Shown: piece after piece, positions 1-64,000 of the stretch
Layout of the letters: each line of letters starts with the position of its first letter
Numbering within the stretch: position 1 is the stretch's first letter
From: a bacterium 336/3
Lineage (GTDB): Bacteria > Bacteroidota > Bacteroidia > Cytophagales > Thermonemataceae
NCBI GenBank assembly: GCA_001281695.1
Contig: LJIE01000001.1
Location: 440,107-504,106 of the forward strand
Length of the DNA stretch: 64,000 nt
Reading direction: 5' to 3'
Position numbers and translations under genes: made by a program
Notes under the pieces: model-generated
Databases searched by the model: none
Told to the model about the DNA's origin: nothing
What the model saw: the letters and a program-made list of their open reading frames with translations, nothing else

Positions 1-1150
1 TTCGAATACTTAAATCTTCTATATTTTTTAAGAAAATAATTTCTCTTGGAATGATAGCTGTTTCCAAAGACAATGATTTGATATGAGGTAACTCTCCTAT
101 AATGGGTAGTGTTTGGCTCAAATTAAGCTTTTCACAATGCCCCAAAGATAAATATGTCAAGTTTTTTAGCTTTGAAAAAGACTTTGGCAAGCGTCTGAGA
201 GAGGAGTTCCAATATAAACTAACCTTTTTGAGAGCCTGTAATTGACCAATGTCTTTGGGTAGTTTTTGGAGGCTTTGATAAGACAACTCTAATACTTCCA
301 AATTTTTTAAATCACAAAATTCTTTTGGGAGCTGTTTCAAACTCCCTCCGTTCATCTTAAAAGTGTTTAGATTTTGTAAATTGCCTATTTGAGTTGGTAG
401 CTCTTGAATTCGATAATTTCGAGATAAAGTTAAACTTTCTAAGTTTGAACATTTAAAAATTTCTTCAAAATGGATTTCTTCTCGCCATGTTTGAGATTCT
501 CCACTTAAATCAAGGTTTATTACTTTAGCATATTGCTTATCTTGAATGAGTTTGAGATTAGACACAGATAATTCCATGTCTAAATTGTAAGAAAGCCAAT
601 CTAAAAAGGTATAACAAATTATTTTTTTACCTTTTTGGGTATAAAATGGATGATACATATCTTCTACATGCCAAACAAAACCTTTTGATTCTCCTGTTAC
701 TACCAAAGCTGTATGGCTGCTACCCCAACCCTCATAATTAAGTATTAAACAGCCTTGTAAATCACCTTTTTGACTGGAATCCAGTATGTTTCTTACCTTT
801 TCAGCAGGATAAAAACGATAAATATTGTCTTCTATAATCTCTATACCCATTATTTGTGTGAATGGAAAAGGTAAATGAATGGGTAAAGTAGTTGTGTCTG
901 TATAATGGTATCGAACAGACTCTTCTAACGAATTAATATGTCTGTGATATTCTTCTTGATTCCCATTTCCAATGTGTAATAAAAAAGCTTTATACTCTTC
1001 AGGGAGTTGGATTTGGTACTTTTTCTCAAAATCTATAATTTCTTTTTCAGAAAGTGTGGGATTGAGTGTGTATGGCTTTTTGCCTTCTTCTTTTCTTTGT
1101 GTATTGATAAGTGTTATTTTTTCAAGAATAGATTGTATCTTGTTTTCCAT
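1..1150 (-). CDS. SMI1/KNR4 and leucine-rich-repeat protein (3' end outside window)
   Basis: The frame is open from an ATG at 1150 down to the window edge, giving 383 codons, so the C-terminus is missing. Residues about 30-200 look like an SMI1/KNR4 (SUKH) domain: the helix with LPEEYKAFLLHIGNGN is the family signature, and a later GCLILNYEGWGSSHTALVV strand fits the same fold. From about residue 230 onward there are regular leucine-rich repeats of the plain intracellular type (for example LKNLEVLELSYQSLQKLPKDI). No signal peptide is seen, so it is probably cytoplasmic. SUKH proteins often act as immunity proteins against secreted toxins; LRRs bind protein partners. It lies downstream of the amidase/hydrolase pair but behind a hairpin, so it may be transcribed separately. 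The specific role is unknown. Confidence 0.8.
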   Translation of the reverse strand, partial: MENKIQSILEKITLINTQRKEEGKKPYTLNPTLSEKEIIDFEKKYQIQLPEEYKAFLLHIGNGNQEEYHRHINSLEESVRYHYTDTTTLPIHLPFPFTQIMGIEIIEDNIYRFYPAEKVRNILDSSQKGDLQGCLILNYEGWGSSHTALVVTGESKGFVWHVEDMYHPFYTQKGKKIICYTFLDWLSYNLDMELSVSNLKLIQDKQYAKVINLDLSGESQTWREEIHFEEIFKCSNLESLTLSRNYRIQELPTQIGNLQNLNTFKMNGGSLKQLPKEFCDLKNLEVLELSYQSLQKLPKDIGQLQALKKVSLYWNSSLRRLPKSFSKLKNLTYLSLGHCEKLNLSQTLPIIGELPHIKSLSLETAIIPREIIFLKNIEDLSIR

Positions 1151-1199
1151 AGAAAGTGGATTTACTGTCTTCAAGATACGATTTTATTTAATAGCAACA

Positions 1200-1230
1200 A
1201 AGAAGGGCAAATTGTAAATTTGCCCTTTTG
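1200..1230 (-). terminator. hairpin after the DUF900 hydrolase gene
   Basis: Arms AAGGGCAAATT (1203-1213) and AATTTGCCCTT (1217-1227) pair perfectly around a 3-base loop, 20 bases past the hydrolase stop codon. The T tract in the minus direction is weak and interrupted, so termination may be partial. Confidence 0.55.
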
Positions 1231-1247
1231 GATATAACTTTCTTTTA

Positions 1248-2279
1248 CTACAATTTAGGATTTTTGCCTTTTAGCACTTCTATTATATGATTTACCACCA
1301 TCTGAGAAGAATGATAATACCAATGATTTAAGACCTGTGTACCCACATCAGAGCCTTTATCATCTTTGGTTTTAGATACATCTACATCAAAAACATCTGT
1401 AAGAGAGGTGTTTACATATTTCCTGCCATATTTACCTAAGCGATTGCTGAAATTTTTGGTATATTTTGAAATACTCAGAACATGGTCTTTGTCATGGAAA
1501 TAGATATGAACTCTTCTGCCAAAATCTATAAGTTTATAAAAAGCCTCTTGAGGCTCAAAAATATCATATTCTACATCAGCAGCCATGATGAGTATTTCCT
1601 CAAACAATTCGGGAATGCCTGCTTGCAAGTGTTCTAGTTCCAGAATAGTGTGTTTGAGAACTCTGTTGCCCATAGAATGAGCCATGAGGTGTATTTTTTT
1701 GTTACAGGCTGGGTTTCTTTCTTGTACAAGTGTTTTTCTCAAAAATTCTGTAACTTTTAAAATGCCTCTTGCCAATGCCTCTCCTGAACGAATGGCATCT
1801 TTTTTATCATCATGGTAATGCAATGGAAGAGCAGGCGACCTACCAGGCCAAGTAAATATAATAATATGCCCCACAGGTGAGTTGGGGTTTTCTACGTACT
1901 TTTTATGAAGGTTATCAATAGTTTTTCTCAAACTTTCTAAATCTGTATTAAAACCATGAATAAAAAACAAAGTATCAGATTTTTCTACACCTGAAGAAGT
2001 CTTAACCGTATTTGCAGTGAATGCTTTGTACAAATCTGTGAAAAAACGAGTAGAACCTTTGAGATCTGTGCTTTTGGTACTCATTTCTGCCTCTGAAGTT
2101 GCTTTGGCATAATCTAAATCTGAATCTGTTTGGGGTTCAGCGAATAAAACAAACTCTTTTTTGCTTATATCATAACTTCCAAAACGCAAATTATCACTTG
2201 CACTTTCTTTTCCATCTTCTCGGATAGTTTCTACGCTACCCTTCTTGATGATTTCTCGGTTGGTGATGAAGTATATCAT
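1248..2279 (-). CDS. DUF900-type alpha/beta hydrolase
   Basis: A 344-residue alpha/beta hydrolase of the DUF900 family. The oxyanion-side HGFNTD motif is followed about 100 residues later by the nucleophile elbow AHSMGN, with Ser as the presumed nucleophile. AADVEYD supplies a likely acid residue, and a His-rich stretch near the C-terminus (HWYYHSS) could supply the base. No signal peptide or lipobox is visible. The ATG at 2279 (MIYFITNRE) is preferred because it begins 4 bases after the amidase stop codon; the frame is open further upstream but would then overlap the amidase. Tight spacing implies one transcript with the amidase. The substrate is unknown; DUF900 members include esterase- or lipase-like enzymes and some secreted effectors. 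Confidence 0.8.
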   Translation of the reverse strand: MIYFITNREIIKKGSVETIREDGKESASDNLRFGSYDISKKEFVLFAEPQTDSDLDYAKATSEAEMSTKSTDLKGSTRFFTDLYKAFTANTVKTSSGVEKSDTLFFIHGFNTDLESLRKTIDNLHKKYVENPNSPVGHIIIFTWPGRSPALPLHYHDDKKDAIRSGEALARGILKVTEFLRKTLVQERNPACNKKIHLMAHSMGNRVLKHTILELEHLQAGIPELFEEILIMAADVEYDIFEPQEAFYKLIDFGRRVHIYFHDKDHVLSISKYTKNFSNRLGKYGRKYVNTSLTDVFDVDVSKTKDDKGSDVGTQVLNHWYYHSSQMVVNHIIEVLKGKNPKL

Positions 2280-2283
2280 AATA

Positions 2284-3078
2284 TTATTTCTTTTCGTAGT
2301 CTGTAAGGGTTTTTGCCATTTCAATGAGTTTGGGCTGGGGGCTTACATCTGTTTTCCAAGAAATAAAGCTATTGTGGGTATAAATGCCCGCTACACCATC
2401 AATCCCTTTTTGGCTTACTTGCCACATTTCGGCTTCTCGGTAGGCAAGAGGCACACCAAAACGCATGGCATTGAGGAGCGTCCAATATTTAAGAGTTGTT
2501 ATTTCTTTTTTGGTGTAGGCTTCATAATATTTTGAGCCTTTGTAATTGAGTTCAATGGCTTTGCTTTTGGGAAGTTCTACATTTGCCCAAGTATAAAGTT
2601 TTCCGTTTTTTTCTGTCAGATTACCCCAATTGCAGATTTCAACGGCTACACTCTGTTGGTTTCGGGCAAGGTTATTGAGGTGTTTCATGCCGATATGGTG
2701 AGCCCAATAGCTTTCATCGTAACCTCTAAAAACAGTGCCATCATCTACAATGCCTACTGCTGTGGCTACATGCATCACCCCATCATTTCGCCACCAATCG
2801 AACATGCCACGAGCATTATCCCAACCAGCCGAATGATGCCATACAATTTGGTTTTTGGAATAGGCTTGCTGAAAATAATAACCTCCAAAATTTTGGAGGT
2901 CTACGACATTCAGAAGTTTTTGATAAAGAGCATTGTAGGTTATCAAACCTGCCAAGCCATCTTGGGCAAGCTTTTGACTTTTCTGAAAAGCCTTGATGCT
3001 ACTAAAACCTAATTCTGAAAGGAGATTCATCAGAATATTTCGGCGAAGAGTTTTTTGGTTTTCGGAGATGATTTCCAT
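2284..3078 (-). CDS. N-acetylmuramoyl-L-alanine amidase (Amidase_2/PGRP fold) with N-terminal peptidoglycan-binding-like segment
   Basis: A 264-residue predicted peptidoglycan amidase, which would cut the bond between MurNAc and the stem peptide. Residues about 20-56 resemble a peptidoglycan-binding helix bundle (FQKSQKLAQDGLAGLITYNAL). The catalytic domain spans about 75-245. Likely zinc ligands are a His in IVWHHSAGW (His81/82), the His in GIYTHNS and the Asp in TDVSPQP, the order seen in T7-lysozyme-type amidases. No signal peptide is visible, which is odd for a wall enzyme; export might be by another route, or the enzyme might act on its own wall only under special conditions. It is the first gene after the palindromic promoter at 3115-3180. 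No phage structural genes are nearby, so it does not look like a prophage endolysin. Confidence 0.85.
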   Translation of the reverse strand: MEIISENQKTLRRNILMNLLSELGFSSIKAFQKSQKLAQDGLAGLITYNALYQKLLNVVDLQNFGGYYFQQAYSKNQIVWHHSAGWDNARGMFDWWRNDGVMHVATAVGIVDDGTVFRGYDESYWAHHIGMKHLNNLARNQQSVAVEICNWGNLTEKNGKLYTWANVELPKSKAIELNYKGSKYYEAYTKKEITTLKYWTLLNAMRFGVPLAYREAEMWQVSQKGIDGVAGIYTHNSFISWKTDVSPQPKLIEMAKTLTDYEKK

Positions 3079-3114
3079 GTAAGTATAGATATGATAAAAG
3101 GCTATTTTTATACC

Positions 3115-3180
3115 TAAACTTACACAAAAAAAAACTTCTATACATCAGGGAATCCCTGATTTTACAATGGTGTAATAAAA
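3115..3180 (-). promoter_or_regulatory. palindromic activator-like promoter of the amidase operon
   Basis: On the minus strand a perfect palindrome (arms ATCAGGG/CCCTGAT, 3144-3160, 3-base centre) is followed 21 bases later by TAAGTTTA (3122-3115), close to the Bacteroidota -7 consensus TAnnTTTG. That puts the palindrome centre near -41. The same palindrome, the same 21-base spacing and the same distal TTTTATTACA block (3171-3180) recur upstream of the gene at 7794-8138. Confidence 0.65.
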
Positions 3181-3331
3181 TAATTTTTTTTAACAAAAAA
3201 AATGGACAAAATTACAGAATTTGTGCAATAAGCCTATATTGTTAATGAAAAACTGATGTAAGTTTTTTATTAATTTTCCACTTTAATTTTAAAAAAAAAA
3301 GATTTTAATTGTAAAGACTCACCAAAAAAGA

Positions 3332-3742
3332 CTAAGAAACAGAAGCTGAAAAATGAACTTCAACCAATTCTTTGAGCATGGTAGTAGTCAGGGGTTTTCT
3401 TCTAAAATCTTGAATGACTTTCATGCTTTTGGCTTTCTCTTCTTCATGCAAACTGATAGAAGTGGTGAGCATCACCACCATAATTTTATCTTTATGAGGG
3501 ATGTTCTGGTTTTGATAGGCTTCTAAAAAATCCCATCCATTCATAATGGGCATATTGATGTCCAAGAGTATCATATCAGGTATAGGATTACTAGAATCAT
3601 TTAGATATTCTAACGCATCTTGTCCGCTTTCTACAATGGTACAATGGTTTGTACAATCAGTTTGATTGATAACCAATTGATGTAGAAAATTGGTCGGTTC
3701 ATCATCATCTATCAAAAGTATAGAGTGTAATTTTTGTGTCAT
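3332..3742 (-). CDS. CheY-like single-domain response regulator
   Basis: A 136-residue receiver domain with no output domain. The acidic pocket DDD is at residues 12-14, the phospho-acceptor is Asp61 in LLDINMP, the conserved Thr is in MLTTS, and the conserved Lys is in RRKPL. Such stand-alone receivers act by protein contact, often in phosphorelays or on motility, or as phosphate sinks. It lies 122 bases downstream of the NarL-type regulator, so it is probably part of the same signalling set, but it may have its own promoter. Its partner kinase cannot be told from sequence; the two kinases just upstream are the obvious candidates. Confidence 0.88.
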   Translation of the reverse strand: MTQKLHSILLIDDDEPTNFLHQLVINQTDCTNHCTIVESGQDALEYLNDSSNPIPDMILLDINMPIMNGWDFLEAYQNQNIPHKDKIMVVMLTTSISLHEEEKAKSMKVIQDFRRKPLTTTMLKELVEVHFSASVS

Positions 3743-3864
3743 AAGTGCAATAAGCTTTATACAAAATTATTATATTTTTTACAATGAGCCAAACTTATCT
3801 GACATTGTCTTGTATTTTTTACTCAAAGTGTTTTTGAAAAAGAAAAAGAGCATATCTTAAAATT

Positions 3865-4530
3865 TTATAAAACCACCCAACCCATTCTTACAGCATATAA
3901 AATGACACCAGATATGGACTTTGTTCCAAGTTTGTGCATGATATTATTTCTATGTGTTTCAACAGTTTTCACACTAATAGAAAGTTTTTCTGCAATTTCT
4001 CGACTACCCATTTCGTCGCAAACACATAAAACAATATCCTTTTCTCTATCAGTTAGGAGGGCAGTGTTATCTAAACTAGGTATTTGTTTTTCATGGTGAT
4101 CTTTGAGAGCATCCCTTAAACTTTTTGTAAAATAAATACCTTTAGAATATACGTCTTCAATGGCTTTGATAACTTCTTTAGGTTCACAATCTTTACTCAA
4201 ATAGCCATTTGCTCCTAAGTCCAAAAGATGTGTAGCATAACGCTCTTGAGGATGTGAAGATAAAATAATGATTTTGAGTGGATGGTCTGGAAATTTCTCT
4301 TTGATTTGTTTGGTAACAGCTATACCATCCATATCAGGCAATTGCAAATCTAATAGAAGCACATCAGGAGCTACCTGTCCCGATTCTAAGTATTCTATGA
4401 ATGTAATACCACTTGTATCTTCCAAAATCACCTGTATAGAACCCATAAAATTCAGGATATTGACAAGCGATTTTCGAAAAAGTATTTGGTCATCTATTAA
4501 GGCAACTTTGATGGGTTCAGATATAGCCAT
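3865..4530 (-). CDS. NarL/FixJ-type response regulator with LuxR HTH
   Basis: A 221-residue two-component regulator. The receiver domain covers about 6-125 with acidic pair Asp13-Asp14, phospho-acceptor Asp61 (LLLDLQLP) and Lys in YLSKD. The LuxR-type helix-turn-helix covers about 150-215 and is well conserved (LTDREKDIVLCV, then SREIAEKLSISVKTVETHR). The ATG at 4530 (MAISEP) is preferred to a TTG three codons earlier. It lies 45 bases downstream of a NarX-type kinase, with a second such kinase before that, the usual NarX/NarL pairing. A LuxR-type dimer is a natural candidate to bind the palindromes at 3144-3160 and 8225-8241, but this is inference. Confidence 0.92.
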   Translation of the reverse strand: MAISEPIKVALIDDQILFRKSLVNILNFMGSIQVILEDTSGITFIEYLESGQVAPDVLLLDLQLPDMDGIAVTKQIKEKFPDHPLKIIILSSHPQERYATHLLDLGANGYLSKDCEPKEVIKAIEDVYSKGIYFTKSLRDALKDHHEKQIPSLDNTALLTDREKDIVLCVCDEMGSREIAEKLSISVKTVETHRNNIMHKLGTKSISGVILYAVRMGWVVL

Positions 4531-4575
4531 GTAGTGCAAAAGTGTTTTGTTTTGCTAACAATCTACAAAAAAAAC

Positions 4576-5334
4576 TTAAATAGGCAAAGCAATTTGTACA
4601 CAAAAACCTTGGGGTATGTTTAGAAATTTTATGTCTCCTTGAGAAGCATTGACTCTACTCTCAATATTTTTTAAACCTAAACCTTTTTTCTGAAGAATGA
4701 CAGCTTGCTCCATGCCTTTCCCATTGTCCGAATACTCTAAAACAGTCTTTTTGCCTTGTTCAGAGAGATTGACAGAAATTGACTTGGCTTGAGCATGTTT
4801 TAAAGTATTTTGAGAAAGTTCTAAAATGATTCTATAAAAAGCTAATTCTTGTTCATAAGAAAGTTTATAAGCTATTGCATACGAAAACTGGATTTCTATA
4901 AGATGTTGAATACTATCAAAAAACTGTTTTAAACTGTTTTCTAAACCAAATGTAGCAAGAAAAGTAGGAGAGAGTTCGTGTGAAAGGTTACGAATTTGAT
5001 TTAAAGATCTTTCTAACAATTTTTTGCTCTCTGCAATCGTATTTTGTAATAAAGAAGGATTGTTGAGGATTTCGGGTAAAAACGCAATTTGCATTTTTGC
5101 TGCTGCCAAAATAGAGCTTACTTCATCGTGGAGTTCCTGAGCTATTTTTTCTCTTTCCTTTTCTTGAGATTCAATACTTACTTTAGTTAATTCTTTTTGT
5201 AGCCTAATTTCATTTTTATATAAATTCCTCTGAAATTTTAATATAAGAAGTATGATTACTATTCCTAATCCGAAAATAAGTAATGTTCCAACAAGAATAA
5301 TAGTATCAATCCAATTTTTCTCGAAATTATCCAT
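4576..5334 (-). CDS. NarX-type (HisKA_3) histidine kinase, downstream copy
   Basis: A 252-residue sensor kinase with one N-terminal membrane helix (about 11-32) and almost no extracellular part. It continues through a short coiled coil into the HisKA_3 dimerisation helix, where His69 in EREKIAQELHDEV is the phospho-acceptor. The ATPase domain follows with an N box (ELSQNTLKHAQ), the DNGKGM box and the GLGLKNIESRV box. It is closely related along its whole length to the kinase directly upstream (5396-6169). It has no recognisable sensor domain, so input probably comes from another protein, most plausibly the adjacent seven-helix protein now broken by the IS. It should phosphorylate the NarL-type regulator 45 bases downstream. 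Confidence 0.9.
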   Translation of the reverse strand: MDNFEKNWIDTIILVGTLLIFGLGIVIILLILKFQRNLYKNEIRLQKELTKVSIESQEKEREKIAQELHDEVSSILAAAKMQIAFLPEILNNPSLLQNTIAESKKLLERSLNQIRNLSHELSPTFLATFGLENSLKQFFDSIQHLIEIQFSYAIAYKLSYEQELAFYRIILELSQNTLKHAQAKSISVNLSEQGKKTVLEYSDNGKGMEQAVILQKKGLGLKNIESRVNASQGDIKFLNIPQGFCVQIALPI

Positions 5335-5395
5335 ATTTAATATCAGAGTTGTTGCAAACCAAATTAAATACTAAACTTCAAATAAGCAAATTTTA

Positions 5396-6169
5396 TTATG
5401 AATGGGTTTTCAGTGATAAATTAATTTGTAGGGCAAAACCAGAAGAAACATTTATAAATTCCAAATTTCCTTTCAAAGCATTAATTCTATTTTCAATGTT
5501 TTTGAGCCCAAATCCTTTTTTCTGTTTTAAAATAGTTTTAGACATTCCTATTCCATTGTCATAATATCTGAATATCAAATGATTATTCTCTTCCAAAAAT
5601 ACAATAGAAATTTGACTGGCTTGAGCATGTTTAAGTGTATTATGAACCAACTCCAATGCAATTCTATAAAAGGTTAGTTGGTGTTCATAAGGCAAGTCTT
5701 GTTGAATATCATAAGTAAAATGAATGGCAATATGCTCCTTTAGATTTTCTAAAAAATATTTTAAGCTGTCTTTCAAGCCAAAAGTAATTAATTGAGTAGG
5801 TGAAAGCTCATGGGATAAGTCTCGGATTTGATTAAGAGATATTTCTAAAAGTTTTTTACTTTCATCAATGGTGTTCTTTCTTAACTGACAATTATCCCAT
5901 ATTTCAGGTAAAAAAGCAATTTTCATCTTAGCTGCTGCTAAAATGGAACTTACTTCATCATGGAGTTCCTGAGCTATTTTTTCTCTTTCTTGTTCTTGTA
6001 TTTGAATGTTCTCTCTTAAAGCATGTAAATAAAGCTTTTGATAGAGATTTTTTTGAGAAAATATAAAAAGAATCAAAACCAAACTTCCAAAACCCACAAT
6101 GATAATAACTGTACCTATGAGAAGTATGGCGTATAATGATGTTTCTTTGGGGATGAGGGTGTAATCCAT
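5396..6169 (-). CDS. NarX-type (HisKA_3) histidine kinase, upstream copy
   Basis: A 257-residue kinase with the same layout as its neighbour: one membrane helix (about 14-37), coiled coil, HisKA_3 helix with His70 (EREKIAQELHDEV), N box (ELVHNTLKHAQA), DNGIGM and GFGLKNIENRI boxes. No sensor domain is present. Its start codon lies inside the 3' end of the membrane-protein gene (55-base overlap), which suggests translational coupling and a physical partnership with that protein. The two kinases are clear tandem duplicates; they may form a heterodimer or answer different inputs. Because the IS element lies upstream on the same strand, current transcription of this gene may depend on read-through from the transposase. 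Confidence 0.9.
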   Translation of the reverse strand: MDYTLIPKETSLYAILLIGTVIIIVGFGSLVLILFIFSQKNLYQKLYLHALRENIQIQEQEREKIAQELHDEVSSILAAAKMKIAFLPEIWDNCQLRKNTIDESKKLLEISLNQIRDLSHELSPTQLITFGLKDSLKYFLENLKEHIAIHFTYDIQQDLPYEHQLTFYRIALELVHNTLKHAQASQISIVFLEENNHLIFRYYDNGIGMSKTILKQKKGFGLKNIENRINALKGNLEFINVSSGFALQINLSLKTHS

Positions 6170-6702
6170 ATTCCTATGCCAATAGCAGTGTAGAGAACAA
6201 CTAAAAATACAATATGTAGCATCCAGATAAGGTAATTAAAATCTGTACCTCCAAATTTTAGCACAGAATTGCTTAAAGAAAGAATAAGGAAACTCCCTAA
6301 AAAATACAAGCAAATGCCTGTTACAATCGCAAAATTATTGTTGTTTTCTTGAAATTCTCTAATAGTATCAATTTTAGGAATGGTTCTGATAAGATAAGTA
6401 ATACTATAAGTTAATAAAATCAGGGATTCAGCAAAACGAGCATATGTATTAAAACTCTGTAAACTTTGTAAATACATAGAAAAATAAACTGCCAAAGCTA
6501 AAAATAAAATGTTGATGGTACTAAAAACAGCTTTATGGATTTCATTACGAAGAATATGCTGATAAAATAAAGACAGACATATGAATTCAAGAGGTGTATA
6601 AAAATGGTATAAATAGAGATTATTTTTAGGCTTTCCTGGCCAAAGAAAATGCTGAATGAGTTGGGCAACTAAACCTAAACACAAATAGAACTTGTTTAAC
6701 AT
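6115..6702 (-). pseudogene. seven-helix membrane protein, C-terminal six-helix part (gene split by IS element)
   Basis: This open frame holds six hydrophobic helices, ending in a basic tail that overlaps the downstream kinase gene. The first five codons (ATG at 6702 to TTC ending at 6688) are the terminal inverted repeat of the IS element, so native sequence begins at 6687. Joining 7594 directly to 6687 restores one reading frame of about 231 residues and seven helices with the 7582-7716 fragment. The YHFYTPLEF stretch lies in the third helix of the rebuilt protein. I do not recognise a named family; the position suggests a membrane sensor for the NarX-type kinases. The remnant could still be translated from the IS-supplied ATG, minus the first helix. 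Confidence 0.75.
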
Positions 6703-7593
6703 TTAATGAATCTAGAAAAAATAACAATCATAGCTAAAATATTAAAACAGAACCAATGTTTAGCAAGGTATTCATATCTAATCAAAAGAGCTTTGAAAGC
6801 ATCCATCCAAGCAAAAGTTCTTTCAATAACAAATCTTCTTTGATATAGCACTTCATCAAAATGATGACAAAGTTGATTATTTTGTGTATTTCTTTTATTA
6901 AAATCAATATTAGTTTCTATTTGATACTTTTCACAAGTTTTTCTACAAATATCATTATCAAATCCAGCATCAGCATTCAAGAACAAACCTTCTATGGAAA
7001 TATCAGCTTTTTCAAGCCAAACTATCAGTTGTTTAAAATGTTGTGAGAAATGAAACATGTCATGATGATTTCCACTAACAGGTTCTGAAATAGCTATTAA
7101 TATCCCCTGATTATCACATAAATATACTAAATTAGTACTTGCTTTGGAATGTTTATGATTAAATCCCACTGCTTGTCCACCTCTGTTGGCTCTTGTTTTT
7201 GAACCATCTATCTGAATACTAGACATATCCAAATACTTTTTATAGTGCTTCAACAAATAAACCCACAATTTTTCCCATGAACCATCCTCACACCAGCGTT
7301 TGAAATGATAAAATACACTTTGATAACTATATTTTTCTTCAAAAAAACGTTCTGTAGGAAGTTCTCTCCACTGACAACCTGTTTTTAGTCTATATAAAAT
7401 TGCTGAAAGAATACCAACCCTTTTTTTCTCTGAAATACTTAGTCCTCGTCTTCCAACACTTAAATGAGGTAATATTAGCTTTTTTATTCTATCTTTGCTC
7501 AAGATGCTCATAAAGTAATTTTGTTTGTTTGCACTACAATAGTATACTTTTTTGAGCATCTTTGTTTATAGTATTATAACCTTAGACAACTTC
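6688..7593 (-). mobile_element. IS5-family insertion sequence, about 906 bp
   Basis: The ends were set from imperfect terminal inverted repeats: GAACTTGTTTAACATT reading inward from 6688 and GAAGTTGTCTAAGGTT reading inward from 7593 (12 of 16 bases match). The GAAGTTGT-type end and the transposase fit the IS5 family. The flanking triplets are ATA on the left and ATT on the right, so a clean target duplication is not visible. The element contains one intact transposase gene and lies inside a membrane-protein gene, on the same strand. Confidence 0.75.
6696..7511 (-). CDS. IS5-family DDE transposase
   Basis: A 271-residue transposase that appears intact. The N-terminal half carries the usual IS5 helical domain (GILSAILYRLKTGCQWRELP). 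The DDE catalytic residues are Asp in SIQIDGSKTRANRGG, Asp in LFLNADAGFDND, and Glu in the YQRRFVIERTFAW region, which has the Y-(2)-R-(3)-E pattern of IS4/IS5 enzymes. The ATG at 7511 (MSILSKDR) matches the usual family start; an in-frame ATG at 7559 would add 16 residues. The stop codon lies within the left end of the element and overlaps the ATG that opens the truncated membrane protein (ATGTTAA). Transcription running out of this gene would enter the kinase operon. Confidence 0.9.
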   Translation of the reverse strand: MSILSKDRIKKLILPHLSVGRRGLSISEKKRVGILSAILYRLKTGCQWRELPTERFFEEKYSYQSVFYHFKRWCEDGSWEKLWVYLLKHYKKYLDMSSIQIDGSKTRANRGGQAVGFNHKHSKASTNLVYLCDNQGILIAISEPVSGNHHDMFHFSQHFKQLIVWLEKADISIEGLFLNADAGFDNDICRKTCEKYQIETNIDFNKRNTQNNQLCHHFDEVLYQRRFVIERTFAWMDAFKALLIRYEYLAKHWFCFNILAMIVIFSRFIKC

Positions 7594-7716
7594 ATTAAAA
7601 AAAATCCATCTAATACCATGCTTTATATAAACCTTTTTTATAATACCCAAAATTATACCTAATACCATAATAGTTGAAGGTATAAGGGCTATCCAAAACA
7701 TAATTGTATTTTTCAT
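7582..7716 (-). pseudogene. seven-helix membrane protein, N-terminal fragment (gene split by IS element)
   Basis: A 44-codon frame starting at ATG 7716 and encoding one strong membrane helix (IALIPSTIMVLGIILGII) followed by a basic loop. The last three codons and the stop lie inside the IS end, so 41 residues are native. The last native codon ends exactly at 7594, in the same phase as the first native codon of the C-terminal part at 6687, so the two fragments form one uninterrupted gene without the IS. It lies 77 bases downstream of the 114-residue gene and would be the second gene of that operon. Confidence 0.7.
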
Positions 7717-7793
7717 AACATCATCATTTGAGATTATTAAAATAATTTTAGTGGGCTTAGACTCAAAATAGCTGGTTGAAAAGGTTTAAATGA

Positions 7794-8138
7794 TTATCCA
7801 CCTAATCCACCTGTTCCAGGACAAATAGGAGGACAAGGTAATGCTAAATTATAAATGCTATCTAAAATATTATTTCCCTTCTCGTCCACTCCAACCATCA
7901 TCAAATGATTATTTAAGTCTTCATCCATACCAAAGTAAATACGAATATTGACAACATTAGGAGCGTTCAAGAGTTTTTCTATCTCTCTTCTGTGGAGTAA
8001 ATAAGCTTTTGGGAAATATGGATTGTCTGCAGGTCTTTCTTTGTTGAAAGGAACTACAAATTCTTGCCAACGCTTAGCCCATTCGTTAGCTACTTTGAGA
8101 GGTATAAGACCATCTTCAGGGTTTACTACAAATGCCAT
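7794..8138 (-). CDS. conserved-looking small protein with Cys-rich Gly tail, function unknown
   Basis: A 114-residue protein that I cannot assign to a named family. No signal peptide or membrane helix is seen. Residues about 20-70 are charged and helical, residues about 70-100 look like strands (IRIYFGMDEDLNNHLMMVGVD), and the protein ends in LPCPPICPGTGGLGG. The two closely spaced Cys near a Gly-rich end could bind a metal, form a disulphide or be a processing site. It is the first gene after the palindromic promoter at 8196-8261, and the broken membrane receptor and kinases follow, so it may be a component of that signalling system. That placement is the only functional clue. Confidence 0.75.
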   Translation of the reverse strand: MAFVVNPEDGLIPLKVANEWAKRWQEFVVPFNKERPADNPYFPKAYLLHRREIEKLLNAPNVVNIRIYFGMDEDLNNHLMMVGVDEKGNNILDSIYNLALPCPPICPGTGGLGG

Positions 8139-8195
8139 AATTAAAAAGGGTTAGAGTGTGTAACGATTAACTTAAAATAGTTAGTGGTGTTTGTA

Positions 8196-8261
8196 CAAAG
8201 GTAAGTAACAGAAAATTGCTATGCATCAGGGAATCCCTGATTTTTGATATGTGTAATAAAA
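8196..8261 (-). promoter_or_regulatory. palindromic activator-like promoter of the 114-residue gene and signalling operon
   Basis: On the minus strand the perfect palindrome ATCAGGG/CCCTGAT (8225-8241) is followed 21 bases later by TACCTTTG (8203-8196), a full match to TAnnTTTG. The TTTTATTACAC block lies upstream at 8252-8261. Layout and spacing are identical to the site at 3115-3180. A palindrome centred near -41 with no TTTG at -33 is the layout of a class-II activated promoter. Confidence 0.7.
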
Positions 8262-8469
8262 AATATCACTTCGTTTTTTATTGATAAGAAAAACAGTGTT
8301 TTTAGATTTTTATAGCACTTTTGTATAAAAAACAAAGAAAAAAAAGGTGTAATGTTTTTGAGTTTTTTTAATTTTTTAACTTTTTAAAGAAGTTTGAAAA
8401 ATAAAGTATATGCTTGAAAAACAAAAAAATTACCTTCGAGAAGAACAACTTTTAGATGATAAAAAAGAA
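8262..8469. other. gene-free AT-rich stretch
   Basis: Together with the promoter region this makes about 330 bases without a gene. It contains long A and T runs and no convincing ORF, RNA gene or strong hairpin. A 38-codon plus-strand frame starting at 8410 runs antisense into the LRR gene and is not supported. Confidence 0.5.
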
Positions 8470-9888
8470 CTACATTTCTTCAATATCCCAATGAACTTCT
8501 ACACCTTTTTTACGGAGATTGTCTAAAATTTCTTGACTGCCTTTTTTGATACTGGGGCTACAACCCACAATTTTTTTAAGATGTTGTAAACCCTCAAACA
8601 CAGAAGCATCCAATTCAAAATTGAGAAGCGTATAAAAAGTACGAAGATTGGGCATTTTTGTAATTACTTCCAATTCTTCTTGTGAACTGGGGTCAAATGA
8701 TAAATCTCGCATTTTGGTTAAATTTTGAAGGTTTATTTGGCTGGGCTTACTCGATTCGTAAATAATTAGTGTTAGCTTTTCTAAATCTGTTAACCCTCCA
8801 ATGGCATCAATATTTTGTAAAGGATTGGCTTCCAATTCTAAAATTTTTAGACCTTTTAAAATATGGATAGGTGTGAGATCTGTGAGTTCAAAGCCACCTG
8901 CATAAAGCATTTTCATTTTGCTGATATTTCTCAAATCTTCAGGGCTAAGAGGAGTTTCTAATAATTGACCAAGCAAATCTTTTGAATAAATATGCTGAAA
9001 TTGATTGAATGTAATCATTCCATCAAAGTTATGTTTGATACTTGGGAAAATATTATTCTTTTGAATATGATAATTTGCATGAATTACTTTCTTCCAGTTT
9101 TCAGAAAGCCCAGACCACCAATTTTCTAATATATCATCAGAGGGTGGGATAATGTCAGAATTGTAAGCAAGTGTATGATATACAGGTGTTTTGGTTTCTA
9201 CAAAATCTTTTGTGTAATATAAAAAATTAAAAGTAGCAGACTCCCAGTAGCATTTTTCTTGAACATGATGCAACAAAAACACACTTTTAGGATTGGCTAT
9301 AATACGTAAATGATAAGTAGGGTTGGGCTCATCTTGATGTTTGTCATACGTTTCATCATCAAATCCCCATGAAATTTTTTCGTACTCCAACCATGTTTCT
9401 ACTCTATCAAACCAATGAGGAAAGTCTTTGACTTGTAAAACTTCTACTTTCTCAATGTGTTTCTCTGCCTCTCTACAAAATTCATCATATTCTGTTTCTA
9501 AAGAAACATAGTATTCTCCATTTTCCATGCCTCTACTAGAAAGTTTTTGTCCTTTATACTCAAAACTTCCATCTTTTTCCATTTGGTCGTATTCCTCTTC
9601 TGTGATAGGGATTTTTCTCCAACGCATTTTTTCCAAAAGTTCATCCATTTCTTTTTTGTAATTTGTATCAAGCAATTGTTTTGCCTTTTCTTCATCAAAG
9701 GGATAGGAAGACCAATTACTATTATAAACATGCCCTAATACCATGTTTTCATAAAGTTCCATGATAATTTGGAGAGCAAAATTGGGGGAATCGTTGATAT
9801 GATGTTCATCTGGGTGTACAATCTGCACTTCCACATCAAGTACATTAGCCTTTTTAGATAAAATATTGAAAGAAATGAGAGAAGACAT
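8470..9888 (-). CDS. leucine-rich-repeat protein with unrecognised N-terminal domain
   Basis: A 472-residue protein, probably cytoplasmic because no signal peptide is seen. Residues 1 to about 290 form an acidic, aromatic-rich domain (many Trp, Tyr, Glu) that I do not recognise. Residues about 310-460 carry degenerate leucine-rich repeats (LKGLKILELEANPLQNIDAI; LTDLEKLTLI; MPNLRTFYTLLNF). It lies upstream of the signalling operon on the same strand but behind that operon's own promoter, so it is probably a separate unit. The block is bounded by LRR proteins on both sides, the other being the SMI1-LRR protein at 1-1150, though the two share no obvious N-terminal similarity. Confidence 0.8.
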   Translation of the reverse strand: MSSLISFNILSKKANVLDVEVQIVHPDEHHINDSPNFALQIIMELYENMVLGHVYNSNWSSYPFDEEKAKQLLDTNYKKEMDELLEKMRWRKIPITEEEYDQMEKDGSFEYKGQKLSSRGMENGEYYVSLETEYDEFCREAEKHIEKVEVLQVKDFPHWFDRVETWLEYEKISWGFDDETYDKHQDEPNPTYHLRIIANPKSVFLLHHVQEKCYWESATFNFLYYTKDFVETKTPVYHTLAYNSDIIPPSDDILENWWSGLSENWKKVIHANYHIQKNNIFPSIKHNFDGMITFNQFQHIYSKDLLGQLLETPLSPEDLRNISKMKMLYAGGFELTDLTPIHILKGLKILELEANPLQNIDAIGGLTDLEKLTLIIYESSKPSQINLQNLTKMRDLSFDPSSQEELEVITKMPNLRTFYTLLNFELDASVFEGLQHLKKIVGCSPSIKKGSQEILDNLRKKGVEVHWDIEEM

Positions 9889-10024
9889 AATAATAAGGTT
9901 TTGATAACAAGACTAATATATAAGAGTCAATCCGTAAATACAATAAGGAATAACATTTAAAATGTATATTTTCTGAAACTTTTTAGAACAAATATGTTTT
10001 ATTATCTTTACAGAAATAAAGAAT

Positions 10025-10723
10025 ATGAAAAGCTATTGGCAAAATATAGCAGAAGGCATCCAAAGTAGCCTGATAGGAATAAAATTAACGCTCAAACATT
10101 TGTGGAAAGCTCGCAAAAGACGAGAACAAATTTATGTGAGTAATCATAATTATTTTGAAGAAAAAGAAGGTAGAGTAACCCTTCAATATCCAAAAGAAAC
10201 GTTGCCATTACCTGATATTGGACGTTATCAGCTTCACAACGAAATGGATGATTGTATTGTATGTGATAAGTGTGCCAAAATTTGCCCAGTAGATTGTATT
10301 GATATTGAGCCTATTAAGTCAGTAGGTGAGTTTGGTAAAACTTCTGATGGTACAAGTAAACGCCTTTATGCTGCCAAGTTTGATATAGATATGGCAAAAT
10401 GCTGTTTTTGTGGTTTATGCACAACTGTTTGCCCCACAGAATGCCTAACTATGACAGACGAATACGATTTTAGTGTAACCAATATTTTAGAACACAATTT
10501 TAAATTTGGAAATCTTTCTGAAACAGAAATAGAAGAGAAAAAAGCTCTTTATGAACAGTACACCAAAGAAAAAGAGGAAGCTAAAAAGAAAGAACAACAG
10601 GAAAAAGAAGCTTTAAAAGCTCAGGAAAAAGAAAATCAGGAGAGTTTGGGTAATTCAGAAAATAAAGAAGAAACCCAAAAAACTGCAAAAATAACATTTA
10701 AACCAAAGTTTAAACCTAAGTAG
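10025..10723 (+). CDS. nuoI: NADH-quinone oxidoreductase subunit I-like 2x[4Fe-4S] protein
   Basis: A 232-residue NuoI-like subunit that carries the N6a/N6b clusters of complex I on the cytoplasmic side. Two classic 4Fe-4S motifs are present: CIVCDKCAKICP (about residues 77-88) and CCFCGLCTTVCP (about 126-137). The N-terminal amphipathic helix region (GIQSSLIGIKLTLKHLW) fits membrane association. The last 60 or so residues are a Lys/Glu/Gln-rich tail (from KEEAKKKEQQEKE) not found in ordinary NuoI. No other nuo gene is adjacent; a nuoC-like gene lies about 11 kb away. It could instead be a NuoI paralogue in another ferredoxin-linked complex. It converges with the HupE gene, 3 bases apart. Confidence 0.85.
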   Translation: MKSYWQNIAEGIQSSLIGIKLTLKHLWKARKRREQIYVSNHNYFEEKEGRVTLQYPKETLPLPDIGRYQLHNEMDDCIVCDKCAKICPVDCIDIEPIKSVGEFGKTSDGTSKRLYAAKFDIDMAKCCFCGLCTTVCPTECLTMTDEYDFSVTNILEHNFKFGNLSETEIEEKKALYEQYTKEKEEAKKKEQQEKEALKAQEKENQESLGNSENKEETQKTAKITFKPKFKPK

Positions 10724-10726
10724 TAG

Positions 10727-11347
10727 TTATTGCAACGTTCTTTCCAATAAAATACTTAAAGAAACGCCAAATGCAATCCCTGAAAGAAAAGTCGTCCAAG
10801 TGAAAGTTTTAGTTTTTAAGATATTTACAAAAATTACAGATAAGAATAAAATAAACCCAATAATTAAAATTTGCCCTGCCTCAATACCCACATTAAATGC
10901 TAAGAGTGGCATAACAATACTTGGTTCAGTTGCTTTTGTGGTGTTTTCAAACCAATCTTTTGAATTGCTAGTCAGCAATTGACTCAACTGATTTGAGAAA
11001 GCAGCACCATGTATAAGTCCAAAAATGGTAGCAACACCATACTTTAACCACATCAAAGGGCGTTCATCTTTATTCCAAAATAAGTTGAATAGAGAAGTAA
11101 GTAAGATACTCAATGGAATAAGCCAATTTTCGACAAGTGCCGTATTAATATGGATAATTTTAAAAGTAATAAGAGCTAAAGTTATAGAATGCCCAATTGT
11201 GAAAGCAGTAGCCAATACAAGCAATTTTTTCCAATCTGATACCAAATAGCAAGCACATAAAGCCACCAAAAAAAGGATGTGATCTTGGGCTTCTATCCCA
11301 ATGATGTGTCCAAACCCTATTTTAAACCAAATTGAAAACTGTTCCAT
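10727..11347 (-). CDS. HupE/UreJ family membrane protein
   Basis: A 206-residue polytopic membrane protein of the HupE/UreJ type, with about six helices. Family marks include the N-terminal GFGHIIGIEAQDHILFLVAL, the FTIGHSITLAL motif and FGLIHGAAFS, whose His residues may bind a metal. HupE/UreJ proteins are thought to carry nickel or, in related forms, cobalt; no hydrogenase or urease gene is in this window, so the metal is unknown. It begins 2 bases upstream of the stop end of the next minus-strand gene's span, so it is read just after the outer-membrane-like gene at 11350-12507 and probably shares its transcript. Confidence 0.8.
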   Translation of the reverse strand: MEQFSIWFKIGFGHIIGIEAQDHILFLVALCACYLVSDWKKLLVLATAFTIGHSITLALITFKIIHINTALVENWLIPLSILLTSLFNLFWNKDERPLMWLKYGVATIFGLIHGAAFSNQLSQLLTSNSKDWFENTTKATEPSIVMPLLAFNVGIEAGQILIIGFILFLSVIFVNILKTKTFTWTTFLSGIAFGVSLSILLERTLQ

Positions 11348-11349
11348 TT

Positions 11350-12507
11350 TTATAAAAGAGGATAGCTAGCCATAACCATAAAATTAGCATTTCTCATTTT
11401 ATCACTTCCTACAGTTATATTATTTACCTCAAAAAAATCATAAGAAAATCTTGCTTCTATTTTAATAGGTTTGTTGGATGTATTGAGATAGATACCACCT
11501 CCAATAAGTCCTCCAAAACTTACAGGACTCATACTCAATGGTCTGAGGATTTGAAATCCAGCAGGTGGAGTGATAGAGTATTTTGAACCTATTCCTACAA
11601 CAGTATTTAACCCTGTATTGATAAAAGGATGTGTTTTCTTCTTATTAAAAAGGTTAAATTCCAATAAAAAAGGAATATTCAAGCCACTAAAACGCATATT
11701 GATAGCTCCATCTGTAGATTTAGCATTTCTATAAAGATATAATGCTTCTAAATGAATACTAAATACTTTTCCATATTGAACATTACTATAAATACCACCA
11801 ACAAAACTTACTTGTGGATTAAAAACGCCTGTTCCATACAAATTTAGATTGGCAGTTGTAGAAAAAGAACGATAAGCATATTCTTGTACGCCTCCTCCAG
11901 CCTTTACACCAAAACGGATTTCATCATTTCTTTTGGGTTTAGGGAAGCTATAATAACGGATATAAGAATATGTTTGAGGCTCAGAGCAATTATTATAATA
12001 AGAAACTAAATCCATGAGGTAATCTTGGCGATAGTTTTCTATTTTGGCTGGTAAATAGCGATTTTTGTCAAAATTAGAACAATCTAAAAAGTAACTCTCA
12101 ATAAAGGCTGTTAAGTTTAACTTATCTACAGCCACAACTTTACTATCTTTTTGGATAAAAAAGTCTGGATTACCTTGTTCATCTACACCTTTGTATAAGT
12201 GTATTTTTCCTTTATCTATGGCTTTTTGTAAAAAAATAAATTCATTTTCTGGAGTAATGAATACAGACTCATAATTGCCATTGCCATTGAAAGATTGTAC
12301 TTGAGAAGGTAATAATATTTCTTCAGAAGTGCTTTCAGGGGCTATTTTATAAGAAAGTTTTTTTGAATTAGTAGCCTTGAAAGATTTAACGATATAAACT
12401 CTTAAAGTATCTCCTTTTTTCGTAATGATTTGGTCTTGAGCAAAAATATATTGATTAAGAAAAAGAAAAATAATAAGTAAATTCCAAGAAAATATACTTG
12501 ATTTCAT
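11350..12507 (-). CDS. secreted outer-membrane beta-barrel-like protein
   Basis: A 385-residue protein with a clear signal peptide (MKSSIFSWNLLIIFLFLNQYIFAQ). Residues about 25-180 form a globular periplasmic part opening with a predicted beta domain (ITKKGDTLRVYIVKS). Residues about 195-385 have the alternating strand pattern and Gly turns of a small outer-membrane barrel (FGVKAGGGVQEYAY; FVGGIYSNVQYGKVFSIHLEALYLY), ending in a strand with PLL. It resembles PorT/outer-membrane-beta-barrel proteins of Bacteroidota in general layout only. It is the upstream member of a pair with the HupE-like gene. The exact role is unknown. Confidence 0.7.
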   Translation of the reverse strand: MKSSIFSWNLLIIFLFLNQYIFAQDQIITKKGDTLRVYIVKSFKATNSKKLSYKIAPESTSEEILLPSQVQSFNGNGNYESVFITPENEFIFLQKAIDKGKIHLYKGVDEQGNPDFFIQKDSKVVAVDKLNLTAFIESYFLDCSNFDKNRYLPAKIENYRQDYLMDLVSYYNNCSEPQTYSYIRYYSFPKPKRNDEIRFGVKAGGGVQEYAYRSFSTTANLNLYGTGVFNPQVSFVGGIYSNVQYGKVFSIHLEALYLYRNAKSTDGAINMRFSGLNIPFLLEFNLFNKKKTHPFINTGLNTVVGIGSKYSITPPAGFQILRPLSMSPVSFGGLIGGGIYLNTSNKPIKIEARFSYDFFEVNNITVGSDKMRNANFMVMASYPLL

Positions 12508-12519
12508 AGGCTAAATAGT

Positions 12520-12546
12520 AAAAAAGCCCTGTGATGAGCAGGGCTT
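12520..12546 (-). terminator. terminator after tRNA-Glu
   Basis: On the minus strand AAGCCCTG and CAGGGCTT pair around a short loop and are followed by a T run, just beyond the 3' end of the tRNA. Confidence 0.8.
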
Positions 12547-12554
12547 GGGTTTAG

Positions 12555-12626
12555 TACTCCGTAGGGGAATCGAACCCCTGTTACCAGAATGAAAATCTGG
12601 TGTCCTAACCCCTAGACGAACGGAGC
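12555..12626 (-). tRNA. tRNA-Glu (anticodon TTC)
   Basis: A full cloverleaf can be folded on the minus strand. The acceptor stem GCTCCGT/ACGGAGT closes with a G-U pair, the D arm contains GGGGTTAGGAC, the anticodon stem is CCAGA/TCTGG with loop TTTTCAT, and the T arm is AGGGG-TTCGATT-CCCCT. The anticodon TTC reads GAA/GAG. The CCA end is not encoded. Confidence 0.95.
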
Positions 12627-12698
12627 ATTAGCGATTTAGGATTGCAAATTTGCATATAAAAAAATAACTATGCAAGAAAAAATATCTTTTTTTTGTAA

Positions 12699-13379
12699 TT
12701 AGCAATTTCCATCTATATCACAACTATTAACAGGTTGATCTATAGGTTTTACAAAACTCTGTTGAAGAGCTTGAAGAAAAATGGAGCTATCTTGTGCTCC
12801 TGAAATAGCAAACTTCTTATTAAAAACAAAAAAAGGAACCCCTTTTACACCTATCTGAAATGCCTCATAAATATCTTTTTCAACATACTCAGATTGTTCG
12901 TTGGTGTTTAAAAATTTTTGAATGTTTATATCATTCATACCAACGGTTTTACCTAATTCTACTAAGATACTTTTATCTGCAATATCTAAACCTTTTACAA
13001 AATGAGCTTCAAGAAGGACTTCTTTCAACGTATTTTGTAAATTCTGCTGTTTGGCAAAATGTAAAAGTCTATGAGCTTCATAAGAATTTGCAACAATAGC
13101 ATTTTCAAAGTGAAAGTCTAAGTTGACACTTTTAGCCATTTGAGTTACATTATCTAAAATTTGTTGGGTTTGGGGTTTGCTCCAACCTTTTCGTTTTTCT
13201 AGATAAGAGGTATATTCCTCTTTAGGGGAAGTTTTTGGATAGTCAGGATCTAATTGAAAAGATTTCCAAATAATTTTTATATCATTTTTATACTCAAATT
13301 GTTCGAGAGCCTTTTCAAATTTTCTTTTACCAATATAACAAAATGGGCAAAGAACATCACTCCAAATTTCAATTTCCAT
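12699..13379 (-). CDS. DsbA-family (FrnE-like) oxidoreductase
   Basis: A 226-residue thioredoxin-fold protein of the FrnE branch of the DsbA family. The redox motif CPFC is at residues 11-14 in WSDVLCPFCYIGKRKFEKAL, the typical FrnE start, and the cis-proline loop is GVKGVPFFVFNKKFAISGAQ. There is no signal peptide, so it is cytoplasmic. The C-terminus adds a second close Cys pair (CDIDGNC), seen in some FrnE proteins. It starts 12 bases after the phytoene desaturase stop codon and is probably read from the same transcript. Its substrate is unknown; FrnE proteins have been linked to oxidative-stress tolerance and some polyketide pathways. Confidence 0.9.
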   Translation of the reverse strand: MEIEIWSDVLCPFCYIGKRKFEKALEQFEYKNDIKIIWKSFQLDPDYPKTSPKEEYTSYLEKRKGWSKPQTQQILDNVTQMAKSVNLDFHFENAIVANSYEAHRLLHFAKQQNLQNTLKEVLLEAHFVKGLDIADKSILVELGKTVGMNDINIQKFLNTNEQSEYVEKDIYEAFQIGVKGVPFFVFNKKFAISGAQDSSIFLQALQQSFVKPIDQPVNSCDIDGNC

Positions 13380-13391
13380 AAAGTTTAATTT

Positions 13392-14864
13392 TTAACGTAT
13401 TTTTTTTGCAATTTCTTCTGCTACTACTTGTCCTGAAATAAGAGACGGAGGCACACCTGGACCTGGAACAGTTAGTTGACCTGTAAAGTACAAATTTTTT
13501 ACTTTTTTACTTTTTAAACTGGGTTTTAAAACTGCAGTTTGCATAAGTGTATTAGCTAAGCCATAAGCATTACCTCTAAAAGAATGATAATCATTAGAAA
13601 AATCTTTGTGAGCATAACTTCTTTTATAGATAACAGCTTCTCTAATATTTTGTCCAATGAGCTTCTCAAATCGATCCATGACCAAATTATAATAGTATTC
13701 ACGTGTTTCTTCAGAATCGTCCAACCCTACTGCAACAGGAATAAGAATAAATAAGTTCTCTGTACCTTCTGAGGCAACTGATGGGTCTGTTTGTGAAGGT
13801 ATAGATGTATAAAACAAAGGTTTAGAAGGCCACTTAGGATCTGTATATATTTCGTGAGAATGTAAAGAAAAATCTTCATCGAAAAACAATGTGTGATGTT
13901 TTACATTTTCAAGTTTTTTGTTTAGTCCTAAATAGAAAATTAATGAAGAAGGTGACATGACTCTTTTATCCCAATAATCTTTAGAATAACTTTGATAAGG
14001 TTTTTCTAAAACTTTCTGATCTATATGTTCATAGTCAGCTCCAGCCACTACAGCATCTACTTCAAAAGTATCAGTATCTGTAATTACTTGTTTAGCTTGA
14101 CCATCAATTACTTTTATTTTTTTTACTTCCTGATTATATAAAATTTTCACCCCTTTTTCTTGAGCTAAAGAAACCATTCCATCTACAATTTTATGCATTC
14201 CTCCTATTGGATACCAAGTTCCCAAACTAATATCTGCATAATTCATTAAACTATACAAAGCTGGAGTATTTTGGGGAATGGCTCCTAAAAATAAAATTGG
14301 AAATTCAATTAGCTTAAGTAATTTTTCATTTTTGAAGTATTTTCGAGCGTATTTGTGAAATGACTCAAAAATATTCATACGAATCATGTCAATAAGTAAT
14401 TTAATGTCTACAAATTCCCAAACAGAAAGACTTGGTTTGTAAACAAGCTTATTGATACCTACTTCATATTTATAGGCGGAATCTTTTAAGAGTTCTTGTA
14501 ATTTTTGACTGCTTCCCTTTTCATAACTTTCAAATAAAGCATACAATTCATTTAAATCAGAAGGAATATCTACAAAATCATTTTCTCCAAAACAAACTCT
14601 ATAAGAAGGGCTTAAACGAATAAGTTTATAATAATCTTCTACTTTTTTACCAAAGCGAGCAAAATATCTTTCAAATACATCAGGCATCCAATACCAGCTA
14701 GGACCCATATCAAAAGTAAAACCTTCTGCTTTGAAAACTCTTGCTCTTCCACCTGCGGATTCATTTTTTTCCAGAAGTGTAACTTTATAACCCTTGTCTG
14801 CAAGTGTAGTAGCAGCAGAAAGACCTGCAAAACCAGCACCTATTACAATAATATTTTTACTCAT
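13392..14864 (-). CDS. crtI: phytoene desaturase (CrtI family)
   Basis: A 490-residue FAD-dependent carotenoid desaturase. The dinucleotide-binding motif is at the N-terminus (VIGAGFAGLSAATTLADKG, then the Glu-containing strand and AGGRARV). The C-terminal CrtI signature is YFTGQLTVPGPGVPPSLISG. Such enzymes convert phytoene to lycopene or a related polyene. The ATG at 14864 (MSKNIIVIG) places the motif correctly; an ATG nine codons earlier is possible. No phytoene synthase or cyclase gene is adjacent, so the rest of the pathway lies elsewhere. The ispE gene at 43.6 kb supplies isoprenoid precursors to the same pathway. It is followed by the FrnE-like gene. Confidence 0.93.
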   Translation of the reverse strand: MSKNIIVIGAGFAGLSAATTLADKGYKVTLLEKNESAGGRARVFKAEGFTFDMGPSWYWMPDVFERYFARFGKKVEDYYKLIRLSPSYRVCFGENDFVDIPSDLNELYALFESYEKGSSQKLQELLKDSAYKYEVGINKLVYKPSLSVWEFVDIKLLIDMIRMNIFESFHKYARKYFKNEKLLKLIEFPILFLGAIPQNTPALYSLMNYADISLGTWYPIGGMHKIVDGMVSLAQEKGVKILYNQEVKKIKVIDGQAKQVITDTDTFEVDAVVAGADYEHIDQKVLEKPYQSYSKDYWDKRVMSPSSLIFYLGLNKKLENVKHHTLFFDEDFSLHSHEIYTDPKWPSKPLFYTSIPSQTDPSVASEGTENLFILIPVAVGLDDSEETREYYYNLVMDRFEKLIGQNIREAVIYKRSYAHKDFSNDYHSFRGNAYGLANTLMQTAVLKPSLKSKKVKNLYFTGQLTVPGPGVPPSLISGQVVAEEIAKKIR

Positions 14865-14974
14865 AGAAAAGTAGTTAAAAAATATAGTCATTAAATTATG
14901 AAACAGAAAGCTATTAAAAATGTTGTAGATTTAATTTTTTTTTCTGAATTTGTTATGCGATAAATACCATAAAA

Positions 14975-17134
14975 ATGAAAAACACACTGCTTATTATACT
15001 ATTTTCTTTTTATTTATTAGATGTTTTCCCACAAAGTCAAACTTTGTTGATAGAAGAAAACAAAAGCAAATATACAGTTGGAAAACAATTCCTAAATATT
15101 TTTGAAGATAAAACACGCTTTCTAACTGTCACAAAAGCTTTAGAAGAGAGTTTTGTACCATCTACTATGGATAGTCCAAATTATGGGTATTCCAATTCTG
15201 CATTTTTTACAAAGTTTTTTGTAAAAAATGCTCAAAATAAACCCCAAGACATTTGGATAGAAGTAGATTACCCCTCCTTAGATTCTGTGAGTTTCTTTGT
15301 TTTAAAAGATAATCAAATAGTCAAAAAAAACAATACAGGCTACGGACTACCGTTTTCTACAAGAGAAATTAAAACCAAAAACTTTGTTTTTGTAACTCAT
15401 CTTGAACCACAAGAAGAACAAACAATCGTATTGAGGTTTAGAAGCAAACGCAATACAACGTTTCCCATTACAGTTTGGAAAGCAGAAACTTATACAGAAA
15501 GTAATAGCTCAGGTTACTTGGGGCTTGGATTGTATTATGGTATTATGTTAGCCATGTTATTTTATAACTTATTTGTTTATACAGCTTTAAAAGAAAAGAG
15601 TTATCTATACTATATTTTGTTTATACTATCAATGTTATTATTTGTTATGTCTTTCAACGGACACGGATTTCAATATTTATGGTCTAATTTTCCAAGTTTT
15701 AATGCAGTTAATATACCATTTTTTATAGCTCTATTGATATTCAATTCATTAAATTTTGGTAGAGAATTTTTGAGTGTTGCTCAAAGGATGCCTAAAGCCA
15801 ATCGAGTGCTTGAAATTATGATGTTAGTAAGCTTTTTAATCATAGTATTGTCTCTATTGCTTCCTTCTCGAACAAGTACTATGATGGCTGTTTTCATGGG
15901 ACTGCCTTCGGTTATTATTTTGGTTTATATATCTGTCGTTTCTTTAAAAAAAGGTTTCAGACCAGCTCGTTTTTTTACTTTGGCGTGGAGTATATTTTTG
16001 TTAGGTTCATTTATAACTGCTTTGAGGTCTTTTGGAATATTACCTTATACGTTTGTAACTGTTTATGGTATCCAAATTGGCTCAGCTTTGGAAGTCGTAC
16101 TCTTGTCATTAGCCTTGGCAGATAAAATTAATACACTAAGAAGAGAAATTGCTCAAAAAGCCTTAGAGAGAGAACGTGTAGAAAAAGAAAAAGAACAGAG
16201 AGAATTTATTACAGAACAAAATAAAAAATTGGAACTTTTGGTAGAAGAAAGAACAAGAGAATTAGCTGAACAAAACAAACAAATTACAGATAGTATTATT
16301 TATGCTCAAAGAATACAAAAGGCAATTTTACCTTCCAAGAATCAAATTGTGCAAGCCTTTCCAGAAACATTCATCTACTTTAAACCAAGGGATATTGTAA
16401 GTGGAGATTTCTACTGGTTTGCTGAAAGAGATAATAAAATAGTAGTGGCTGTTGTTGACTGTACAGGTCATGGTGTACCAGGAGCTTTTATGAGTATGAT
16501 AGGAAATACATTATTGAATCAAATAGTTCTTGAAAGAGGTATTACAAGACCAGCCGAGATATTGAATCAGTTGCATGAAGAAGTTAGATTTGCTTTAAAG
16601 CAAGATGAGATATTAGAGGAGGGAGCAAAAGATGGTATGGATATAGCCATCTGTGTTTTCCATCAATTACATAATATCTTAGAATTTGCAGGAGCAAATA
16701 ATGGAATGTATTTGATAAGAAATAATAAACTAGAAGAAATAAAAGGTGATAGAATGGGAATAGGTGGAGCTAAACGTGGTGTAGAGCGAAACTTTACAAA
16801 TCAGATTATCAAATTGGGTAAAGAAGATACAATTGTTTATTTGGCATCGGATGGTTTTGCAGACCAGTTTGGTGGAGAGAGCAATAAGAAATTCATGGCA
16901 GGGAGTTTGAAAAAACTATTATTAGAACTTAATGATAAGAGCTTGAAAGCTCAACACCTCCAACTCAATAAAGTAATGGAAGAATGGAGAGGAAGTTATA
17001 AACAAATAGATGACCAACTCATTGTTGGCTTTAAAATAAAGCCAACAGCTAGTAGACAAAAGGCTGAAATTAGAATTAAAGAAACCTCTACTGAAGAAAG
17101 AAAAACAGATATACCACATAAATTTACCCGATAA
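14975..17134 (+). CDS. 7TMR-DISM receptor with SpoIIE-type PP2C phosphatase output
   Basis: A 719-residue signalling protein. A signal peptide (about 1-20) precedes an extracellular 7TMR-DISMED2 domain (about 25-170), seven membrane helices (about 180-390, starting at GYLGLGLYYGIMLAMLFYNL), a coiled coil (about 390-435) and a SpoIIE-like phosphatase domain (about 455-690). Phosphatase metal residues are visible in RDIVSGDFYW, VVDCTGHGVPGAFMSMIG and YLASDGFADQFGG. Proteins with this layout probably sense a small molecule outside and dephosphorylate an anti-sigma-factor antagonist or similar target inside. The FAH-family gene follows after 1 base and is co-transcribed, but no functional link is obvious. 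Confidence 0.9.
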   Translation: MKNTLLIILFSFYLLDVFPQSQTLLIEENKSKYTVGKQFLNIFEDKTRFLTVTKALEESFVPSTMDSPNYGYSNSAFFTKFFVKNAQNKPQDIWIEVDYPSLDSVSFFVLKDNQIVKKNNTGYGLPFSTREIKTKNFVFVTHLEPQEEQTIVLRFRSKRNTTFPITVWKAETYTESNSSGYLGLGLYYGIMLAMLFYNLFVYTALKEKSYLYYILFILSMLLFVMSFNGHGFQYLWSNFPSFNAVNIPFFIALLIFNSLNFGREFLSVAQRMPKANRVLEIMMLVSFLIIVLSLLLPSRTSTMMAVFMGLPSVIILVYISVVSLKKGFRPARFFTLAWSIFLLGSFITALRSFGILPYTFVTVYGIQIGSALEVVLLSLALADKINTLRREIAQKALERERVEKEKEQREFITEQNKKLELLVEERTRELAEQNKQITDSIIYAQRIQKAILPSKNQIVQAFPETFIYFKPRDIVSGDFYWFAERDNKIVVAVVDCTGHGVPGAFMSMIGNTLLNQIVLERGITRPAEILNQLHEEVRFALKQDEILEEGAKDGMDIAICVFHQLHNILEFAGANNGMYLIRNNKLEEIKGDRMGIGGAKRGVERNFTNQIIKLGKEDTIVYLASDGFADQFGGESNKKFMAGSLKKLLLELNDKSLKAQHLQLNKVMEEWRGSYKQIDDQLIVGFKIKPTASRQKAEIRIKETSTEERKTDIPHKFTR

Positions 17135-17135
17135 T

Positions 17136-17756
17136 ATGAAAATACTTGCTGTTGGTAAAAACTATGCCAATCACATTGCTGAAATGAAAAGTGAATTCGA
17201 TAAGTTTTCAGGCGAACCAGTTGTTTTTATGAAACCAGATACAGCTTTACTGAAAGAAAATGCACCTTTTTATTATCCAGAGTTTAGTAAAGATATTCAT
17301 CATGAAGTAGAAATTGTTGTGAAAATTGGGAAAGAAGGCAAACATATCGAAGAACGCTTTGCTCATAAATATTATGATGAAATAGGCATTGGAATAGATT
17401 TTACAGCAAGAGATTTACAAGCAAAGTTGAAGCAAAATAGCTACTCTTGGGAACTTTCTAAGGCTTTTAATGGCTCTGCTCCTGTTTCTGGTTTTGTACC
17501 TAAAACAAATTTTTCTGATGTACAAAACATTGATTTTCATTTGGAAATCAATGGAGAAACACGCCAAAAAGGAAATACATCCATGATGATTTTTAAAATA
17601 GATTATATTATTTCCTTTTTATCAAAGTATTTTACACTCAAAAAAGGAGATTTGATTTTTACAGGAACTCCTGAAGGGGTTGGAGCTGTAAAAATAGGAG
17701 ATAGATTGTGTGCATATATTGAAGGTGAAAAAATGTTAGATTTTGAAATAAAATAA
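17136..17756 (+). CDS. fumarylacetoacetate hydrolase family protein
   Basis: A 206-residue single-domain FAH-family protein, the size of acylpyruvate hydrolases and oxaloacetate decarboxylases. The opening MKILAVGKNYANHIAEM and the metal-binding strand DIHHEVEIVVKIG (His and two Glu) fit the family. The later KGDLIFTGTPEGVG loop is the FAH C-terminal signature. It probably hydrolyses or decarboxylates a short 2-oxo acid in the cytoplasm, with Mg2+ or Mn2+; the exact substrate cannot be told. It begins directly after the SpoIIE-phosphatase gene. Confidence 0.9.
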   Translation: MKILAVGKNYANHIAEMKSEFDKFSGEPVVFMKPDTALLKENAPFYYPEFSKDIHHEVEIVVKIGKEGKHIEERFAHKYYDEIGIGIDFTARDLQAKLKQNSYSWELSKAFNGSAPVSGFVPKTNFSDVQNIDFHLEINGETRQKGNTSMMIFKIDYIISFLSKYFTLKKGDLIFTGTPEGVGAVKIGDRLCAYIEGEKMLDFEIK

Positions 17757-17861
17757 AAACTTCATAAAAATTTGGATATACTTTCGTGCTTTGAGCTTGA
17801 GTTGTATGTAATAAAAAGAAAAATACAATGATATGTGAGAAAACCTTTGCCATAAAATTAT

Positions 17862-18557
17862 TTATTTACTTTTACTTCTCTGATATTTGAATTCATTGCC
17901 ATCTCTTTTGATAATCAAAGTTTTATCATCTAATTTTAATATTTCTTCTGTAGGTTCTGCATTAGCATTTTGAGGTGTATTGGCTGTCTTCTTATAATAT
18001 ATTTTGTTACCTTGAACTTTGTATGTGTAAAAATCATTGTAAGGTACCATATCAAAGTTACCATTTTTTTTAAACCTTATGGATGAAAACTCATCACCAC
18101 CTTCTAAATTCCATAATCCTACAAGTAGTTTTGCATCAATATTTTTAGAAACAGTTTTGTCTTCTTTATTTAAATCAGCTTTTATCCAAGTTTCTTTTGA
18201 ACCTTCTTGCAATTGAATAACCATTTCTTTTTCATTCATACTGAGTACTTTTACTTCAGATTGGGTATCTGGATATAAAATGACATCACCCTTTATTTGA
18301 TAAGTAGATCCTTCCTCATTGCCATCTCCATAGACTTTCTTGCCATCATAATAAACCCAAGGTTCAAATTGCTCTTTAGGAGAAGGTAAAACCCAACGCC
18401 CCTGAATAAGTTTTTCGTAATCTTGCTTTGTTTCTACTGTTGTCATTTTCTGTTCAACTTTAACAGAATCTTTAGGTGCTTCTTTTTGCTCTTGCTTATC
18501 TGCTTTTTTACAAGCAATTGTCAATAATACCAAGATGATAATAGATAGTTTTTTCAT
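17862..18557 (-). CDS. lipoprotein with two lipocalin-like repeats
   Basis: A 231-residue lipoprotein with signal peptide and lipobox LTIAC, giving a mature N-terminal Cys16 followed by Lys-rich sequence. Two similar halves are seen: one opening LIQGRWVLPSP, the other LLVGLWNLEGGDEFSSIRF. Both resemble lipocalin-like small barrels in which the G-x-W strand opens the fold. It is read just after the PD40-OmpA gene (37-base gap), so it may share that transcript. The ligand is unknown. Confidence 0.8.
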   Translation of the reverse strand: MKKLSIIILVLLTIACKKADKQEQKEAPKDSVKVEQKMTTVETKQDYEKLIQGRWVLPSPKEQFEPWVYYDGKKVYGDGNEEGSTYQIKGDVILYPDTQSEVKVLSMNEKEMVIQLQEGSKETWIKADLNKEDKTVSKNIDAKLLVGLWNLEGGDEFSSIRFKKNGNFDMVPYNDFYTYKVQGNKIYYKKTANTPQNANAEPTEEILKLDDKTLIIKRDGNEFKYQRSKSK

Positions 18558-18594
18558 AATAATGTTTTGTTTATTACTTTAATTTATATAAAAA

Positions 18595-21141
18595 TTATTT
18601 TACAATACTAAATTCAACTCTTCTGTTTTGTTGTCTATCTTGTTCTGTACTATTAGAAGCTACAGGCTTTGATTTTCCATAACCTTTACTTGCAAGTCTT
18701 GTATTATTAATACCTTTTGACACCAAGTAATTCTTAACAGCGTCTGCTCTGTTTTGTGAAAGTTGAATGTTTTTTTGTTCATTTCCGATAGCATCTGTAT
18801 GCCCTGAAACTTCAATATTTAAACTAGAATTTTCTTGAAGAACTTTTACAAGTCTATTAAGCTCTGCAGTAGACTCATTTTTCAACTGAAATTTATCTGT
18901 ATCAAAGAAAATATTATTAAGTCTGATGGTTTGACCTATTTCTATGGGGGAAAGTAGAAGATCTTGTTGTATTTCCTGATAGTTAGCTACTTTTTCTAAA
19001 TTAAGGTTATTGGATGTAGCTATAAAGCCTTTTTTCTCAGCTAAAAAGCTGTAGGCATTTCCAAAAGGCAGAACGATTTTATAATTACCATCAATAGGAG
19101 AAGAATTAGCTACACCTAACTCTGTATCCGTTTCTAAATCTCTATATGTAATTCTGGCTCCAATAGGTTTTTGTGTTTTGGCATTTAGTACTTTTCCAGA
19201 AATTATGACAACAGGTTTTGGAGCAAGCTCAGCAGGAAGTTCTAATTGTATAATATCTTGGTCACCAATAGATTCTGAAGAAGTAACCATATAGGCATAT
19301 TTACTAGAAGCTGGAATTACAAAATAAGCATCAGCCTTTTCTGTATTAATTTCATGCCCTAAATTTTCAGGTTCAGACCATTTTTGCCAAGTATCGTCCA
19401 AACGACGAGAAACAAAAATGTCTGTATTCCCATAACCAGGTAAACCATTTGATGAGTAATACAGTGTAATACCATCTGGAGCTAAAAAAGGGCTTGAGTC
19501 ATCAGCAAAAGTATTGATAGTGTTTCCTAAATTTTTAGGTTCAGACCATGTACCATCTGTTTGTAAAAAAGAAACAGATAAATCATTTCCTCCATATGAA
19601 TCATCTCTCTGTGTAGCCATAATCAAAGTCTTACCATCAGCAGAAAGAGAATAATCCACAAACTTGTTTTTATTATAATCATTTTTAATTTGGATTTTCT
19701 TAGGAAGTGACCAGCCTGTTTCTGTTCGCTGACTCATCGAAATGCCACTTCCACCCCAAGACCCATCCTCTTTGTATGTGCCAATAATTAAAGCTGTATT
19801 ATTATCAGGAGTTACTGAAATGATAGCATTAGGAGATTTGTTATTAAGAGGTTTACCTATATTTTTCGATTTTCCCCATTTTCCATCAGGTTGTAATTCT
19901 GAAACATAAATCTCATCAGAATCGGTTGCTCCTCCTGTATTATCAGGACTGTATTTAGTGTCAAAGTATAATGTTTTACCATCAGCAGTTATAAAGGGAG
20001 CTAATTCTGCATATTTAGTATTCACATTTGTACCTAAATTGGTATGCTTTATATTTTTAGGAACATTTTTTACTAATCGGATAGGTATATTAGCTTTGCT
20101 TGGATGTTTTTTTGATAATAATTTAGCATTAATTTGAATTACCTCATCCATCATTTTTTCAGCTTCTGCATACTTATTCAATTTTTTATAATATTTGGCC
20201 AACCTATATAGATAAAATATATATGAAGTACTTTCTTTAGAATTCTTTTTTTCTGAAATGGCAAGAGCTTCTCTGCAATAAGGTTCTGCTTTGCTGTATA
20301 ATGATTGTTTATCATACATACCAGCTAATTGTAGAATTGTTTCTTTATAGGCATTTCTATCTTTTTTATTAATTTCTTCATATATCTTTTGTGCTTCTAA
20401 ATAGAACTCTTCAGCTTTAGCATAATTTCCTTGTTGATTGTAGAAGTAAGCCAAATTATAACATGCTGAAGCATAAATTGCATTTTTTTCGCCAAGTCTT
20501 GCTTTTTTAGCCTTATAGGTTTCTAAATACAGAGCTTCTATTTTAGAAGGACTTTCTTTTAATGCTTCATAGCAAAAAGCTAAATTATTACAAGCTGTGG
20601 CATAATTACTACTAGTCTTTCCATCTTCAGTTTCTGCAATGATTTTTGCTTTTTCATATAGAACAACAGCTTCTTTATATTTTTTTTCATCATATAGCCC
20701 ATCAGCTTGTTCTGTAATGGATTCAAAGCCGTTTTTATTTATATTTCCTTGTTTGTCATAATAAACTAAGGAAATTCTTTTATTATTCTGATAAGATGAT
20801 ACCATCCTTTTAATCCCTTTCTCATCATAATAAATACAATCGCCTTCTTTTAATTCTTCAGGTCGGTCTTGTGTTAAAACACCCTCAAATTGTATAATAC
20901 CATTTTTATAATAATCTTTTACAACACCAACAGGCTTATCGTCTTTATAACTAATAATACGGTAATAGGCTATACGATTACTATTTGCAGGGACTTCATC
21001 CCAATCTGCATCAAAAAAAATGGTCCAACTACCTTGTCTTTTGCTACTTGCATCTGTATTATTAGGATTTTTAGGATATTTCTGGGCAAAAACCTGTAAA
21101 ACAGAAATCTGCAAGAAAATATAGAAATAAAATACTTTCAT
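18595..21141 (-). CDS. TPR-PD40-CarboxypepD_reg-OmpA envelope protein
   Basis: An 848-residue exported protein. A signal peptide (ending VFAQ) is followed by MORN-like repeats (KPVGVVKDYYKNGIIQFEG, about 60-125), TPR helices (about 145-340), a PD40/WD40-like propeller (about 370-600, with repeated SADGKTLIMA / APDGITLYYSS strands), a carboxypeptidase-regulatory-like domain (about 635-710) and a C-terminal OmpA peptidoglycan-binding domain (about 735-848: SGHTDAIGNEQKN, QNRADAVKNYLVSKG, GYGKSKPVA). The ATG at 21141 is preferred to a TTG five codons upstream because it gives a normal signal peptide. This layout is common in Bacteroidota and resembles PorE, the type IX secretion-associated OmpA protein, though function here is unproven. 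Confidence 0.9.
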   Translation of the reverse strand: MKVFYFYIFLQISVLQVFAQKYPKNPNNTDASSKRQGSWTIFFDADWDEVPANSNRIAYYRIISYKDDKPVGVVKDYYKNGIIQFEGVLTQDRPEELKEGDCIYYDEKGIKRMVSSYQNNKRISLVYYDKQGNINKNGFESITEQADGLYDEKKYKEAVVLYEKAKIIAETEDGKTSSNYATACNNLAFCYEALKESPSKIEALYLETYKAKKARLGEKNAIYASACYNLAYFYNQQGNYAKAEEFYLEAQKIYEEINKKDRNAYKETILQLAGMYDKQSLYSKAEPYCREALAISEKKNSKESTSYIFYLYRLAKYYKKLNKYAEAEKMMDEVIQINAKLLSKKHPSKANIPIRLVKNVPKNIKHTNLGTNVNTKYAELAPFITADGKTLYFDTKYSPDNTGGATDSDEIYVSELQPDGKWGKSKNIGKPLNNKSPNAIISVTPDNNTALIIGTYKEDGSWGGSGISMSQRTETGWSLPKKIQIKNDYNKNKFVDYSLSADGKTLIMATQRDDSYGGNDLSVSFLQTDGTWSEPKNLGNTINTFADDSSPFLAPDGITLYYSSNGLPGYGNTDIFVSRRLDDTWQKWSEPENLGHEINTEKADAYFVIPASSKYAYMVTSSESIGDQDIIQLELPAELAPKPVVIISGKVLNAKTQKPIGARITYRDLETDTELGVANSSPIDGNYKIVLPFGNAYSFLAEKKGFIATSNNLNLEKVANYQEIQQDLLLSPIEIGQTIRLNNIFFDTDKFQLKNESTAELNRLVKVLQENSSLNIEVSGHTDAIGNEQKNIQLSQNRADAVKNYLVSKGINNTRLASKGYGKSKPVASNSTEQDRQQNRRVEFSIVK

Positions 21142-21178
21142 AAAAAGAGTGTTCAATAATTGAGAAACTTATGATTAA

Positions 21179-21688
21179 TTAGATTTTTACAACTTTGAAT
21201 GAACCAGAATTGACATCAAAAACTAATTGATATACTGCTTTGAAAGAGGAAATCCCCAACTTTCTATCAATTGTACCAATCTGAATAGTTGTTCCTGTTT
21301 GAGGAAGTTTTGTGTAAATGCTTTTTCCTTCTATAGAAAGCTCTTCATCTATTTTAGAAGAAGTAGGAAAGTAAAAAGTAGTTTTATCAACCAATACGCC
21401 TTTTTCTAATTCATAAAATTTAGGCAATTCACCAGACCAAGAAATACTGCCATCAAAATTCTGTTTTGAAAGAGTTGAAGTGGCTACAAACTTTTTACCA
21501 TTTTTTGCTACAAAATATGCCATTTCTTCTGGACTATCAAGTACCCCAAGCATATAATGCAAGGCAGGAGAGTAATTATAAGTTAAGAAACCATTTTTTA
21601 TATCTTTTTTAATAAGAGTTAATTTGAAGCTGCCACCACCCATATCTGCATTAGACATTTCCTTAACTTTGGCATTATAAAAGTCCAT
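21179..21688 (-). CDS. secreted-type protein whose signal peptide appears frameshifted
   Basis: A 169-residue frame from ATG 21688 that I cannot assign to a family; it has alternating strands and looks like a periplasmic beta-rich protein (DUF4412-like in style, not certain). Immediately upstream, a second frame starting at ATG 21752 encodes MIRLLILSMFLFI, a perfect signal-peptide core, in a different phase. The main frame upstream of its ATG reads VSLAQSSIM, a typical cleavage end. Removing one base of the GG pair at 21712-21713 joins them into MIRLLILSMFLFIVSLAQ. Either the gene has lost export through a single-base insertion, or there is a sequence error. It lies 37 bases upstream of the OmpA gene. 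Confidence 0.65.
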   Translation of the reverse strand: MDFYNAKVKEMSNADMGGGSFKLTLIKKDIKNGFLTYNYSPALHYMLGVLDSPEEMAYFVAKNGKKFVATSTLSKQNFDGSISWSGELPKFYELEKGVLVDKTTFYFPTSSKIDEELSIEGKSIYTKLPQTGTTIQIGTIDRKLGISSFKAVYQLVFDVNSGSFKVVKI

Positions 21689-21880
21689 AATGGAACTTTG
21701 AGCTAAAGAAACCTATAAACAAGAACATAGATAGAATCAAAAGCCTTATCATAAAAGAGTAGTTTTAAGATTAAAAAATAATAGACTACGCAAAAATACT
21801 CTGATATAAATTAACAAAGCCTTAGTTCTTTACGAATCAACAAGTATTATTTATTAAACAGGTACTCTAATTTATAAACC

Positions 21881-22375
21881 TCAATACTTGATTTTTATGT
21901 CATGGTATGTTTCAGGAGTTTGATAGTCTTTACGAAGGGGATGCCCTTGCCAATCGTTAGGCAATAGAATTCTTCTTAAATCTGGATGCCCTACAAACTC
22001 GATGCCCACCAAATCAAAAATTTCTCTTTCATGCCAATTGGCAGCAGCCCAAATGTGACTAATGGTATCTATTTTTGGTAAAGAAGAAGTATCGCTATTT
22101 TTTTCTAGAGAAACTTTTAAAATAATAGAATGATTATAAGGAATAGAATAAAGATGATAAATGACTTCTAAAAAGTTGTTGCCAGCATCAAGACCAGTAA
22201 TACAAGAAAGGAAATCGAAGTAGGTCTGTTCGTTTTCATAGAGAAATGTGCAAACTTTGGCAACAGCATCAGGATTGATGAATAACTGAGGTTGTTGCAG
22301 TTTAGCATTTTCTCCTATAATTATCTCTTCACCAAATTGATTTATCAATAATTCTTTGAGTTCCGAAAAAAACAT
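21881..22375 (-). CDS. nuoC: NADH-quinone oxidoreductase subunit C
   Basis: A 164-residue 30-kDa-type subunit of complex I. The family signature is complete: WHEREIFDLVGIEFVGHPDLRR, then LLPNDWQGHPLRKDY. NuoC sits in the cytoplasmic arm next to NuoB/NuoD. The ATG at 22375 (MFFSELKEL) is preferred to a TTG five codons upstream. No nuoB or nuoD gene is adjacent, so complex I genes are dispersed in this genome. A NuoI-like gene lies at 10.0 kb. A terminator separates it from the FecR-like gene upstream. Confidence 0.92.
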   Translation of the reverse strand: MFFSELKELLINQFGEEIIIGENAKLQQPQLFINPDAVAKVCTFLYENEQTYFDFLSCITGLDAGNNFLEVIYHLYSIPYNHSIILKVSLEKNSDTSSLPKIDTISHIWAAANWHEREIFDLVGIEFVGHPDLRRILLPNDWQGHPLRKDYQTPETYHDIKIKY

Positions 22376-22392
22376 ACTTTTTTTGTGCAAGA

Positions 22393-22427
22393 TAAAAAAA
22401 AACGAGTGATAGTTTTATCACTCGTTT
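22393..22427 (-). terminator. terminator after the FecR-like gene
   Basis: Perfect 11-bp arms (22401-22411 and 22416-22426, core ACGAGTGATA) close a 4-base loop and are followed on the minus strand by a long T run. Confidence 0.85.
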
Positions 22428-22449
22428 GAAATTCTTTTTGTTAAAAAGA

Positions 22450-23601
22450 CTATTTTATTTTCTTAGTACCTTTTTCTTTTTTAGGTTTTTCTTCTGTTTT
22501 AGGCTCTTCAACAGGAGTGTTAGCTCCATCTTTATAGCTTTCTTCATCTTTTACATTTGTATTGATTGTAATAGGAGCTAATTCTAATTTACCACTTTGG
22601 TCTTTTCTTGCCATTAATTTCATTCTATTACGAGCTATAAAGTCTTGATAAGCAATTTTATAAGTATCTACATTAGGTTCCATAGCAATAGCTGTTTCAT
22701 AACAAGTAGCAGCATCTAAAAATAATTGAGCTTCTTCATAGATACGAGCCTCAAGCATTTTGTTAAGAGCAGAAGGTTCTGCAATATATTCAGCTGCATC
22801 TTTCTTTACTTCTTGGAATTTAGAATCACTAGAAACCAAATTGATATTATAAACACTACGCTCTTTAGCAGGCTCTTTTGCTTCTTTTACAGTTACCTCT
22901 AAAATGAATGAAGGCTCTCCTTTATATTGCATTTTTGAAAAATCTAATTGAGCTAAACCTTCACCTTTGTCATCAGCCTTGATTTCTTGTGTAAAAATAA
23001 CTTTACCATAAAAATCTGTAATTCTAATAGCAAATGTTTTATTTTTAGCGATGCCTTCTTGCAAAGGACTTCCATAAAGTCTAACAGTTACAATAGAATT
23101 GAGTACATCCATTGTAGGATTTGCATGCTGATCTTTAGGATATGCAAAATAAGCAAAGGCTGTATTAGGATTTGCACGTTCTACCGAACCTGTAATGGCC
23201 ATGTACTTACGGTGATTTTTGTTAATGTCTTGACGGTCAGCTTTTGCCATCTCGCCAGCTACATAACTTGCATATTTTGCTGATGTACTACTATTAGCTG
23301 CACCAACTTTTGAGTTTAAATCACTAATCTTATAGCTACCAGCTTGTTTAATTTCAAGAGTTTTACCTCCTTTGTGCATCAAACCTACATAACTATTTGC
23401 TCCAACAACTACCTCATCAGTAGGGCTTAGTGTCGAACCAGACCATATTTTTTTATTGCTAGTTTTTAGGTTTACATTTCCGTTGGTAGCGAGTACCTTA
23501 AATGCGTAATCTTGTGCGTAAGCTCTTGTTATGATTGCTAATACAATCAAAGCAAAAATAAGAGCTTTTTTCTTAGCGGTGTTGTTGCTTATGTTTTTCA
23601 T
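22450..23601 (-). CDS. secreted FecR-like and TPR-containing protein
   Basis: A 383-residue exported protein with a signal peptide ending RAYAQ. Residues about 30-95 resemble a FecR-type beta domain (GNVNLKTSNKKIWSGSTL, VVVGANSYVGLMHKGGKTLEI). The middle part is beta-rich, and residues about 285-345 look like TPR-type helices (AQLFLDAATCYETAIAMEPN). The C-terminal tail is rich in Lys, Glu and Pro. It is read 25 bases after the CHASE2 gene and the two are surely one operon, so this protein probably works with the CHASE2 protein in the periplasm. No sigma factor or TonB receptor of a classic FecIRA system is nearby. Confidence 0.75.
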   Translation of the reverse strand: MKNISNNTAKKKALIFALIVLAIITRAYAQDYAFKVLATNGNVNLKTSNKKIWSGSTLSPTDEVVVGANSYVGLMHKGGKTLEIKQAGSYKISDLNSKVGAANSSTSAKYASYVAGEMAKADRQDINKNHRKYMAITGSVERANPNTAFAYFAYPKDQHANPTMDVLNSIVTVRLYGSPLQEGIAKNKTFAIRITDFYGKVIFTQEIKADDKGEGLAQLDFSKMQYKGEPSFILEVTVKEAKEPAKERSVYNINLVSSDSKFQEVKKDAAEYIAEPSALNKMLEARIYEEAQLFLDAATCYETAIAMEPNVDTYKIAYQDFIARNRMKLMARKDQSGKLELAPITINTNVKDEESYKDGANTPVEEPKTEEKPKKEKGTKKIK

Positions 23602-23626
23602 AGGATTTTGATTTTAATTCTTGATA

Positions 23627-25009
23627 TTAATTTTGCTCCTCTACTCCTAAAGTTGCAACTTGTTTGTTTTTTAACCTTCTTAATCTTTGTCTGCGTTCAT
23701 AAAGTTTGGTAACTGCTCCATAATAAACTTCTACTAAATTAGGAATAAATACAATTGCCAAAAATCCTAAACTCCAATCCACTTTCATTTTGAAGTTGTC
23801 AAATACCTGTAAGATAATGAAAACTATTGAGATACTTAGCAAAAATTGTACCAAAAGAGATAGTCCATCATACCAAAAATCTAATTTTGCATGTAAAAAT
23901 ACAAAAAGTGCAGTTATAAGATATGCAATTACAAAAGTAATTAAATAATTTGCCCAATCTGGCATGGTATCAATATAATCTTCATTGAGAATCATGGAAA
24001 GAATATTGGCATGAACATGGATACCATACATATCTTTATCAGCTTTACCTACATAATTTTCGTTGAGAGGAGTAAAAAATCGGTCTTCATCAGAAGTAAC
24101 ATTCATAATATTCATGTCTTCACCTGTAAAGGCCATCAATACAATTTTATTTTGCAATAATCTTTTTAATTCATCTTTTGCTCCTGCTTCATCCATCTCA
24201 AATACTTGTTGATAAGGAACGTAGCCAAATTTTTCATGATGTCCAATATAATTAATATATTCTACGTCTTTATTTCGCTTTAAGAACTTCTCAGTCTTTT
24301 TTGAATCATACAACATTGCCAATTGTACAGCAAAAGCCAATTCTGTCTTACCATTTACTTTTTCTTTTGGAGAAAATGAACGACAAGTCGCCAAACCTCC
24401 TGCCAAATCAGAACGCAATGCTTTATCTCTTGTTCCTGCTGTAATTAAGTTAGCTAATCCTCCTTTTGCATTTTTGATAAAATAAGGGTGTGAGGTAATT
24501 AAACTATCAAACTGAGGATTTTCTATTTTATTATTAATTAATTTTTGATTTGTTTTATGTTTAAAGGAAATATCTGTTACCATGACCAAATTTTCTATGC
24601 TTTGTAAAGTTTTTCCAAAAGCACTATCAATAGGAGCGTTGAGTGAGTCTGTTCTGAATTTTTTAAACAAAACATCTATACCTATACACTTAGGTTTTTG
24701 AGCATTTACAATTTCAAGTAATGGAATTAAATCTTGACGGTTGAGTTTACCAATCCCAACCACTACAATATTAGTATCTGGTCTCGTTTCATTTACCTTT
24801 ATACCTGTACTATCATCTAAATCAGTTTTTTTAGCTCTAATTCCGTGAAAATACATATCTGTTATGTCAAAATCTCCGAACATTTTTTCAACAGGATTTA
24901 ATGCATCAAAATTAAGATTGACACTTTGTATGATAAATGCCACAACAGCCGTGAAAGCCAAGATGAGGATATTATCTTTATTGAAAAAAAATCGAAAAAA
25001 TGTTCTCAT
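23627..25009 (-). CDS. CHASE2-domain membrane protein without a kinase domain
   Basis: A 460-residue protein with one N-terminal membrane helix (about 14-30), a CHASE2 extracellular sensory domain (about 35-340) and three C-terminal helices (about 350-430), then a short basic tail (RRQRLRRLKNKQ). CHASE2 marks include KMFGDFDITDMYFHGIRA, IVVVGIGKLNRQDLIPLLEIV, KCIGIDVLFK, and the HVHANILSMILNEDYI strand before the first C-terminal helix. CHASE2 proteins usually end in a kinase, cyclase or diguanylate cyclase. Here there is no output domain, so it must signal through a partner such as the co-transcribed FecR-like protein or through an unknown cytoplasmic protein. Confidence 0.88.
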   Translation of the reverse strand: MRTFFRFFFNKDNILILAFTAVVAFIIQSVNLNFDALNPVEKMFGDFDITDMYFHGIRAKKTDLDDSTGIKVNETRPDTNIVVVGIGKLNRQDLIPLLEIVNAQKPKCIGIDVLFKKFRTDSLNAPIDSAFGKTLQSIENLVMVTDISFKHKTNQKLINNKIENPQFDSLITSHPYFIKNAKGGLANLITAGTRDKALRSDLAGGLATCRSFSPKEKVNGKTELAFAVQLAMLYDSKKTEKFLKRNKDVEYINYIGHHEKFGYVPYQQVFEMDEAGAKDELKRLLQNKIVLMAFTGEDMNIMNVTSDEDRFFTPLNENYVGKADKDMYGIHVHANILSMILNEDYIDTMPDWANYLITFVIAYLITALFVFLHAKLDFWYDGLSLLVQFLLSISIVFIILQVFDNFKMKVDWSLGFLAIVFIPNLVEVYYGAVTKLYERRQRLRRLKNKQVATLGVEEQN

Positions 25010-25102
25010 TTGCTTAAAAAATATCTAAACTTTAATACTTTTGATGTGATAAAAGTAAATGTAATATTTTCATAAATATAAAAAAAAAAAACAAGATAAA
25101 AA

Positions 25103-26107
25103 ATGGTAGCCTTCCCCAAAGGACGTTTGAAACCTGAGCAATACATAGAAGGGATTTTACAAGGTAACGTGATAGTGCTGTCTAAAGCTATTACACTTGT
25201 AGAGAGTACTTTAGAGTATGATAAAGGACTGTCAAAAGAAATTTTAGAAGAACTTTTATCTCATACAGGTAAAAGTATTCGCTTGGGAATTACTGGTGTG
25301 CCAGGGGTAGGTAAAAGTACTTTTATAGAAAATTTTGGTTTAGAAGTAATAAAAAAGACAGGTAAGAAAATTGCGATTTTAGCAATAGACCCTACTAGCC
25401 AAAAAACTAAAGGAAGTATTTTAGGAGATAAAACTCGGATGGAGCATCTTGCTTTACATCCTAAAGCATATATTAGACCCTCACCAGCAGGACATTCGTT
25501 AGGTGGGACAGCCCAAAAAACACGAGAAACTCTTTTACTTTGCGAAGCAGCAGGTTTTGAAATCATTTTTATCGAAACAGTAGGGGTAGGGCAATCAGAA
25601 ACCTTGGTAAGTGAAATGACAGACTTTTTCTTGCTTTTGATGCTTGCAGGAGCAGGAGATGAACTACAAGGTATCAAAAAAGGAATTATGGAAATGGCTG
25701 ATATGCTTGTAATTACAAAAACAGATGGAGAAAATAAGCACAAAGCTTTGGTTGCAAAAGTAGAATATGAAGGAGCTTTGCATCTTTTCAGACTCTCTGA
25801 AATGGGTTGGCAAGTGCCTGTACAAACCTGTTCAGCTTTACAAAAAGAAGGTTTGGATAAAGTTTGGGAAAAAATAGAAGAATACTTTAAAATCAGCAAA
25901 GAAAAAGGTTTTTTTGAGAAAAAACGCAAAAAGCAACAACTCACTTGGCTTGAGGAAACCATTAAAAACAATTTATTAGAACATTTTTATAAACAAGAAG
26001 GAGTCAAACTGGCCCTTGAAAATGCTAAAAATGCTGTAAATGAAGGAAAAAAAGATGCTATCCATGCAGCACAAGAAGTATTAGAAAAAATTATTAAATT
26101 AAAATAG
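25103..26107 (+). CDS. meaB: methylmalonyl-CoA mutase-associated GTPase MeaB
   Basis: A 334-residue G3E-type GTPase (MeaB/ArgK). The P-loop is GITGVPGVGKSTFIENFG (about 60-77). The switch regions DPTSQKTKGSILGDKTRM and IETVGVGQSE are characteristic of MeaB, and the guanine-specificity motif is TKTDGENK. It loads and protects the adenosylcobalamin cofactor of methylmalonyl-CoA mutase. The mutase genes are not in the window, but the next gene encodes methylmalonyl-CoA epimerase 7 bases later, which confirms the pathway (propionyl-CoA and branched-chain catabolism). Confidence 0.95.
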   Translation: MVAFPKGRLKPEQYIEGILQGNVIVLSKAITLVESTLEYDKGLSKEILEELLSHTGKSIRLGITGVPGVGKSTFIENFGLEVIKKTGKKIAILAIDPTSQKTKGSILGDKTRMEHLALHPKAYIRPSPAGHSLGGTAQKTRETLLLCEAAGFEIIFIETVGVGQSETLVSEMTDFFLLLMLAGAGDELQGIKKGIMEMADMLVITKTDGENKHKALVAKVEYEGALHLFRLSEMGWQVPVQTCSALQKEGLDKVWEKIEEYFKISKEKGFFEKKRKKQQLTWLEETIKNNLLEHFYKQEGVKLALENAKNAVNEGKKDAIHAAQEVLEKIIKLK

Positions 26108-26114
26108 TACAACC

Positions 26115-26519
26115 ATGATGTTAAAAGTAGAACATATTGGAATAGCTGTTAAAAGCTTACAAGAATCAAATGAATTGTTTTCAAAACTGTTTGGAAAACC
26201 TCATTATAAAGTGGAATCTGTTGAAAGTGAGGGTGTAAGTACTTCGTTTTTTCAGATGGGTGAAACAAAAATAGAACTTTTGGAAGCTACAAGTCCTGAT
26301 AGTGCCATTGCTAAGTTTATTGAAAAAAAAGGAGAAGGCATTCATCATATAGCCTACGAAGTTTCTAATATCTATGAAGAAATGGAAAGGCTTAAAAATG
26401 AAGGGTTTATTCTTTTAAATACAGAACCTAAAAAAGGTGCAGACAATAAACTGATTTGCTTTCTACACCCAAAATCTACCAATGGTGTACTTGTAGAACT
26501 TTGTCAAGAAATTAAATAA
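26115..26519 (+). CDS. mce: methylmalonyl-CoA epimerase
   Basis: A 134-residue vicinal-oxygen-chelate protein. The opening VEHIGIAVKSLQESN carries the first metal His, EKKGEGIHHIAYEVSNI the second, and LVELCQ the C-terminal Glu. It interconverts the R and S forms of methylmalonyl-CoA between propionyl-CoA carboxylase and the mutase. Two adjacent ATGs (26115 and 26118) can serve as start. It is read between meaB and an acyl-CoA ligase with only a few bases on each side. Confidence 0.95.
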   Translation: MMLKVEHIGIAVKSLQESNELFSKLFGKPHYKVESVESEGVSTSFFQMGETKIELLEATSPDSAIAKFIEKKGEGIHHIAYEVSNIYEEMERLKNEGFILLNTEPKKGADNKLICFLHPKSTNGVLVELCQEIK

Positions 26520-26522
26520 AAT

Positions 26523-28001
26523 ATGTGGTTTGATAATAAAACTGAAATTGAAGATAGAATAGCCATTACAGATAGCTCTGATTCTGTAACTTATAAAGAA
26601 TTGTACAGTGATGCAACCACAATAGCTCATTTCTTATTAGAAAAACTTAATACAAATCATCTCAAAGAAACTAAAATTGCATTTTTGGTAAACCCAAGTA
26701 TAGAATATGTGGTTGTACAATGGGGAATATGGCTTGCGGGTGGAGTAGCTGTACCATTGTGTAATACACACCCTATCTCAGAAATAAACTATGTGCTTGA
26801 GGATGCCAACTGCAAAATTTTACTTGCAGAAGAATCGTTTCAAAATATTCTGAAAGAAGCAGTTATACAACCAACTTATCTGAAAAATATTGAAATACAA
26901 GAAACACAACTTTTGCCAACAATTCAGGTAAAGCAAAGAGCATTAATTATCTACACATCAGGGACGACAGGCAAACCCAAAGGTGTTGTAAGTACACATC
27001 AAAATATTGAAAGCCAAATCAAAACGCTTGTAGAAGCATGGGAGTGGAAAGCAAATGATAAAATTTTACATATTTTGCCACTACATCATATCCATGGAAT
27101 TATAAACGCCTTATGTTGTGCTTTATATGTTGGGGCAGAAGTACATTTTTTACCAAAATTTGAAGCTGATAAAGTTTGGAGTTGGTGGCAAAAGAAAGAT
27201 TTTACCATTTTTATGGCTGTTCCTACAGTTTACAGCCGTTTGATAACAGAATGGGAGAATGTAAATAAAGAAGAGCAACAAAAAATGACAAATGCTTGCA
27301 AAAAAATGAGATTGATGATTTCTGGTTCTGCTGCTTTGCCAGTAGGTATATTGGAGCGTTGGGAGGCAATTAGTGGACATTTTTTGTTAGAAAGATATGG
27401 AATGAGCGAAATAGGTATGGCAATTGCTAATCCTTTACATGAAAAAAGAAAGGCTGGTTTTATAGGTGTACCTTTACCCAATGTACATGTTAGATTGGTA
27501 AACGAACAAAATAGTGTTGTTAATCAAGGTGATATAGGGGAAATACAAGTGAAAGGTGAGAATGTTTTTCTAGAATATTGGAATAAAAAACAAGCTACTT
27601 TAGAGAGTTTTACAGAAGATGGCTGGTTTAAAACTGGAGATACAGCTATACAAGATGAAGAGGGGTATTTTAAAATATTAGGCAGAACATCTATTGATAT
27701 CATCAAAACGGGAGGTTATAAAGTATCAGCTATTGAGATAGAAGAAGTTTTAAGATTACATCCATCTATTCAAGATTGTGCTGTAGTAGGAATTGCAGAT
27801 GAAGAATGGGGTGAAAAAGTTTCTGCATGTTTGATTTTACATGAAAATCAAGACTTATCCCTTGAAAATTTAAGAACTTGGGCTAAAACGCAAATAGCTC
27901 ATTATAAGATTCCTACACAAATAAAAATACTATCCGAATTGCCTAGAAATGCAATGGGGAAAGTATTGAAACCTGAACTGAAAAAACTATTTCATGGATA
28001 A
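26523..28001 (+). CDS. acyl-CoA ligase, malonyl/methylmalonyl-CoA synthetase type (ACSF3/MatB-like)
   Basis: A 492-residue AMP-forming ligase of the ANL family. The P-loop is IIYTSGTTGKPKGVVSTH, followed by HILPLHHIHGIINALCCALY, ERYGMSEIGMA, the GWFKTGDTA core motif and the C-terminal lysine loop LPRNAMGKVLKPEL. The PLHHIHGI...N pattern and length fit MatB/ACSF3, which activate malonate and methylmalonate; membership of the meaB-mce operon supports a methylmalonate or short dicarboxylate substrate. It acts in the cytoplasm. Its stop codon overlaps the start of the omega-amidase gene (ATGGATAA). Confidence 0.85.
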   Translation: MWFDNKTEIEDRIAITDSSDSVTYKELYSDATTIAHFLLEKLNTNHLKETKIAFLVNPSIEYVVVQWGIWLAGGVAVPLCNTHPISEINYVLEDANCKILLAEESFQNILKEAVIQPTYLKNIEIQETQLLPTIQVKQRALIIYTSGTTGKPKGVVSTHQNIESQIKTLVEAWEWKANDKILHILPLHHIHGIINALCCALYVGAEVHFLPKFEADKVWSWWQKKDFTIFMAVPTVYSRLITEWENVNKEEQQKMTNACKKMRLMISGSAALPVGILERWEAISGHFLLERYGMSEIGMAIANPLHEKRKAGFIGVPLPNVHVRLVNEQNSVVNQGDIGEIQVKGENVFLEYWNKKQATLESFTEDGWFKTGDTAIQDEEGYFKILGRTSIDIIKTGGYKVSAIEIEEVLRLHPSIQDCAVVGIADEEWGEKVSACLILHENQDLSLENLRTWAKTQIAHYKIPTQIKILSELPRNAMGKVLKPELKKLFHG

Positions 28002-28788
28002 TTTACATATAACTATCATACAAACAGATTTGCATTGGGAAAGTCCAACTGCAAATCTGGCAATGTTAGAAGAAAAAATAGAAGAAATCAGCCAATCAAC
28101 AGACCTTATTGTATTACCTGAAATGTTTACAACAGGCTTTACGATGAATGCCTCTGCTCTGGCGGAGCCTATGAACTTAACCACTTATAAATGGCTTCAA
28201 CAACAAGCCAAAAAGAAAAATGCTGTTGTGGTGGGTAGCTGTATAATCAAAGAAAAAGAACAATATTTTAACAGACTTTTGTGGGTAGAGCCTGACGGAA
28301 AAGTTGATTTTTATGATAAAAAACACTTGTTTAGAATGGCAGGGGAGCATGAGGTTTATTCTCAAGGAAACAAACGAGTTATCAAAGAAATAAAAGGTTG
28401 GAAAATCTTTCCCCTAATTTGCTACGATTTACGCTTTCCTGTTTGGGCAAGAAATGTAAATTTAGCTTACGATTTGATTTTGTATGTAGCCAATTGGCCT
28501 AACCCTCGTCTCAATGCTTGGGATATTTTGTTGCAAGCGAGAGCCATTGAAAATCAGGCATATAGTGTGGGTGTAAATAGAGTAGGTAAAGATGCAAAAG
28601 GAAATGAATATGATGGAAACTCTGCTATTTATGATTTTAAAGGAAATAAAATAGTGAAAATAGAAAATGGAGAAGAGAAAATAGCAAGTGTTGTTTTGGA
28701 AAAAGCTCCTTTAGAAGATTTTAGAACAAAATTTCCAATTTACTTAGATGCTGATAAAATTACTGAGAGTCTGAATACTTTTTCCTAA
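27994..28788 (+). CDS. nitrilase-superfamily omega-amidase (YafV-like)
   Basis: A 264-residue C-N hydrolase with the Glu-Lys-Cys triad in order: Glu in LPEMFTTGF, Lys in YDKKHLFRM, Cys in PLICYDLRFPVW. The LPEMFTTGF and CYDLRFPVW signatures are those of YafV/omega-amidase, which removes ammonia from 2-oxoglutaramate or 2-oxosuccinamate as part of metabolite repair. The start overlaps the preceding ligase gene by 8 bases, so translation is coupled. The 3' end overlaps the convergent gene at 28760-29053 by 29 bases. Confidence 0.92.
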   Translation: MDNLHITIIQTDLHWESPTANLAMLEEKIEEISQSTDLIVLPEMFTTGFTMNASALAEPMNLTTYKWLQQQAKKKNAVVVGSCIIKEKEQYFNRLLWVEPDGKVDFYDKKHLFRMAGEHEVYSQGNKRVIKEIKGWKIFPLICYDLRFPVWARNVNLAYDLILYVANWPNPRLNAWDILLQARAIENQAYSVGVNRVGKDAKGNEYDGNSAIYDFKGNKIVKIENGEEKIASVVLEKAPLEDFRTKFPIYLDADKITESLNTFS

Positions 28789-29053
28789 AATAAAGTCTTT
28801 TTTTCTCTCTTTCTAAAACTAATTCTGTAATTCTATTTGTATTCTGGTTGTAAAAAGCTTCTTCGAAATCTTTTTCGGGTAAATCTAAACGATAAGCAGC
28901 TTGCAACAATCTTTCAGGAGATTTTTGTAGTAAATGAGCTATAAATTTTTTCAAGTTTCCTTCTAAATCTTCCCAAGAAAAGTTTTCTTCAGGCAAGGCA
29001 TCATCCCAATACGAATGAATAGAGTTTTTAATAAGTACCAAATCAGACTCCAT
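28760..29053 (-). CDS. small helical protein, function unknown
   Basis: A 97-residue acidic and helical protein starting at ATG 29053 (MESDLVLIKNSIHSYWDD). The frame is open upstream but that part is hydrophobic, AT-rich and overlaps the plus-strand gene start, so the shorter start is better. It carries LEGNLKKFIAHLLQKSPERLLQAAYRLDLPE and ends in a Lys/Arg-rich helix. It has no signal peptide and no recognised domain. It is divergent from the gene at 29135 and overlaps the omega-amidase gene at its end. Confidence 0.65.
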   Translation of the reverse strand: MESDLVLIKNSIHSYWDDALPEENFSWEDLEGNLKKFIAHLLQKSPERLLQAAYRLDLPEKDFEEAFYNQNTNRITELVLEREKKRLYFRKKYSDSQ

Positions 29054-29101
29054 GATAGCAATTAATGTAAGTAAATTTAATGAAAAATAAAGGAAATCAA
29101 G

Positions 29102-29109
29102 TATATTTG
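29102..29109 (+). promoter_or_regulatory. -7 box TATATTTG before the gene at 29135
   Basis: Full match to TAnnTTTG, 25 bases ahead of the ATG. No clear TTTG lies at the -33 position. A short inverted repeat GTGAAA-AA-TTTCAC (29112-29125) falls in the predicted leader. Confidence 0.5.
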
Positions 29110-29134
29110 CAGTGAAAAATTTCACGAATAAATT

Positions 29135-29500
29135 ATGCATAACGACCCCGAATTACAACAACAAGCTAAATATTTGGGCACATTTACCAAAGACTTTGTA
29201 GTAGTAGCCGATACACTTAAAGAAGTATCTTATCAGTTACGTACACGAGGTTTCGAATTTCCCATATTTCCAATTTGTAAGGAGCATATTGCTATTGGTA
29301 ATTTATTAATAGATAAAACTGCTGTGCAGTTAGATTGGCATTGTTTTGTTTCGTTTGCTGGGGAGTTTGAACAAAGACAATTGATAACTGATTTGGAAGG
29401 CTTCAAAAATGCCTATAAAGATCCAGATGAATTTTGTTGCCTTTTTGTGGTAGACAAAGATTTTATGAATTTTGTGTTTTTGCCTTATCCTGAAGATTAA
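29135..29500 (+). CDS. small soluble protein, function unknown
   Basis: A 121-residue protein with no signal peptide, membrane helix or motif that I recognise. It has a helical start (ELQQQAKYLGTFTKDFVVVADTLKEVSYQLRTRGF), then strands around CKEHIAIGNLLID and WHCFVSFAGEF, and ends in FVFLPYPED. It is followed one base later by the acyltransferase gene and so shares its transcript. It is probably a cytoplasmic protein; nothing more can be said. Confidence 0.75.
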   Translation: MHNDPELQQQAKYLGTFTKDFVVVADTLKEVSYQLRTRGFEFPIFPICKEHIAIGNLLIDKTAVQLDWHCFVSFAGEFEQRQLITDLEGFKNAYKDPDEFCCLFVVDKDFMNFVFLPYPED

Positions 29501-29501
29501 A

Positions 29502-30344
29502 ATGTTGATTTTTAAGTTTTTATCAATTTTGCCATTGTCTATACTGTATCTGATGGCAGATTTTTTGTACTTCTTAGCTTTTTATGTGATTGGGTATCGT
29601 AAAGAGGTTGTTTGGCAAAATCTTAAAAATGCTTTTCCAAATAAAACAGACAAAGAGTTAAAGATAATTCAAAAAGATTTTTACAAACACCTTGCAGAAG
29701 TTTTCATTGAAACTTTAAAAATATTGAGTATCTCAAAAAAAGAATTAGAAAAACGATTTGTTGTCAGAAATATTGAAATACTCAAAGAAAGATTGGATGA
29801 AGGAAAAACTGTTTTGGTGCTTACAGCTCATTTATTTAATTGGGAATGGCTTTCACTCATTACAAGTCTAAAACAACCTTACTCAGTACATTTTGTTTAT
29901 CAAGAACTTAGTAGTAAGTTTTTTGATAACTTGATGCTCAAAATTAGGACTCATTTTGGAGGTCAGCCTCTTAAGATGCAAAATATTTTAAAAGATGTTT
30001 TGCAAAATCATAATCAAGCCAGAATTGTAGCTTTGTTGGCTGACCAAAGTCCAGCAGGAAATGAAAAAGACCATTGGACAGATTTTCTAAATCAAGATAC
30101 TGCCTTTTTTGCTGGAGCAGAGAAAATAGCGACAAAACTTCAATTACCTGTAGTGTTTGGAGGTGCAACTAGGCTCAAAAGAGGGCATTATGAATTATAT
30201 TTTGAAGAAATTTATCATCCTCAAGAAAAATCAGATAACAAAATTACAGAAAATTACGTTAGAGCTTTAGAGGCTCAAATACAAAAAACACCAGCCAATT
30301 GGCTTTGGTCTCATAAACGTTGGAAAAAGAAAAGAAATTTTTAG
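29502..30344 (+). CDS. lysophospholipid/lipid A acyltransferase (HtrB/LpxL family)
   Basis: A 280-residue protein with an N-terminal membrane anchor and the HtrB-type acyltransferase domain. The catalytic motif in TAHLFNWEW is HX4E, the form found in Bacteroidota enzymes, in place of HX4D; the second block contains LLADQSPAG and FFAGAEKIATKLQLPVVFG. It likely adds a secondary acyl chain to lipid A at the inner membrane, or acylates another glycolipid. The ATG at 29502 (MLIFKF) is preferred because it follows the previous stop by 1 base. Confidence 0.9.
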   Translation: MLIFKFLSILPLSILYLMADFLYFLAFYVIGYRKEVVWQNLKNAFPNKTDKELKIIQKDFYKHLAEVFIETLKILSISKKELEKRFVVRNIEILKERLDEGKTVLVLTAHLFNWEWLSLITSLKQPYSVHFVYQELSSKFFDNLMLKIRTHFGGQPLKMQNILKDVLQNHNQARIVALLADQSPAGNEKDHWTDFLNQDTAFFAGAEKIATKLQLPVVFGGATRLKRGHYELYFEEIYHPQEKSDNKITENYVRALEAQIQKTPANWLWSHKRWKKKRNF

Positions 30345-30412
30345 AAATTTGGAACACCTTTTGCTAACTTTCAGTATAAAAGAAAAAAGTTAAAATTAAA
30401 ATTTGTAATAAA

Positions 30413-30865
30413 ATGAAAAATCGTACTCCTTTTGGAAACCCTTTTGGTATTTTTTTAATAGTTCTTTTTGCTCTAAGTGGAACGGCTATGGCTCAAAAAG
30501 TAGCTTCTGTAGCCCCAGCTCCTCAAATTAAGTTTGAAAAGACTACCCATGACTTTGGTAATATACCTCAAGGTACACCAGTAACTACTACATTTATATT
30601 TAAAAATGCAGGAAAAGCTCCTTTAGTTCTTTCAAATGTACAAGCTTCTTGTGGTTGTACAACACCTTCTTATACAAAAGAGCCTATTGCTCCTGGCAAA
30701 ACAGGAACAATTACAGCTACTTACAATGCAGCAGGAGCAGGTCAATTCAACAAGAGTATTACAGTAACATCTAATGCTGGAGAGCCAGTGGTTTTAATGT
30801 TACAAGGTACAGTAGTAGCAAAAGAACAAGGTGGTTCAGCAAATCCTACAATACAACCTAAATAA
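30413..30865 (+). CDS. secreted DUF1573 protein
   Basis: A 150-residue exported protein with a signal peptide ending AMAQ. It contains one DUF1573 immunoglobulin-like domain: TTHDFGNIPQGTPVTTTFIFKNAGKAPL, then NVQASCGCTTPSY and a series of strands up to VMLQGTVV. The two Cys in CGC are the family hallmark and might bind a metal or a partner. Such proteins are abundant in Bacteroidota envelopes, and their role is not established. A strong terminator follows. Confidence 0.9.
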   Translation: MKNRTPFGNPFGIFLIVLFALSGTAMAQKVASVAPAPQIKFEKTTHDFGNIPQGTPVTTTFIFKNAGKAPLVLSNVQASCGCTTPSYTKEPIAPGKTGTITATYNAAGAGQFNKSITVTSNAGEPVVLMLQGTVVAKEQGGSANPTIQPK

Positions 30866-30896
30866 AAACCAGTAATTTTTCTCTTTATAAAAAATA

Positions 30897-30927
30897 AAAA
30901 GGTCAGTAAATTTACTGACCTTTTTTT
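30897..30927 (+). terminator. terminator after the DUF1573 gene
   Basis: GGTCAGTAAA (30901-30910) pairs directly with TTTACTGACC (30911-30920) and is followed by seven Ts; A residues in front make it usable in both directions. Confidence 0.85.
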
Positions 30928-30947
30928 ATGCTAAAACTGAAAACATA

Positions 30948-31277
30948 ATGGAAAAAAACTTTTTTGCTGAAGTATATGAGGTTGTAAAACTCATACCTGA
31001 AGGGCGAGTGACTTCTTATGGTGCAATAGCTCAATATCTTGGAACAAAAGGCGGAGCTCGTATGGTAGGTTGGGCTATGAATGCTGCTCATACCGAAAAA
31101 GATGTGCCAGCTCATCGAGTTGTAAATAGAAATGGACAACTAACAGGTAAACATTTTTTTGAAACACCTGAAACCATGCAAAGTCTTTTGGAAGCAGAAG
31201 GACTAAAAATTGTAGATGATGAAATCCAAGATTTTCAAAAACATTTCTGGAATCCTAACGATGAATTAGCTTTATAA
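30948..31277 (+). CDS. alkyltransferase-like (ATL) DNA-repair protein lacking the catalytic cysteine
   Basis: A 109-residue protein matching the DNA-binding domain of O6-alkylguanine-DNA methyltransferase: IPEGRVTSYGAIAQYLG (wing and HTH), GGARMVGWAM (arginine finger), and VPAHRVVNRNGQL. In active enzymes the last motif is PCHRV with an alkyl-accepting Cys; here that position is Ala. It therefore belongs to the ATL group, which binds alkylated guanine without removing it and hands the lesion to nucleotide excision repair. There is no N-terminal Ada-like domain. It stands alone behind a terminator. Confidence 0.92.
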   Translation: MEKNFFAEVYEVVKLIPEGRVTSYGAIAQYLGTKGGARMVGWAMNAAHTEKDVPAHRVVNRNGQLTGKHFFETPETMQSLLEAEGLKIVDDEIQDFQKHFWNPNDELAL

Positions 31278-31331
31278 TATTAATTTTTTGTTAAAAAATT
31301 ATGTATGGCTAAAATCACGTCCTAATTTTTT

Positions 31332-31339
31332 TAAATTTG
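31332..31339 (+). promoter_or_regulatory. -7 box TAAATTTG before the phosphate transporter
   Basis: Full match to TAnnTTTG, 25 bases ahead of ATG 31365. It lies right in front of an upstream in-frame GTG (31341), which argues that the GTG is not the start. Confidence 0.5.
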
Positions 31340-31364
31340 CGTGGTTTTTACGAAATATGATTCT

Positions 31365-32738
31365 ATGTTAGAAGGTTTAGAAATTTCTGTTATCATTCTG
31401 TTATTTGTTAGTGTTATTTTTGTTTTGGGGTTTGAATTCATCAATGGTTTTCATGATACTGCCAACGCTGTTGCAACAGTTATCTATACAAAATCGTTAA
31501 AACCACAATCGGCTGTAGTGCTTTCTGGGATATTTAACTTTGCAGGTGTTTTCTTTGGAGGAATAGGAGTTGCAATGGGTATTATTAACTTGCTTCCAAC
31601 TGATGCTCTCTTATTAGGAGATGTTTGGTTAGGAATGTCCATGATTTTGGCTTTACTTCTTTCTGCAATTATTTGGAACTTTGGAACATGGTATCTGGGA
31701 ATACCTTCTTCGAGTTCACACACATTGATTGGAGCTATTTTAGGTGTGGGAATTGCCTATTCTTTGGATATGGGAAAAGGAATTAGTGGGGTAAATTGGG
31801 GAAAAGCTGCTGAAGTTGGGTTGTCATTGTTATTATCACCCTTAATTGGACTTAGTTTAGCTGCTATTTTATTATGGGTTTTGAAAATTTCTGTTAAAAA
31901 TAAAAAAATATTTGAAGCTCCTGATGGTGATACACCTCCTCCAACATGGATTCGAGCAATTCTTATTTTCACTTGTTCTGGTGTAAGTTTTGCTCATGGG
32001 TCTAATGATGGACAGAAAGGTGTTGGGTTGTTGATGTTAGTTCTTATTATGACACTCCCAACTTATTATACATTAAATTCTGAGAAAAACATTACAGATT
32101 ATAGAAATGCAATCAATCAATTTGATGAAAAAGTACAAATAATAGCTCGTGATTATCCAGCAAATACTTTTGGAGAAATAAAAGATGAAGTAACTGCCAT
32201 AAAAACAATATTTCAAAAAGAAAAATTGAACAAAGACGAGTTAAAAGAAGTACGAAAAAATATATTAAAAATAGATAAAGAGTTTAAAAGTATTTATAAA
32301 AAAGAGCCATCAGTTGAATCTAAAGTGAAAGACACTTTAAGTAAATTTAAAGGAGAAACTACAGAGCATGCCCCATTATGGGTGAAAATCGCAATAGCTT
32401 TAAGTTTAGGTTTAGGAACAATGATTGGTTGGAAAAGAATAGTAGTAACAATAGGTGAAAAAATAGGTAAACAACACTTGACTTATGCACAAGGAGCATC
32501 AGCAGAGTTAATAGCTACGATTACGATTGGATTTTCATCTTTTGTTTATCACTTGCCTGTAAGTACAACCCATATTTTATCTTCTGGTGTAGCAGGGAGT
32601 ATGATAGCTGCTAATGGTGTCAAAAATCTTCAGAAATCGACAGTTAAAAGCATTGCATTAGCTTGGTTATTAACATTGCCTGTGTCTATTGGGTTATCAA
32701 TGTTATTATTTTATGTATTTAAATTAATATTGGTATAA
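31365..32738 (+). CDS. inorganic phosphate transporter (PiT family)
   Basis: A 457-residue inner-membrane transporter with about ten helices. Both copies of the PiT signature are present: EFINGFHDTANAVATVIYTKSL near the N-terminus and FAHGSNDGQKGVGLLMLVL in the middle, with SSSHTLIGAILGVG and PVSTTHILSSGVAGSM as the repeated SxTH loops. A large charged cytoplasmic loop (about 240-340, rich in Lys and Glu) lies between the halves. It should move phosphate with protons or sodium. The ATG at 31365 is chosen because of the promoter box in front. No PhoU-like gene is adjacent. Confidence 0.93.
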   Translation: MLEGLEISVIILLFVSVIFVLGFEFINGFHDTANAVATVIYTKSLKPQSAVVLSGIFNFAGVFFGGIGVAMGIINLLPTDALLLGDVWLGMSMILALLLSAIIWNFGTWYLGIPSSSSHTLIGAILGVGIAYSLDMGKGISGVNWGKAAEVGLSLLLSPLIGLSLAAILLWVLKISVKNKKIFEAPDGDTPPPTWIRAILIFTCSGVSFAHGSNDGQKGVGLLMLVLIMTLPTYYTLNSEKNITDYRNAINQFDEKVQIIARDYPANTFGEIKDEVTAIKTIFQKEKLNKDELKEVRKNILKIDKEFKSIYKKEPSVESKVKDTLSKFKGETTEHAPLWVKIAIALSLGLGTMIGWKRIVVTIGEKIGKQHLTYAQGASAELIATITIGFSSFVYHLPVSTTHILSSGVAGSMIAANGVKNLQKSTVKSIALAWLLTLPVSIGLSMLLFYVFKLILV

Positions 32739-32740
32739 AA

Positions 32741-32770
32741 AAGAAGGGGAATTAAATTCCCCTTCTTTTT
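32741..32770. terminator. bidirectional terminator
   Basis: GAAGGGGAATT pairs with AATTCCCCTTC around a minimal loop and has A and T runs on the two sides; it lies between the convergent phosphate transporter and LEA-type lipoprotein genes. Confidence 0.85.
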
Positions 32771-33339
32771 TATATTTTCTGTTTGACAGTAATATACCCT
32801 GGGTATTTTACGTAGCCTTTTCCAATAGAAATAGAAGGTTTTACCTTAAGTTTTAAATTTTTCGGTTTGTTCTGGTCATCTTTAACACCTAAGCTCTTGC
32901 TAATCAGATCTCTACTCTCTTTTTGAGAAAAAAATTTATATAAATCAGAAGCTACATTTAATGGCATTACGATACTTGTCCCTGAAGGTATCTCATATCT
33001 TTGTTTTACAATACCTTTAGCAATTTCAACATTATCTATTTCTGCAATCCATTCTAAATAATTTAAAGCGGCTAATTTATCATTTGGATTGCTGATATTA
33101 ATATTTACGACAAAAGAGAGAGGTAAAGTTTTTTGTGATACAGACTTAAGAATTCCTGCTATCTCTAAGGGGTTAATATCAGATATTTCAGATACATTTT
33201 GCACATTGATATTAGCTAAACGCATATTATCAATAGTAGTTGTGCTAAATTCACATTGAGCAAAGTTTTTTACTTCTCTAATAGTTCTACAAGAAAAAGT
33301 AAAAAACAATAGGATTATTAAAGTACTAAGTTTTTTCAT
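32770..33339 (-). CDS. LEA14/WHy-type lipoprotein
   Basis: A 189-residue protein with a lipoprotein signal (lipobox FTFSC, mature Cys17). The rest resembles an LEA type-2 (WHy) beta sandwich, with SFVVNINISNPNDKLAALNYLEWIAEIDN as the key region and SGTSIVMPLNV as a following strand. It would sit on the periplasmic face of the envelope. WHy domains are linked to desiccation and stress tolerance in several bacteria, but no specific role can be given. It is read after the WecA-like gene with a 31-base gap. Confidence 0.75.
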   Translation of the reverse strand: MKKLSTLIILLFFTFSCRTIREVKNFAQCEFSTTTIDNMRLANINVQNVSEISDINPLEIAGILKSVSQKTLPLSFVVNINISNPNDKLAALNYLEWIAEIDNVEIAKGIVKQRYEIPSGTSIVMPLNVASDLYKFFSQKESRDLISKSLGVKDDQNKPKNLKLKVKPSISIGKGYVKYPGYITVKQKI

Positions 33340-33370
33340 AAAAGTAATAATATTATTCTAATGAGTTTTA

Positions 33371-34474
33371 TCAGGAATTGGAACTAAATTTATATTGAAG
33401 TTCTCCAATATTATTGGATAACTTTTTTTTTTGCCGTTTTTTCTTGAACAAAATTATTATTTGAGTAAACACAAGTACAAAAGTGATAATAACTCCTAAG
33501 TAACCATAAGCAGGTAAAAAACGTAAGTAATAACCTATCAAAATAGATCCTATACACATTCCATATAAAATAAATGATGTTTGAATGTGATTAAAGCCTA
33601 CATCTAATAATAGATGGTGTAGATGGTTTCTATCACCAGAGAAAGGAGAGCGTTTATTTGCTAATCTAATAGTAAAAACTCTAATAGTATCAAATAAAGG
33701 AATTATCAATACAGCAATAGCAAATATAGGAGCCTTTCCTCCAGAAAAACTTAATTCTGTTTTATTCATTTCTATAAACTGAATAGCAAATACAGCAGAA
33801 ATAAAGCCAAGTATCAGAGAACCAGTATCCCCCATAAAAATTTTAGCATTGACAAGTAGATTGTATCTTAAAAAACCAAGTACAGCACCACATGTAGCAA
33901 ATGCCCAAATAGCCAAACTTTCTTCCTGATGCATATAAAACCATACCCCAAAAGTTGCTAAAACAATAAATCCGATTCCTCCAGCCAAGCCGTTTACGCC
34001 ATCTATCAAATTGAAGGCGTTGATAATTACGATGACAGTAAATATAGTAGCTAAATTAAGCCAAATGGGCGAGGTTTCATAGATAGAGAGAAAACCATAA
34101 TAACTACTAAGTTGAACTTCACCCCAAAAAACAATAATGGAAGTAGCTAAAAGCTGTGCTAAAAATTTTTTATAGGGAGGAAGAGGAATGATATCATCTT
34201 TGATGCCTGTAAAAAATAGGATAGTCATTGCAGAAAGAAAAGCTCCTAAATCTAAATGTCTGCTTTGATGTGCAAAAAAACTTGCAGAGATAACAGTGCC
34301 TGCATAAATAGCTATTCCTCCTAGAGTGGGGATTTTACTTAAATGGGACTTTCTTGCCTCATCAGGTTCATCATAAAGATGTTTTTGTTCGGCAACTTTA
34401 ATAATGACAGGAATGCTTATCCATGCAATTATCAGAGCAACCAGAAATGTGGCAACCAAAATATAAATCATCAT
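33371..34474 (-). CDS. MraY/WecA-type sugar-1-phosphate transferase
   Basis: A 367-residue integral membrane enzyme with about ten helices. Family motifs are visible: TGIKDDIIPLPPYKKF (DD motif), NAFNLIDGVNGLAGG (NxxNxxDGxxG), MGDTGSLILGF, and the cytoplasmic SGDRNHLHHLLLD loop with its HxxH pattern. It transfers a sugar 1-phosphate from a UDP-sugar to undecaprenyl phosphate and starts a lipid-linked glycan. The GDRNHLHHLL form is typical of the WecA/TagO branch and not of MraY itself. It lies between the WcaJ-like enzyme and a lipoprotein, all on the minus strand. Confidence 0.9.
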   Translation of the reverse strand: MMIYILVATFLVALIIAWISIPVIIKVAEQKHLYDEPDEARKSHLSKIPTLGGIAIYAGTVISASFFAHQSRHLDLGAFLSAMTILFFTGIKDDIIPLPPYKKFLAQLLATSIIVFWGEVQLSSYYGFLSIYETSPIWLNLATIFTVIVIINAFNLIDGVNGLAGGIGFIVLATFGVWFYMHQEESLAIWAFATCGAVLGFLRYNLLVNAKIFMGDTGSLILGFISAVFAIQFIEMNKTELSFSGGKAPIFAIAVLIIPLFDTIRVFTIRLANKRSPFSGDRNHLHHLLLDVGFNHIQTSFILYGMCIGSILIGYYLRFLPAYGYLGVIITFVLVFTQIIILFKKKRQKKKLSNNIGELQYKFSSNS

Positions 34475-34518
34475 AACACCTTTTACGATAAGCTTTTGCT
34501 TACCTGTTTTTCATAATA

Positions 34519-35901
34519 TTAAAATGCATTCTTATCACCTTTCAGCATACTCTGGACAGTCCAAAACACAATTTTGATATCTAACCAAAAAGACCAATTT
34601 TCTATATAAAAAACATCCATTTTTACACGATTAATCATAGAGCGAACATCTTTTGTTTCTCCTCGATAGCCTTTCACTTGTGCTAAGCCTGTTACTCCAG
34701 GTTTTACTAAATGCCTTACAGTATACTTTTCTACAATATGTTTGAAGGTTTCATTGAGTTCAAGAGGATGAGGTCTTGGACCCACTACAGTCATGTCTCC
34801 TAACAAAACATTGAAAAATTGTGGTAACTCATCAATACTCGTTTTTCTCAAAAATCGTCCAAACTTAGTTATTCTATTATCGTTTTGGGTAGCTTGTATA
34901 AATCCTGCATTCTTTTTATAGGTCATGGTTCGGAATTTATAAACCCAAAATACTTTGTTATCTTTTCCTGCTCGTTTCTGCTTAAAAAATATAGGACCTC
35001 TTGAGGTCAGCTTTATAATCAAAGCTAAGATAGGAAAAAGCCATGTAAAAACCAATAAAATTACTGAAATTGAAAAAAATATGTCAAAACTTCGTTTTAG
35101 AATTTGATTGATTGCATCATTAAGAGGTTCTGTTCTTGAAAGAACAACAGGAATAGAGCCATACTGTTCGACAGCAACTTCAGCTGCAGTAAAATCTTTT
35201 AAATTAGGTAATAACTTAATTCTTTTCAAATGATTATCTGCTATTGTAGTGATTTTTTTAAGTTGCTCCCTATTTACTCTATCTAAAGAGCAAAAAATTT
35301 CACCAACTTCATTTTCTAAAACATACCTTTCTAAATCTGGCAAAGCTCCTTTAATAAGAGAGTTATCACTGAACTTATCATCAAAAAAACCCATGAATTG
35401 GTACCCTCTGTCAGGGTTTTTCATTACAAAATTATATAAATCTAATCCAGCTTTTCCATAACCTACTATTACAATCTTAATTTGATTATAGCCTGAACGC
35501 CTGTAAATCCTTAACATCCAAATAATAAGGACTCTCCATGCTAAGACAAGCAAACTAAAAGATCCATAAGAAGCAAGTAAATGGAATCGAGAGTAATCTT
35601 GGACTTGGAGTAGAACTAAAAAGATAGTTACCAAAGCAAAATGCCAAGCAACTGCTCGTAAATTTTTACGAGCAGTTGTCAAATAATCATCTAAACGAGA
35701 TATCTGATAAGTTTTAGATAAGACAGAAATAACTATCCAAATAGCGTTATAATATATTCCTACATACCAATAGGGAACTTGGTCTATACCAGAAAAAGTT
35801 TTAAAACGTAACCAATAGGCTATTAAAAATGCTAAATTGAGTGCGATTAAATCACCAATAGAGTAACTTATTTTTATTAACTTGCTGTATCTCTGTAACA
35901 T
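34519..35901 (-). CDS. polyprenyl glycosylphosphotransferase (WcaJ/CpsE-like)
   Basis: A 460-residue initiating glycosyltransferase for exopolysaccharide or capsule. Four N-terminal helices (about 1-135) precede a Rossmann-type CoA-binding-like domain (about 140-260) and the catalytic bacterial sugar transferase domain (about 265-460), with KRSFDIFFSISVIL, GPIFFKQKRAGKDNKVF, KFRTM, TSIDELPQFFNVLLGDMTVVGPRPHP and PGVTGLAQVKGYRG. It should load glucose- or galactose-1-phosphate on undecaprenyl phosphate at the inner membrane. Two initiating enzymes side by side suggest two glycans or alternative starts. Confidence 0.93.
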   Translation of the reverse strand: MLQRYSKLIKISYSIGDLIALNLAFLIAYWLRFKTFSGIDQVPYWYVGIYYNAIWIVISVLSKTYQISRLDDYLTTARKNLRAVAWHFALVTIFLVLLQVQDYSRFHLLASYGSFSLLVLAWRVLIIWMLRIYRRSGYNQIKIVIVGYGKAGLDLYNFVMKNPDRGYQFMGFFDDKFSDNSLIKGALPDLERYVLENEVGEIFCSLDRVNREQLKKITTIADNHLKRIKLLPNLKDFTAAEVAVEQYGSIPVVLSRTEPLNDAINQILKRSFDIFFSISVILLVFTWLFPILALIIKLTSRGPIFFKQKRAGKDNKVFWVYKFRTMTYKKNAGFIQATQNDNRITKFGRFLRKTSIDELPQFFNVLLGDMTVVGPRPHPLELNETFKHIVEKYTVRHLVKPGVTGLAQVKGYRGETKDVRSMINRVKMDVFYIENWSFWLDIKIVFWTVQSMLKGDKNAF

Positions 35902-35950
35902 ATACTCTGTCTTGCGGAGTAAAACTCAAATATATAGAAAATCCAATAAA

Positions 35951-35995
35951 AAAATTAAAGCCTTTTCAAATAAATTTTGAAAAGGCTTTAATTTT
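35951..35995 (-). terminator. terminator after the LPP20-like lipoprotein gene
   Basis: A long hairpin with perfect arms of about 20 bp (AAAATTAAAGCCTTTTCAAA and its complement) is followed by a T stretch on the minus strand. Confidence 0.85.
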
Positions 35996-36013
35996 AGAAA
36001 CTACTCATACAGA

Positions 36014-36598
36014 TTATCTTCCTCCGTTGCTTAGTTTATCCATTTCAGCTTCGAAAGTCTTTTTGAACTTCTCATAATCATAATCAATTTTGATACGTTC
36101 ATCATTAGTTAACTTCTGCATTCTTTTGTTATAAGACTCCAACAAATCGTCAGTTGTCAATTCTAATGCAATGTAATACTTATAAGTACCTTGTTGAGTT
36201 TTTACTAATTTCTCACAAATTGTTTTAGTTCCAGCAAGCTCTTGGTCAACTACTTCACGAGTTAAGTTTTCATAACGCTCTTCAACTTCTTCTTTGTTGT
36301 TAAACTCACGAGAGTTTACATAGTTATCAGTAACAGCCTTCACTTTGGTATTAATGCTACGAGCAAGTTCATCACGAGTATTGCTCAATGCTTTACGCTT
36401 CGCAACCATTTGGTCTTGACTTTCTCCCATTGCATTAGCACGGAAAGTTTTTTTATCAGTGAAAAACTCAGGGCCAGAGCATGGTACAACTACTTCTTTT
36501 TCGCCTTCAGGCAATTTTACTTTGTCTTTCTTTTTACAAGAAATTGTAGCAGTAGCTAAAAATGTAACAGCTAATAAATAGATAAATGACTTCTTCAT
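36014..36598 (-). CDS. LPP20-like lipoprotein
   Basis: A 194-residue lipoprotein with signal peptide and lipobox TISC, then a Lys-rich stretch. The mature part contains a conserved-looking domain with FRANAMGESQDQMVAKRKAL, in which repeated Ala-x-x-x-Ala helices and KTICEKLVKTQQGTYKYYIALELT fit the LPP20/curli-associated lipoprotein fold. It is mostly helical after that. Function is unknown; it would sit in the outer or inner membrane facing the periplasm. It stands alone with its own terminator. Confidence 0.75.
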   Translation of the reverse strand: MKKSFIYLLAVTFLATATISCKKKDKVKLPEGEKEVVVPCSGPEFFTDKKTFRANAMGESQDQMVAKRKALSNTRDELARSINTKVKAVTDNYVNSREFNNKEEVEERYENLTREVVDQELAGTKTICEKLVKTQQGTYKYYIALELTTDDLLESYNKRMQKLTNDERIKIDYDYEKFKKTFEAEMDKLSNGGR

Positions 36599-36774
36599 AA
36601 AAATATAAATTTAGTTTAAACAAATATAATCAGGAATGATGCCAAAGTAAGTAAAATTTTATGAAAAATCTAAAGAAAATAATTATTTGCTTGATAAACA
36701 GTGGTTTATTTGCCATCTAGGCGTAAAAGTAAATGTTTTAAAAATAAAATATAGGTTATATATAAGAAAGATTG

Positions 36775-36782
36775 TAGATTTG
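36775..36782 (+). promoter_or_regulatory. -7 box TAGATTTG before the NAD(P)-binding protein gene
   Basis: Full match to TAnnTTTG, 31 bases upstream of ATG 36814. No TTTG at -33 could be seen. Confidence 0.45.
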
Positions 36783-36813
36783 CTGTGTTTTTTGAAAAAT
36801 TGAACAAGTGTTA

Positions 36814-37512
36814 ATGAATAATCCCTATTGTAAAAAAACAGCTTTGTTGATAGGCTCTACTGGTTTGGTAGGTTCCGAATTGCTTTTTCAGATGATTAAT
36901 GATGACTACTATGAAGAAGTTATTGTAGTTTCGAGACAAAAAGTAAATGTTATACACCCCAAACTAACACAACACATTATAGATTTTGATAATCTTGATG
37001 CATATGCCCACCTTATCAAAGCCACAGATATTTATTGTTGTTTAGGTACGACTATAAAAAAGGCAAAAAGTAAAGAGAAATTCTACTTAGTAGATTATAT
37101 ATATCCCACCGAGATTGCAAAAATTGCAAAATTTAATGGAGCATCTTCATTTACCATTGTTACAGCAATGGGTGCATGTAAAAATTCTACTTTTTACTAT
37201 AATAGAGTAAAAGGTGAAGTAGAAGAAACAATTGAACATCTTCAATTTAAATGTTGTAATATTATACGCCCTTCATTGTTGCTTGGGGAACGTCAAGAAT
37301 TTCGTTTGGGCGAAGAAATAGGTAAGGCTGTAGCCAAAGGTTTAGAATTTATGATGGTAGGTGGATTAAAAAAATATAAACCCATAGAGGCTAAAGTGGT
37401 AGCTATTGCTATGTATGAACTTACAAAAGAAAAGAGAGAAGGTTTTCATATATTTGAATCGGCATACCTCCAAGAAGTTTACAATGAAGAAAAATATGCT
37501 TCATACGCTTAA
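36814..37512 (+). CDS. NAD(P)-binding atypical SDR (HTATIP2/YwnB-like)
   Basis: A 232-residue Rossmann-fold protein. The cofactor loop is LLIGSTGLVGSELL near the N-terminus; DIYCCLGTTIKKAKSKEKFYLVDYIYP is the family-specific block, and YYNRVKGEVEETI holds the Tyr-x-x-x-Lys pair. Close relatives are uncharacterised oxidoreductases or nucleoside-diphosphate-sugar-epimerase-like proteins. The ATG at 36814 is used; a GTG two codons earlier is possible. It is a single gene convergent with the ABC transporter gene 21 bases away. Confidence 0.88.
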   Translation: MNNPYCKKTALLIGSTGLVGSELLFQMINDDYYEEVIVVSRQKVNVIHPKLTQHIIDFDNLDAYAHLIKATDIYCCLGTTIKKAKSKEKFYLVDYIYPTEIAKIAKFNGASSFTIVTAMGACKNSTFYYNRVKGEVEETIEHLQFKCCNIIRPSLLLGERQEFRLGEEIGKAVAKGLEFMMVGGLKKYKPIEAKVVAIAMYELTKEKREGFHIFESAYLQEVYNEEKYASYA

Positions 37513-37533
37513 ATTATATGAAGCATATGAATA

Positions 37534-40500
37534 CTAATTGACTAAATTTTTCTTAGAATGAAATATTCTAACATATAGGTTTCCAATCCCTTCAATGAGT
37601 CTTCTAAGAGCATTAAAATATAATGTAACATATAAAAAAGCACTCATCAACCAAATTATAAGAATATTGAAGCCTAAAGTATCATAAAGCATTCCTCCTA
37701 AACGCTTTTTGGGGGCAAAAAAATGAGTTCTGAAATCTAAAGCAGTACTTTTCTCTGGATTTTTAAAAATAGGGTATACTTTCTGAATAAGATTTGAGCT
37801 TGTTTCAACGATACGCTCAGGAGTTTCTGTTGCTGTTACAAGACGTTCAATGGCTTCATTGTGGTACCTATTTTTTAAATCTAAAAACTCTTTTCTTTCT
37901 ACTGATGTTTTTGTAAGACTTCCTATTACTTGGTCTTTTGCTTGGCTATTTTCATTATAAATTTTAATATAATGCTTCTTTAAAACTTGAAGATGTTTCT
38001 TCAGATTATTATACAAATCTAAATTAAACTGATTATGTACAAACTTATCAAATTGTGTAAACTGATAAGGTGTAATTTCATTTTGAAGTACAAGTTCGTT
38101 TTTCAAAATAAGCAAATCTTGTTTTACTTGTTCTCTAAGAGAATCTATTTTGTGGCTATTTAAACAATCATCCAATTTTGTTTCTAATTCAGGAATATAC
38201 AAAGATTTATGAAACTCTGCCTGAGACATTTTTTGGTCATAATCATAAAAATGCTTTTGATATTCATTGTATTTGAATTGTGCTACCATTAATGCTTCGA
38301 AAGCCCAACGAGCAGCCATACTTTCCGCTAACAAAGGTACTTTTTTGTCCGAAGAAAGATTTGGATTAATTTCGTTGAATCGAACTACAATACCACCTAA
38401 AAGTAATTGAGGTATTAAAAGCAAAGGAATAAGAATGTAAATGGTAACAACAGAATTGAATGTTGCAGAAATATTTAAGCCCAACATATTGGCAAAACAA
38501 GTAGTAGCAAATAATACAAGCCAATAAGATGTATTCATGCCCTCTACGCCCAAAATCCAATTACCAATTAAAACAAAACTCAAGGTTTGTACTGCAGAAA
38601 AAGCAAACAACAAAATAACTTTTGCAAGTAAATAACTGCCTCTACTCAAATGTAAAAATGCTTCTCTTTTAAGCATTTTAGCATCTTTGATAATTTCTTC
38701 TGCACTGACAGACAAGCCAATAAACAAAGAAACTATTACAGACATAAAAATGTATGCAGGTAAATTGTTGTTTTTGGCAAAAACATAACCACCATCACTA
38801 CTTTGGTAAAAGCGAACAATATAAGCCAAGATAATTGCTAAAAGAGGTGCTTCTAATAGATTGATAGTCATGTATTGAGTGTTACTCAATTTTGAAAGAA
38901 TATCTCTTGTCAAGAAAATACCAACCTGTTTGATTCTAGGTGGAATTTTCAGATGAGTAACAGGTTGTTCTTGATGTGTGTTTGTTTGAGGAGGATTGAT
39001 AAGTTTTTCAAAATATTCGTTCCACTTTCGTGGTGTTATTTTTCTTTGATTGGTAAATGTTCCATATTCGTTTACCATTTTAGTTTCAATAATATTAAAA
39101 ATCTGTTCAGGATTAACATTTCCACACTCCACACAAACATTCTGGTCTTTATCTACAAAACCTGCAATACTTTTGAAATAGGTAATGGCTTCAATAGGGT
39201 TTCCATAATAAATAGGATAACCACCTACATCTAAAATAAGTAATTTATCAAACATCTTAAAAATATCTGAAGAAGGTTGATGAATTACTACAAAAATAAG
39301 TTTTCCCTTTAAAGAAAGCTCTTTAAGTAAATCCATGATATTTTCAGAATCCCTTGAAGAAAGTCCAGAAGTAGGTTCATCTACAAATAGTACATAAGGC
39401 TCTCGAAGAAGTTCTAATCCAATATTTACTCTTTTTCGTTGTCCGCCACTAATCGTTTTCTGAAGAGGGTTGCCAACTTTTAAATCTTGAATTTCATGAA
39501 TCCCTAAACTGTGTAATGTTTTTTGAACCAAAGCATCAATTTCATCTTCAGAAGCCTTGCTAAAACTAAGCTTGGCAGCATAATAAAGGTTTTGGTAAAC
39601 GGTTAATTCATCTATAAGTAGGTCATCTTGAGGTACATAGCCAATAACCCCTGAAATACTTTCATTATCTTTATGAATATCTATCCCATTAATGAGAACT
39701 TGTCCTTTGGTAGGTTTTAGATTTCCATTTAAAACATTGAGTAAAGTAGATTTTCCTGAACCACTTGCTCCCATCAAACCTATTAATTTGCCCGATTCTT
39801 CAGCAATATTTACATTTCTAAGCCCTACTTTATGATTGGGAAAATAATACCAAATATCTAATGCCTCAAAGGAAATGACTTGATTCCTATTTTCATTTAA
39901 AAATAAGCCAACTACATCACTATAATATACAGGGTCAAATTTATCGGAACGGATACTACTACCAACTGGAAATGTATAAACATGACGGTCTTTGATACCT
40001 ACACTATTCAGATAAATATTGCTACTTCCTGCATACCTCAATAAGTACATTTCCATACTTGGAATACGCAAAATGCCTATAGCTCCATCTAATTTATCTC
40101 TATAAACATGCTTATAATCAATATCTGTTTTAGGGATGCCATCAATCCAAACTATATTTTGATGAATATTATCTTCAGAAAAGCTTTCTAAGACAAATTT
40201 TCGGATTGTTTCATACTCAACAGGATCTAAGTGGAAAATTTCTGCAATTTTCTTTACTAAAGTTTGTTCTTTTTCAGAAGCAATACCATCAGAAATGTTC
40301 ATTTCTAAGATATTTGTGATAACAATAACCTTCTGAGTTCGTGTGAGTTCTTCGTTTAGATTTTTACAGATATTAACTACGTCTACGTTTTGAGAAGCAT
40401 ATTTGTCAAATAATTCTAAATATTTTTCTATATATTCTTCCCCAAAATTATCTTCTAAGAATTTTTGAATAAGCAAACGTTCATTTTCATTTACACCATC

Positions 40501-40557
40501 TACTTGAGCAGATGCAGCAAGCAATTGAATGATGGCTCTTAATACTTTTTCACTCAT
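37534..40557 (-). CDS. TerB-domain ABCG-type ABC transporter
   Basis: A 1007-residue half-transporter. Residues about 1-120 form a TerB-like helical domain (AIIQLLAASAQVDGVNENE, EMNISDGIASEKEQTLVKKI). A middle segment (about 130-250) is beta-rich and FHA-like in style. The ATPase domain follows with Walker A GLMGASGSGKSTLLNVLNG (about 262-280), signature TISGGQRKRVNIGLE and Walker B YVLFVDEPTSG. The C-terminal part has the ABCG (white-type) membrane helices with a long, charged, helical loop (about 760-930) between the last two. TerB in front of an ABCG pump is unusual. The substrate is unknown; export of a lipid or polysaccharide is possible. Confidence 0.9.
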   Translation of the reverse strand: MSEKVLRAIIQLLAASAQVDGVNENERLLIQKFLEDNFGEEYIEKYLELFDKYASQNVDVVNICKNLNEELTRTQKVIVITNILEMNISDGIASEKEQTLVKKIAEIFHLDPVEYETIRKFVLESFSEDNIHQNIVWIDGIPKTDIDYKHVYRDKLDGAIGILRIPSMEMYLLRYAGSSNIYLNSVGIKDRHVYTFPVGSSIRSDKFDPVYYSDVVGLFLNENRNQVISFEALDIWYYFPNHKVGLRNVNIAEESGKLIGLMGASGSGKSTLLNVLNGNLKPTKGQVLINGIDIHKDNESISGVIGYVPQDDLLIDELTVYQNLYYAAKLSFSKASEDEIDALVQKTLHSLGIHEIQDLKVGNPLQKTISGGQRKRVNIGLELLREPYVLFVDEPTSGLSSRDSENIMDLLKELSLKGKLIFVVIHQPSSDIFKMFDKLLILDVGGYPIYYGNPIEAITYFKSIAGFVDKDQNVCVECGNVNPEQIFNIIETKMVNEYGTFTNQRKITPRKWNEYFEKLINPPQTNTHQEQPVTHLKIPPRIKQVGIFLTRDILSKLSNTQYMTINLLEAPLLAIILAYIVRFYQSSDGGYVFAKNNNLPAYIFMSVIVSLFIGLSVSAEEIIKDAKMLKREAFLHLSRGSYLLAKVILLFAFSAVQTLSFVLIGNWILGVEGMNTSYWLVLFATTCFANMLGLNISATFNSVVTIYILIPLLLIPQLLLGGIVVRFNEINPNLSSDKKVPLLAESMAARWAFEALMVAQFKYNEYQKHFYDYDQKMSQAEFHKSLYIPELETKLDDCLNSHKIDSLREQVKQDLLILKNELVLQNEITPYQFTQFDKFVHNQFNLDLYNNLKKHLQVLKKHYIKIYNENSQAKDQVIGSLTKTSVERKEFLDLKNRYHNEAIERLVTATETPERIVETSSNLIQKVYPIFKNPEKSTALDFRTHFFAPKKRLGGMLYDTLGFNILIIWLMSAFLYVTLYFNALRRLIEGIGNLYVRIFHSKKNLVN

Positions 40558-40697
40558 ATAAAAATATAGCTTAAGTGTTTTAGGCTGTAAAACTTGCGTT
40601 AAATATAAGTGGAAAAATATTGTATGGCAAATGTTAGTTTGTAACTCACTTAAAAAACTGAATAATATTTTGCAAAAAGAAAGAGTAATAAAAAAAT

Positions 40698-40725
40698 AAA
40701 AGGTTTGATAAGTATCAAACCTTTT
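40698..40725 (-). terminator. terminator after the small secreted protein gene
   Basis: AAAAGGTTTGATA (40698-40710) pairs perfectly with TATCAAACCTTTT (40713-40725); T-rich on both flanks. Confidence 0.85.
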
Positions 40726-40751
40726 ATAAAAACTACCTATTTAACTTAAAA

Positions 40752-41078
40752 CTACATAAGTTCTGATAATTTGAAAGTTTTACCAGCTATGCTACCATCT
40801 ACTTTAACCAATAATTTGCCTGGCTGCCCTTTTTCTGCAACTGTTAATTTTTTACCTTCTTGAATACAGAATTCTTTTTGAACACCACTATTCATAGGTG
40901 CAGTACCTGAACCAGTATGTAACGTTATAGAACCTCCTGTATCATTTTTCACTTTGAAACAAACTTCACCATTTGGTTTTTTGGTTACAGTTATTGTTGC
41001 ATCTGCTTGTTTAGACTTAAAGGCACTCATTGCCACAATACCAAATACTAATGCTGAGCCAAGAATTAATTTTTTCAT
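40752..41078 (-). CDS. small secreted protein, paralogue A
   Basis: A 108-residue exported protein with signal peptide (MKKLILGSALVFGIVAMSAF). The mature part is a small beta domain with two Cys (GEVCFKVKND and VQKEFCIQEG) that may form a disulphide, and ends KLLVKVDGSIAGKTFKLSELM. It shares this C-terminal pattern and overall size with the gene upstream (41154-41462), which suggests an old duplication. The family is unknown to me. It is preceded by a 30-bp tandem repeat in its leader and followed by a strong terminator. Confidence 0.75.
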   Translation of the reverse strand: MKKLILGSALVFGIVAMSAFKSKQADATITVTKKPNGEVCFKVKNDTGGSITLHTGSGTAPMNSGVQKEFCIQEGKKLTVAEKGQPGKLLVKVDGSIAGKTFKLSELM

Positions 41079-41086
41079 GATTTTTT

Positions 41087-41144
41087 AAGATTTTAAATGT
41101 TCAATTTTTGTTTAAAAAGATTTTAAATGTTCAATTTTTATTTA
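41087..41144. repeat. two-copy 30-bp direct tandem repeat
   Basis: The unit beginning AAGATTTTAAATGTTCAATT occurs at 41087 and again at 41117, with a period of exactly 30 and one difference near the end. It fills the gap between the two small secreted paralogues and lies in the leader of the downstream one. Confidence 0.85.
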
Positions 41145-41153
41145 ACTAGAAAT

Positions 41154-41462
41154 TTAAAGTAACTGCGAAATATTGAAATTTTTTCCTTTGTGATTCTTCT
41201 GAACAATGATGAGAAGCTTTTGGGGTTCATTCTTTCTGATTAAAAAAATTTTTTCTCCAACATTTTTCTCAAATCTATATACAGCACTACTTTCTAAAGC
41301 TGTTGTAGATTTTTCTGTTGCTACCACAACCCTCACAGCTAAATCATTTTTTAAAGTAAAATCAATTTTTGTCTCTTCTTGAGATATACATCTCCATTGC
41401 TCTGAAGCCTTCAGTGTTATGGCTATTGTAAAAAGCAATATGGATAATGTTTTAAAAAGCAT
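41154..41462 (-). CDS. small secreted protein, paralogue B
   Basis: A 102-residue exported protein with a signal peptide (MLFKTLSILLFTIAITLKAS). Like its neighbour it is beta-rich and ends in a related block (KLLIIVQKNHKGKNFNISQLL, compared with KLLVKVDGSIAGKTFKLSELM). It has a single Cys at the mature N-terminus region (WRCISQ) and lacks the Cys pair of paralogue A. It is the first gene of a probable two-gene unit. The function is unknown. Confidence 0.72.
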   Translation of the reverse strand: MLFKTLSILLFTIAITLKASEQWRCISQEETKIDFTLKNDLAVRVVVATEKSTTALESSAVYRFEKNVGEKIFLIRKNEPQKLLIIVQKNHKGKNFNISQLL

Positions 41463-41491
41463 GTAAAGTTTTTTATTATTGTTTTATGTTT

Positions 41492-41499
41492 CAAAAGTA
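41492..41499 (-). promoter_or_regulatory. -7 box TACTTTTG before the small secreted paralogues
   Basis: Full match to TAnnTTTG on the minus strand, 30 bases ahead of ATG 41462. No -33 TTTG at the expected spacing was found. Confidence 0.45.
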
Positions 41500-41521
41500 T
41501 AAGAAAGATTTTGATTGTAGT

Positions 41522-41554
41522 TTTGTCATTTTATCAAAACGCTTCTTATTTTTA
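41522..41554 (+). promoter_or_regulatory. putative promoter of the MOSC gene
   Basis: TTTG at 41522-41525 and TATTTTTA at 41547-41554 are 21 bases apart, the Bacteroidota spacing, and end 20 bases before the ATG; the last base departs from TAnnTTTG. Confidence 0.4.
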
Positions 41555-41574
41555 CGAAAGTCTTAATTTTATAT

Positions 41575-42378
41575 ATGAAAGGAGAATACCATATTAGTGA
41601 ATTATATATTTATCCTATCAAATCTTTTGCAGGAATTGAAATCCAAGAGGCTGAAATTACAGATAGAGGATTTCAATATGATAGAAGATGGATGCTCATA
41701 GATAACAATGGGCGATTTTTGAGCCAAAGAGAATATGTAGAACTTTGTTTTTTTCAACCTGTTATAAAGTCAAATGGTTTGGAAGTGTATCATAAAAAAT
41801 ATCCTTCTCAAAAGATTTTTATACCTTTTGAATATAACTCTGAAAATCAGGATGTAGTAATTTGGGATGATACCTGTCAGGCAAATACAGTTTCAGAAAA
41901 TATCAATACCTTTTTCTCTGATTTGCTCAAACAAGAAGTGAAACTAGTATATATGGCTGATAACTCTCATAGACTGATAGATACCAAATATGCTAAAGAA
42001 GGTGAATTAACGAGCTTTTCAGATGGATACCCATTTTTATTGATTGGGCAGAGTTCATTGAATGATTTGAATAAGAAAACAAGTGAATCTATTCCTATGA
42101 ATCGTTTCAGACCTAACATAGTATTTACTGGAGGAGAAGCTTTTATCGAAGATACTTGGAAAGACTTTTCAATTACTAATATTCTTTTTACTTGTGCAAA
42201 ACCTTGTGCAAGATGTGTTGTTACCACTATCAATCAAGAAACAGGTGAAAAAGGTAAAGAGCCTTTAGTAACTCTAAATCAATACAGAAAACAAAATAAT
42301 AAAATACTTTTTGGGCAGAATATCATCCATCATGGATTGGGTAAAATTAAATTAGGGGATCAATTAATAGTTCAATAA
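41575..42378 (+). CDS. MOSC-domain protein (mARC/YcbX-like)
   Basis: A 267-residue protein with the MOSC N-terminal beta barrel (ISELYIYPIKSFAGIEIQEA, DRRWMLIDNNGRFLSQRE) and the C-terminal MOSC domain (MNRFRPNIVFTGGEAFIEDTW, then CAKPCARCVVTTINQETGE). The Cys of CARC is the conserved molybdenum-ligand position. Relatives reduce N-hydroxylated compounds using a molybdenum cofactor and an electron donor. No 2Fe-2S domain is fused, so an external ferredoxin is needed. It is followed 10 bases later by an MFS gene, probably co-transcribed. Confidence 0.9.
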   Translation: MKGEYHISELYIYPIKSFAGIEIQEAEITDRGFQYDRRWMLIDNNGRFLSQREYVELCFFQPVIKSNGLEVYHKKYPSQKIFIPFEYNSENQDVVIWDDTCQANTVSENINTFFSDLLKQEVKLVYMADNSHRLIDTKYAKEGELTSFSDGYPFLLIGQSSLNDLNKKTSESIPMNRFRPNIVFTGGEAFIEDTWKDFSITNILFTCAKPCARCVVTTINQETGEKGKEPLVTLNQYRKQNNKILFGQNIIHHGLGKIKLGDQLIVQ

Positions 42379-42388
42379 AAATATAAAC

Positions 42389-43627
42389 ATGCAATCATTA
42401 TCAACATCACAACCTTCTTCTAAGAAAATCTGGATTACTGTTATGGTAGCTGCTTTAGGCTACTTTGTAGATATTTATGATTTGTTATTATTTAGTATTA
42501 TCCGAATAGATAGTTTAAAAAGTTTAGGTTATACTTCTGACAAAGACATAGAAAACTATGGACATTTACTCATTAATACCCAAATGATAGGGCTTTTATT
42601 GGGTGGACTTTTGTGGGGAACATTGGGTGATAAAAAAGGGCGTTTGTCAGTTTTATTTGGCTCTATCATTACTTATTCATTAGCCAATATTGCCAATGGC
42701 TTTGTTCAAAATATTGAACAGTATGTTGTCTTGAGATTTATAGCTGGAATAGGTTTAGCAGGAGAATTGGGAGCTGGTATTACACTTGTCAATGAAATTA
42801 TGAGTAAAGAAAAACGTGGTTATGGTGTAACCATTGTTGCTTCTGTGGGGCTTTTGGGAGCTGTTTTTGCATCTGTATTGAGTCAAGAATTTGGATGGAG
42901 GCCAGCTTATTGGATAGGAGGAGGAATGGGAGTAGCTCTGCTACTGCTTCGTGTGGGAGTAGCAGAATCAGGATTGTTTGGAAAGGCTAAACAAGAAGGT
43001 GTAAAACTTGGTAATTTTTCAATGATTCTTACAAATTCCAAACGCTTAAAAACCTATTTATGCTCTATATTATGTACAATTCCTGTCTGGTATGTGATAG
43101 GGCTCTTGGTTACATTTTGTAAAGAGTTTGGACAGGCTCTCCAAATGCCTGAAATTCCTAAACCTGCTGTTGCTATTTTGTTTGCTTATGCAGGTTTGAG
43201 TGTAGGAGATATGGCAAGTGGTATTATTAGCCAATGGACACGCTCACGTAAAAAAGTACAATATGGTTTTATTTCTTTGGGAGCTATAATGAGTATAATT
43301 TATTTAACAAGCTCTCATTTAAGTTTAGAAGTATTTTATGGATTGTGTTTTGTCTTAGGAATGTTTTCAGGTTATTGGGTAATTTCTATTACCTCTGTTT
43401 CTGAGCATTTTGGTACAAATTTAAGAGCTACTGTTACTACAACAGTACCTAATTTTGTAAGAGGCTCATTTGTACTCGTAGATATTTGTTATAATCTATT
43501 AAAAGAACCTTTAGGGAAAATTGAAAGTGCGATGTGGGTAGGAGCAGTTGTATTTATATTGGCTATATGGGCTGTAACACAACTAGAAGAAACTTTTGGA
43601 AAAGATTTAAACTTTCAAGAATCATAA
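42389..43627 (+). CDS. MFS transporter
   Basis: A 412-residue major facilitator with 12 predicted helices. The loop 2-3 signature GTLGDKKGRLSVLFGS is clear, as is RFIAGIGLAGELGAGITLVNEIM, which is typical of the sugar/metabolite:proton symporter branch that includes ProP- and ShiA-like carriers. A short Ser-rich N-terminus precedes helix 1. The substrate cannot be told from sequence. It is read with the MOSC gene and ends at a compact hairpin shared with ispE. Confidence 0.9.
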   Translation: MQSLSTSQPSSKKIWITVMVAALGYFVDIYDLLLFSIIRIDSLKSLGYTSDKDIENYGHLLINTQMIGLLLGGLLWGTLGDKKGRLSVLFGSIITYSLANIANGFVQNIEQYVVLRFIAGIGLAGELGAGITLVNEIMSKEKRGYGVTIVASVGLLGAVFASVLSQEFGWRPAYWIGGGMGVALLLLRVGVAESGLFGKAKQEGVKLGNFSMILTNSKRLKTYLCSILCTIPVWYVIGLLVTFCKEFGQALQMPEIPKPAVAILFAYAGLSVGDMASGIISQWTRSRKKVQYGFISLGAIMSIIYLTSSHLSLEVFYGLCFVLGMFSGYWVISITSVSEHFGTNLRATVTTTVPNFVRGSFVLVDICYNLLKEPLGKIESAMWVGAVVFILAIWAVTQLEETFGKDLNFQES

Positions 43628-43629
43628 AA

Positions 43630-43654
43630 AAGAAACTCTCTATTTGAGAGTTTC
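43630..43654. terminator. bidirectional terminator at the MFS/ispE junction
   Basis: AGAAACTCTC pairs with GAGAGTTTCT around a 5-base loop, with A run in front and TT behind; it covers the last codons of ispE. Confidence 0.75.
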
Positions 43655-44452
43655 TTGCCAAATCGTATAGTTTTCTTCAAATTTAAGACTGGAAGGCTTT
43701 TCTTCAAATATTCCATAAATTGTTGAACCTGATCCAGACATAGAAGCATATATAGCTCCTTGCTTGTATAAGTATTCTTTTATTTCACTTAGTTTAGGAT
43801 ATTTTTCAAACAAATGAGTCTCGAAATCATTTTTGATGATATTTTTCCATTTGTTCAAAGGATTTGTTTCTAAAAAGTTTTTTAAATCAAAACTTAAAGG
43901 TTGTGGTTTAACACCTGAATAAGCTTCTTTTGTAGAAATATGAATATTCGGATATACTAAAACTAAATATTTTCCTTTCAAATCTAACTTTATATCTTTG
44001 AATTTATCCCCTTTTTCATAACAGTATAGAGGTTTACTTTCTATAAAAAAAGCACAATCACTACCCAATAAACGAGCATATTCTTGCATTTGAGAGGTTT
44101 CAAGGCCAAGATTATAAAGCTGATTGATAAGTTTGATGGTAAAAGCTGCATCAGCAGAGCCACCACCTAAACCTGCACCCATTGGAATTACTTTGTGTAA
44201 AAACATGGATGTAGCAGGAATGAAATGATCTCTAGATAATAAATTTAGGGCTTTCATACACAAATTTTCAGAAGTATCTCCATCTACTTGTAATCCGCTA
44301 ATTTTCAAATAGTTGTTTTCAGATGGAAGTACTTCTAAAACATCACTCCAGCCAACAGGATAAAAGCAAGACTCCAAATTATGGAAACCATCATTGCGTT
44401 TTTCAGTAATATATAAACCAATATTGATTTTGGCATGAGGAAAACTAAGCAT
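43640..44452 (-). CDS. ispE: 4-diphosphocytidyl-2-C-methyl-D-erythritol kinase
   Basis: A 270-residue GHMP kinase of the non-mevalonate isoprenoid pathway. The N-terminal HAKINIGLYITEKRNDGFHNL carries the substrate-binding residues, and the ATP loop is PMGAGLGGGSADAA (about residues 89-102). The C-terminal GSGSTIYGIFEE motif fits IspE. It phosphorylates CDP-methylerythritol in the cytoplasm and supplies precursors for carotenoids (crtI, 13.4 kb), quinones and undecaprenyl phosphate. It starts 2 bases after the stop codon of the sigma-54-type regulator and is read from the same transcript. Confidence 0.95.
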   Translation of the reverse strand: MLSFPHAKINIGLYITEKRNDGFHNLESCFYPVGWSDVLEVLPSENNYLKISGLQVDGDTSENLCMKALNLLSRDHFIPATSMFLHKVIPMGAGLGGGSADAAFTIKLINQLYNLGLETSQMQEYARLLGSDCAFFIESKPLYCYEKGDKFKDIKLDLKGKYLVLVYPNIHISTKEAYSGVKPQPLSFDLKNFLETNPLNKWKNIIKNDFETHLFEKYPKLSEIKEYLYKQGAIYASMSGSGSTIYGIFEEKPSSLKFEENYTIWQETLK

Positions 44453-44454
44453 AC

Positions 44455-45729
44455 TTATACAGATTCTAGATTATAGCGTTTAATTTTTCTGTATAAAGTT
44501 CGTTCAGAAATACCCAAATCTTCAGCAGCATATTTGCGTTTACCATTATGTTGTTTGAGAGCCTTTACAATCATTTCTTTTTCTTTTCTTTCTAAAGATA
44601 AAGATTCTTCTTCTGTTTCGTGACTAATATCCTCTATTGTTTCATGTTCATTCGGTATTTGAATGATATTATCGTTGATAGGTACAATAGCAGTTTGTCT
44701 ATTATTATCTACAATTGTAGGTTTCATCGTCTGTATATCTTGAAACAAATCTTGATGTTGTTGTAATACATCTGCTCCAGCTACATTAGATGTAAGCAGT
44801 TGAAAAACAAGCTTTTTTAGCTCTGTTACATCTTTTCTCATATCAAAAAGTACTTTGTATAAAAGTTCTCGATCAGAAAAATTCTGGTTAGTTCCTTCTT
44901 GATGATGCTCTAACAATACAGGTAAATTGTTTTGAGTAGCTTTAGGTAAATATTTTTGCAAAACTTCTTTAGAAATGATAAGATTATTAGATGTAATAGC
45001 CATGTCATAAATCAGATTTTTTAACTGACGAATATTTCCAGGGAATCTGTAATCTAAAATTATATTTTTGGCTTCATCTGTAAGTTCTATGGGTTTAGTT
45101 TTATATTTTTCAGCAAAATCGGTTGCAAACTTCCTGAATAAGAGCAACATATCTTGACCTCTCTCTCGTAAACTTGGTACATAAATAGGAACAGTACTCA
45201 ATCTATAATATAAATCTTCTCTAAATTTCACTTTTCGGATAGCCTCTTCTAAATTTACATTGGTAGCAGCTACAATCCTGACATCTGTTTTTTGAACTTT
45301 GGATGATCCTACTTTTATAAACTCCCCATTTTCAAGTACTCTTAAAAGTCTTGCTTGTGTACTTAAGGGCATTTCTCCAATCTCATCTAAAAAAATAGTA
45401 CCACCATTATTGACTTCAAAAAAACCTTTTCTTGCTTCGATAGCTCCTGTAAATGAGCCTTTTTCATGTCCAAAAAGTTCAGAGTCTATTGTTCCTTCAG
45501 GAATAGCACCACAATTTACAGCTGTAAAATTATTATGTTTTCGAGCACTAAGCTGATGTATTACTTTAGAAAAAGATTCTTTCCCAACACCACTCTCTCC
45601 TGTAATCAAAACATTGATATCTGTAGCAGCTACTTGGATAGCTCTTTCAAGAGCTTGGTTAAGAAGAGGAGAGTTACCAATGATGCCAAATCTTTGCTTG
45701 ACAGTTTGTATATCTAAGTTGTTTTTCAT
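44455..45729 (-). CDS. sigma-54-type AAA+ transcriptional activator, Fis HTH
   Basis: A 424-residue regulator with no N-terminal receiver. The AAA+ domain begins almost at once (about 15-240): Walker A ITGESGVGKESFSKVIHQLS, the loop-1 motif written GSFTGA in GHEKGSFTGAIEA in place of GAFTGA, Walker B GGTIFLDEIGEMPL, and the arginine finger in LYYRLSTVPI. A linker of about 120 residues leads to a Fis-type HTH (RKYAAEDLGISERTLYRKIKRY). It acts on RNA polymerase with sigma-54, if that factor is present. The ATG at 45729 is preferred to upstream starts. It is divergent from the gldJ-like gene and co-transcribed with ispE. Confidence 0.92.
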   Translation of the reverse strand: MKNNLDIQTVKQRFGIIGNSPLLNQALERAIQVAATDINVLITGESGVGKESFSKVIHQLSARKHNNFTAVNCGAIPEGTIDSELFGHEKGSFTGAIEARKGFFEVNNGGTIFLDEIGEMPLSTQARLLRVLENGEFIKVGSSKVQKTDVRIVAATNVNLEEAIRKVKFREDLYYRLSTVPIYVPSLRERGQDMLLLFRKFATDFAEKYKTKPIELTDEAKNIILDYRFPGNIRQLKNLIYDMAITSNNLIISKEVLQKYLPKATQNNLPVLLEHHQEGTNQNFSDRELLYKVLFDMRKDVTELKKLVFQLLTSNVAGADVLQQHQDLFQDIQTMKPTIVDNNRQTAIVPINDNIIQIPNEHETIEDISHETEEESLSLERKEKEMIVKALKQHNGKRKYAAEDLGISERTLYRKIKRYNLESV

Positions 45730-45873
45730 CAAAAAAATATTTACCTTTACAACCTCAAAAATAATAAAATGGTTGCAAAAATATGACAAAATGTCGGATT
45801 TTTTGACAACATTAAACCAAACTAATTAAAAAAAAGTTTAATTTTTTTTGCAGACTGAAAAAAAAATGCAAAC

Positions 45874-45900
45874 TTTGGTACAATTAGTGTTGTAGTTTTG
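45874..45900 (+). promoter_or_regulatory. putative promoter of the first gldJ-like gene
   Basis: TTTG (45874-45877) and TAGTTTTG (45893-45900) match the -33 and -7 elements of Bacteroidota, but the 15-base spacing is short. The -7 box lies 29 bases ahead of the ATG. Confidence 0.45.
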
Positions 45901-45929
45901 GTATATTCAGAAATGGTGTTTAAACGTAT

Positions 45930-47588
45930 ATGATTATGAATCAAAGTGTTAAGGCTTTGCTTTATGCAGGTGTTGTAGCAGGAAGTATCAGTTCTTGCAG
46001 TCTGTTTAAAAAGAAAGACAAACAAGAAGGGTTTAATTTCCAGACTCAGTATAGTAATACTGTTCATAAAAAAGGAATGATAAGCCAAGTCACAGGTATA
46101 GACTACAATAGTCAGGACTCAGGGTCTTATACTTCTTTAGCAGTTAAAGAGTATTTTGGACAAAAAGACGCTCCCAACTTGATATTTATTGAAGGTGGAC
46201 GCTTTGTAATGGGTTCAGGTGAGGAAGATATTCTTTATACACGTGACAATAGAGAGAGAACAGTAAGTGTTCAGTCATTCTATATGGATCAAACTGAAAT
46301 TGCAAATATTCACTGGCTCGAATTTATGAATCATTATTCGAAACCTGAGAATCAAAATCAAATAGACCCAATCTATCAGGATTCTATTCCTAACCCTAGT
46401 GCAAGACAAATTCCTGATCCTGCCTTTGTTGCACCAATGATTGCCAATCCTGTGCCACAGAAGCAAATCGTTGATCCTAACGATACACGAAATGTCCCTG
46501 AATCTAGAAAAAGAAAGATCCCTGATCCTAACTATCAAGCACAGATCCCTGATCCTAATGCTAAAGCTCCGATGATAGCTGACCCTAAGGACAAGATTGC
46601 AGCTCCCTTACTTGAAAGTTTCAGAAGAAAAATTTTATTGCCTGATACAACCGTTTGGGCAAGAGAAACAGCATTTAATGATTCTTATGTACAAAACTAC
46701 TTACGTTACCCTGGTTTTAGATTCTTCCCTGTGGTAGGTATTTCTTGGGTGCAAGCACAAGAGTTCTGTAAATGGCGTACAAGATCAGCCAATGAATATT
46801 TCTTAGCGAAGCAAGTATTAAAAGATAAAGATGGCAAACTTGCCGAATACAAAGGTAAGGATGTAAAAAATATACCTTTAGAAAGTGGTTTGAAATTCCC
46901 TGACTATCGTCTTCCTACTGAGGCTGAATGGGAATATGCAGCCAAAGGCATGATAGGTACTCAATATGAAGATGAAAACCAGTCTAATGGTCGTATCTAT
47001 CCTTGGGATGGTCATGCTACTCGTAACCCTTATGGAAAACAAATGGGTTTCTTCCTAGCGAACTTTAAGAGAGGTAGAGGTGACTACGCTGGTATTGCTG
47101 GAAAACAAAATGATGCAGCTTTAATTACAGAATGGATTTATCAATATCCTCCTAATGACTTTGGATTGTATAACATGGGTGGTAATGTAGCAGAATGGGT
47201 TGAAGATGTATATCGTCCATTATCTTATGAAGATGTGTCTGATTTAAACCCTGTAAGACGTATTCAGTTAGATTCTACAAAATTAAAAGCTGATCCTAGA
47301 AAATCTGTGTTTGGAGATTCTGCCGGTTTGTATGTAATCACTATCAAAGGAAAACCTAATACTGCAGGTGCAGGTAGCCCATTCTCATTAGTAACAGATA
47401 ATGCTCGTGTATATAAAGGAGGTTCTTGGAGAGATGTTGCTTACTTCTTATCTCCAGGTACGAGAAGATATTTAGATAAAAATAAATCTACTGATTATAT
47501 CGGTTTCCGTTGTGCGATGATTATGGCTGGTGAAATGCAAGGAGAGAGTCGTCGTAAAAATAAGAAAGTAGGTAATCAATATAGATAA
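45930..47588 (+). CDS. gldJ: GldJ-like gliding/T9SS lipoprotein with IxDP-repeat insertion
   Basis: A 552-residue lipoprotein (lipobox-like SISSC, then SLFKKKDK). The body is a formylglycine-generating-enzyme (sulfatase-modifying) fold as in GldJ: LIFIEGGRFVMGSGEEDI, SFYMDQTEIANIHWLEFMN, LLPDTTVW, YPGFRFFPVVGISWVQAQEFCKWRT, YRLPTEAEWEYAAKG, GLYNMGGNVAEWVEDVYRP and VYKGGSWRDVAYFLSPGTRRY. GldJ is needed for gliding and for stability of other type IX secretion parts. Unlike the paralogue downstream, this protein has an insertion at about 140-227 with eight I-x-[DN]-P repeats. No enzyme activity is implied. ATG 45936 is an alternative start. Confidence 0.88.
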   Translation: MIMNQSVKALLYAGVVAGSISSCSLFKKKDKQEGFNFQTQYSNTVHKKGMISQVTGIDYNSQDSGSYTSLAVKEYFGQKDAPNLIFIEGGRFVMGSGEEDILYTRDNRERTVSVQSFYMDQTEIANIHWLEFMNHYSKPENQNQIDPIYQDSIPNPSARQIPDPAFVAPMIANPVPQKQIVDPNDTRNVPESRKRKIPDPNYQAQIPDPNAKAPMIADPKDKIAAPLLESFRRKILLPDTTVWARETAFNDSYVQNYLRYPGFRFFPVVGISWVQAQEFCKWRTRSANEYFLAKQVLKDKDGKLAEYKGKDVKNIPLESGLKFPDYRLPTEAEWEYAAKGMIGTQYEDENQSNGRIYPWDGHATRNPYGKQMGFFLANFKRGRGDYAGIAGKQNDAALITEWIYQYPPNDFGLYNMGGNVAEWVEDVYRPLSYEDVSDLNPVRRIQLDSTKLKADPRKSVFGDSAGLYVITIKGKPNTAGAGSPFSLVTDNARVYKGGSWRDVAYFLSPGTRRYLDKNKSTDYIGFRCAMIMAGEMQGESRRKNKKVGNQYR

Positions 47589-47611
47589 TAAAGGCATTTG
47601 CAATCTTTTTC

Positions 47612-47640
47612 AAAAAGGCTTTGATGCTCAAAGCCTTTTT
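47612..47640 (+). terminator. terminator between the gldJ-like genes
   Basis: AAAAAGGCTTTGA (47612-47624) pairs with TCAAAGCCTTTTT (47628-47640) around 3 bases and ends in a T run, so the second gldJ-like gene needs its own promoter or read-through. Confidence 0.85.
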
Positions 47641-47706
47641 GTATTTGTAGCTTAAATTTCTCAATTATAAACTTGTATTTTGAGCTAATACTCAAAAATT
47701 TACCTT

Positions 47707-49326
47707 ATGAAAAAGATTTCTAAGCGTCTTGGATTGGTGTTGAGCGTCTTAGTAATTACGTTTTCAGCTTGTTCTCTATTCAAAAAGAAGGATAAAAGTG
47801 ATAAACAATCATTTGAAGAAACAGATTTGAATGGACAAGTAAGCCAAGTTACAGGTATTCCCTATAGCGATTCTACTATTGACAATAGTATGTCAGTGGC
47901 AAAATATATAGAGATGCCCAATGCCCCTAACATGGTGTTTATTGAAGGAGGCACATTTGTAATGGGTATTACGGAAGAAGACGTGATTAATCTCTCTAGA
48001 AATAGAGTTACTAAGGTTACTATTCCATCATTTTATATGGATAGAACTGAAATTGCCAATATTCATTGGATTGAGTTCATGAATTTCTTTTATAGAAATA
48101 GAGATTCCATTCCTGCGGGTCTTACCTTTGAAGAATTTAGTGAAGAAATACTTTTACCTGATACAACTGTTTGGGCCTCAGAAGCTTCTGCTAATGATGC
48201 CTATGTTTCTAATTATTTAAGACATCCTGGTTTTAGATTATATCCTGTAGTAGGTATTTCTTGGATTCAAGCTCAAGAATTTTGTAAATGGAGAACTAAA
48301 ATGGTTAACCAATATGTACAAGAAAGCCAGTATTATACAGGTGTCAAAAGAGATGGGAAATTAACAGTTGGACAATTTCAAAAAGGGGGAATAAAAACAG
48401 ATACATCCAATCTTATTCAATATCCTGATTATCGCCTTCCCACAGAAGCAGAATGGGAGTATGCAGCCAAAGCAATGTTCTCCACACAGTATGACGATAT
48501 ACGAAACTCCAAGCAAAGATTGTATCCTTGGGATGGACGCTATGTAAGAAATCCATATAAACCCAATACGGGTTTGTTTATGGCAAACTTTAAGCGTGGT
48601 AGAGGAGATTATGCAGGCATTGCAGGAAGACAAAATGATGGATCAATGGTTACAGCTCATATATATGCTTATCCTCCTAATGATTTTGGTTTATATAATA
48701 TGGCAGGTAATGTAAATGAATGGGTTGAAGATACTTATGTGATTGATGGTTGGGAAGATTATGGTGATTTGAGACAAGCCAAAAGGGCTATCACTTATAC
48801 AGATTCTACCTATCAAACTAAAATGACAATGGATATACTTCTTTATGGAAGGTCTGATACAACCATGAAGAGTAAAAAACAAAATTTAGAAAGACAGTAC
48901 AAAGATACCATTGATATAGCCAAAGAGAATCTGATGAACTTTCCGAGTGCTTTAGGTAAAAACTTATTGGGACTACCAGCTACACCTCTTCCAAAAGAGA
49001 AAATGCAAAACTTCAAAGTATATAAAGGAGGTTCTTGGAAAGATGTAGCCTACTGGCTTGCTCCTGGTACAAGAAGATTTTTAGAAATGGATAAGAGCCT
49101 TCCAACAGTAGGCTTTAGGTGTGCTATGAGTTATGCACCTAAAAGAGAGTTGCCTAAAGATAAGACTGTTACGAGTGATTCTGATTTGACTGATGCTCAA
49201 AAGAAAGCGAAAGCGAAAGCTGAGGCAAAAGCCAAGAAAGCTCAAAAAGCAAAGAATAAATCTCAGAAAAAAGTAAAAGCAAAAAAGAAAAAGAACGAAG
49301 AAGAGGAAGAAAATACTGAAGAATAA
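47707..49326 (+). CDS. gldJ: GldJ-like gliding/T9SS lipoprotein, second copy
   Basis: A 539-residue lipoprotein with lipobox FSAC followed by SLFKKKDK, as in the upstream paralogue. All GldJ blocks are present: MVFIEGGTFVMGITEEDV, FYMDRTEIANIHWIEFMNFF, ILLPDTTVWASEA, NYLRHPGFRLYPVVGISW, YRLPTEAEWEYAAKAM, PNDFGLYNMAGNVNEWVED and VYKGGSWKDVAYWLAPGTRRF. It lacks the IxDP insertion. The C-terminal 60 or so residues are almost only Lys, Ala and Glu, a highly charged tail not found in the first copy. It probably sits on the periplasmic side of the outer membrane with the GldK/GldN ring. It could have diverged into a separate role in the motor. Confidence 0.9.
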   Translation: MKKISKRLGLVLSVLVITFSACSLFKKKDKSDKQSFEETDLNGQVSQVTGIPYSDSTIDNSMSVAKYIEMPNAPNMVFIEGGTFVMGITEEDVINLSRNRVTKVTIPSFYMDRTEIANIHWIEFMNFFYRNRDSIPAGLTFEEFSEEILLPDTTVWASEASANDAYVSNYLRHPGFRLYPVVGISWIQAQEFCKWRTKMVNQYVQESQYYTGVKRDGKLTVGQFQKGGIKTDTSNLIQYPDYRLPTEAEWEYAAKAMFSTQYDDIRNSKQRLYPWDGRYVRNPYKPNTGLFMANFKRGRGDYAGIAGRQNDGSMVTAHIYAYPPNDFGLYNMAGNVNEWVEDTYVIDGWEDYGDLRQAKRAITYTDSTYQTKMTMDILLYGRSDTTMKSKKQNLERQYKDTIDIAKENLMNFPSALGKNLLGLPATPLPKEKMQNFKVYKGGSWKDVAYWLAPGTRRFLEMDKSLPTVGFRCAMSYAPKRELPKDKTVTSDSDLTDAQKKAKAKAEAKAKKAQKAKNKSQKKVKAKKKKNEEEEENTEE

Positions 49327-49353
49327 AAAAGCCACTTATAAAGTGGCTTTTTC
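49325..49353. terminator. bidirectional terminator between gldJ and rfbB
   Basis: AAAAAGCCACTT pairs with AAGTGGCTTTTT around a 3-base loop and serves both convergent genes. Confidence 0.85.
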
Positions 49354-49355
49354 GT

Positions 49356-50411
49356 TTATCTTTGAGCATACTGAGTATCATAATATTTCTGGTAATCACC
49401 AGAAGTGACATTATCGAGCCAAGCTGTATTTGCCAAATACCAATCAATTGTTTTTTCTAAACCTTCCTCAAATTGCAAACTTGGTTTCCAACCTAATTCA
49501 TTCATAATTTTAGAGGCATCAATAGCATAACGTAAGTCGTGTCCTGCTCTATCTGTTACATAAGTAATTAATTTTGCAGATTCTCCTTCAGCTCTGCCTA
49601 ATTTCTTATCCATAATTTTGCATAACAATAATACTAAATCCAAATTTTTCCACTCATTAAAACCTCCAATGTTGTAAGTTTCTCCATTTCTCCCCCCATG
49701 AAAAACCATATCAATAGCTCTGGCATGGTCTATTACATACAACCAATCTCTTACATTTTCTCCTTTCCCATAAACAGGTAAAGGCTTATTTTTTTGAATG
49801 TTATGGATAAACAAAGGAATCAATTTTTCGGGAAATTGATTGGGTCCATAATTATTAGAACAATTGGAAACCACTACACGTAATTTGTAGGTATTGTAAT
49901 ATGCTCTTACAAAATGATCTGAGCTTGCTTTGGAGGCTGAGTAAGGCGACTGAGGGTCATAAGGTGTACTTTCTAAGAAAAACTCTTCAGGGTTGTGTAG
50001 AGAGCCATATACTTCATCTGTAGAAACATGATAAAATAAATGATTTTCTAAATCATTCTTCCACGCATTTTTAGCAGAGTTAAGTAAATTAACGGTTCCA
50101 ATGACATTGGTCATTACAAACTCCAAAGGGTTTAAAATAGACCTATCTACATGAGATTCAGCAGCTAAATGGATAACTCCTTTAAAATCATGTTCAGCAA
50201 AAAGCTGATTTAAGAAATTTGCATCTGTAATATCGCCTTTTACAAAAACGTAATTAGGAGCTTTTTCTATGTCTGTTAGGTTTGCAAGGTTGCCAGCATA
50301 GGTAAGATTATCCAAATTAAAAATTTGATAATTAGGATATTTATTCACAAATAAACGAATAACATGAGAGCCTATAAAGCCTGCACCACCAGTAATCAAT
50401 ATTTTCTCCAT
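49356..50411 (-). CDS. rfbB: dTDP-glucose 4,6-dehydratase
   Basis: A 351-residue extended SDR. The NAD loop is ILITGGAGFIGSHVIRLF. The RfbB blocks are NLDNLTYAGNLANL, HLAAESHVDRSI, VSTDEVYGSL (Thr-Asp-Glu of the dehydratase), YSASKASSDH (Tyr-x-x-x-Lys) and VSNCSNNYGPNQFPEKLIPL. It makes dTDP-4-keto-6-deoxyglucose, a precursor of rhamnose and other deoxysugars. No rfbA, rfbC or rfbD is beside it. It is read 3 bases after the transketolase-like gene. Confidence 0.95.
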   Translation of the reverse strand: MEKILITGGAGFIGSHVIRLFVNKYPNYQIFNLDNLTYAGNLANLTDIEKAPNYVFVKGDITDANFLNQLFAEHDFKGVIHLAAESHVDRSILNPLEFVMTNVIGTVNLLNSAKNAWKNDLENHLFYHVSTDEVYGSLHNPEEFFLESTPYDPQSPYSASKASSDHFVRAYYNTYKLRVVVSNCSNNYGPNQFPEKLIPLFIHNIQKNKPLPVYGKGENVRDWLYVIDHARAIDMVFHGGRNGETYNIGGFNEWKNLDLVLLLCKIMDKKLGRAEGESAKLITYVTDRAGHDLRYAIDASKIMNELGWKPSLQFEEGLEKTIDWYLANTAWLDNVTSGDYQKYYDTQYAQR

Positions 50412-50414
50412 AAA

Positions 50415-51263
50415 TTAATAATCTCCTAAAGTTTCTTCTAATTGAGCCAATGCTTTTTCCAATTCTGCATCATTGGGAGCTACACCATGCCATTTATGAG
50501 AGTGCATCATGTAATCTACACCAAATCCCATTTCAGATTTCATCAAAATAAGCGTTGGTTTACCTTGTTTAGTTAATTTTTTGGCTTCATCCAATGTTTT
50601 CAAAACATCTTCCATATTGTTGCCATCCATTTCTAATGTTTGCCATCCAAAAGCTTCCCATTTTGCTTTTAAGTTCTTTAAAGACATGACAGCATCCACA
50701 GGACCATCTATCTGCTGACCGTTGTAATCTATCACTGCAATAAGATTATCTACCTGATGATGAGCTGCATACATGGCTGCTTCCCAAATCTGACCTTCTT
50801 GTTGTTCTCCATCTCCCATCAATACATAAACCAACTTATCATCTTTCTTTAGTTTTTTACCTTGAGCGACACCAATAGCCACTGAAAGCCCTTGACCTAA
50901 AGAGCCAGATGCAATACGAACTCCCTCTAAACCTTCGTGAGTGGTTGGGTGTCCTTGTAAACGAGAATTAATTCTACGGAATGTACTCAGTTCGGAAACT
51001 TCAAAATAGCCACTACGAGCCAAAACACTATAAAATACAGGTGAAATATGCCCGTTTGAAAGAAAAAACATATCTTGGTTATCACCTTTCATATCAAAAG
51101 GTTTGGGATTATGCTCCATTTCTTCAAAATACAATGCTACAAGCAAATCGGCACAGCCCAAAGAGCCACCAGGGTGTCCTGATTGGCAGGCATGAACCAT
51201 ACGAACAATATCTCTACGTACCTGAGAAGCTATTTTTTTGAGCTCTTCTACTGAATGTTTCAT
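50415..51263 (-). CDS. transketolase N-terminal (thiamine-diphosphate) subunit
   Basis: A 282-residue protein equal to the N-terminal third of transketolase. Visible features are CQSGHPGGSLGCADLLVALY, the HGHISPVFYSVLA-like block (SNGHISPVFYSVLA), GSLGQGLSVAIGVA, the thiamine-diphosphate motif GDGEQQEGQIWEAAMYAAHH...N, and KGKPTLILMKSEMGFGVDYM. The C-terminal pyrimidine-binding half is normally a second gene next to it in bacteria with split transketolase; here the neighbours are rfbB and mqo. The ATG at 51263 (MKHSVEEL) is used, since longer starts overlap mqo. Its job is in the pentose phosphate pathway if a C-terminal partner exists. Confidence 0.9.
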   Translation of the reverse strand: MKHSVEELKKIASQVRRDIVRMVHACQSGHPGGSLGCADLLVALYFEEMEHNPKPFDMKGDNQDMFFLSNGHISPVFYSVLARSGYFEVSELSTFRRINSRLQGHPTTHEGLEGVRIASGSLGQGLSVAIGVAQGKKLKKDDKLVYVLMGDGEQQEGQIWEAAMYAAHHQVDNLIAVIDYNGQQIDGPVDAVMSLKNLKAKWEAFGWQTLEMDGNNMEDVLKTLDEAKKLTKQGKPTLILMKSEMGFGVDYMMHSHKWHGVAPNDAELEKALAQLEETLGDY

Positions 51264-51378
51264 TGGAAATGATTTTTTTTTTCGTGCAAAAATATTAATT
51301 ATATCCATAAAAAAATAATCTTGGCTATGATTTATTGAAACAAAAAGAATAATTACATTTATCTCAAACAACTTCATT

Positions 51379-52899
51379 ATGTCCAATATTTTTGACCCAC
51401 GTTATCACACCACAGCCCGTCCAGATGTAGTTTTGGTGGGGGCTGGTATTATGAGTGCTACTCTTGGAATTCTCTTGAAAGAATTAGATCCATCTTTAAC
51501 CATAGAAATTTATGAAAGATTGGATGTGGTGGCAGGAGAAAGTTCTGATGCATGGAACAATGCAGGAACAGGACATGCAGGCTTTTGTGAATTAAACTAT
51601 ACACCTCAAAATGAGGACGGTTCTGTAAATGTCAAAAAAGCATTTAAAATTGCTGAACAATTTGAAATATCGAAGCAACTTTGGGCTTATATGCTCAAAA
51701 AGCAATATATTTCTAATCCTAAAAGCTTTATGAATCAAATACCACATATCAGTGCTGTATTTGGAGAAAAAGATATTGATTTTCTAAAAAAACGCTATGA
51801 ACTTCTAAAAAACAGCTCTTTGTTTGAAGGAATGATTTATTCGGAAAACAAAGAAGAACTAAAAAAATGGATGCCTTTGATGTTTGAGGGTAGAAAAGAA
51901 GAAGATTTGATAGCTGCTACGAAAATTGATATAGGTGTAGATGTAGATTTTGGAGCATTGACAAGAGCTATTATGAAATATCTATGTGAACAAGAGGGAG
52001 TTACATTGTTTTTGAATCATGATGTAAAAGATATTGATAAAGTAGAAGAGGAGGAAGGAATTTGGCAAATGAAAATCAAAAATTTAACAACAGGAGAAAA
52101 AAGATATATTGACACAAAATTTGTGTTTATTGGTGCAGGAGGAGGAGCTTTACCACTTTTACAAAAAACAGATATTGATGAAGCAGAAGGTTTTGGAGGT
52201 TTCCCTGTAAGCGGGCAATGGTTAGTTTGTAAAAAGAAAGAAATTATAGAACGCCACCATGCCAAAGTTTATGGAAAAGCAGAAATAGGAGCTCCACCAA
52301 TGTCTGTGCCTCACTTAGATACTCGAATGATTAATGGAGAAAAAGCTCTTCTTTTTGGTCCTTATGCTGGATTTTCTACTAAATTCTTGAAAAAAGGTTC
52401 TTATATGGATTTAGTAGGCTCTCTGGAGTTTGATAATCTTATTCCTATGATAGCAGCAGGCATACAAAATATCCCCCTTACAAAATATCTGATTGGACAA
52501 GTTACCCAAAGTCCTGAGGAAAGATTAGTTTCTTTGAAAAAATTTATGCCTGAAGCAAATATTGAAGATTGGGAACTTAGAGAAGCAGGACAAAGAGTTC
52601 AAGTTATTAAGAGAGATAAGGAAGAAATAGGCGTTTTAGAGTTTGGAACGGAGGTAGTTCACTCTAAAGATGGAACGGTAGCTGCATTGCTTGGAGCTTC
52701 GCCAGGGGCTTCTACTTGTGTTTCTATTATGTTAGAATTATTAGAAAAATGCTTCCCAACAAAAATACAAAGTCATGAGTGGCAAACCAAATTAAAAGAG
52801 ATGATACCGAGTTACAAAGAATCATTGATAGAAAATGGAGAACTATGTAAAAAAATAAGAGAAGATAACCATAAATGGCTAGAGATAAGTAGTCAATAG
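51379..52899 (+). CDS. mqo: malate:quinone oxidoreductase
   Basis: A 506-residue FAD enzyme. The dinucleotide motif is VVLVGAGIMSATLGILLKEL, followed by IYERLDVVAGESSDAWNNAGTGHAGFCELNYTP in parts, the Mqo signature. FIGAGGGALPLLQKTDI and FPVSGQW are further family blocks. It oxidises malate to oxaloacetate and passes electrons to the quinone pool at the membrane, replacing NAD-linked malate dehydrogenase in the citric acid cycle. It is divergent from the transketolase subunit and ends at its own terminator. A weak -7 box (TACATTTA, 51354-51361) lies 18 bases before the ATG. Confidence 0.95.
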   Translation: MSNIFDPRYHTTARPDVVLVGAGIMSATLGILLKELDPSLTIEIYERLDVVAGESSDAWNNAGTGHAGFCELNYTPQNEDGSVNVKKAFKIAEQFEISKQLWAYMLKKQYISNPKSFMNQIPHISAVFGEKDIDFLKKRYELLKNSSLFEGMIYSENKEELKKWMPLMFEGRKEEDLIAATKIDIGVDVDFGALTRAIMKYLCEQEGVTLFLNHDVKDIDKVEEEEGIWQMKIKNLTTGEKRYIDTKFVFIGAGGGALPLLQKTDIDEAEGFGGFPVSGQWLVCKKKEIIERHHAKVYGKAEIGAPPMSVPHLDTRMINGEKALLFGPYAGFSTKFLKKGSYMDLVGSLEFDNLIPMIAAGIQNIPLTKYLIGQVTQSPEERLVSLKKFMPEANIEDWELREAGQRVQVIKRDKEEIGVLEFGTEVVHSKDGTVAALLGASPGASTCVSIMLELLEKCFPTKIQSHEWQTKLKEMIPSYKESLIENGELCKKIREDNHKWLEISSQ

Positions 52900-52924
52900 A
52901 TATTACAAACTGTTAAGACTTTCT

Positions 52925-52962
52925 GCTGGTGCGAGTTGTAGCTTGTACCAGCGAAGTTTTTT
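52925..52962 (+). terminator. terminator after mqo
   Basis: GCTGGTGCGAG (52925-52935) pairs with CTTGTACCAGC (52942-52952) using two G-U pairs, followed by GAAG and six Ts. Confidence 0.75.
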
Positions 52963-52972
52963 AATTGCCTTT

Positions 52973-52980
52973 TATCTTTG
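52973..52980 (+). promoter_or_regulatory. -7 box TATCTTTG before the cvfB-like gene
   Basis: Full match to TAnnTTTG, 32 bases upstream of ATG 53013 and directly after the mqo terminator. Confidence 0.55.
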
Positions 52981-53012
52981 TATCTTTACTGCTTTGAACT
53001 ATTATACTCCAA

Positions 53013-53864
53013 ATGATTGAAATAGGAAAATACAACACACTTACTATACTACGTGAAACCAAAGTGGGTTTATATTTAGGTTTACCTGATGAAAATACAG
53101 ACCCCAGTGAAGATATATTACTACCCAATAAATATGTTCCAGAGCATTTTGTAATTGGTAATGATATTACTGTTTTTGTATATCTTGATCATGAAGAAAG
53201 ACCAGTGGCAACTACTTTAAAACCTTACATTCTATTGAATGAATTTGCTTTACTTAGAGTAAATTACATTAATAAATTTGGAGCTTTTATGGATTGGGGT
53301 ATGGAAAAAGATTTGTTTGTTCCTTTCAAAGAGCAAGCCCGTCCCATGGAACAAGGACATCTTTATTTAATCTATATGTATATGGATGAAATGACGGATC
53401 GTTTAGTAGGTTCTAGTAAAATCAATCAGTTTTTAGATAACGAAAATATTACGGTTGAAAACGGAGAAAAAGTCGATTTGATAGTTTCTCATATTACCGA
53501 ATTGGGGATTAATGTTATCATCAATGAAAAGCATCAAGGACTTTTGTATAAAAATGAAGTATTTGAAGACCTGCGTACTGGTGATAAAATTGTTGGATAT
53601 ATTAAAAATATACGACCTGATGGTAAAATAGATGTTTCTCACCAGCCTTTTGGAATGGAACGTGTGGATATTTCAGGTCAAGCTATTTTAGACAAACTAA
53701 AAGCTAGTCGTGGATTTTTAAAACTGAACGATGATTCAGATCCCGAAGACATCAAAACAATACTCAAAATGAGTAAAAAGACATTCAAAAAAGCAATTGG
53801 GACGCTTTACAAACAAAAACTTATCGAAATAAAAGAAGATGGGATTTACTTGGTTAAAGAGTAA
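53013..53864 (+). CDS. CvfB/YitL-type S1 RNA-binding protein
   Basis: A 283-residue cytoplasmic RNA-binding protein. It opens with a beta domain (IGKYNTLTILRETKVGLYLGL), then S1-like domains (LRVNYINKFGAFMDWGMEKDLFVPF at about 85-110, and DKIVGYIKNIRPDGKIDVSHQPFG at about 195-218) and a C-terminal winged helix (FLKLNDDSDPEDIKTILKMSKKTFKKAIGTLYK). This is the CvfB layout, linked to virulence gene control and RNA processing in other bacteria. The targets here are unknown. It converges with tex across a terminator. Confidence 0.92.
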   Translation: MIEIGKYNTLTILRETKVGLYLGLPDENTDPSEDILLPNKYVPEHFVIGNDITVFVYLDHEERPVATTLKPYILLNEFALLRVNYINKFGAFMDWGMEKDLFVPFKEQARPMEQGHLYLIYMYMDEMTDRLVGSSKINQFLDNENITVENGEKVDLIVSHITELGINVIINEKHQGLLYKNEVFEDLRTGDKIVGYIKNIRPDGKIDVSHQPFGMERVDISGQAILDKLKASRGFLKLNDDSDPEDIKTILKMSKKTFKKAIGTLYKQKLIEIKEDGIYLVKE

Positions 53865-53890
53865 AACAGTAACAAATACAATTATAAAAT

Positions 53891-53918
53891 AAAAAGCCCT
53901 ATTTCTAGGGCTTTTTTA
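53891..53918. terminator. bidirectional terminator between cvfB-like gene and tex
   Basis: AAAAAGCCCTA pairs with TAGGGCTTTTT around a 4-base loop; the strand of six Ts on each side serves both genes. Confidence 0.85.
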
Positions 53919-56165
53919 TTATCCAAATTTAGCTTTCAGAGCTGCTAATTTATCTTCATAACTTTCTTCTTTTCCTTGACTTTTACGGTCTTTGAGGTCT
54001 TTTTTCTCAGATTTTTTCATTTCTGGTTTCGCTTCTCCACGCAAAGAAAGAGCGATACGCCTTCTATCAGTATCTATTTCTAATACTGTTACTTGTACTT
54101 TTTGCCCTACTTTTACTACTTCCGAAGGGTCAGAAACATATTTATCTGCAACTTCACTGATATGTACCAAGCCATCTTGGTGAACACCAATATCCACAAA
54201 AGCTCCAAATTTTGTAACATTAGTAATAATGCCAGGGAGTTTCATGCCTGTTCGTAAATCTGAAATTTCGTGGACGCCTTCTGCAAATTCAAAAATTTCA
54301 AATTGAGCTCTTGGATCTCTACCAGGTTTTGCCAATTCTTGGATAATATCTTGTAATGTTGGCAAACCAAATTTATCAGTTACATATTTCTTAGGATCTA
54401 TTTGTTTACGCAAATCATCTTTTTGCATTAAATCTTTTACTGTACAGTTCAAATCTTTAGCCATTTGTTCCACAATAGCATAGGCTTCAGGGTGAACTGC
54501 ACTACTATCCAAAGGATTTTGAGCTTCTCTAATTCTCAAGAAACCAGCACACTGCTCAAATGCTTTATCTCCCAAACGAGGTACTTTTTTGAGTTCATCT
54601 CTTGTTTTGAAAGCACCTTTCTCATTTCTATAATTGATGATATTTTGAGCTAAACTTTCGCCTAAACCTGAAACATATGTAAGGAGTTGTTTACTGGCTG
54701 TATTCAATTCTACACCTACTCGGTTTACAGAGCTAACCACCACATCATCCAAACTCTTTTTGAGAGCGTTTTGATCTACATCATGTTGGTACTGCCCAAC
54801 ACCAATAGATTTTGGGTCTATTTTTACTAATTCGGCAAGAGGATCTTGTAACCTTCTACCAATAGAAACAGCTCCACGAACAGTTATATCTTTATCTGGA
54901 AACTCTTCTCTTGCTACATCTGAAGCAGAGTAGATAGATGCTCCACTTTCATTGACTACAATAATATGAGTATCTGGGATTTCTAAACTTCTTGCAAATG
55001 CTTCAGTTTCACGACTTGCAGTTCCATTTCCAATTGCAATGGCTTCTACCTGATATTCAGCACAAAGCTTTTTGACAACAGAAGCGGATTTGGCAAATTC
55101 TCTTTGGGGTTCATTTGGATAAATGGCTTCATTATGTAAAAGTTTACCATTTTTATCTAAAACAACTAATTTACAACCTGTTCTAAAACCAGGGTCAAGA
55201 GCCAAAATAGTTTTTTCACCTAATGGAGAAGACATTAACAACTCTCTGATGTTACTTGCAAACACATTGATAGCTTCTTCATCAGCTTTTTTCTTAGAAA
55301 GTAAACGAATTTCTGTCTCCATAGAAGGTCTCAAAAGGCGTTTGTAGCAATCTGCAATGGAAAGTTTAATCTGCTGACCACATTCATTACGGCTTTTTAT
55401 AAATTCATTTTCAAGTATATCAATGGCATCTTGTTCTTCAGGAGCAATGTCTAAAGTTAAAAACAATTCTTTTTCACCTCTACGCATAGCAAGCAATCTG
55501 TGGGAAGGAACAGTTGCAATAGATTCAGACCATTCAAAATAATCTTTGAACTTTTGAGCTTCTTCTGTTTTCTCCTTGTCAGGAATAACCTTTGAAACAA
55601 TGAGAGCTTTTTTCAAGAATAAATCTCTCATTTTAGCTCTTGCCTCTTGATTTTCATTTATGTATTCAGCAATGATATGTCTTGCTCCTTCTAAGGCCTC
55701 AGCTACACTATTTACTTGTTTTTCCGCATCTACAAAATTTTGAGCTTCTGCTTCTAAATTTATATCATTTTGTTCTAAAATAAGTATTGCTAAGGGTTCT
55801 AAGCCTTTTTCTTTAGCAATAGTTGCTTTTGTACGTTTTTTAGGTTTGTAAGGCAGATAAATATCTTCCAAAACACTCATAGTCTCAGCATTCAGAATTT
55901 TCTGCTCCAATTCATCAGTAAGTTTACCTTGTTCTTTGATGGATTTTAAAATACTATCTCTGCGTTTGTCTAATTCTTCCAATTGTTCTAATCTATCACG
56001 AACAGCTGCTACTTGTACTTCATCTAAACTGCCAGTTAATTCTTTACGATAACGAGAAATAAAGGGAACAGTTCCTCCTTCTTTTAATAATTGAGATGTT
56101 GCTTCTACCTGTTTGATGCCAATGGAAAGTTCGGCAGCAATTTTTATGAAATAACGTTCTGACAT
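53919..56165 (-). CDS. tex: Tex-family S1 RNA-binding transcription accessory protein
   Basis: A 748-residue Tex protein. The N-terminal helical region includes VPFISRYRKELTGSLDEVQV; the YqgF-like domain carries ILALDPGFRTGCKLVVLDKNG and IAIGNGTASRETEAFA; the helix-hairpin-helix part reads RVGVELNTASKQLLTYVSGLG; the S1 domain is near residues 645-715 (GIITNVTKFGAFVDIGVHQDGLVHISEVAD). A Lys-rich tail follows. It binds nucleic acids and may act at stalled transcription. The ATG at 56165 (MSERYF) is preferred; the longer open frame before it is AT-rich and non-coding in character. Confidence 0.95.
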   Translation of the reverse strand: MSERYFIKIAAELSIGIKQVEATSQLLKEGGTVPFISRYRKELTGSLDEVQVAAVRDRLEQLEELDKRRDSILKSIKEQGKLTDELEQKILNAETMSVLEDIYLPYKPKKRTKATIAKEKGLEPLAILILEQNDINLEAEAQNFVDAEKQVNSVAEALEGARHIIAEYINENQEARAKMRDLFLKKALIVSKVIPDKEKTEEAQKFKDYFEWSESIATVPSHRLLAMRRGEKELFLTLDIAPEEQDAIDILENEFIKSRNECGQQIKLSIADCYKRLLRPSMETEIRLLSKKKADEEAINVFASNIRELLMSSPLGEKTILALDPGFRTGCKLVVLDKNGKLLHNEAIYPNEPQREFAKSASVVKKLCAEYQVEAIAIGNGTASRETEAFARSLEIPDTHIIVVNESGASIYSASDVAREEFPDKDITVRGAVSIGRRLQDPLAELVKIDPKSIGVGQYQHDVDQNALKKSLDDVVVSSVNRVGVELNTASKQLLTYVSGLGESLAQNIINYRNEKGAFKTRDELKKVPRLGDKAFEQCAGFLRIREAQNPLDSSAVHPEAYAIVEQMAKDLNCTVKDLMQKDDLRKQIDPKKYVTDKFGLPTLQDIIQELAKPGRDPRAQFEIFEFAEGVHEISDLRTGMKLPGIITNVTKFGAFVDIGVHQDGLVHISEVADKYVSDPSEVVKVGQKVQVTVLEIDTDRRRIALSLRGEAKPEMKKSEKKDLKDRKSQGKEESYEDKLAALKAKFG

Positions 56166-56226
56166 TGTATATGAAATTTTTAGGGAGACAAAAATAGCAA
56201 AAAAATCTATCTCAAGAGCCTTTATT

Positions 56227-56260
56227 TTTGATTTTTTATCTATAAAAAATCGTATTTTTG
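56227..56260 (+). promoter_or_regulatory. putative promoter of recQ
   Basis: TTTG (56227-56230) and TATTTTTG (56253-56260) are 22 bases apart, close to the Bacteroidota -33/-7 layout, giving a leader of about 60 bases. Confidence 0.55.
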
Positions 56261-56328
56261 TAGAATAAGCTAAAAACGAATGAGTTGTTTGTAAGGCTTT
56301 ACTTTCTTGTCTAAATATCATAAATTTT

Positions 56329-58257
56329 ATGAATTCCGAACTTTCGCAGAAGGTACACGAAATACTAAGTAAATATTGGGGTTATCGGCAATTTAGACCA
56401 TTGCAAGAAGATATAGTGATTTCTATTTTAGAAGGACATGATACATTAGCACTATTGCCTACAGGTGGTGGAAAATCTATCTGCTTTCAAGTACCTGCCA
56501 TATATTTAGAAGGAGTATGTGTGGTTATTTCGCCTCTGATTGCTCTTATGAAAGACCAAGTGGAAAATCTAAAGAAACGAAATATTAGTGCTTATGCCAT
56601 TTTTTCAGGTATGAGTAGAAGAGAAATAGATATTACGTTAGATCATTGTGTATATGGCAAGGTAAAGTTCTTGTATGTTTCACCTGAGCGTGTCCAAACA
56701 GATATTTTTCAGGAACGAATTAAGAAAATGAAAGTGAGTATGCTTGTAATAGATGAAGCTCATTGTATATCGCAATGGGGTTATGATTTTAGACCAGCTT
56801 ATTTGCAAATTGCTGAAATTCGGAAATTAATCCCTAATGTACCTTGTATGGCTCTTACAGCAACAGCTACTGAAGTAGTAAAAGGAGATATACAAGACAG
56901 GTTATTATTTAAAGTAGATAGAAAAGTATTTCAAAAAAGCTTTTCAAGGGCAAACCTTTCTTATTCTTGTTTTTATGAAGAAAACAAAAGTCAAAAATTG
57001 CTTCAAATACTTAAAAATGTACAAGGTTCGGCAGTAATTTATGCCAATACTCGTAAAAAAGTGCAAGAAATAGCACAACTATTGGCTCAAAATAAAATAA
57101 GTGTAGATTTTTATCATGCTGGACTTACCAATGAACAAAGAGATAAAAAACAAGATGCATGGATTAGAAACAACACTAGGGTCATTGTCTCAACAAATGC
57201 CTTTGGAATGGGTATCGATAAGCCAGATGTAAGGGTTGTTATTCACTGGGATTTGCCCTCTTCTTTAGAAGCATATTATCAAGAGGCAGGTAGAGCAGGC
57301 AGAGATGAAAAAAAAGCTTATGCTGTGGCTATGTATGATAAAAATGATATTGAACAATTACAAATCAATGTCTTAAAAGCATACCCTAATATTGGGGTTA
57401 TCAAGAATGTATATCAGATGCTTGCTAATAACTATCAATTGGCTGTAGGGAGTGGATTTATGGCTAGTTTTGATTTTGACTTCAATGATTTTGTAAAGAC
57501 GTTCAATTTAGATGCAACAGAAACACATTTTTCGTTAAAAATTCTTTGTGATGAGGGGATGATACAATTAAGTGAAGCTTATTTTAGCCCATCTAAAATT
57601 TTATTTGTGTTGAATAAGAACGATTTATATGCTTTCCAGCTAGCTAATCAGAACTTAGAATCTGTTATTCAACTGATATTACGAATGTATGGTGGTGAAA
57701 CACTCACAAATTTTTCTAAAATTTCTGAGCATGCAATTGCCCAAAATGCTCAAACAAGTGTAGAAAATATCGTAAAAGCCTTAGAACACTTGGAGAAACT
57801 AAGAGTTCTGATTTATGAAAAACAAAAAAATAAGCCACAACTTACGTTTATTATGCCTCGTCAGCATGCAGATAATTTACCATTAGATTTAGAAAAAATA
57901 AAGGGTAGAAAAGAAAGAGATTTAAGAAAAGCAAAATCTGTTGGGCATTATGTACAGCATCAGAATCGTTGTAGAACGCAGTTACTTTTAGAATATTTTG
58001 GAGAAATTAGTTACGAACCTTGTGGGGTTTGTGATGTCTGTTTGCAAAAAAAGAAAGAACATAGACTCAGTGAAAATTACTATGAATTGTACAGAGAAAG
58101 AATCTTGAACGCTTTAGAGTTCAGATCTTTAACAATTGAAGAATTATTAAATGTAATTAATCCAAAAACAAGAGAAGCTTTAATAGAAGCTTTGCAAAAA
58201 ATTATAGAAGTAGGAGAATTAGAATATACAGAAGAGAATAAATTAAAAAAGGTTTGA
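56329..58257 (+). CDS. recQ: ATP-dependent DNA helicase RecQ
   Basis: A 642-residue superfamily-2 helicase. Motifs in order: FRPLQEDIVISILEGHDTLALLPTGGGKS (Q motif and Walker A), SPLIALMKDQV, VIDEAHCISQWGYDFRP (DEAH and aromatic loop), ALTATAT, then VIYANTRKKV, STNAFGMGIDKPDVR and YYQEAGRAGRD. The zinc domain (RQC) has Cys in NRCRTQLL and CGVCDVC. The last part (ILNALEFRSLTIEELLNVINPKT) is a winged-helix-like end and no full HRDC domain is seen. It unwinds DNA in the 3'-5' direction during repair and recombination. Confidence 0.95.
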   Translation: MNSELSQKVHEILSKYWGYRQFRPLQEDIVISILEGHDTLALLPTGGGKSICFQVPAIYLEGVCVVISPLIALMKDQVENLKKRNISAYAIFSGMSRREIDITLDHCVYGKVKFLYVSPERVQTDIFQERIKKMKVSMLVIDEAHCISQWGYDFRPAYLQIAEIRKLIPNVPCMALTATATEVVKGDIQDRLLFKVDRKVFQKSFSRANLSYSCFYEENKSQKLLQILKNVQGSAVIYANTRKKVQEIAQLLAQNKISVDFYHAGLTNEQRDKKQDAWIRNNTRVIVSTNAFGMGIDKPDVRVVIHWDLPSSLEAYYQEAGRAGRDEKKAYAVAMYDKNDIEQLQINVLKAYPNIGVIKNVYQMLANNYQLAVGSGFMASFDFDFNDFVKTFNLDATETHFSLKILCDEGMIQLSEAYFSPSKILFVLNKNDLYAFQLANQNLESVIQLILRMYGGETLTNFSKISEHAIAQNAQTSVENIVKALEHLEKLRVLIYEKQKNKPQLTFIMPRQHADNLPLDLEKIKGRKERDLRKAKSVGHYVQHQNRCRTQLLLEYFGEISYEPCGVCDVCLQKKKEHRLSENYYELYRERILNALEFRSLTIEELLNVINPKTREALIEALQKIIEVGELEYTEENKLKKV

Positions 58258-58275
58258 GAACTCAAACCTTTTTTA
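58246..58275. terminator. terminator after recQ
   Basis: AAAAAAGGTTTGAG pairs with CTCAAACCTTTTTT around AA. The hairpin covers the recQ stop codon and can act in both directions. Confidence 0.85.
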
Positions 58276-58323
58276 CAGATACAATTATAATTAAGTTGAT
58301 TTAATAAAGCTTCACTTAAGCTG

Positions 58324-58992
58324 TTACCATTCAGCAATAACAGTTTCACCACCTACAGGCTTATCACCTATTTTTACTAACACTTTTGCCTCTAAAGGTA
58401 TAAAAATATCTACTCTCGAACCAAATTTTATAAAGCCAAATTCTTCACCTTGTTCTACAGGTGTGCCTTCTTTTACATACCAAACAATTCTACGAGCCAA
58501 TGCACCAGCTATTTGTCTGAATAAAACTCTTTTTCCATCCGAAGTTTTGATAGCAATGCTTGTTCTTTCATTTTCAGTGCTAGATTTTGGATGCCAAGCA
58601 ACCAAATATTTTCCAGCGTGGTATTTGCAAAATTCTACTACTCCAGAAACAGGATTTCTATTGACATGTACATTGAAAGGCGACATAAAAATAGAAATTT
58701 GTTTACATCTCGTTTTTAAAAATTCAGGTTCATCAACCTCTTCAATCACAACTACTTTACCATCAGCAGGAGCTATAATGTGATTAACATTTTTGGGAGT
58801 TTTGCGTGTTGGATTACGGAAAAACTGCAAAACAATCACAAAGATAACTAAACCAATAGCTAAAATAATGTTTGATACAATTTTAGCAACGTCTGGATTG
58901 TCAGTTAATAACCAAGAAACACCTAAATATAGGGCTGTAAATACTATCAAAACCAAGAAAATAGTTTTAAAGCCTTCTTTATGAATAGACAT
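58324..58992 (-). CDS. psd: phosphatidylserine decarboxylase proenzyme
   Basis: A 222-residue short-type enzyme (the same size as archaetidylserine decarboxylase-like Psd). Two N-terminal membrane helices (about 13-60) precede the catalytic part: IIAPADGKVVVIEEVDEPEF, IFMSPFNVHVNRNPVSGVVEFCKYH and GFIKFGSRVDIFIP. Cleavage between Gly and Ser in FGS would give the pyruvoyl group. It makes phosphatidylethanolamine at the inner membrane. No phosphatidylserine synthase gene is adjacent. It is divergent from ridA. Confidence 0.93.
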   Translation of the reverse strand: MSIHKEGFKTIFLVLIVFTALYLGVSWLLTDNPDVAKIVSNIILAIGLVIFVIVLQFFRNPTRKTPKNVNHIIAPADGKVVVIEEVDEPEFLKTRCKQISIFMSPFNVHVNRNPVSGVVEFCKYHAGKYLVAWHPKSSTENERTSIAIKTSDGKRVLFRQIAGALARRIVWYVKEGTPVEQGEEFGFIKFGSRVDIFIPLEAKVLVKIGDKPVGGETVIAEW

Positions 58993-59081
58993 ATAATAGA
59001 GATTAGATGTAAACTAAAACAATTGCAAATAAAATAAATTTATTGGTATATTGCAGGCATTCAAAGCAAAATTTTAAATAA

Positions 59082-59453
59082 ATGAAAAAAGTTATTTTTT
59101 CGGAAAAAGCACCAACTCCTATTGGACCTTATAGCCAAGCTATACAATTCGGAAATGAATTATTTGTATCAGGGCAAATAGCTCTTAAAAATGGGGTAAT
59201 GATTCAGGATAACATCCAGAATGAGACTCACCAAGTGATGAAAAACCTTCAAGCTATTTTAGAAGCTGCTGAAATGACATTTGACAATATTGTGAAATGT
59301 ACCATTTTTGTAAAGGATTTGAATAACTTTCAGGCTATCAATGAAGTATATGGAACATATTTTGAAGCAAACCCTCCAGCAAGAGAAACAGTAGAAGTAA
59401 GTCGTTTGCCCAAAGATGCCAATGTAGAGATTTCGTGTATTGCGTTTAAATAA
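59082..59453 (+). CDS. ridA: RidA-family enamine/imine deaminase
   Basis: A 123-residue RidA/YjgF protein. The opening SEKAPTPIGPYSQAIQFGNELFVSGQIA and the end NPPARETVEVSRLPKDANVEISCIAF carry the family signature, including the catalytic Arg in ARETVEV. It hydrolyses reactive 2-aminoacrylate and similar enamines from pyridoxal-phosphate enzymes in the cytoplasm. It is a single gene with a compact terminator. Confidence 0.95.
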   Translation: MKKVIFSEKAPTPIGPYSQAIQFGNELFVSGQIALKNGVMIQDNIQNETHQVMKNLQAILEAAEMTFDNIVKCTIFVKDLNNFQAINEVYGTYFEANPPARETVEVSRLPKDANVEISCIAFK

Positions 59454-59479
59454 AAAAAGCCCTCATCAGAGGGCTTTTA
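59454..59479. terminator. terminator after ridA
   Basis: AAAAGCCCTC pairs with GAGGGCTTTT around ATCA directly after the ridA stop codon; it also faces the convergent DUF5916 gene. Confidence 0.85.
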
Positions 59480-59482
59480 CTT

Positions 59483-61681
59483 TTATAAATTAAGCCAGTA
59501 AGTGGCTTTGAGTACAATGAATCTGCTTTTTACAGAAAAATCTTGAGAAGTATAATTATCTGTATAAACCAAAAACACATCTGAAACAGGTCTGAAACGC
59601 CATTGCATACGAGCATTTAGGTTTACATTTTGTGTTTGGTTGTTATATTGTAAGAAAGTAGTTAAAAATAAATTCTTTGTAAAAGAAATATCTAATCTTG
59701 TATTTAAAAGTAACAAATCAGAATTGTTAAATCCTTCTGGAAGTCTGATTCTATAATAATCTGCTTCTACACCTACTGAGCCATACGGCTGAAATCTGTA
59801 ATTAAGGAACATATAAGGATTGAACTGTTTTCCATTAAAATACTGACCATAACCTAAAAATCCTCCATAAGAAAATAATTTTCTACGGTCAGAACGGTAA
59901 AACATTTCTGCCCAACTATTAGTGTAATCTGTACCAGAAAGCAATTTTTGCCCATTTGTGCCACTTGGGTCAAAATCAAAAAATAGACGAGTGTAAGTAT
60001 TTCTTACTAAAACTTCAAAATAAGAAGTATTTTGGAAAACAACATTAAATGTTAGAGATGTATTTCTGTCATTTAAGTTAAAGTTAGTGTCCCAATAAAA
60101 ATTATTGTATTGTCCAACTTGAAAACGAACAACTTTTTTGCTGGCAGCACCTTTTGGGAAGAAATTTCTAAAAGCTAAAGGTTCAAAGCGATATAAACCA
60201 TTTCGTTGTACAAAACCAATATCATTGACACGGTAATTTTTACCAATGTATTCATGATTCCAAGCTATATTCCATTCAGGAGTATTGTAACCAATATAAG
60301 CAGCATGAGCAAATTGGTCTATTTTAGGGTCAGGGCTAATTTGTTGGTGATAGAAAATTTTACCATTCCATTTATTATCCTGTGAAAATAAGTTGTAATC
60401 CAAACCTACCAAACGATTGAAATCATTGGTGTTGAATGTAAAATCTCGTAAAGAATCAGCCGTTTTTTGCCTATTCACAAAAATACCACCAATATTAGAA
60501 CGCTTAAAAACAGTTCTTTGAAAAGTTGCAACAGTATAATTATCTCCTAAAATTCCTTTTTCACGTTGTGAACCTGTTTGAATATTGAGTAAACCCACTC
60601 GCCAATCTTTATTCACTTTGCCACTCAGTCTTGCACCATAAAGAATCGGATTTTGAACAATGGTTTTGGTAATGGTGTCAAAACCTATTCCAATACGGCG
60701 AGAAAAGAAAGGACGGATTCTGCTAAAACCAAACCGAGCAAATAAGTCAGCATTTTCAAGAAAAAACTGCCTTCTTTCTGGGAAGAAAATTTCAAAACGG
60801 TCAAGATTGGTAACTTGCCTATCTACTTCTACCTGTGAGAAGTCGGGATTGAATGTTAAATCGAGATTGAGAGAGGGTGTTACAGCAATTTTTGCATCGC
60901 CTCCAAAATTACCAGATGTTTTATTTTCATTCCGAATATAGTTTTCGCTATGGCTGGCTGTAATATATGGAATTAAAGAAATATTTGCACCTGGTTTAGG
61001 AAGAGGTTCTTCAAAAACTACTTTTCCTGTAAAACCTAAGTTCCAAACTCGAAAATTTCGGGTAACAGGCACCCATGATGAAACTTCATTGGCTTTTCGA
61101 TTAGCACGACCAAAATTGATAGACCATTCGGTAGCACTACTTTTATAACGAAGCGTTTTTAAGGGGATAGCCATTTCTACTACCCAAAACTCAGCCGATT
61201 GACTAACAGAAGAATACCATTTATTATCCCAGTCCGTTTGAGAACCTCCATTTCCTCCATCAGAGAGTAAACCTTCTTGCTGAATACCCAAAGGGTTTAC
61301 AGCAAATGCAAAACCATTGGTTTTATCTTGAAATGTGTCAAAATATACTCCAAAAAAATCATTATCGTCTGAGCCAAAATCTCGGCGGAGAGATGTAACA
61401 ACATAACTGGACTGAGGTTGATAGCAAGTTGCCCCTATATAAACGAAATCCTTATCAAAGGTGATTTTTACTTCTGTTTGATACTTAGCAAAAGATGAAT
61501 CGTAGGGGAAATTCAAGTAGAAATTTTTGGCAATCATTGCTTCGCTCCAAATAGAATCATTTAAAGAGCCATCTAACACAATTTTAGAAGTCACTTTTTT
61601 TGCCCGTAAATGATAAATATTTTTTTGAGCGAAAATTTCAATAAATGAAAAGAAAAATAAAAAGATACAAAATGTCCTCAC
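59483..61681 (-). CDS. DUF5916/CBM9-type outer-membrane barrel protein
   Basis: A 732-residue exported protein. A signal peptide (ending IFAQ) is followed by a CBM9-like sugar-binding domain (about 28-215: IVLDGSLNDSIWSEA, TEVKITFDKDFVYIGATCYQP, DFFGVYFDTFQDKTNGFAFAV) and a DUF5916 beta barrel (about 235-732) with the marker FFPERRQFFLENADLFARFGFSRIRPFFSRRIG in two parts. The barrel ends in a strand closing with YWLNL. The reading frame opens with GTG at 61681; no ATG lies within the signal region. It may bind or take up a carbohydrate at the outer membrane; the ligand is unknown. Confidence 0.88.
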   Translation of the reverse strand: MRTFCIFLFFFSFIEIFAQKNIYHLRAKKVTSKIVLDGSLNDSIWSEAMIAKNFYLNFPYDSSFAKYQTEVKITFDKDFVYIGATCYQPQSSYVVTSLRRDFGSDDNDFFGVYFDTFQDKTNGFAFAVNPLGIQQEGLLSDGGNGGSQTDWDNKWYSSVSQSAEFWVVEMAIPLKTLRYKSSATEWSINFGRANRKANEVSSWVPVTRNFRVWNLGFTGKVVFEEPLPKPGANISLIPYITASHSENYIRNENKTSGNFGGDAKIAVTPSLNLDLTFNPDFSQVEVDRQVTNLDRFEIFFPERRQFFLENADLFARFGFSRIRPFFSRRIGIGFDTITKTIVQNPILYGARLSGKVNKDWRVGLLNIQTGSQREKGILGDNYTVATFQRTVFKRSNIGGIFVNRQKTADSLRDFTFNTNDFNRLVGLDYNLFSQDNKWNGKIFYHQQISPDPKIDQFAHAAYIGYNTPEWNIAWNHEYIGKNYRVNDIGFVQRNGLYRFEPLAFRNFFPKGAASKKVVRFQVGQYNNFYWDTNFNLNDRNTSLTFNVVFQNTSYFEVLVRNTYTRLFFDFDPSGTNGQKLLSGTDYTNSWAEMFYRSDRRKLFSYGGFLGYGQYFNGKQFNPYMFLNYRFQPYGSVGVEADYYRIRLPEGFNNSDLLLLNTRLDISFTKNLFLTTFLQYNNQTQNVNLNARMQWRFRPVSDVFLVYTDNYTSQDFSVKSRFIVLKATYWLNL

Positions 61682-61802
61682 AGAATCAATTTTTTTAACA
61701 AAAAGACAAAACGAATTTCTCTACACAAAATTATACTTTATATCACGAAATATTTGGAGATGTAATAAAAACAGCAATAAAGATTTGTTTAATTATAAAT
61801 TT

Positions 61803-61846
61803 AATGTTAAATTTATGTTAATAAAAATTAACATAAATTTAACATT
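61803..61846. repeat. perfect 20-bp inverted repeat (hairpin) at a gene start
   Basis: Arms 61803-61822 and 61827-61846 are exact reverse complements around AAAA. The 3' base of the hairpin overlaps the TTG start candidate at 61845. A T run does not follow, so it is not a normal terminator; it could fold in RNA and hide the start, or be an operator. Confidence 0.9.
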
Positions 61847-62534
61847 GAAAAAAGTAATCTACATATTTATTTTGTTATTTCACATTTCTTGGGCTTTTGG
61901 ACAAGATATGATGCCTTATTTTTGGGCTGTACAATCTGATGTATCTGCTCATAAGAAGAAACTATTTGAAGATAAAATTGTTAGAAGTCTTGAAAAATTG
62001 CAGAACAAGAAAGTAAGAATTCATAATGAAAAGCAATTTTTACAACATACGTTCAATTACATACATACTCATTATCTTAAAACTTACCAAAAAGAAGCAA
62101 ATTTCTATGATATAGTTTCCAAAGGGTATTATAATTGTGTCTCAGGAAATATTCTATTTGCTTATTTTTTAGAAAAAATAGGTTATCAATATCAAATTTA
62201 TGAGTCTGATAACCATGTTTTTATGATTGTATCTCTTTCTGAAAAAGACAGAATCTTAGTAGAATCAACGGCATTTTTTGGAGAGGGGATGATAGATGAT
62301 GAAAAGAAAATAGATGAAGAGCTCTCAAAATTACGCCCTACAGGAACGGCAAGCCTGATGAATTTGGCAGGAATGCAATTTTATAACGAGGCTGTTTTGG
62401 CATTTCAAGACCAAAAATATTTAGAAAGTCTTTCATTGAGTAATAAAGCATACTATTTCTATCCATCTGAAAAGGTTAAAAATCTATATCAGATTTCTAA
62501 ACAAAAGCTTTCGGAGCAAGTGGTATCAAGATAA
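61845..62534 (+). CDS. secreted transglutaminase-like protein with C-terminal TPR-type helices
   Basis: A 230-residue exported protein with a signal peptide (KKVIYIFILLFHISWAFGQ). The middle (about residues 95-160) resembles a transglutaminase-like cysteine domain: Cys in YYNCVSGNILFAYFL, His in DNHVFMIV, and an acidic residue in VESTAFF about 17 residues later, the order of the Cys-His-Asp/Glu triad. The C-terminus (FYNEAVLAFQDQKYLESLSLSNKAYYFYP) looks like a TPR. The start is uncertain: TTG 61845 gives a classic MKK-type signal peptide, ATG 61815 and ATG 61785 lie inside or before the hairpin. Enzymatic activity is inferred only from the residue pattern. Confidence 0.7.
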   Translation: MKKVIYIFILLFHISWAFGQDMMPYFWAVQSDVSAHKKKLFEDKIVRSLEKLQNKKVRIHNEKQFLQHTFNYIHTHYLKTYQKEANFYDIVSKGYYNCVSGNILFAYFLEKIGYQYQIYESDNHVFMIVSLSEKDRILVESTAFFGEGMIDDEKKIDEELSKLRPTGTASLMNLAGMQFYNEAVLAFQDQKYLESLSLSNKAYYFYPSEKVKNLYQISKQKLSEQVVSR

Positions 62535-62559
62535 AAGGCTGTGTTTTACACAGCCTTTT
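62533..62559. terminator. bidirectional terminator
   Basis: AAAAGGCTGTGT pairs with ACACAGCCTTTT around TTT, between two convergent genes. Confidence 0.85.
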
Positions 62560-62562
62560 GTT

Positions 62563-64000
62563 TTATTTCATTTTTACAATGGTAATTCCATCACCACCTC
62601 TATCGGCATGTTCACTTTCAAAAGAGGCTATTTGTGGATAAGCCCTCAAATGTTCTCTGATGAGTTTACGGAGAATACCATCACCTTTCCCATGTAAAAT
62701 ACGTACTTCTGGATAACCAGCCAGTAAAGCATCATCAATGAGTTTATCAACTTCAGTAAGAGCCATTTCTGCACTTTTTCCACGTAAATCCACTTGGTAG
62801 CTAAAATTAGCCATTTTTTCAGTTAGATTAATGCCAATACTCTTTTTAGAATATTCTTTTTGAGCATTTTTAACTACTTTTCGACTGATTTTCTCCAAAC
62901 GGTTGAGTTTAACATTGGAACTGAGTTCTCCGATAATAATATCCACATCTTTTCCCTTGATATTGACTACTTCACCCATAGCAGTTTGCCCCTTAATACG
63001 AACCCAATCACCTACTAAAATTTCACCACTCAAAACTTCTATTTCTTCATTATCCTCTGAACGTACACTTTCGATAATCAAATCATCGTTGAGTTTCTCT
63101 AAATCATATCTGAGTTTTTTAGTTGTCTCTTTTTCAGCTTTTTGCTCTTTAATTTGTCTGATGGTATTTTCTATTTTCTGATTGGTTTCAGCCAGTAGTT
63201 TTTTTGCATCAGTTTTTGCTTGATTCAAGATTTTTTTACGTTCATTCTCCAGATAATCAGTTTGTTCCTGATATTTTTTCAACAGTTCTTTGTATTCTTT
63301 CTCTTGCTTGGAAAGTGTAGCATTTTTCTCGTTGAATTGCTTTTTTTCTTGTTCAAGTTCTTTGAGCAATTTATCGTAGTTTACTTCTTTATCACTCAAT
63401 TTTTCTTTGGCTTTAGCTAAAACTTTCTTTGGTAAACCAATTTTTTTAGCAATTTCAAAAGCAAAAGAGCTTCCTGCTTGTCCGATTTCAAGCTGATACA
63501 AAGGCTCTAAATTTTCAGTATCAAAACGCATAGCTCCATTGCTGATACCACTTTTATTTTGGGCAAAAGTTTTGAGATTACCATAATGTGTATTGACAAC
63601 ACCAAAAGCCTTCTTTTCATACAAATCCTCTAAAATAGCTTCGGCAATTGCTCCACCCAAACGAGGCTCTGTTCCTGTCCCAAATTCATCAATCAGAAAC
63701 AAAGAATTTTTATCAGCAAAATTGACAAACTGACGCATGGCAGTTAAATGTGAACTATACGTACTCAAGTCATTTTCAATGCTTTGCTCATCTCCAATAT
63801 CAATGAAAATATTTTTGAAAACACCAATTTCAGAACCTTCAGCCACAGGTACAAGCAAACCACATTGCCACATATATTGAAGCAAACCGACTGTTTTAAG
63901 AGAAACAGATTTTCCACCTGCGTTGGGTCCAGAAACCACTAAAATATGTTGATTTTCAGTAATTTCTATATTTAAAGGTACAACGCTTTTACCCTGCTCT
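62563..64000 (-). CDS. mutS2: endonuclease MutS2 (N-terminus outside window)
   Basis: The C-terminal 479 residues of MutS2; the frame is open to the window edge. The ATPase domain shows Walker A GPNAGGKSVSLKTVGLLQ, the switch DIGDEQSIENDLSTYSSHL and Walker B FLIDEFGTGTEP. A long coiled coil (about 200-290 of the visible part) is followed by a KOW-like beta segment (GDWVRIKGQTAMGEVVNIKG) and the C-terminal Smr nuclease domain (VDLRGKSAEMALTEVDKLIDDAL, then RILHGKGDGILRKLIREHL). MutS2 suppresses homologous recombination and, in some bacteria, splits collided ribosomes. A GTG at 63939 is an internal codon, not the start. Confidence 0.95.
   Translation of the reverse strand, partial: EQGKSVVPLNIEITENQHILVVSGPNAGGKSVSLKTVGLLQYMWQCGLLVPVAEGSEIGVFKNIFIDIGDEQSIENDLSTYSSHLTAMRQFVNFADKNSLFLIDEFGTGTEPRLGGAIAEAILEDLYEKKAFGVVNTHYGNLKTFAQNKSGISNGAMRFDTENLEPLYQLEIGQAGSSFAFEIAKKIGLPKKVLAKAKEKLSDKEVNYDKLLKELEQEKKQFNEKNATLSKQEKEYKELLKKYQEQTDYLENERKKILNQAKTDAKKLLAETNQKIENTIRQIKEQKAEKETTKKLRYDLEKLNDDLIIESVRSEDNEEIEVLSGEILVGDWVRIKGQTAMGEVVNIKGKDVDIIIGELSSNVKLNRLEKISRKVVKNAQKEYSKKSIGINLTEKMANFSYQVDLRGKSAEMALTEVDKLIDDALLAGYPEVRILHGKGDGILRKLIREHLRAYPQIASFESEHADRGGDGITIVKMK

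Follow-up and report, generated by a model that had tools for sequence, protein, structure and literature searches.

A palindromic promoter element shared by operons with antiphage defense genes in bacterium 336/3

Here, we show that a 17-bp palindrome found twice in a 64,000-nucleotide stretch of the genome of bacterium 336/3 (Thermonemataceae, Cytophagales; assembly GCA_001281695.1, contig LJIE01000001.1, positions 440,107 to 504,106; hereafter the window) occurs 22 times in the 4.71 Mb genome, each time inside the same elaborate promoter. About half of these promoters sit in front of known types of antiphage defense genes, and the bacterium therefore appears to run much of its antiviral immunity from one switch. 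Our best reading, to which we assign a probability of roughly 0.7, is that of a defense regulon that is probably activated by a dimeric regulator, where the binding of that regulator and its effect on expression are inferred from sequence alone.

The starting point was an earlier note on the window, which reported that two promoters share the palindrome at a fixed distance of 21 bases from a -7 box. The observation in the note is correct, although it captured only a small part of the element. Both 17-mers (ATCAGGGATTCCCTGAT) are present on the minus strand and are identical, and a scan of the window returned two matches against 0.04 expected. The spacing to the -7 boxes, the TGTAATAAAA block (plus strand; TTTTATTACA on the promoter strand) at the same distance at both sites, and the shared flank (CTATRCATC on the plus strand) are as the note described. 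The features of the two window loci, designated site A and site B, are as follows (positions are those of the window).

3144 to 3160, minus strand: invariant 17-bp palindrome of site A, offset 0 of the element; identical in the 22 genomic sites apart from the central T (20 sites) or A (2 sites).
3115 to 3122, minus strand: -7 box TAAGTTTA of site A, 21 bases from the palindrome.
3171 to 3175, minus strand: proximal TTACA box of site A, offset -15.
3257 to 3261, minus strand: distal TTACA box of site A, offset -101.
2284 to 3078, minus strand: first gene of operon A, an N-acetylmuramoyl-L-alanine amidase-like protein (Amidase_2, 264 aa; the Pfam score of 23 bits is below the cut-off of 26), with no PADLOC hit.
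1248 to 2279, minus strand: second gene of operon A, a DUF900 alpha/beta hydrolase (343 aa from the ATG), with no PADLOC hit.
8225 to 8241, minus strand: invariant 17-bp palindrome of site B.
8196 to 8203, minus strand: -7 box TACCTTTG of site B, 21 bases from the palindrome.
8252 to 8256, minus strand: proximal TTACA box of site B.
8348 to 8352, minus strand: distal TTACA box of site B, offset -111, about one helical turn further out.
7794 to 8138, minus strand: first gene of operon B, a 114-aa protein with no Pfam, PADLOC, or NCBIfam hit at E<=1e-3 and weak homologues in 4 of the other 147 genomes sampled from the order.
6696 to 7559, minus strand: IS4/5-type transposase gene (DUF4096, DDE_Tnp_1), between the 114-aa gene and the signaling genes.
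3332 to 6702, minus strand: signaling genes (a 195-aa protein of no Pfam family, two HisKA_3 kinases, a NarL/LuxR response regulator at 3865 to 4539, and a lone receiver), whose membership in the regulon is uncertain.

To determine how widely the palindrome is distributed, the whole genome was scanned. The scan revealed 22 perfect copies, none with one mismatch, and 8 with two mismatches, as compared to 5 with two mismatches for the reversed control. The reversed control gave no exact match, and about 0.0003 copies are expected by chance. The note had named random placement across the genome as one outcome that would refute it, and this is not what we found, since all 22 copies lie 41 to 200 bp 5' of the ATG of a mechanically called ORF on the same strand. 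Chance repeats are thus refuted, and an intrinsic terminator-like hairpin is very unlikely. While the plus strand of site B scores as a terminator-like stem with a T tail, the orientation before an ORF is the same in 22 of 22 sites. In addition, there was no Rfam match at the gathering score in the 10 of 22 loci searched, and the palindrome arms never vary, which leaves no covariation to test.

Alignment of the 22 sites showed that the conserved block is about 150 to 205 bp rather than 17 bp. The sites form a gap-free alignment of 88 columns, with a mean pairwise identity of 99% in the palindrome, 69 to 73% beside it, and 38 to 42% outside. The TA of the TAnnTTTG-like -7 box is found at the 21-base spacing in 21 of 22 sites (TT in the other). 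The proximal box at offset -15 is TTACA in 21 of 22 sites (TTACG in the other). A second TTACA box is present at -100 to -102 (19 sites) or -111 (3 sites), and thus in 22 of 22 sites, as compared to a mean of 0.19 and a maximum of 3 of 22 in control windows. Eleven of the 22 sites also have a second, AT-rich palindrome near -154 (at least 19 of 24 positions; 0 of 2640 control windows), the exact core of which occurs eight times in the genome, seven of them at these promoters. The statement in the note that the rest of the intergenic sequences are not alike therefore holds for plain identity, but boxes at fixed distances are hidden within them.

To establish whether the element is found in other organisms, a sequence model of the element was searched against 148 genomes of the order. 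The model recovered the 22 sites at 67 to 84.5 bits, while the next match in any of the genomes scored 21.2 bits, with strict filters that may lose weak matches. The element was not found in the other 147 genomes, including seven of the same family. A sample of the phylum contained one stray copy of the 17-mer in 394 other genomes. A scan of GTDB genomes for the bare 17-mer, which covered only part of the collection, returned at least 98 stretches, all of which look like chance by flank score (best 22 of 51, as compared to 34 to 48 for the 22 sites). Plasmid and phage record collections queried with one 121-base copy gave no match. The element does, however, head an operon in a metagenomic phage contig, although the five genes behind it have no PADLOC hit.

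To characterize the genes behind the element, they were searched against the PADLOC profiles. All 22 first genes were scanned, and later genes only in part. Hits at E<=1e-6 were obtained for 9 of 22 first genes and 11 of 22 operons (SspBCD, two type I R-M, a Pycsar cyclase, a DRT accessory, two SIR2, Old/AriA-like, Septu-like, and GmrSD-like), as compared to 2 of 20 evenly spaced control genes (Fisher p 0.025 and 0.006, the second of which compares operons with single genes). These counts leave out a PAS-LuxR gene whose hit (CARF3, E 5e-8) rests on its HTH region and which would raise them to 10 and 12. A NACHT NTPase that partly matches EruA was also found. The enrichment is modest in size. 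Among 80 control genes scored only by family, at most 7 (shown families) to 15 (upper bound) match, resulting in p values of 0.001 to 0.03. Eleven of the 22 operons have no counted hit, including both in the window, and one starts with a berberine-type FAD enzyme. Moreover, at least one defense-type gene (AbiTii near 1.9 Mb of contig C1) has no element within 13 kb, so coverage is not complete.

The interpretation in the note is partly supported. The note proposed a conserved regulatory site at the position of a class II activator, near -41, and not a duplicated segment. This is supported, with the palindrome center at about -42 if the -7 box spans -12 to -5, as described for flavobacterial sigma-A promoters with a TAnnTTTG -7 box (PMC9723704). 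The -7 box at the 3' end of the element is of this type, whereas the -33 region is taken by the palindrome. Three further points are not supported. First, the note described a pair of local promoters, while we find a 22-member set rich in antiphage systems. Second, the note suggested the LuxR-type regulator at 3865 to 4530 as the binding protein, but this response regulator is not singled out by the data. Third, the note had site B drive the signaling operon in addition to the 114-residue gene, which is doubtful because the transposase gene lies in between.

What the sequence itself shows is 22 palindromes with invariant arms, on the main contig, on plasmid-like contigs, and at a predicted prophage, each in the same promoter architecture with fixed spacings and each followed by an ORF on the same strand, and recognizable defense genes in 11 of the 22 operons. 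Beyond this we are inferring. Our current hypothesis is that a dimeric regulator binds the palindrome at about -42 and acts as a class II activator for the housekeeping sigma factor, because the -33 region is occupied by the palindrome edge (ATG in place of TTG) and because the 21-base spacing is kept. The two TTACA boxes, which are 85 to 87 or 96 bases apart (about one helical turn of difference), are read as sites on one face of the DNA for a second protein or for a wrapped or looped complex. Alternatively, the palindrome could be a repressor operator, or a silencing site, that keeps costly defense genes off until a signal or phage releases it. It overlaps the -33 position, where a bound dimer could block polymerase, and many of the listed systems are toxic when active. 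We consider this unlikely, since repressor sites usually tolerate various positions, whereas here the spacing is kept in 21 of 22 sites, the upstream boxes are conserved out to about -151 from the estimated start, and the missing -33 TTG should make the bare promoter weak.

A less certain inference concerns the identity of the regulator. The leading candidate is an orphan PAS-LuxR protein (C1:3175490-3176191) encoded directly behind one of the 22 elements (C1:3176276), which could indicate autoregulation. The protein has a GerE HTH (E 7e-17), and no PAS hit was returned by Pfam at E<=1e-3. In a predicted structure with a mean pLDDT of 84.9, the domains match only singly, with PAS-B domains at a target TM of about 0.8 and several LuxR proteins listed, while whole-length matches are poor (query TM 0.40 or less). 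The protein would be a sensor built like VqmA, the PAS-LuxR quorum-sensing receptor (PMC8284805; 6ide), which activates transcription and whose operator AGGGGGGATTTCCCCCCT has a similar core consisting of a G-run, an AT center, and a C-run. However, the VqmA operator has a 4-base center and the palindrome here a 3-base center, and a relationship to VqmA beyond the fold was not supported by sequence. No VqmA chain was present among 31 PDB sequence matches (E<=0.01), in which the matched stretches lie in residues 116 to 233. The candidate has no homologue at E<=1e-8 in the seven family relatives, which also lack the element, and ten loci of its homologues in other families hold no such palindrome. 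The assignment rests on position, domain types, and a resemblance of operator cores. Another protein could be the regulator, for example the window response regulator (3865 to 4539) with its two kinases. It has a LuxR-type HTH, lies 3' of site B, and likewise has no close orthologue in family relatives (best 31 to 35% identity at E<=1e-20). We regard this as unlikely given the intervening transposase gene and the PAS-LuxR gene directly behind another site.

We also considered that the block is a mobile or recombinogenic element (a promoter-carrying MITE, or the end of a cassette or att site) that brings or captures defense genes, with regulation being secondary. Consistent with this, the element stands before unrelated genes, on plasmid-like contigs, inside a phage contig, and before the amidase gene, whose orthologues in two genus relatives (83 to 84% identity) lack the element upstream, and the fixed TTACA boxes could be arm sites of a recombinase. 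However, no clear shared 3' end was found. In 420-base stretches after first genes and after operons, no 10-mer with two or more G/C was shared by more than 4 of 22 loci, where shuffles reached 3 and 4, respectively, and at -600 to -160 none was shared by more than 3, a figure without a shuffled comparison. A blastn comparison (E<=1e-4) over up to 7.5 kb downstream revealed only short intergenic matches, upstream parts of the element itself, and overlapping regions. Furthermore, the -7 box always faces a start codon, the flank identity of 69 to 73% is not that of recent copies, and the palindrome alone is invariant, as expected of a binding site under selection. When the flanking genes of two loci were traced in relatives to look for empty sites, the gene order was too scrambled for comparison. 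We consider a mobile element improbable.

Coordinated control of defense has precedent. In Serratia, quorum sensing involving the repressor SmaR controls several CRISPR-Cas systems (PMC5179492), so that one regulator coordinates several defense loci in one cell. SmaR is a LuxR-type protein. There, three CRISPR-Cas types are controlled, whereas here 22 operons, 11 of them with hits to many unrelated defense classes, share one invariant operator and a fixed promoter architecture. In Vibrio cholerae, HapR and quorum sensing activate CBASS (PMC10653837), where a density-dependent regulator raises the transcription of a single system, while here the operator is spread over many defense-type operons. 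Transcription factors of the WYL type, such as SiwR, also govern antiphage genes. Of this type, BrxR and CapW sit inside and control their own system, whereas here one operator is spread over 22 separate loci. Literature searches on shared promoters, regulons, or coordinated control of defense systems returned no paper on one operator shared by many unrelated defense systems, within a partial coverage of the literature that leaves out most subscription journals and bioRxiv.

The finding bears on the open question of how bacteria coordinate their many immune systems, for which the regulators known to us act on one system or are global regulators of much else. Here, one exact, countable operator marks 22 loci, half of them with known defense types, so coordination is directly testable, and the other half, including the two window operons, is a ready list of candidate new defense genes found by promoter rather than by neighborhood. 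In our reading, acquired, resident, and phage-borne genes alike have come under this promoter, and one signal would raise many defenses together. A more far-reaching and tentative possibility, which we consider less likely than not, is a dedicated "interferon-like" antiviral regulon, in which a single small-molecule-sensing PAS-LuxR activator, itself in the regulon, would switch on some twenty unrelated immune systems at once. Any gene from the chromosome, a plasmid, or a phage would join the immune program by acquiring the ∼205-bp promoter, temperate phages would exploit it to drive their own exclusion genes, and the element would be a sequence tag for discovering unknown defense genes, such as the amidase-hydrolase pair and the 114-aa protein. 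The absence of the element from the sampled relatives, together with its presence in a phage contig and in front of a gene that relatives also have, makes it a case of how a regulon is built in one lineage.

To verify the two palindromes described in the earlier note, we first examined the window itself. The observation held: both palindromes are present and identical, each lies 21 bases from a -7 box (TAAGTTTA and TACCTTTG), and the upstream TTTTATTACA block is found at equal distance from both. In the window alone, two matches were found where 0.04 were expected. The two sites are referred to as follows.

3144-3160, minus strand: palindrome of site A
8225-8241, minus strand: palindrome of site B

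To determine how widely the motif occurs, the source genome (4,714,744 bases, 13 contigs, 99.33% complete) was scanned. The scan revealed 22 perfect copies of ATCAGGGAWTCCCTGAT, none with one mismatch, and eight with two mismatches, where the reversed control has five. The exact reversed control has 0 copies and base composition predicts 0.0003. On the promoter strand, twenty copies carry the centre ATT and two carry AAT. The 22 sites lie on six contigs, with 16 on C1, two on C2, and one each on C3, C6, C7, and C8. A ParA-like and a ParB-like gene, read by eye from translations, stand within 3 kb of the sites on C3 and C7, and we therefore refer to these contigs as plasmid-like. However, a ParA-type ATPase is also the first gene behind one C1 site, so this is only a hint. 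Another short repeat family (pieces of 35-82 bases, 77-94% identity) recurs in DNA near three of the sites (loci L026, L028, and L031).

An alignment of the 22 sites extends over 88 columns without a gap and indicates that the palindrome is one part of a larger promoter. Mean pairwise identity is 99% in the palindrome, 73% in the 25 bases before it, and 69% in the 30 bases after it, as compared to 42% and 38% outside. The consensus is TTATTTTATTACACCAnTGCAAA-ATCAGGGATTCCCTGAT-GCGTRGnAGTTTTTTATTnnnTAGATTG. The TA of the -7 box is exactly 21 bases from the palindrome in 21 of 22 sites, and the exception has TT. If the -7 box is placed at -12 to -5, as in flavobacterial sigma-A promoters (PMC9723704), the palindrome centre falls near -42. 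The place of the usual -33 TTG is taken by ATG from the edge of the palindrome. First ORFs start 41-200 bp downstream (median 62.5) on the same strand in 22 of 22 sites.

Additional upstream parts were revealed when a phage contig that carries the element, described below, was found to align with several of the genome's own sites over about 170-220 bp. Counting TTACA at each offset showed one box at -15 in 21 of 22 sites (the other has TTACG) and a second box at -100 to -102 in 19 sites. The remaining three have it at -111, and thus 22 of 22 sites have the second box, whereas control three-base windows have on average 0.19 and at most 3 of 22. The spacing between the boxes is 85-87 or 96 bases, about one helical turn apart. 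In addition, 11 of 22 sites contain a palindrome close to AATTAAATGTTATAACATTTAATT at -148 to -157 (at least 19 of 24 matches), a level reached by 0 of 2640 control windows. Its core, AATGTTRYAACATT, occurs exactly eight times in the genome, seven of them at these promoters. The only exact copy elsewhere (C1:378401-378414, positions 1501-1514 of locus L268) lies under 50 bp before a gene that reads by eye as YceI. A similar site with two mismatches lies beside a YceI-like gene near the locus of the PAS-LuxR protein discussed below (L031), which hints at a second regulator common to YceI genes and half of the defence promoters. The one-turn shifts and fixed phasing speak for a putative protein complex on one face of the DNA. 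ALTERNATIVES. A repressor operator is possible, but the invariant spacing and the conserved upstream boxes favour activation.

To identify the genes associated with the promoter, the genes behind the sites were searched with PADLOC (E<=1e-6). Nine of 22 first genes were hit: Old-like; PycC (Pycsar cyclase); AriA/NsnB-like; the YodC accessory of DRT, with a Drt2 reverse transcriptase 410 bp further 3'; type I R-M (HsdR, followed by HsdS); PDC-M62A, followed by PDC-M62B (Septu-like); HEC-06/GmrSD-like; SspB, followed by SspC and SspD; and PDC-S11, with type I HsdR and HsdM as the third and fourth genes. The PAS-LuxR first gene also has a hit (E 5e-8) to a CARF-HTH model, but through its HTH region, and it was not counted. 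Two more operons have a SIR2 gene of the ThsA/LmuA type as the second or fourth gene, resulting in 11 of 22 operons, with genes beyond the first scanned only in part. A twelfth operon has a 1264-aa protein of which residues 31-219 match the NACHT antiphage protein EruA at E 1e-14, far below that model's cut-off. Two first genes are HSP90-type ATPases by Pfam. One of these has no PADLOC hit and the other, in the operon with the SIR2 fourth gene, has a weak one (E 6e-4). Others have no family, or one not tied to defence (GYF_2, berberine-type FAD enzyme). As a control, 2 of 20 evenly spaced genes matched (AbiTii and an SNF2-type helicase), giving Fisher p values of 0.025 for first genes and 0.006 for operons, although the latter compares operons with single genes. 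In a wider control of 80 genes that included these 20 and was scored per family, 25 families account for at most seven members and a further eight families for at most eight more (p 0.001 to 0.03).

Within the window, site A is predicted to drive an amidase-like gene and a DUF900 hydrolase, and site B a 114-aa protein of no known family. These are candidate defence genes by promoter only. The amidase has orthologues at 83-84% identity in two of three genus relatives, whose upstream DNA lacks the element. The promoter thus stands here before a gene that relatives also have, though in other surroundings. The GC content of the amidase gene (0.41) is higher than that of the other first genes (0.25-0.37; genome samples 0.33). 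A second amidase-like stretch in the same genome (C1:390219-391022) is 54% identical to the window amidase and contains two in-frame stops, and is likely a pseudogene. The earlier note had also placed a signalling operon under site B. However, these genes are cut off from the site by an IS4/5-type transposase gene (6696-7559), around which an inverted-repeat search gave no clear terminal pair, and we do not count them as shown members. The note's interpretation of the sites was supported only in part.

To examine the distribution of the element, related genomes and viral sequences were searched. The exact palindrome is present in one of eight family genomes, the source genome only. The 88-base model finds the 22 sites at 67-84.5 bits and nothing above 21.2 bits in the other 147 order genomes, the seven family relatives among them. 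In 394 other genomes of the phylum there is one stray copy, and a GTDB-wide pattern scan returned at least 98 chance-like stretches. In IMG/VR, 16 stretches have the 17-mer and two of these have the flanks. The first (L188) is the source genome's own site C1:1607223 or a near-identical copy, at one side of a contig called viral in that database. The second (L250, IMGVR_UViG_3300037462_000908) is part of a 48 kb metagenomic contig with genes that read by eye as terminase, portal, and prohead. Here the element, with a spacing of 22 rather than 21, heads a five-gene insert (about 7751-10850) within the structural genes. The first product matches GvpU below its cut-off, the third belongs to family TIGR04255, and none of the five has a PADLOC hit. 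This could be a phage-borne exclusion operon. A mobile promoter or cassette end was also considered for the element, but this reading is weakened by the lack of a clear shared sequence beyond the block. The best 10-mer is shared by 4 of 22 after first genes (shuffle maximum 3), by 4 after operons (shuffle maximum 4), and by 3 upstream. It is weakened further by the age implied by 69-73% flank identity around an unchanging palindrome, while an empty-site comparison in relatives did not weigh either way.

The gene directly behind site C1:3176276 encodes a 234-aa protein with a LuxR/GerE HTH. A structural model built from 11 aligned sequences (mean pLDDT 84.9) has a PAS-like order of helices and strands before the HTH. 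Foldseek matches to the model include EL222, a Bacteroides LuxR protein, SdiA, HIF PAS-B domains (target TM about 0.8), and the VqmA-DNA complex, although whole-length matches are loose (query TM 0.40 or less). No homologue was found at E<=1e-8 in the seven family relatives, which also lack the element. In the order sample, 55 of 147 other genomes have a match, many through the HTH alone, and one order relative (G103:C6:57987-61527) has five tandem paralogues. The ten longer homologues that were aligned are 23-33% identical, and their loci hold no such palindrome. VqmA needs AGGGGGGATTTCCCCCCT (PMC8284805), a core like GGGATTCCC in this genome but with a longer centre. Based on inferred autoregulation, domain build, and operator type, this protein is the leading candidate for the regulator, with a probability of about one half. 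The alternative proposed in the earlier note, the response regulator of the window, has no close orthologue in relatives either, and thus co-occurrence does not separate the two.

In earlier work, quorum sensing raises three CRISPR-Cas types in Serratia (PMC5179492) and CBASS in Vibrio cholerae (PMC10653837). Among the papers listed in the literature collection searched, we found none on a single operator shared by many unrelated defence systems. Taken together, the two palindromes of the window are real and belong to something much larger. The anatomy of the operator and its promoter is well supported by the sequence, whereas binding, activation, and the identity of the regulator are inferred. 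The element defines a putative 22-promoter regulon enriched in anti-phage systems, and defence is likely its common theme.
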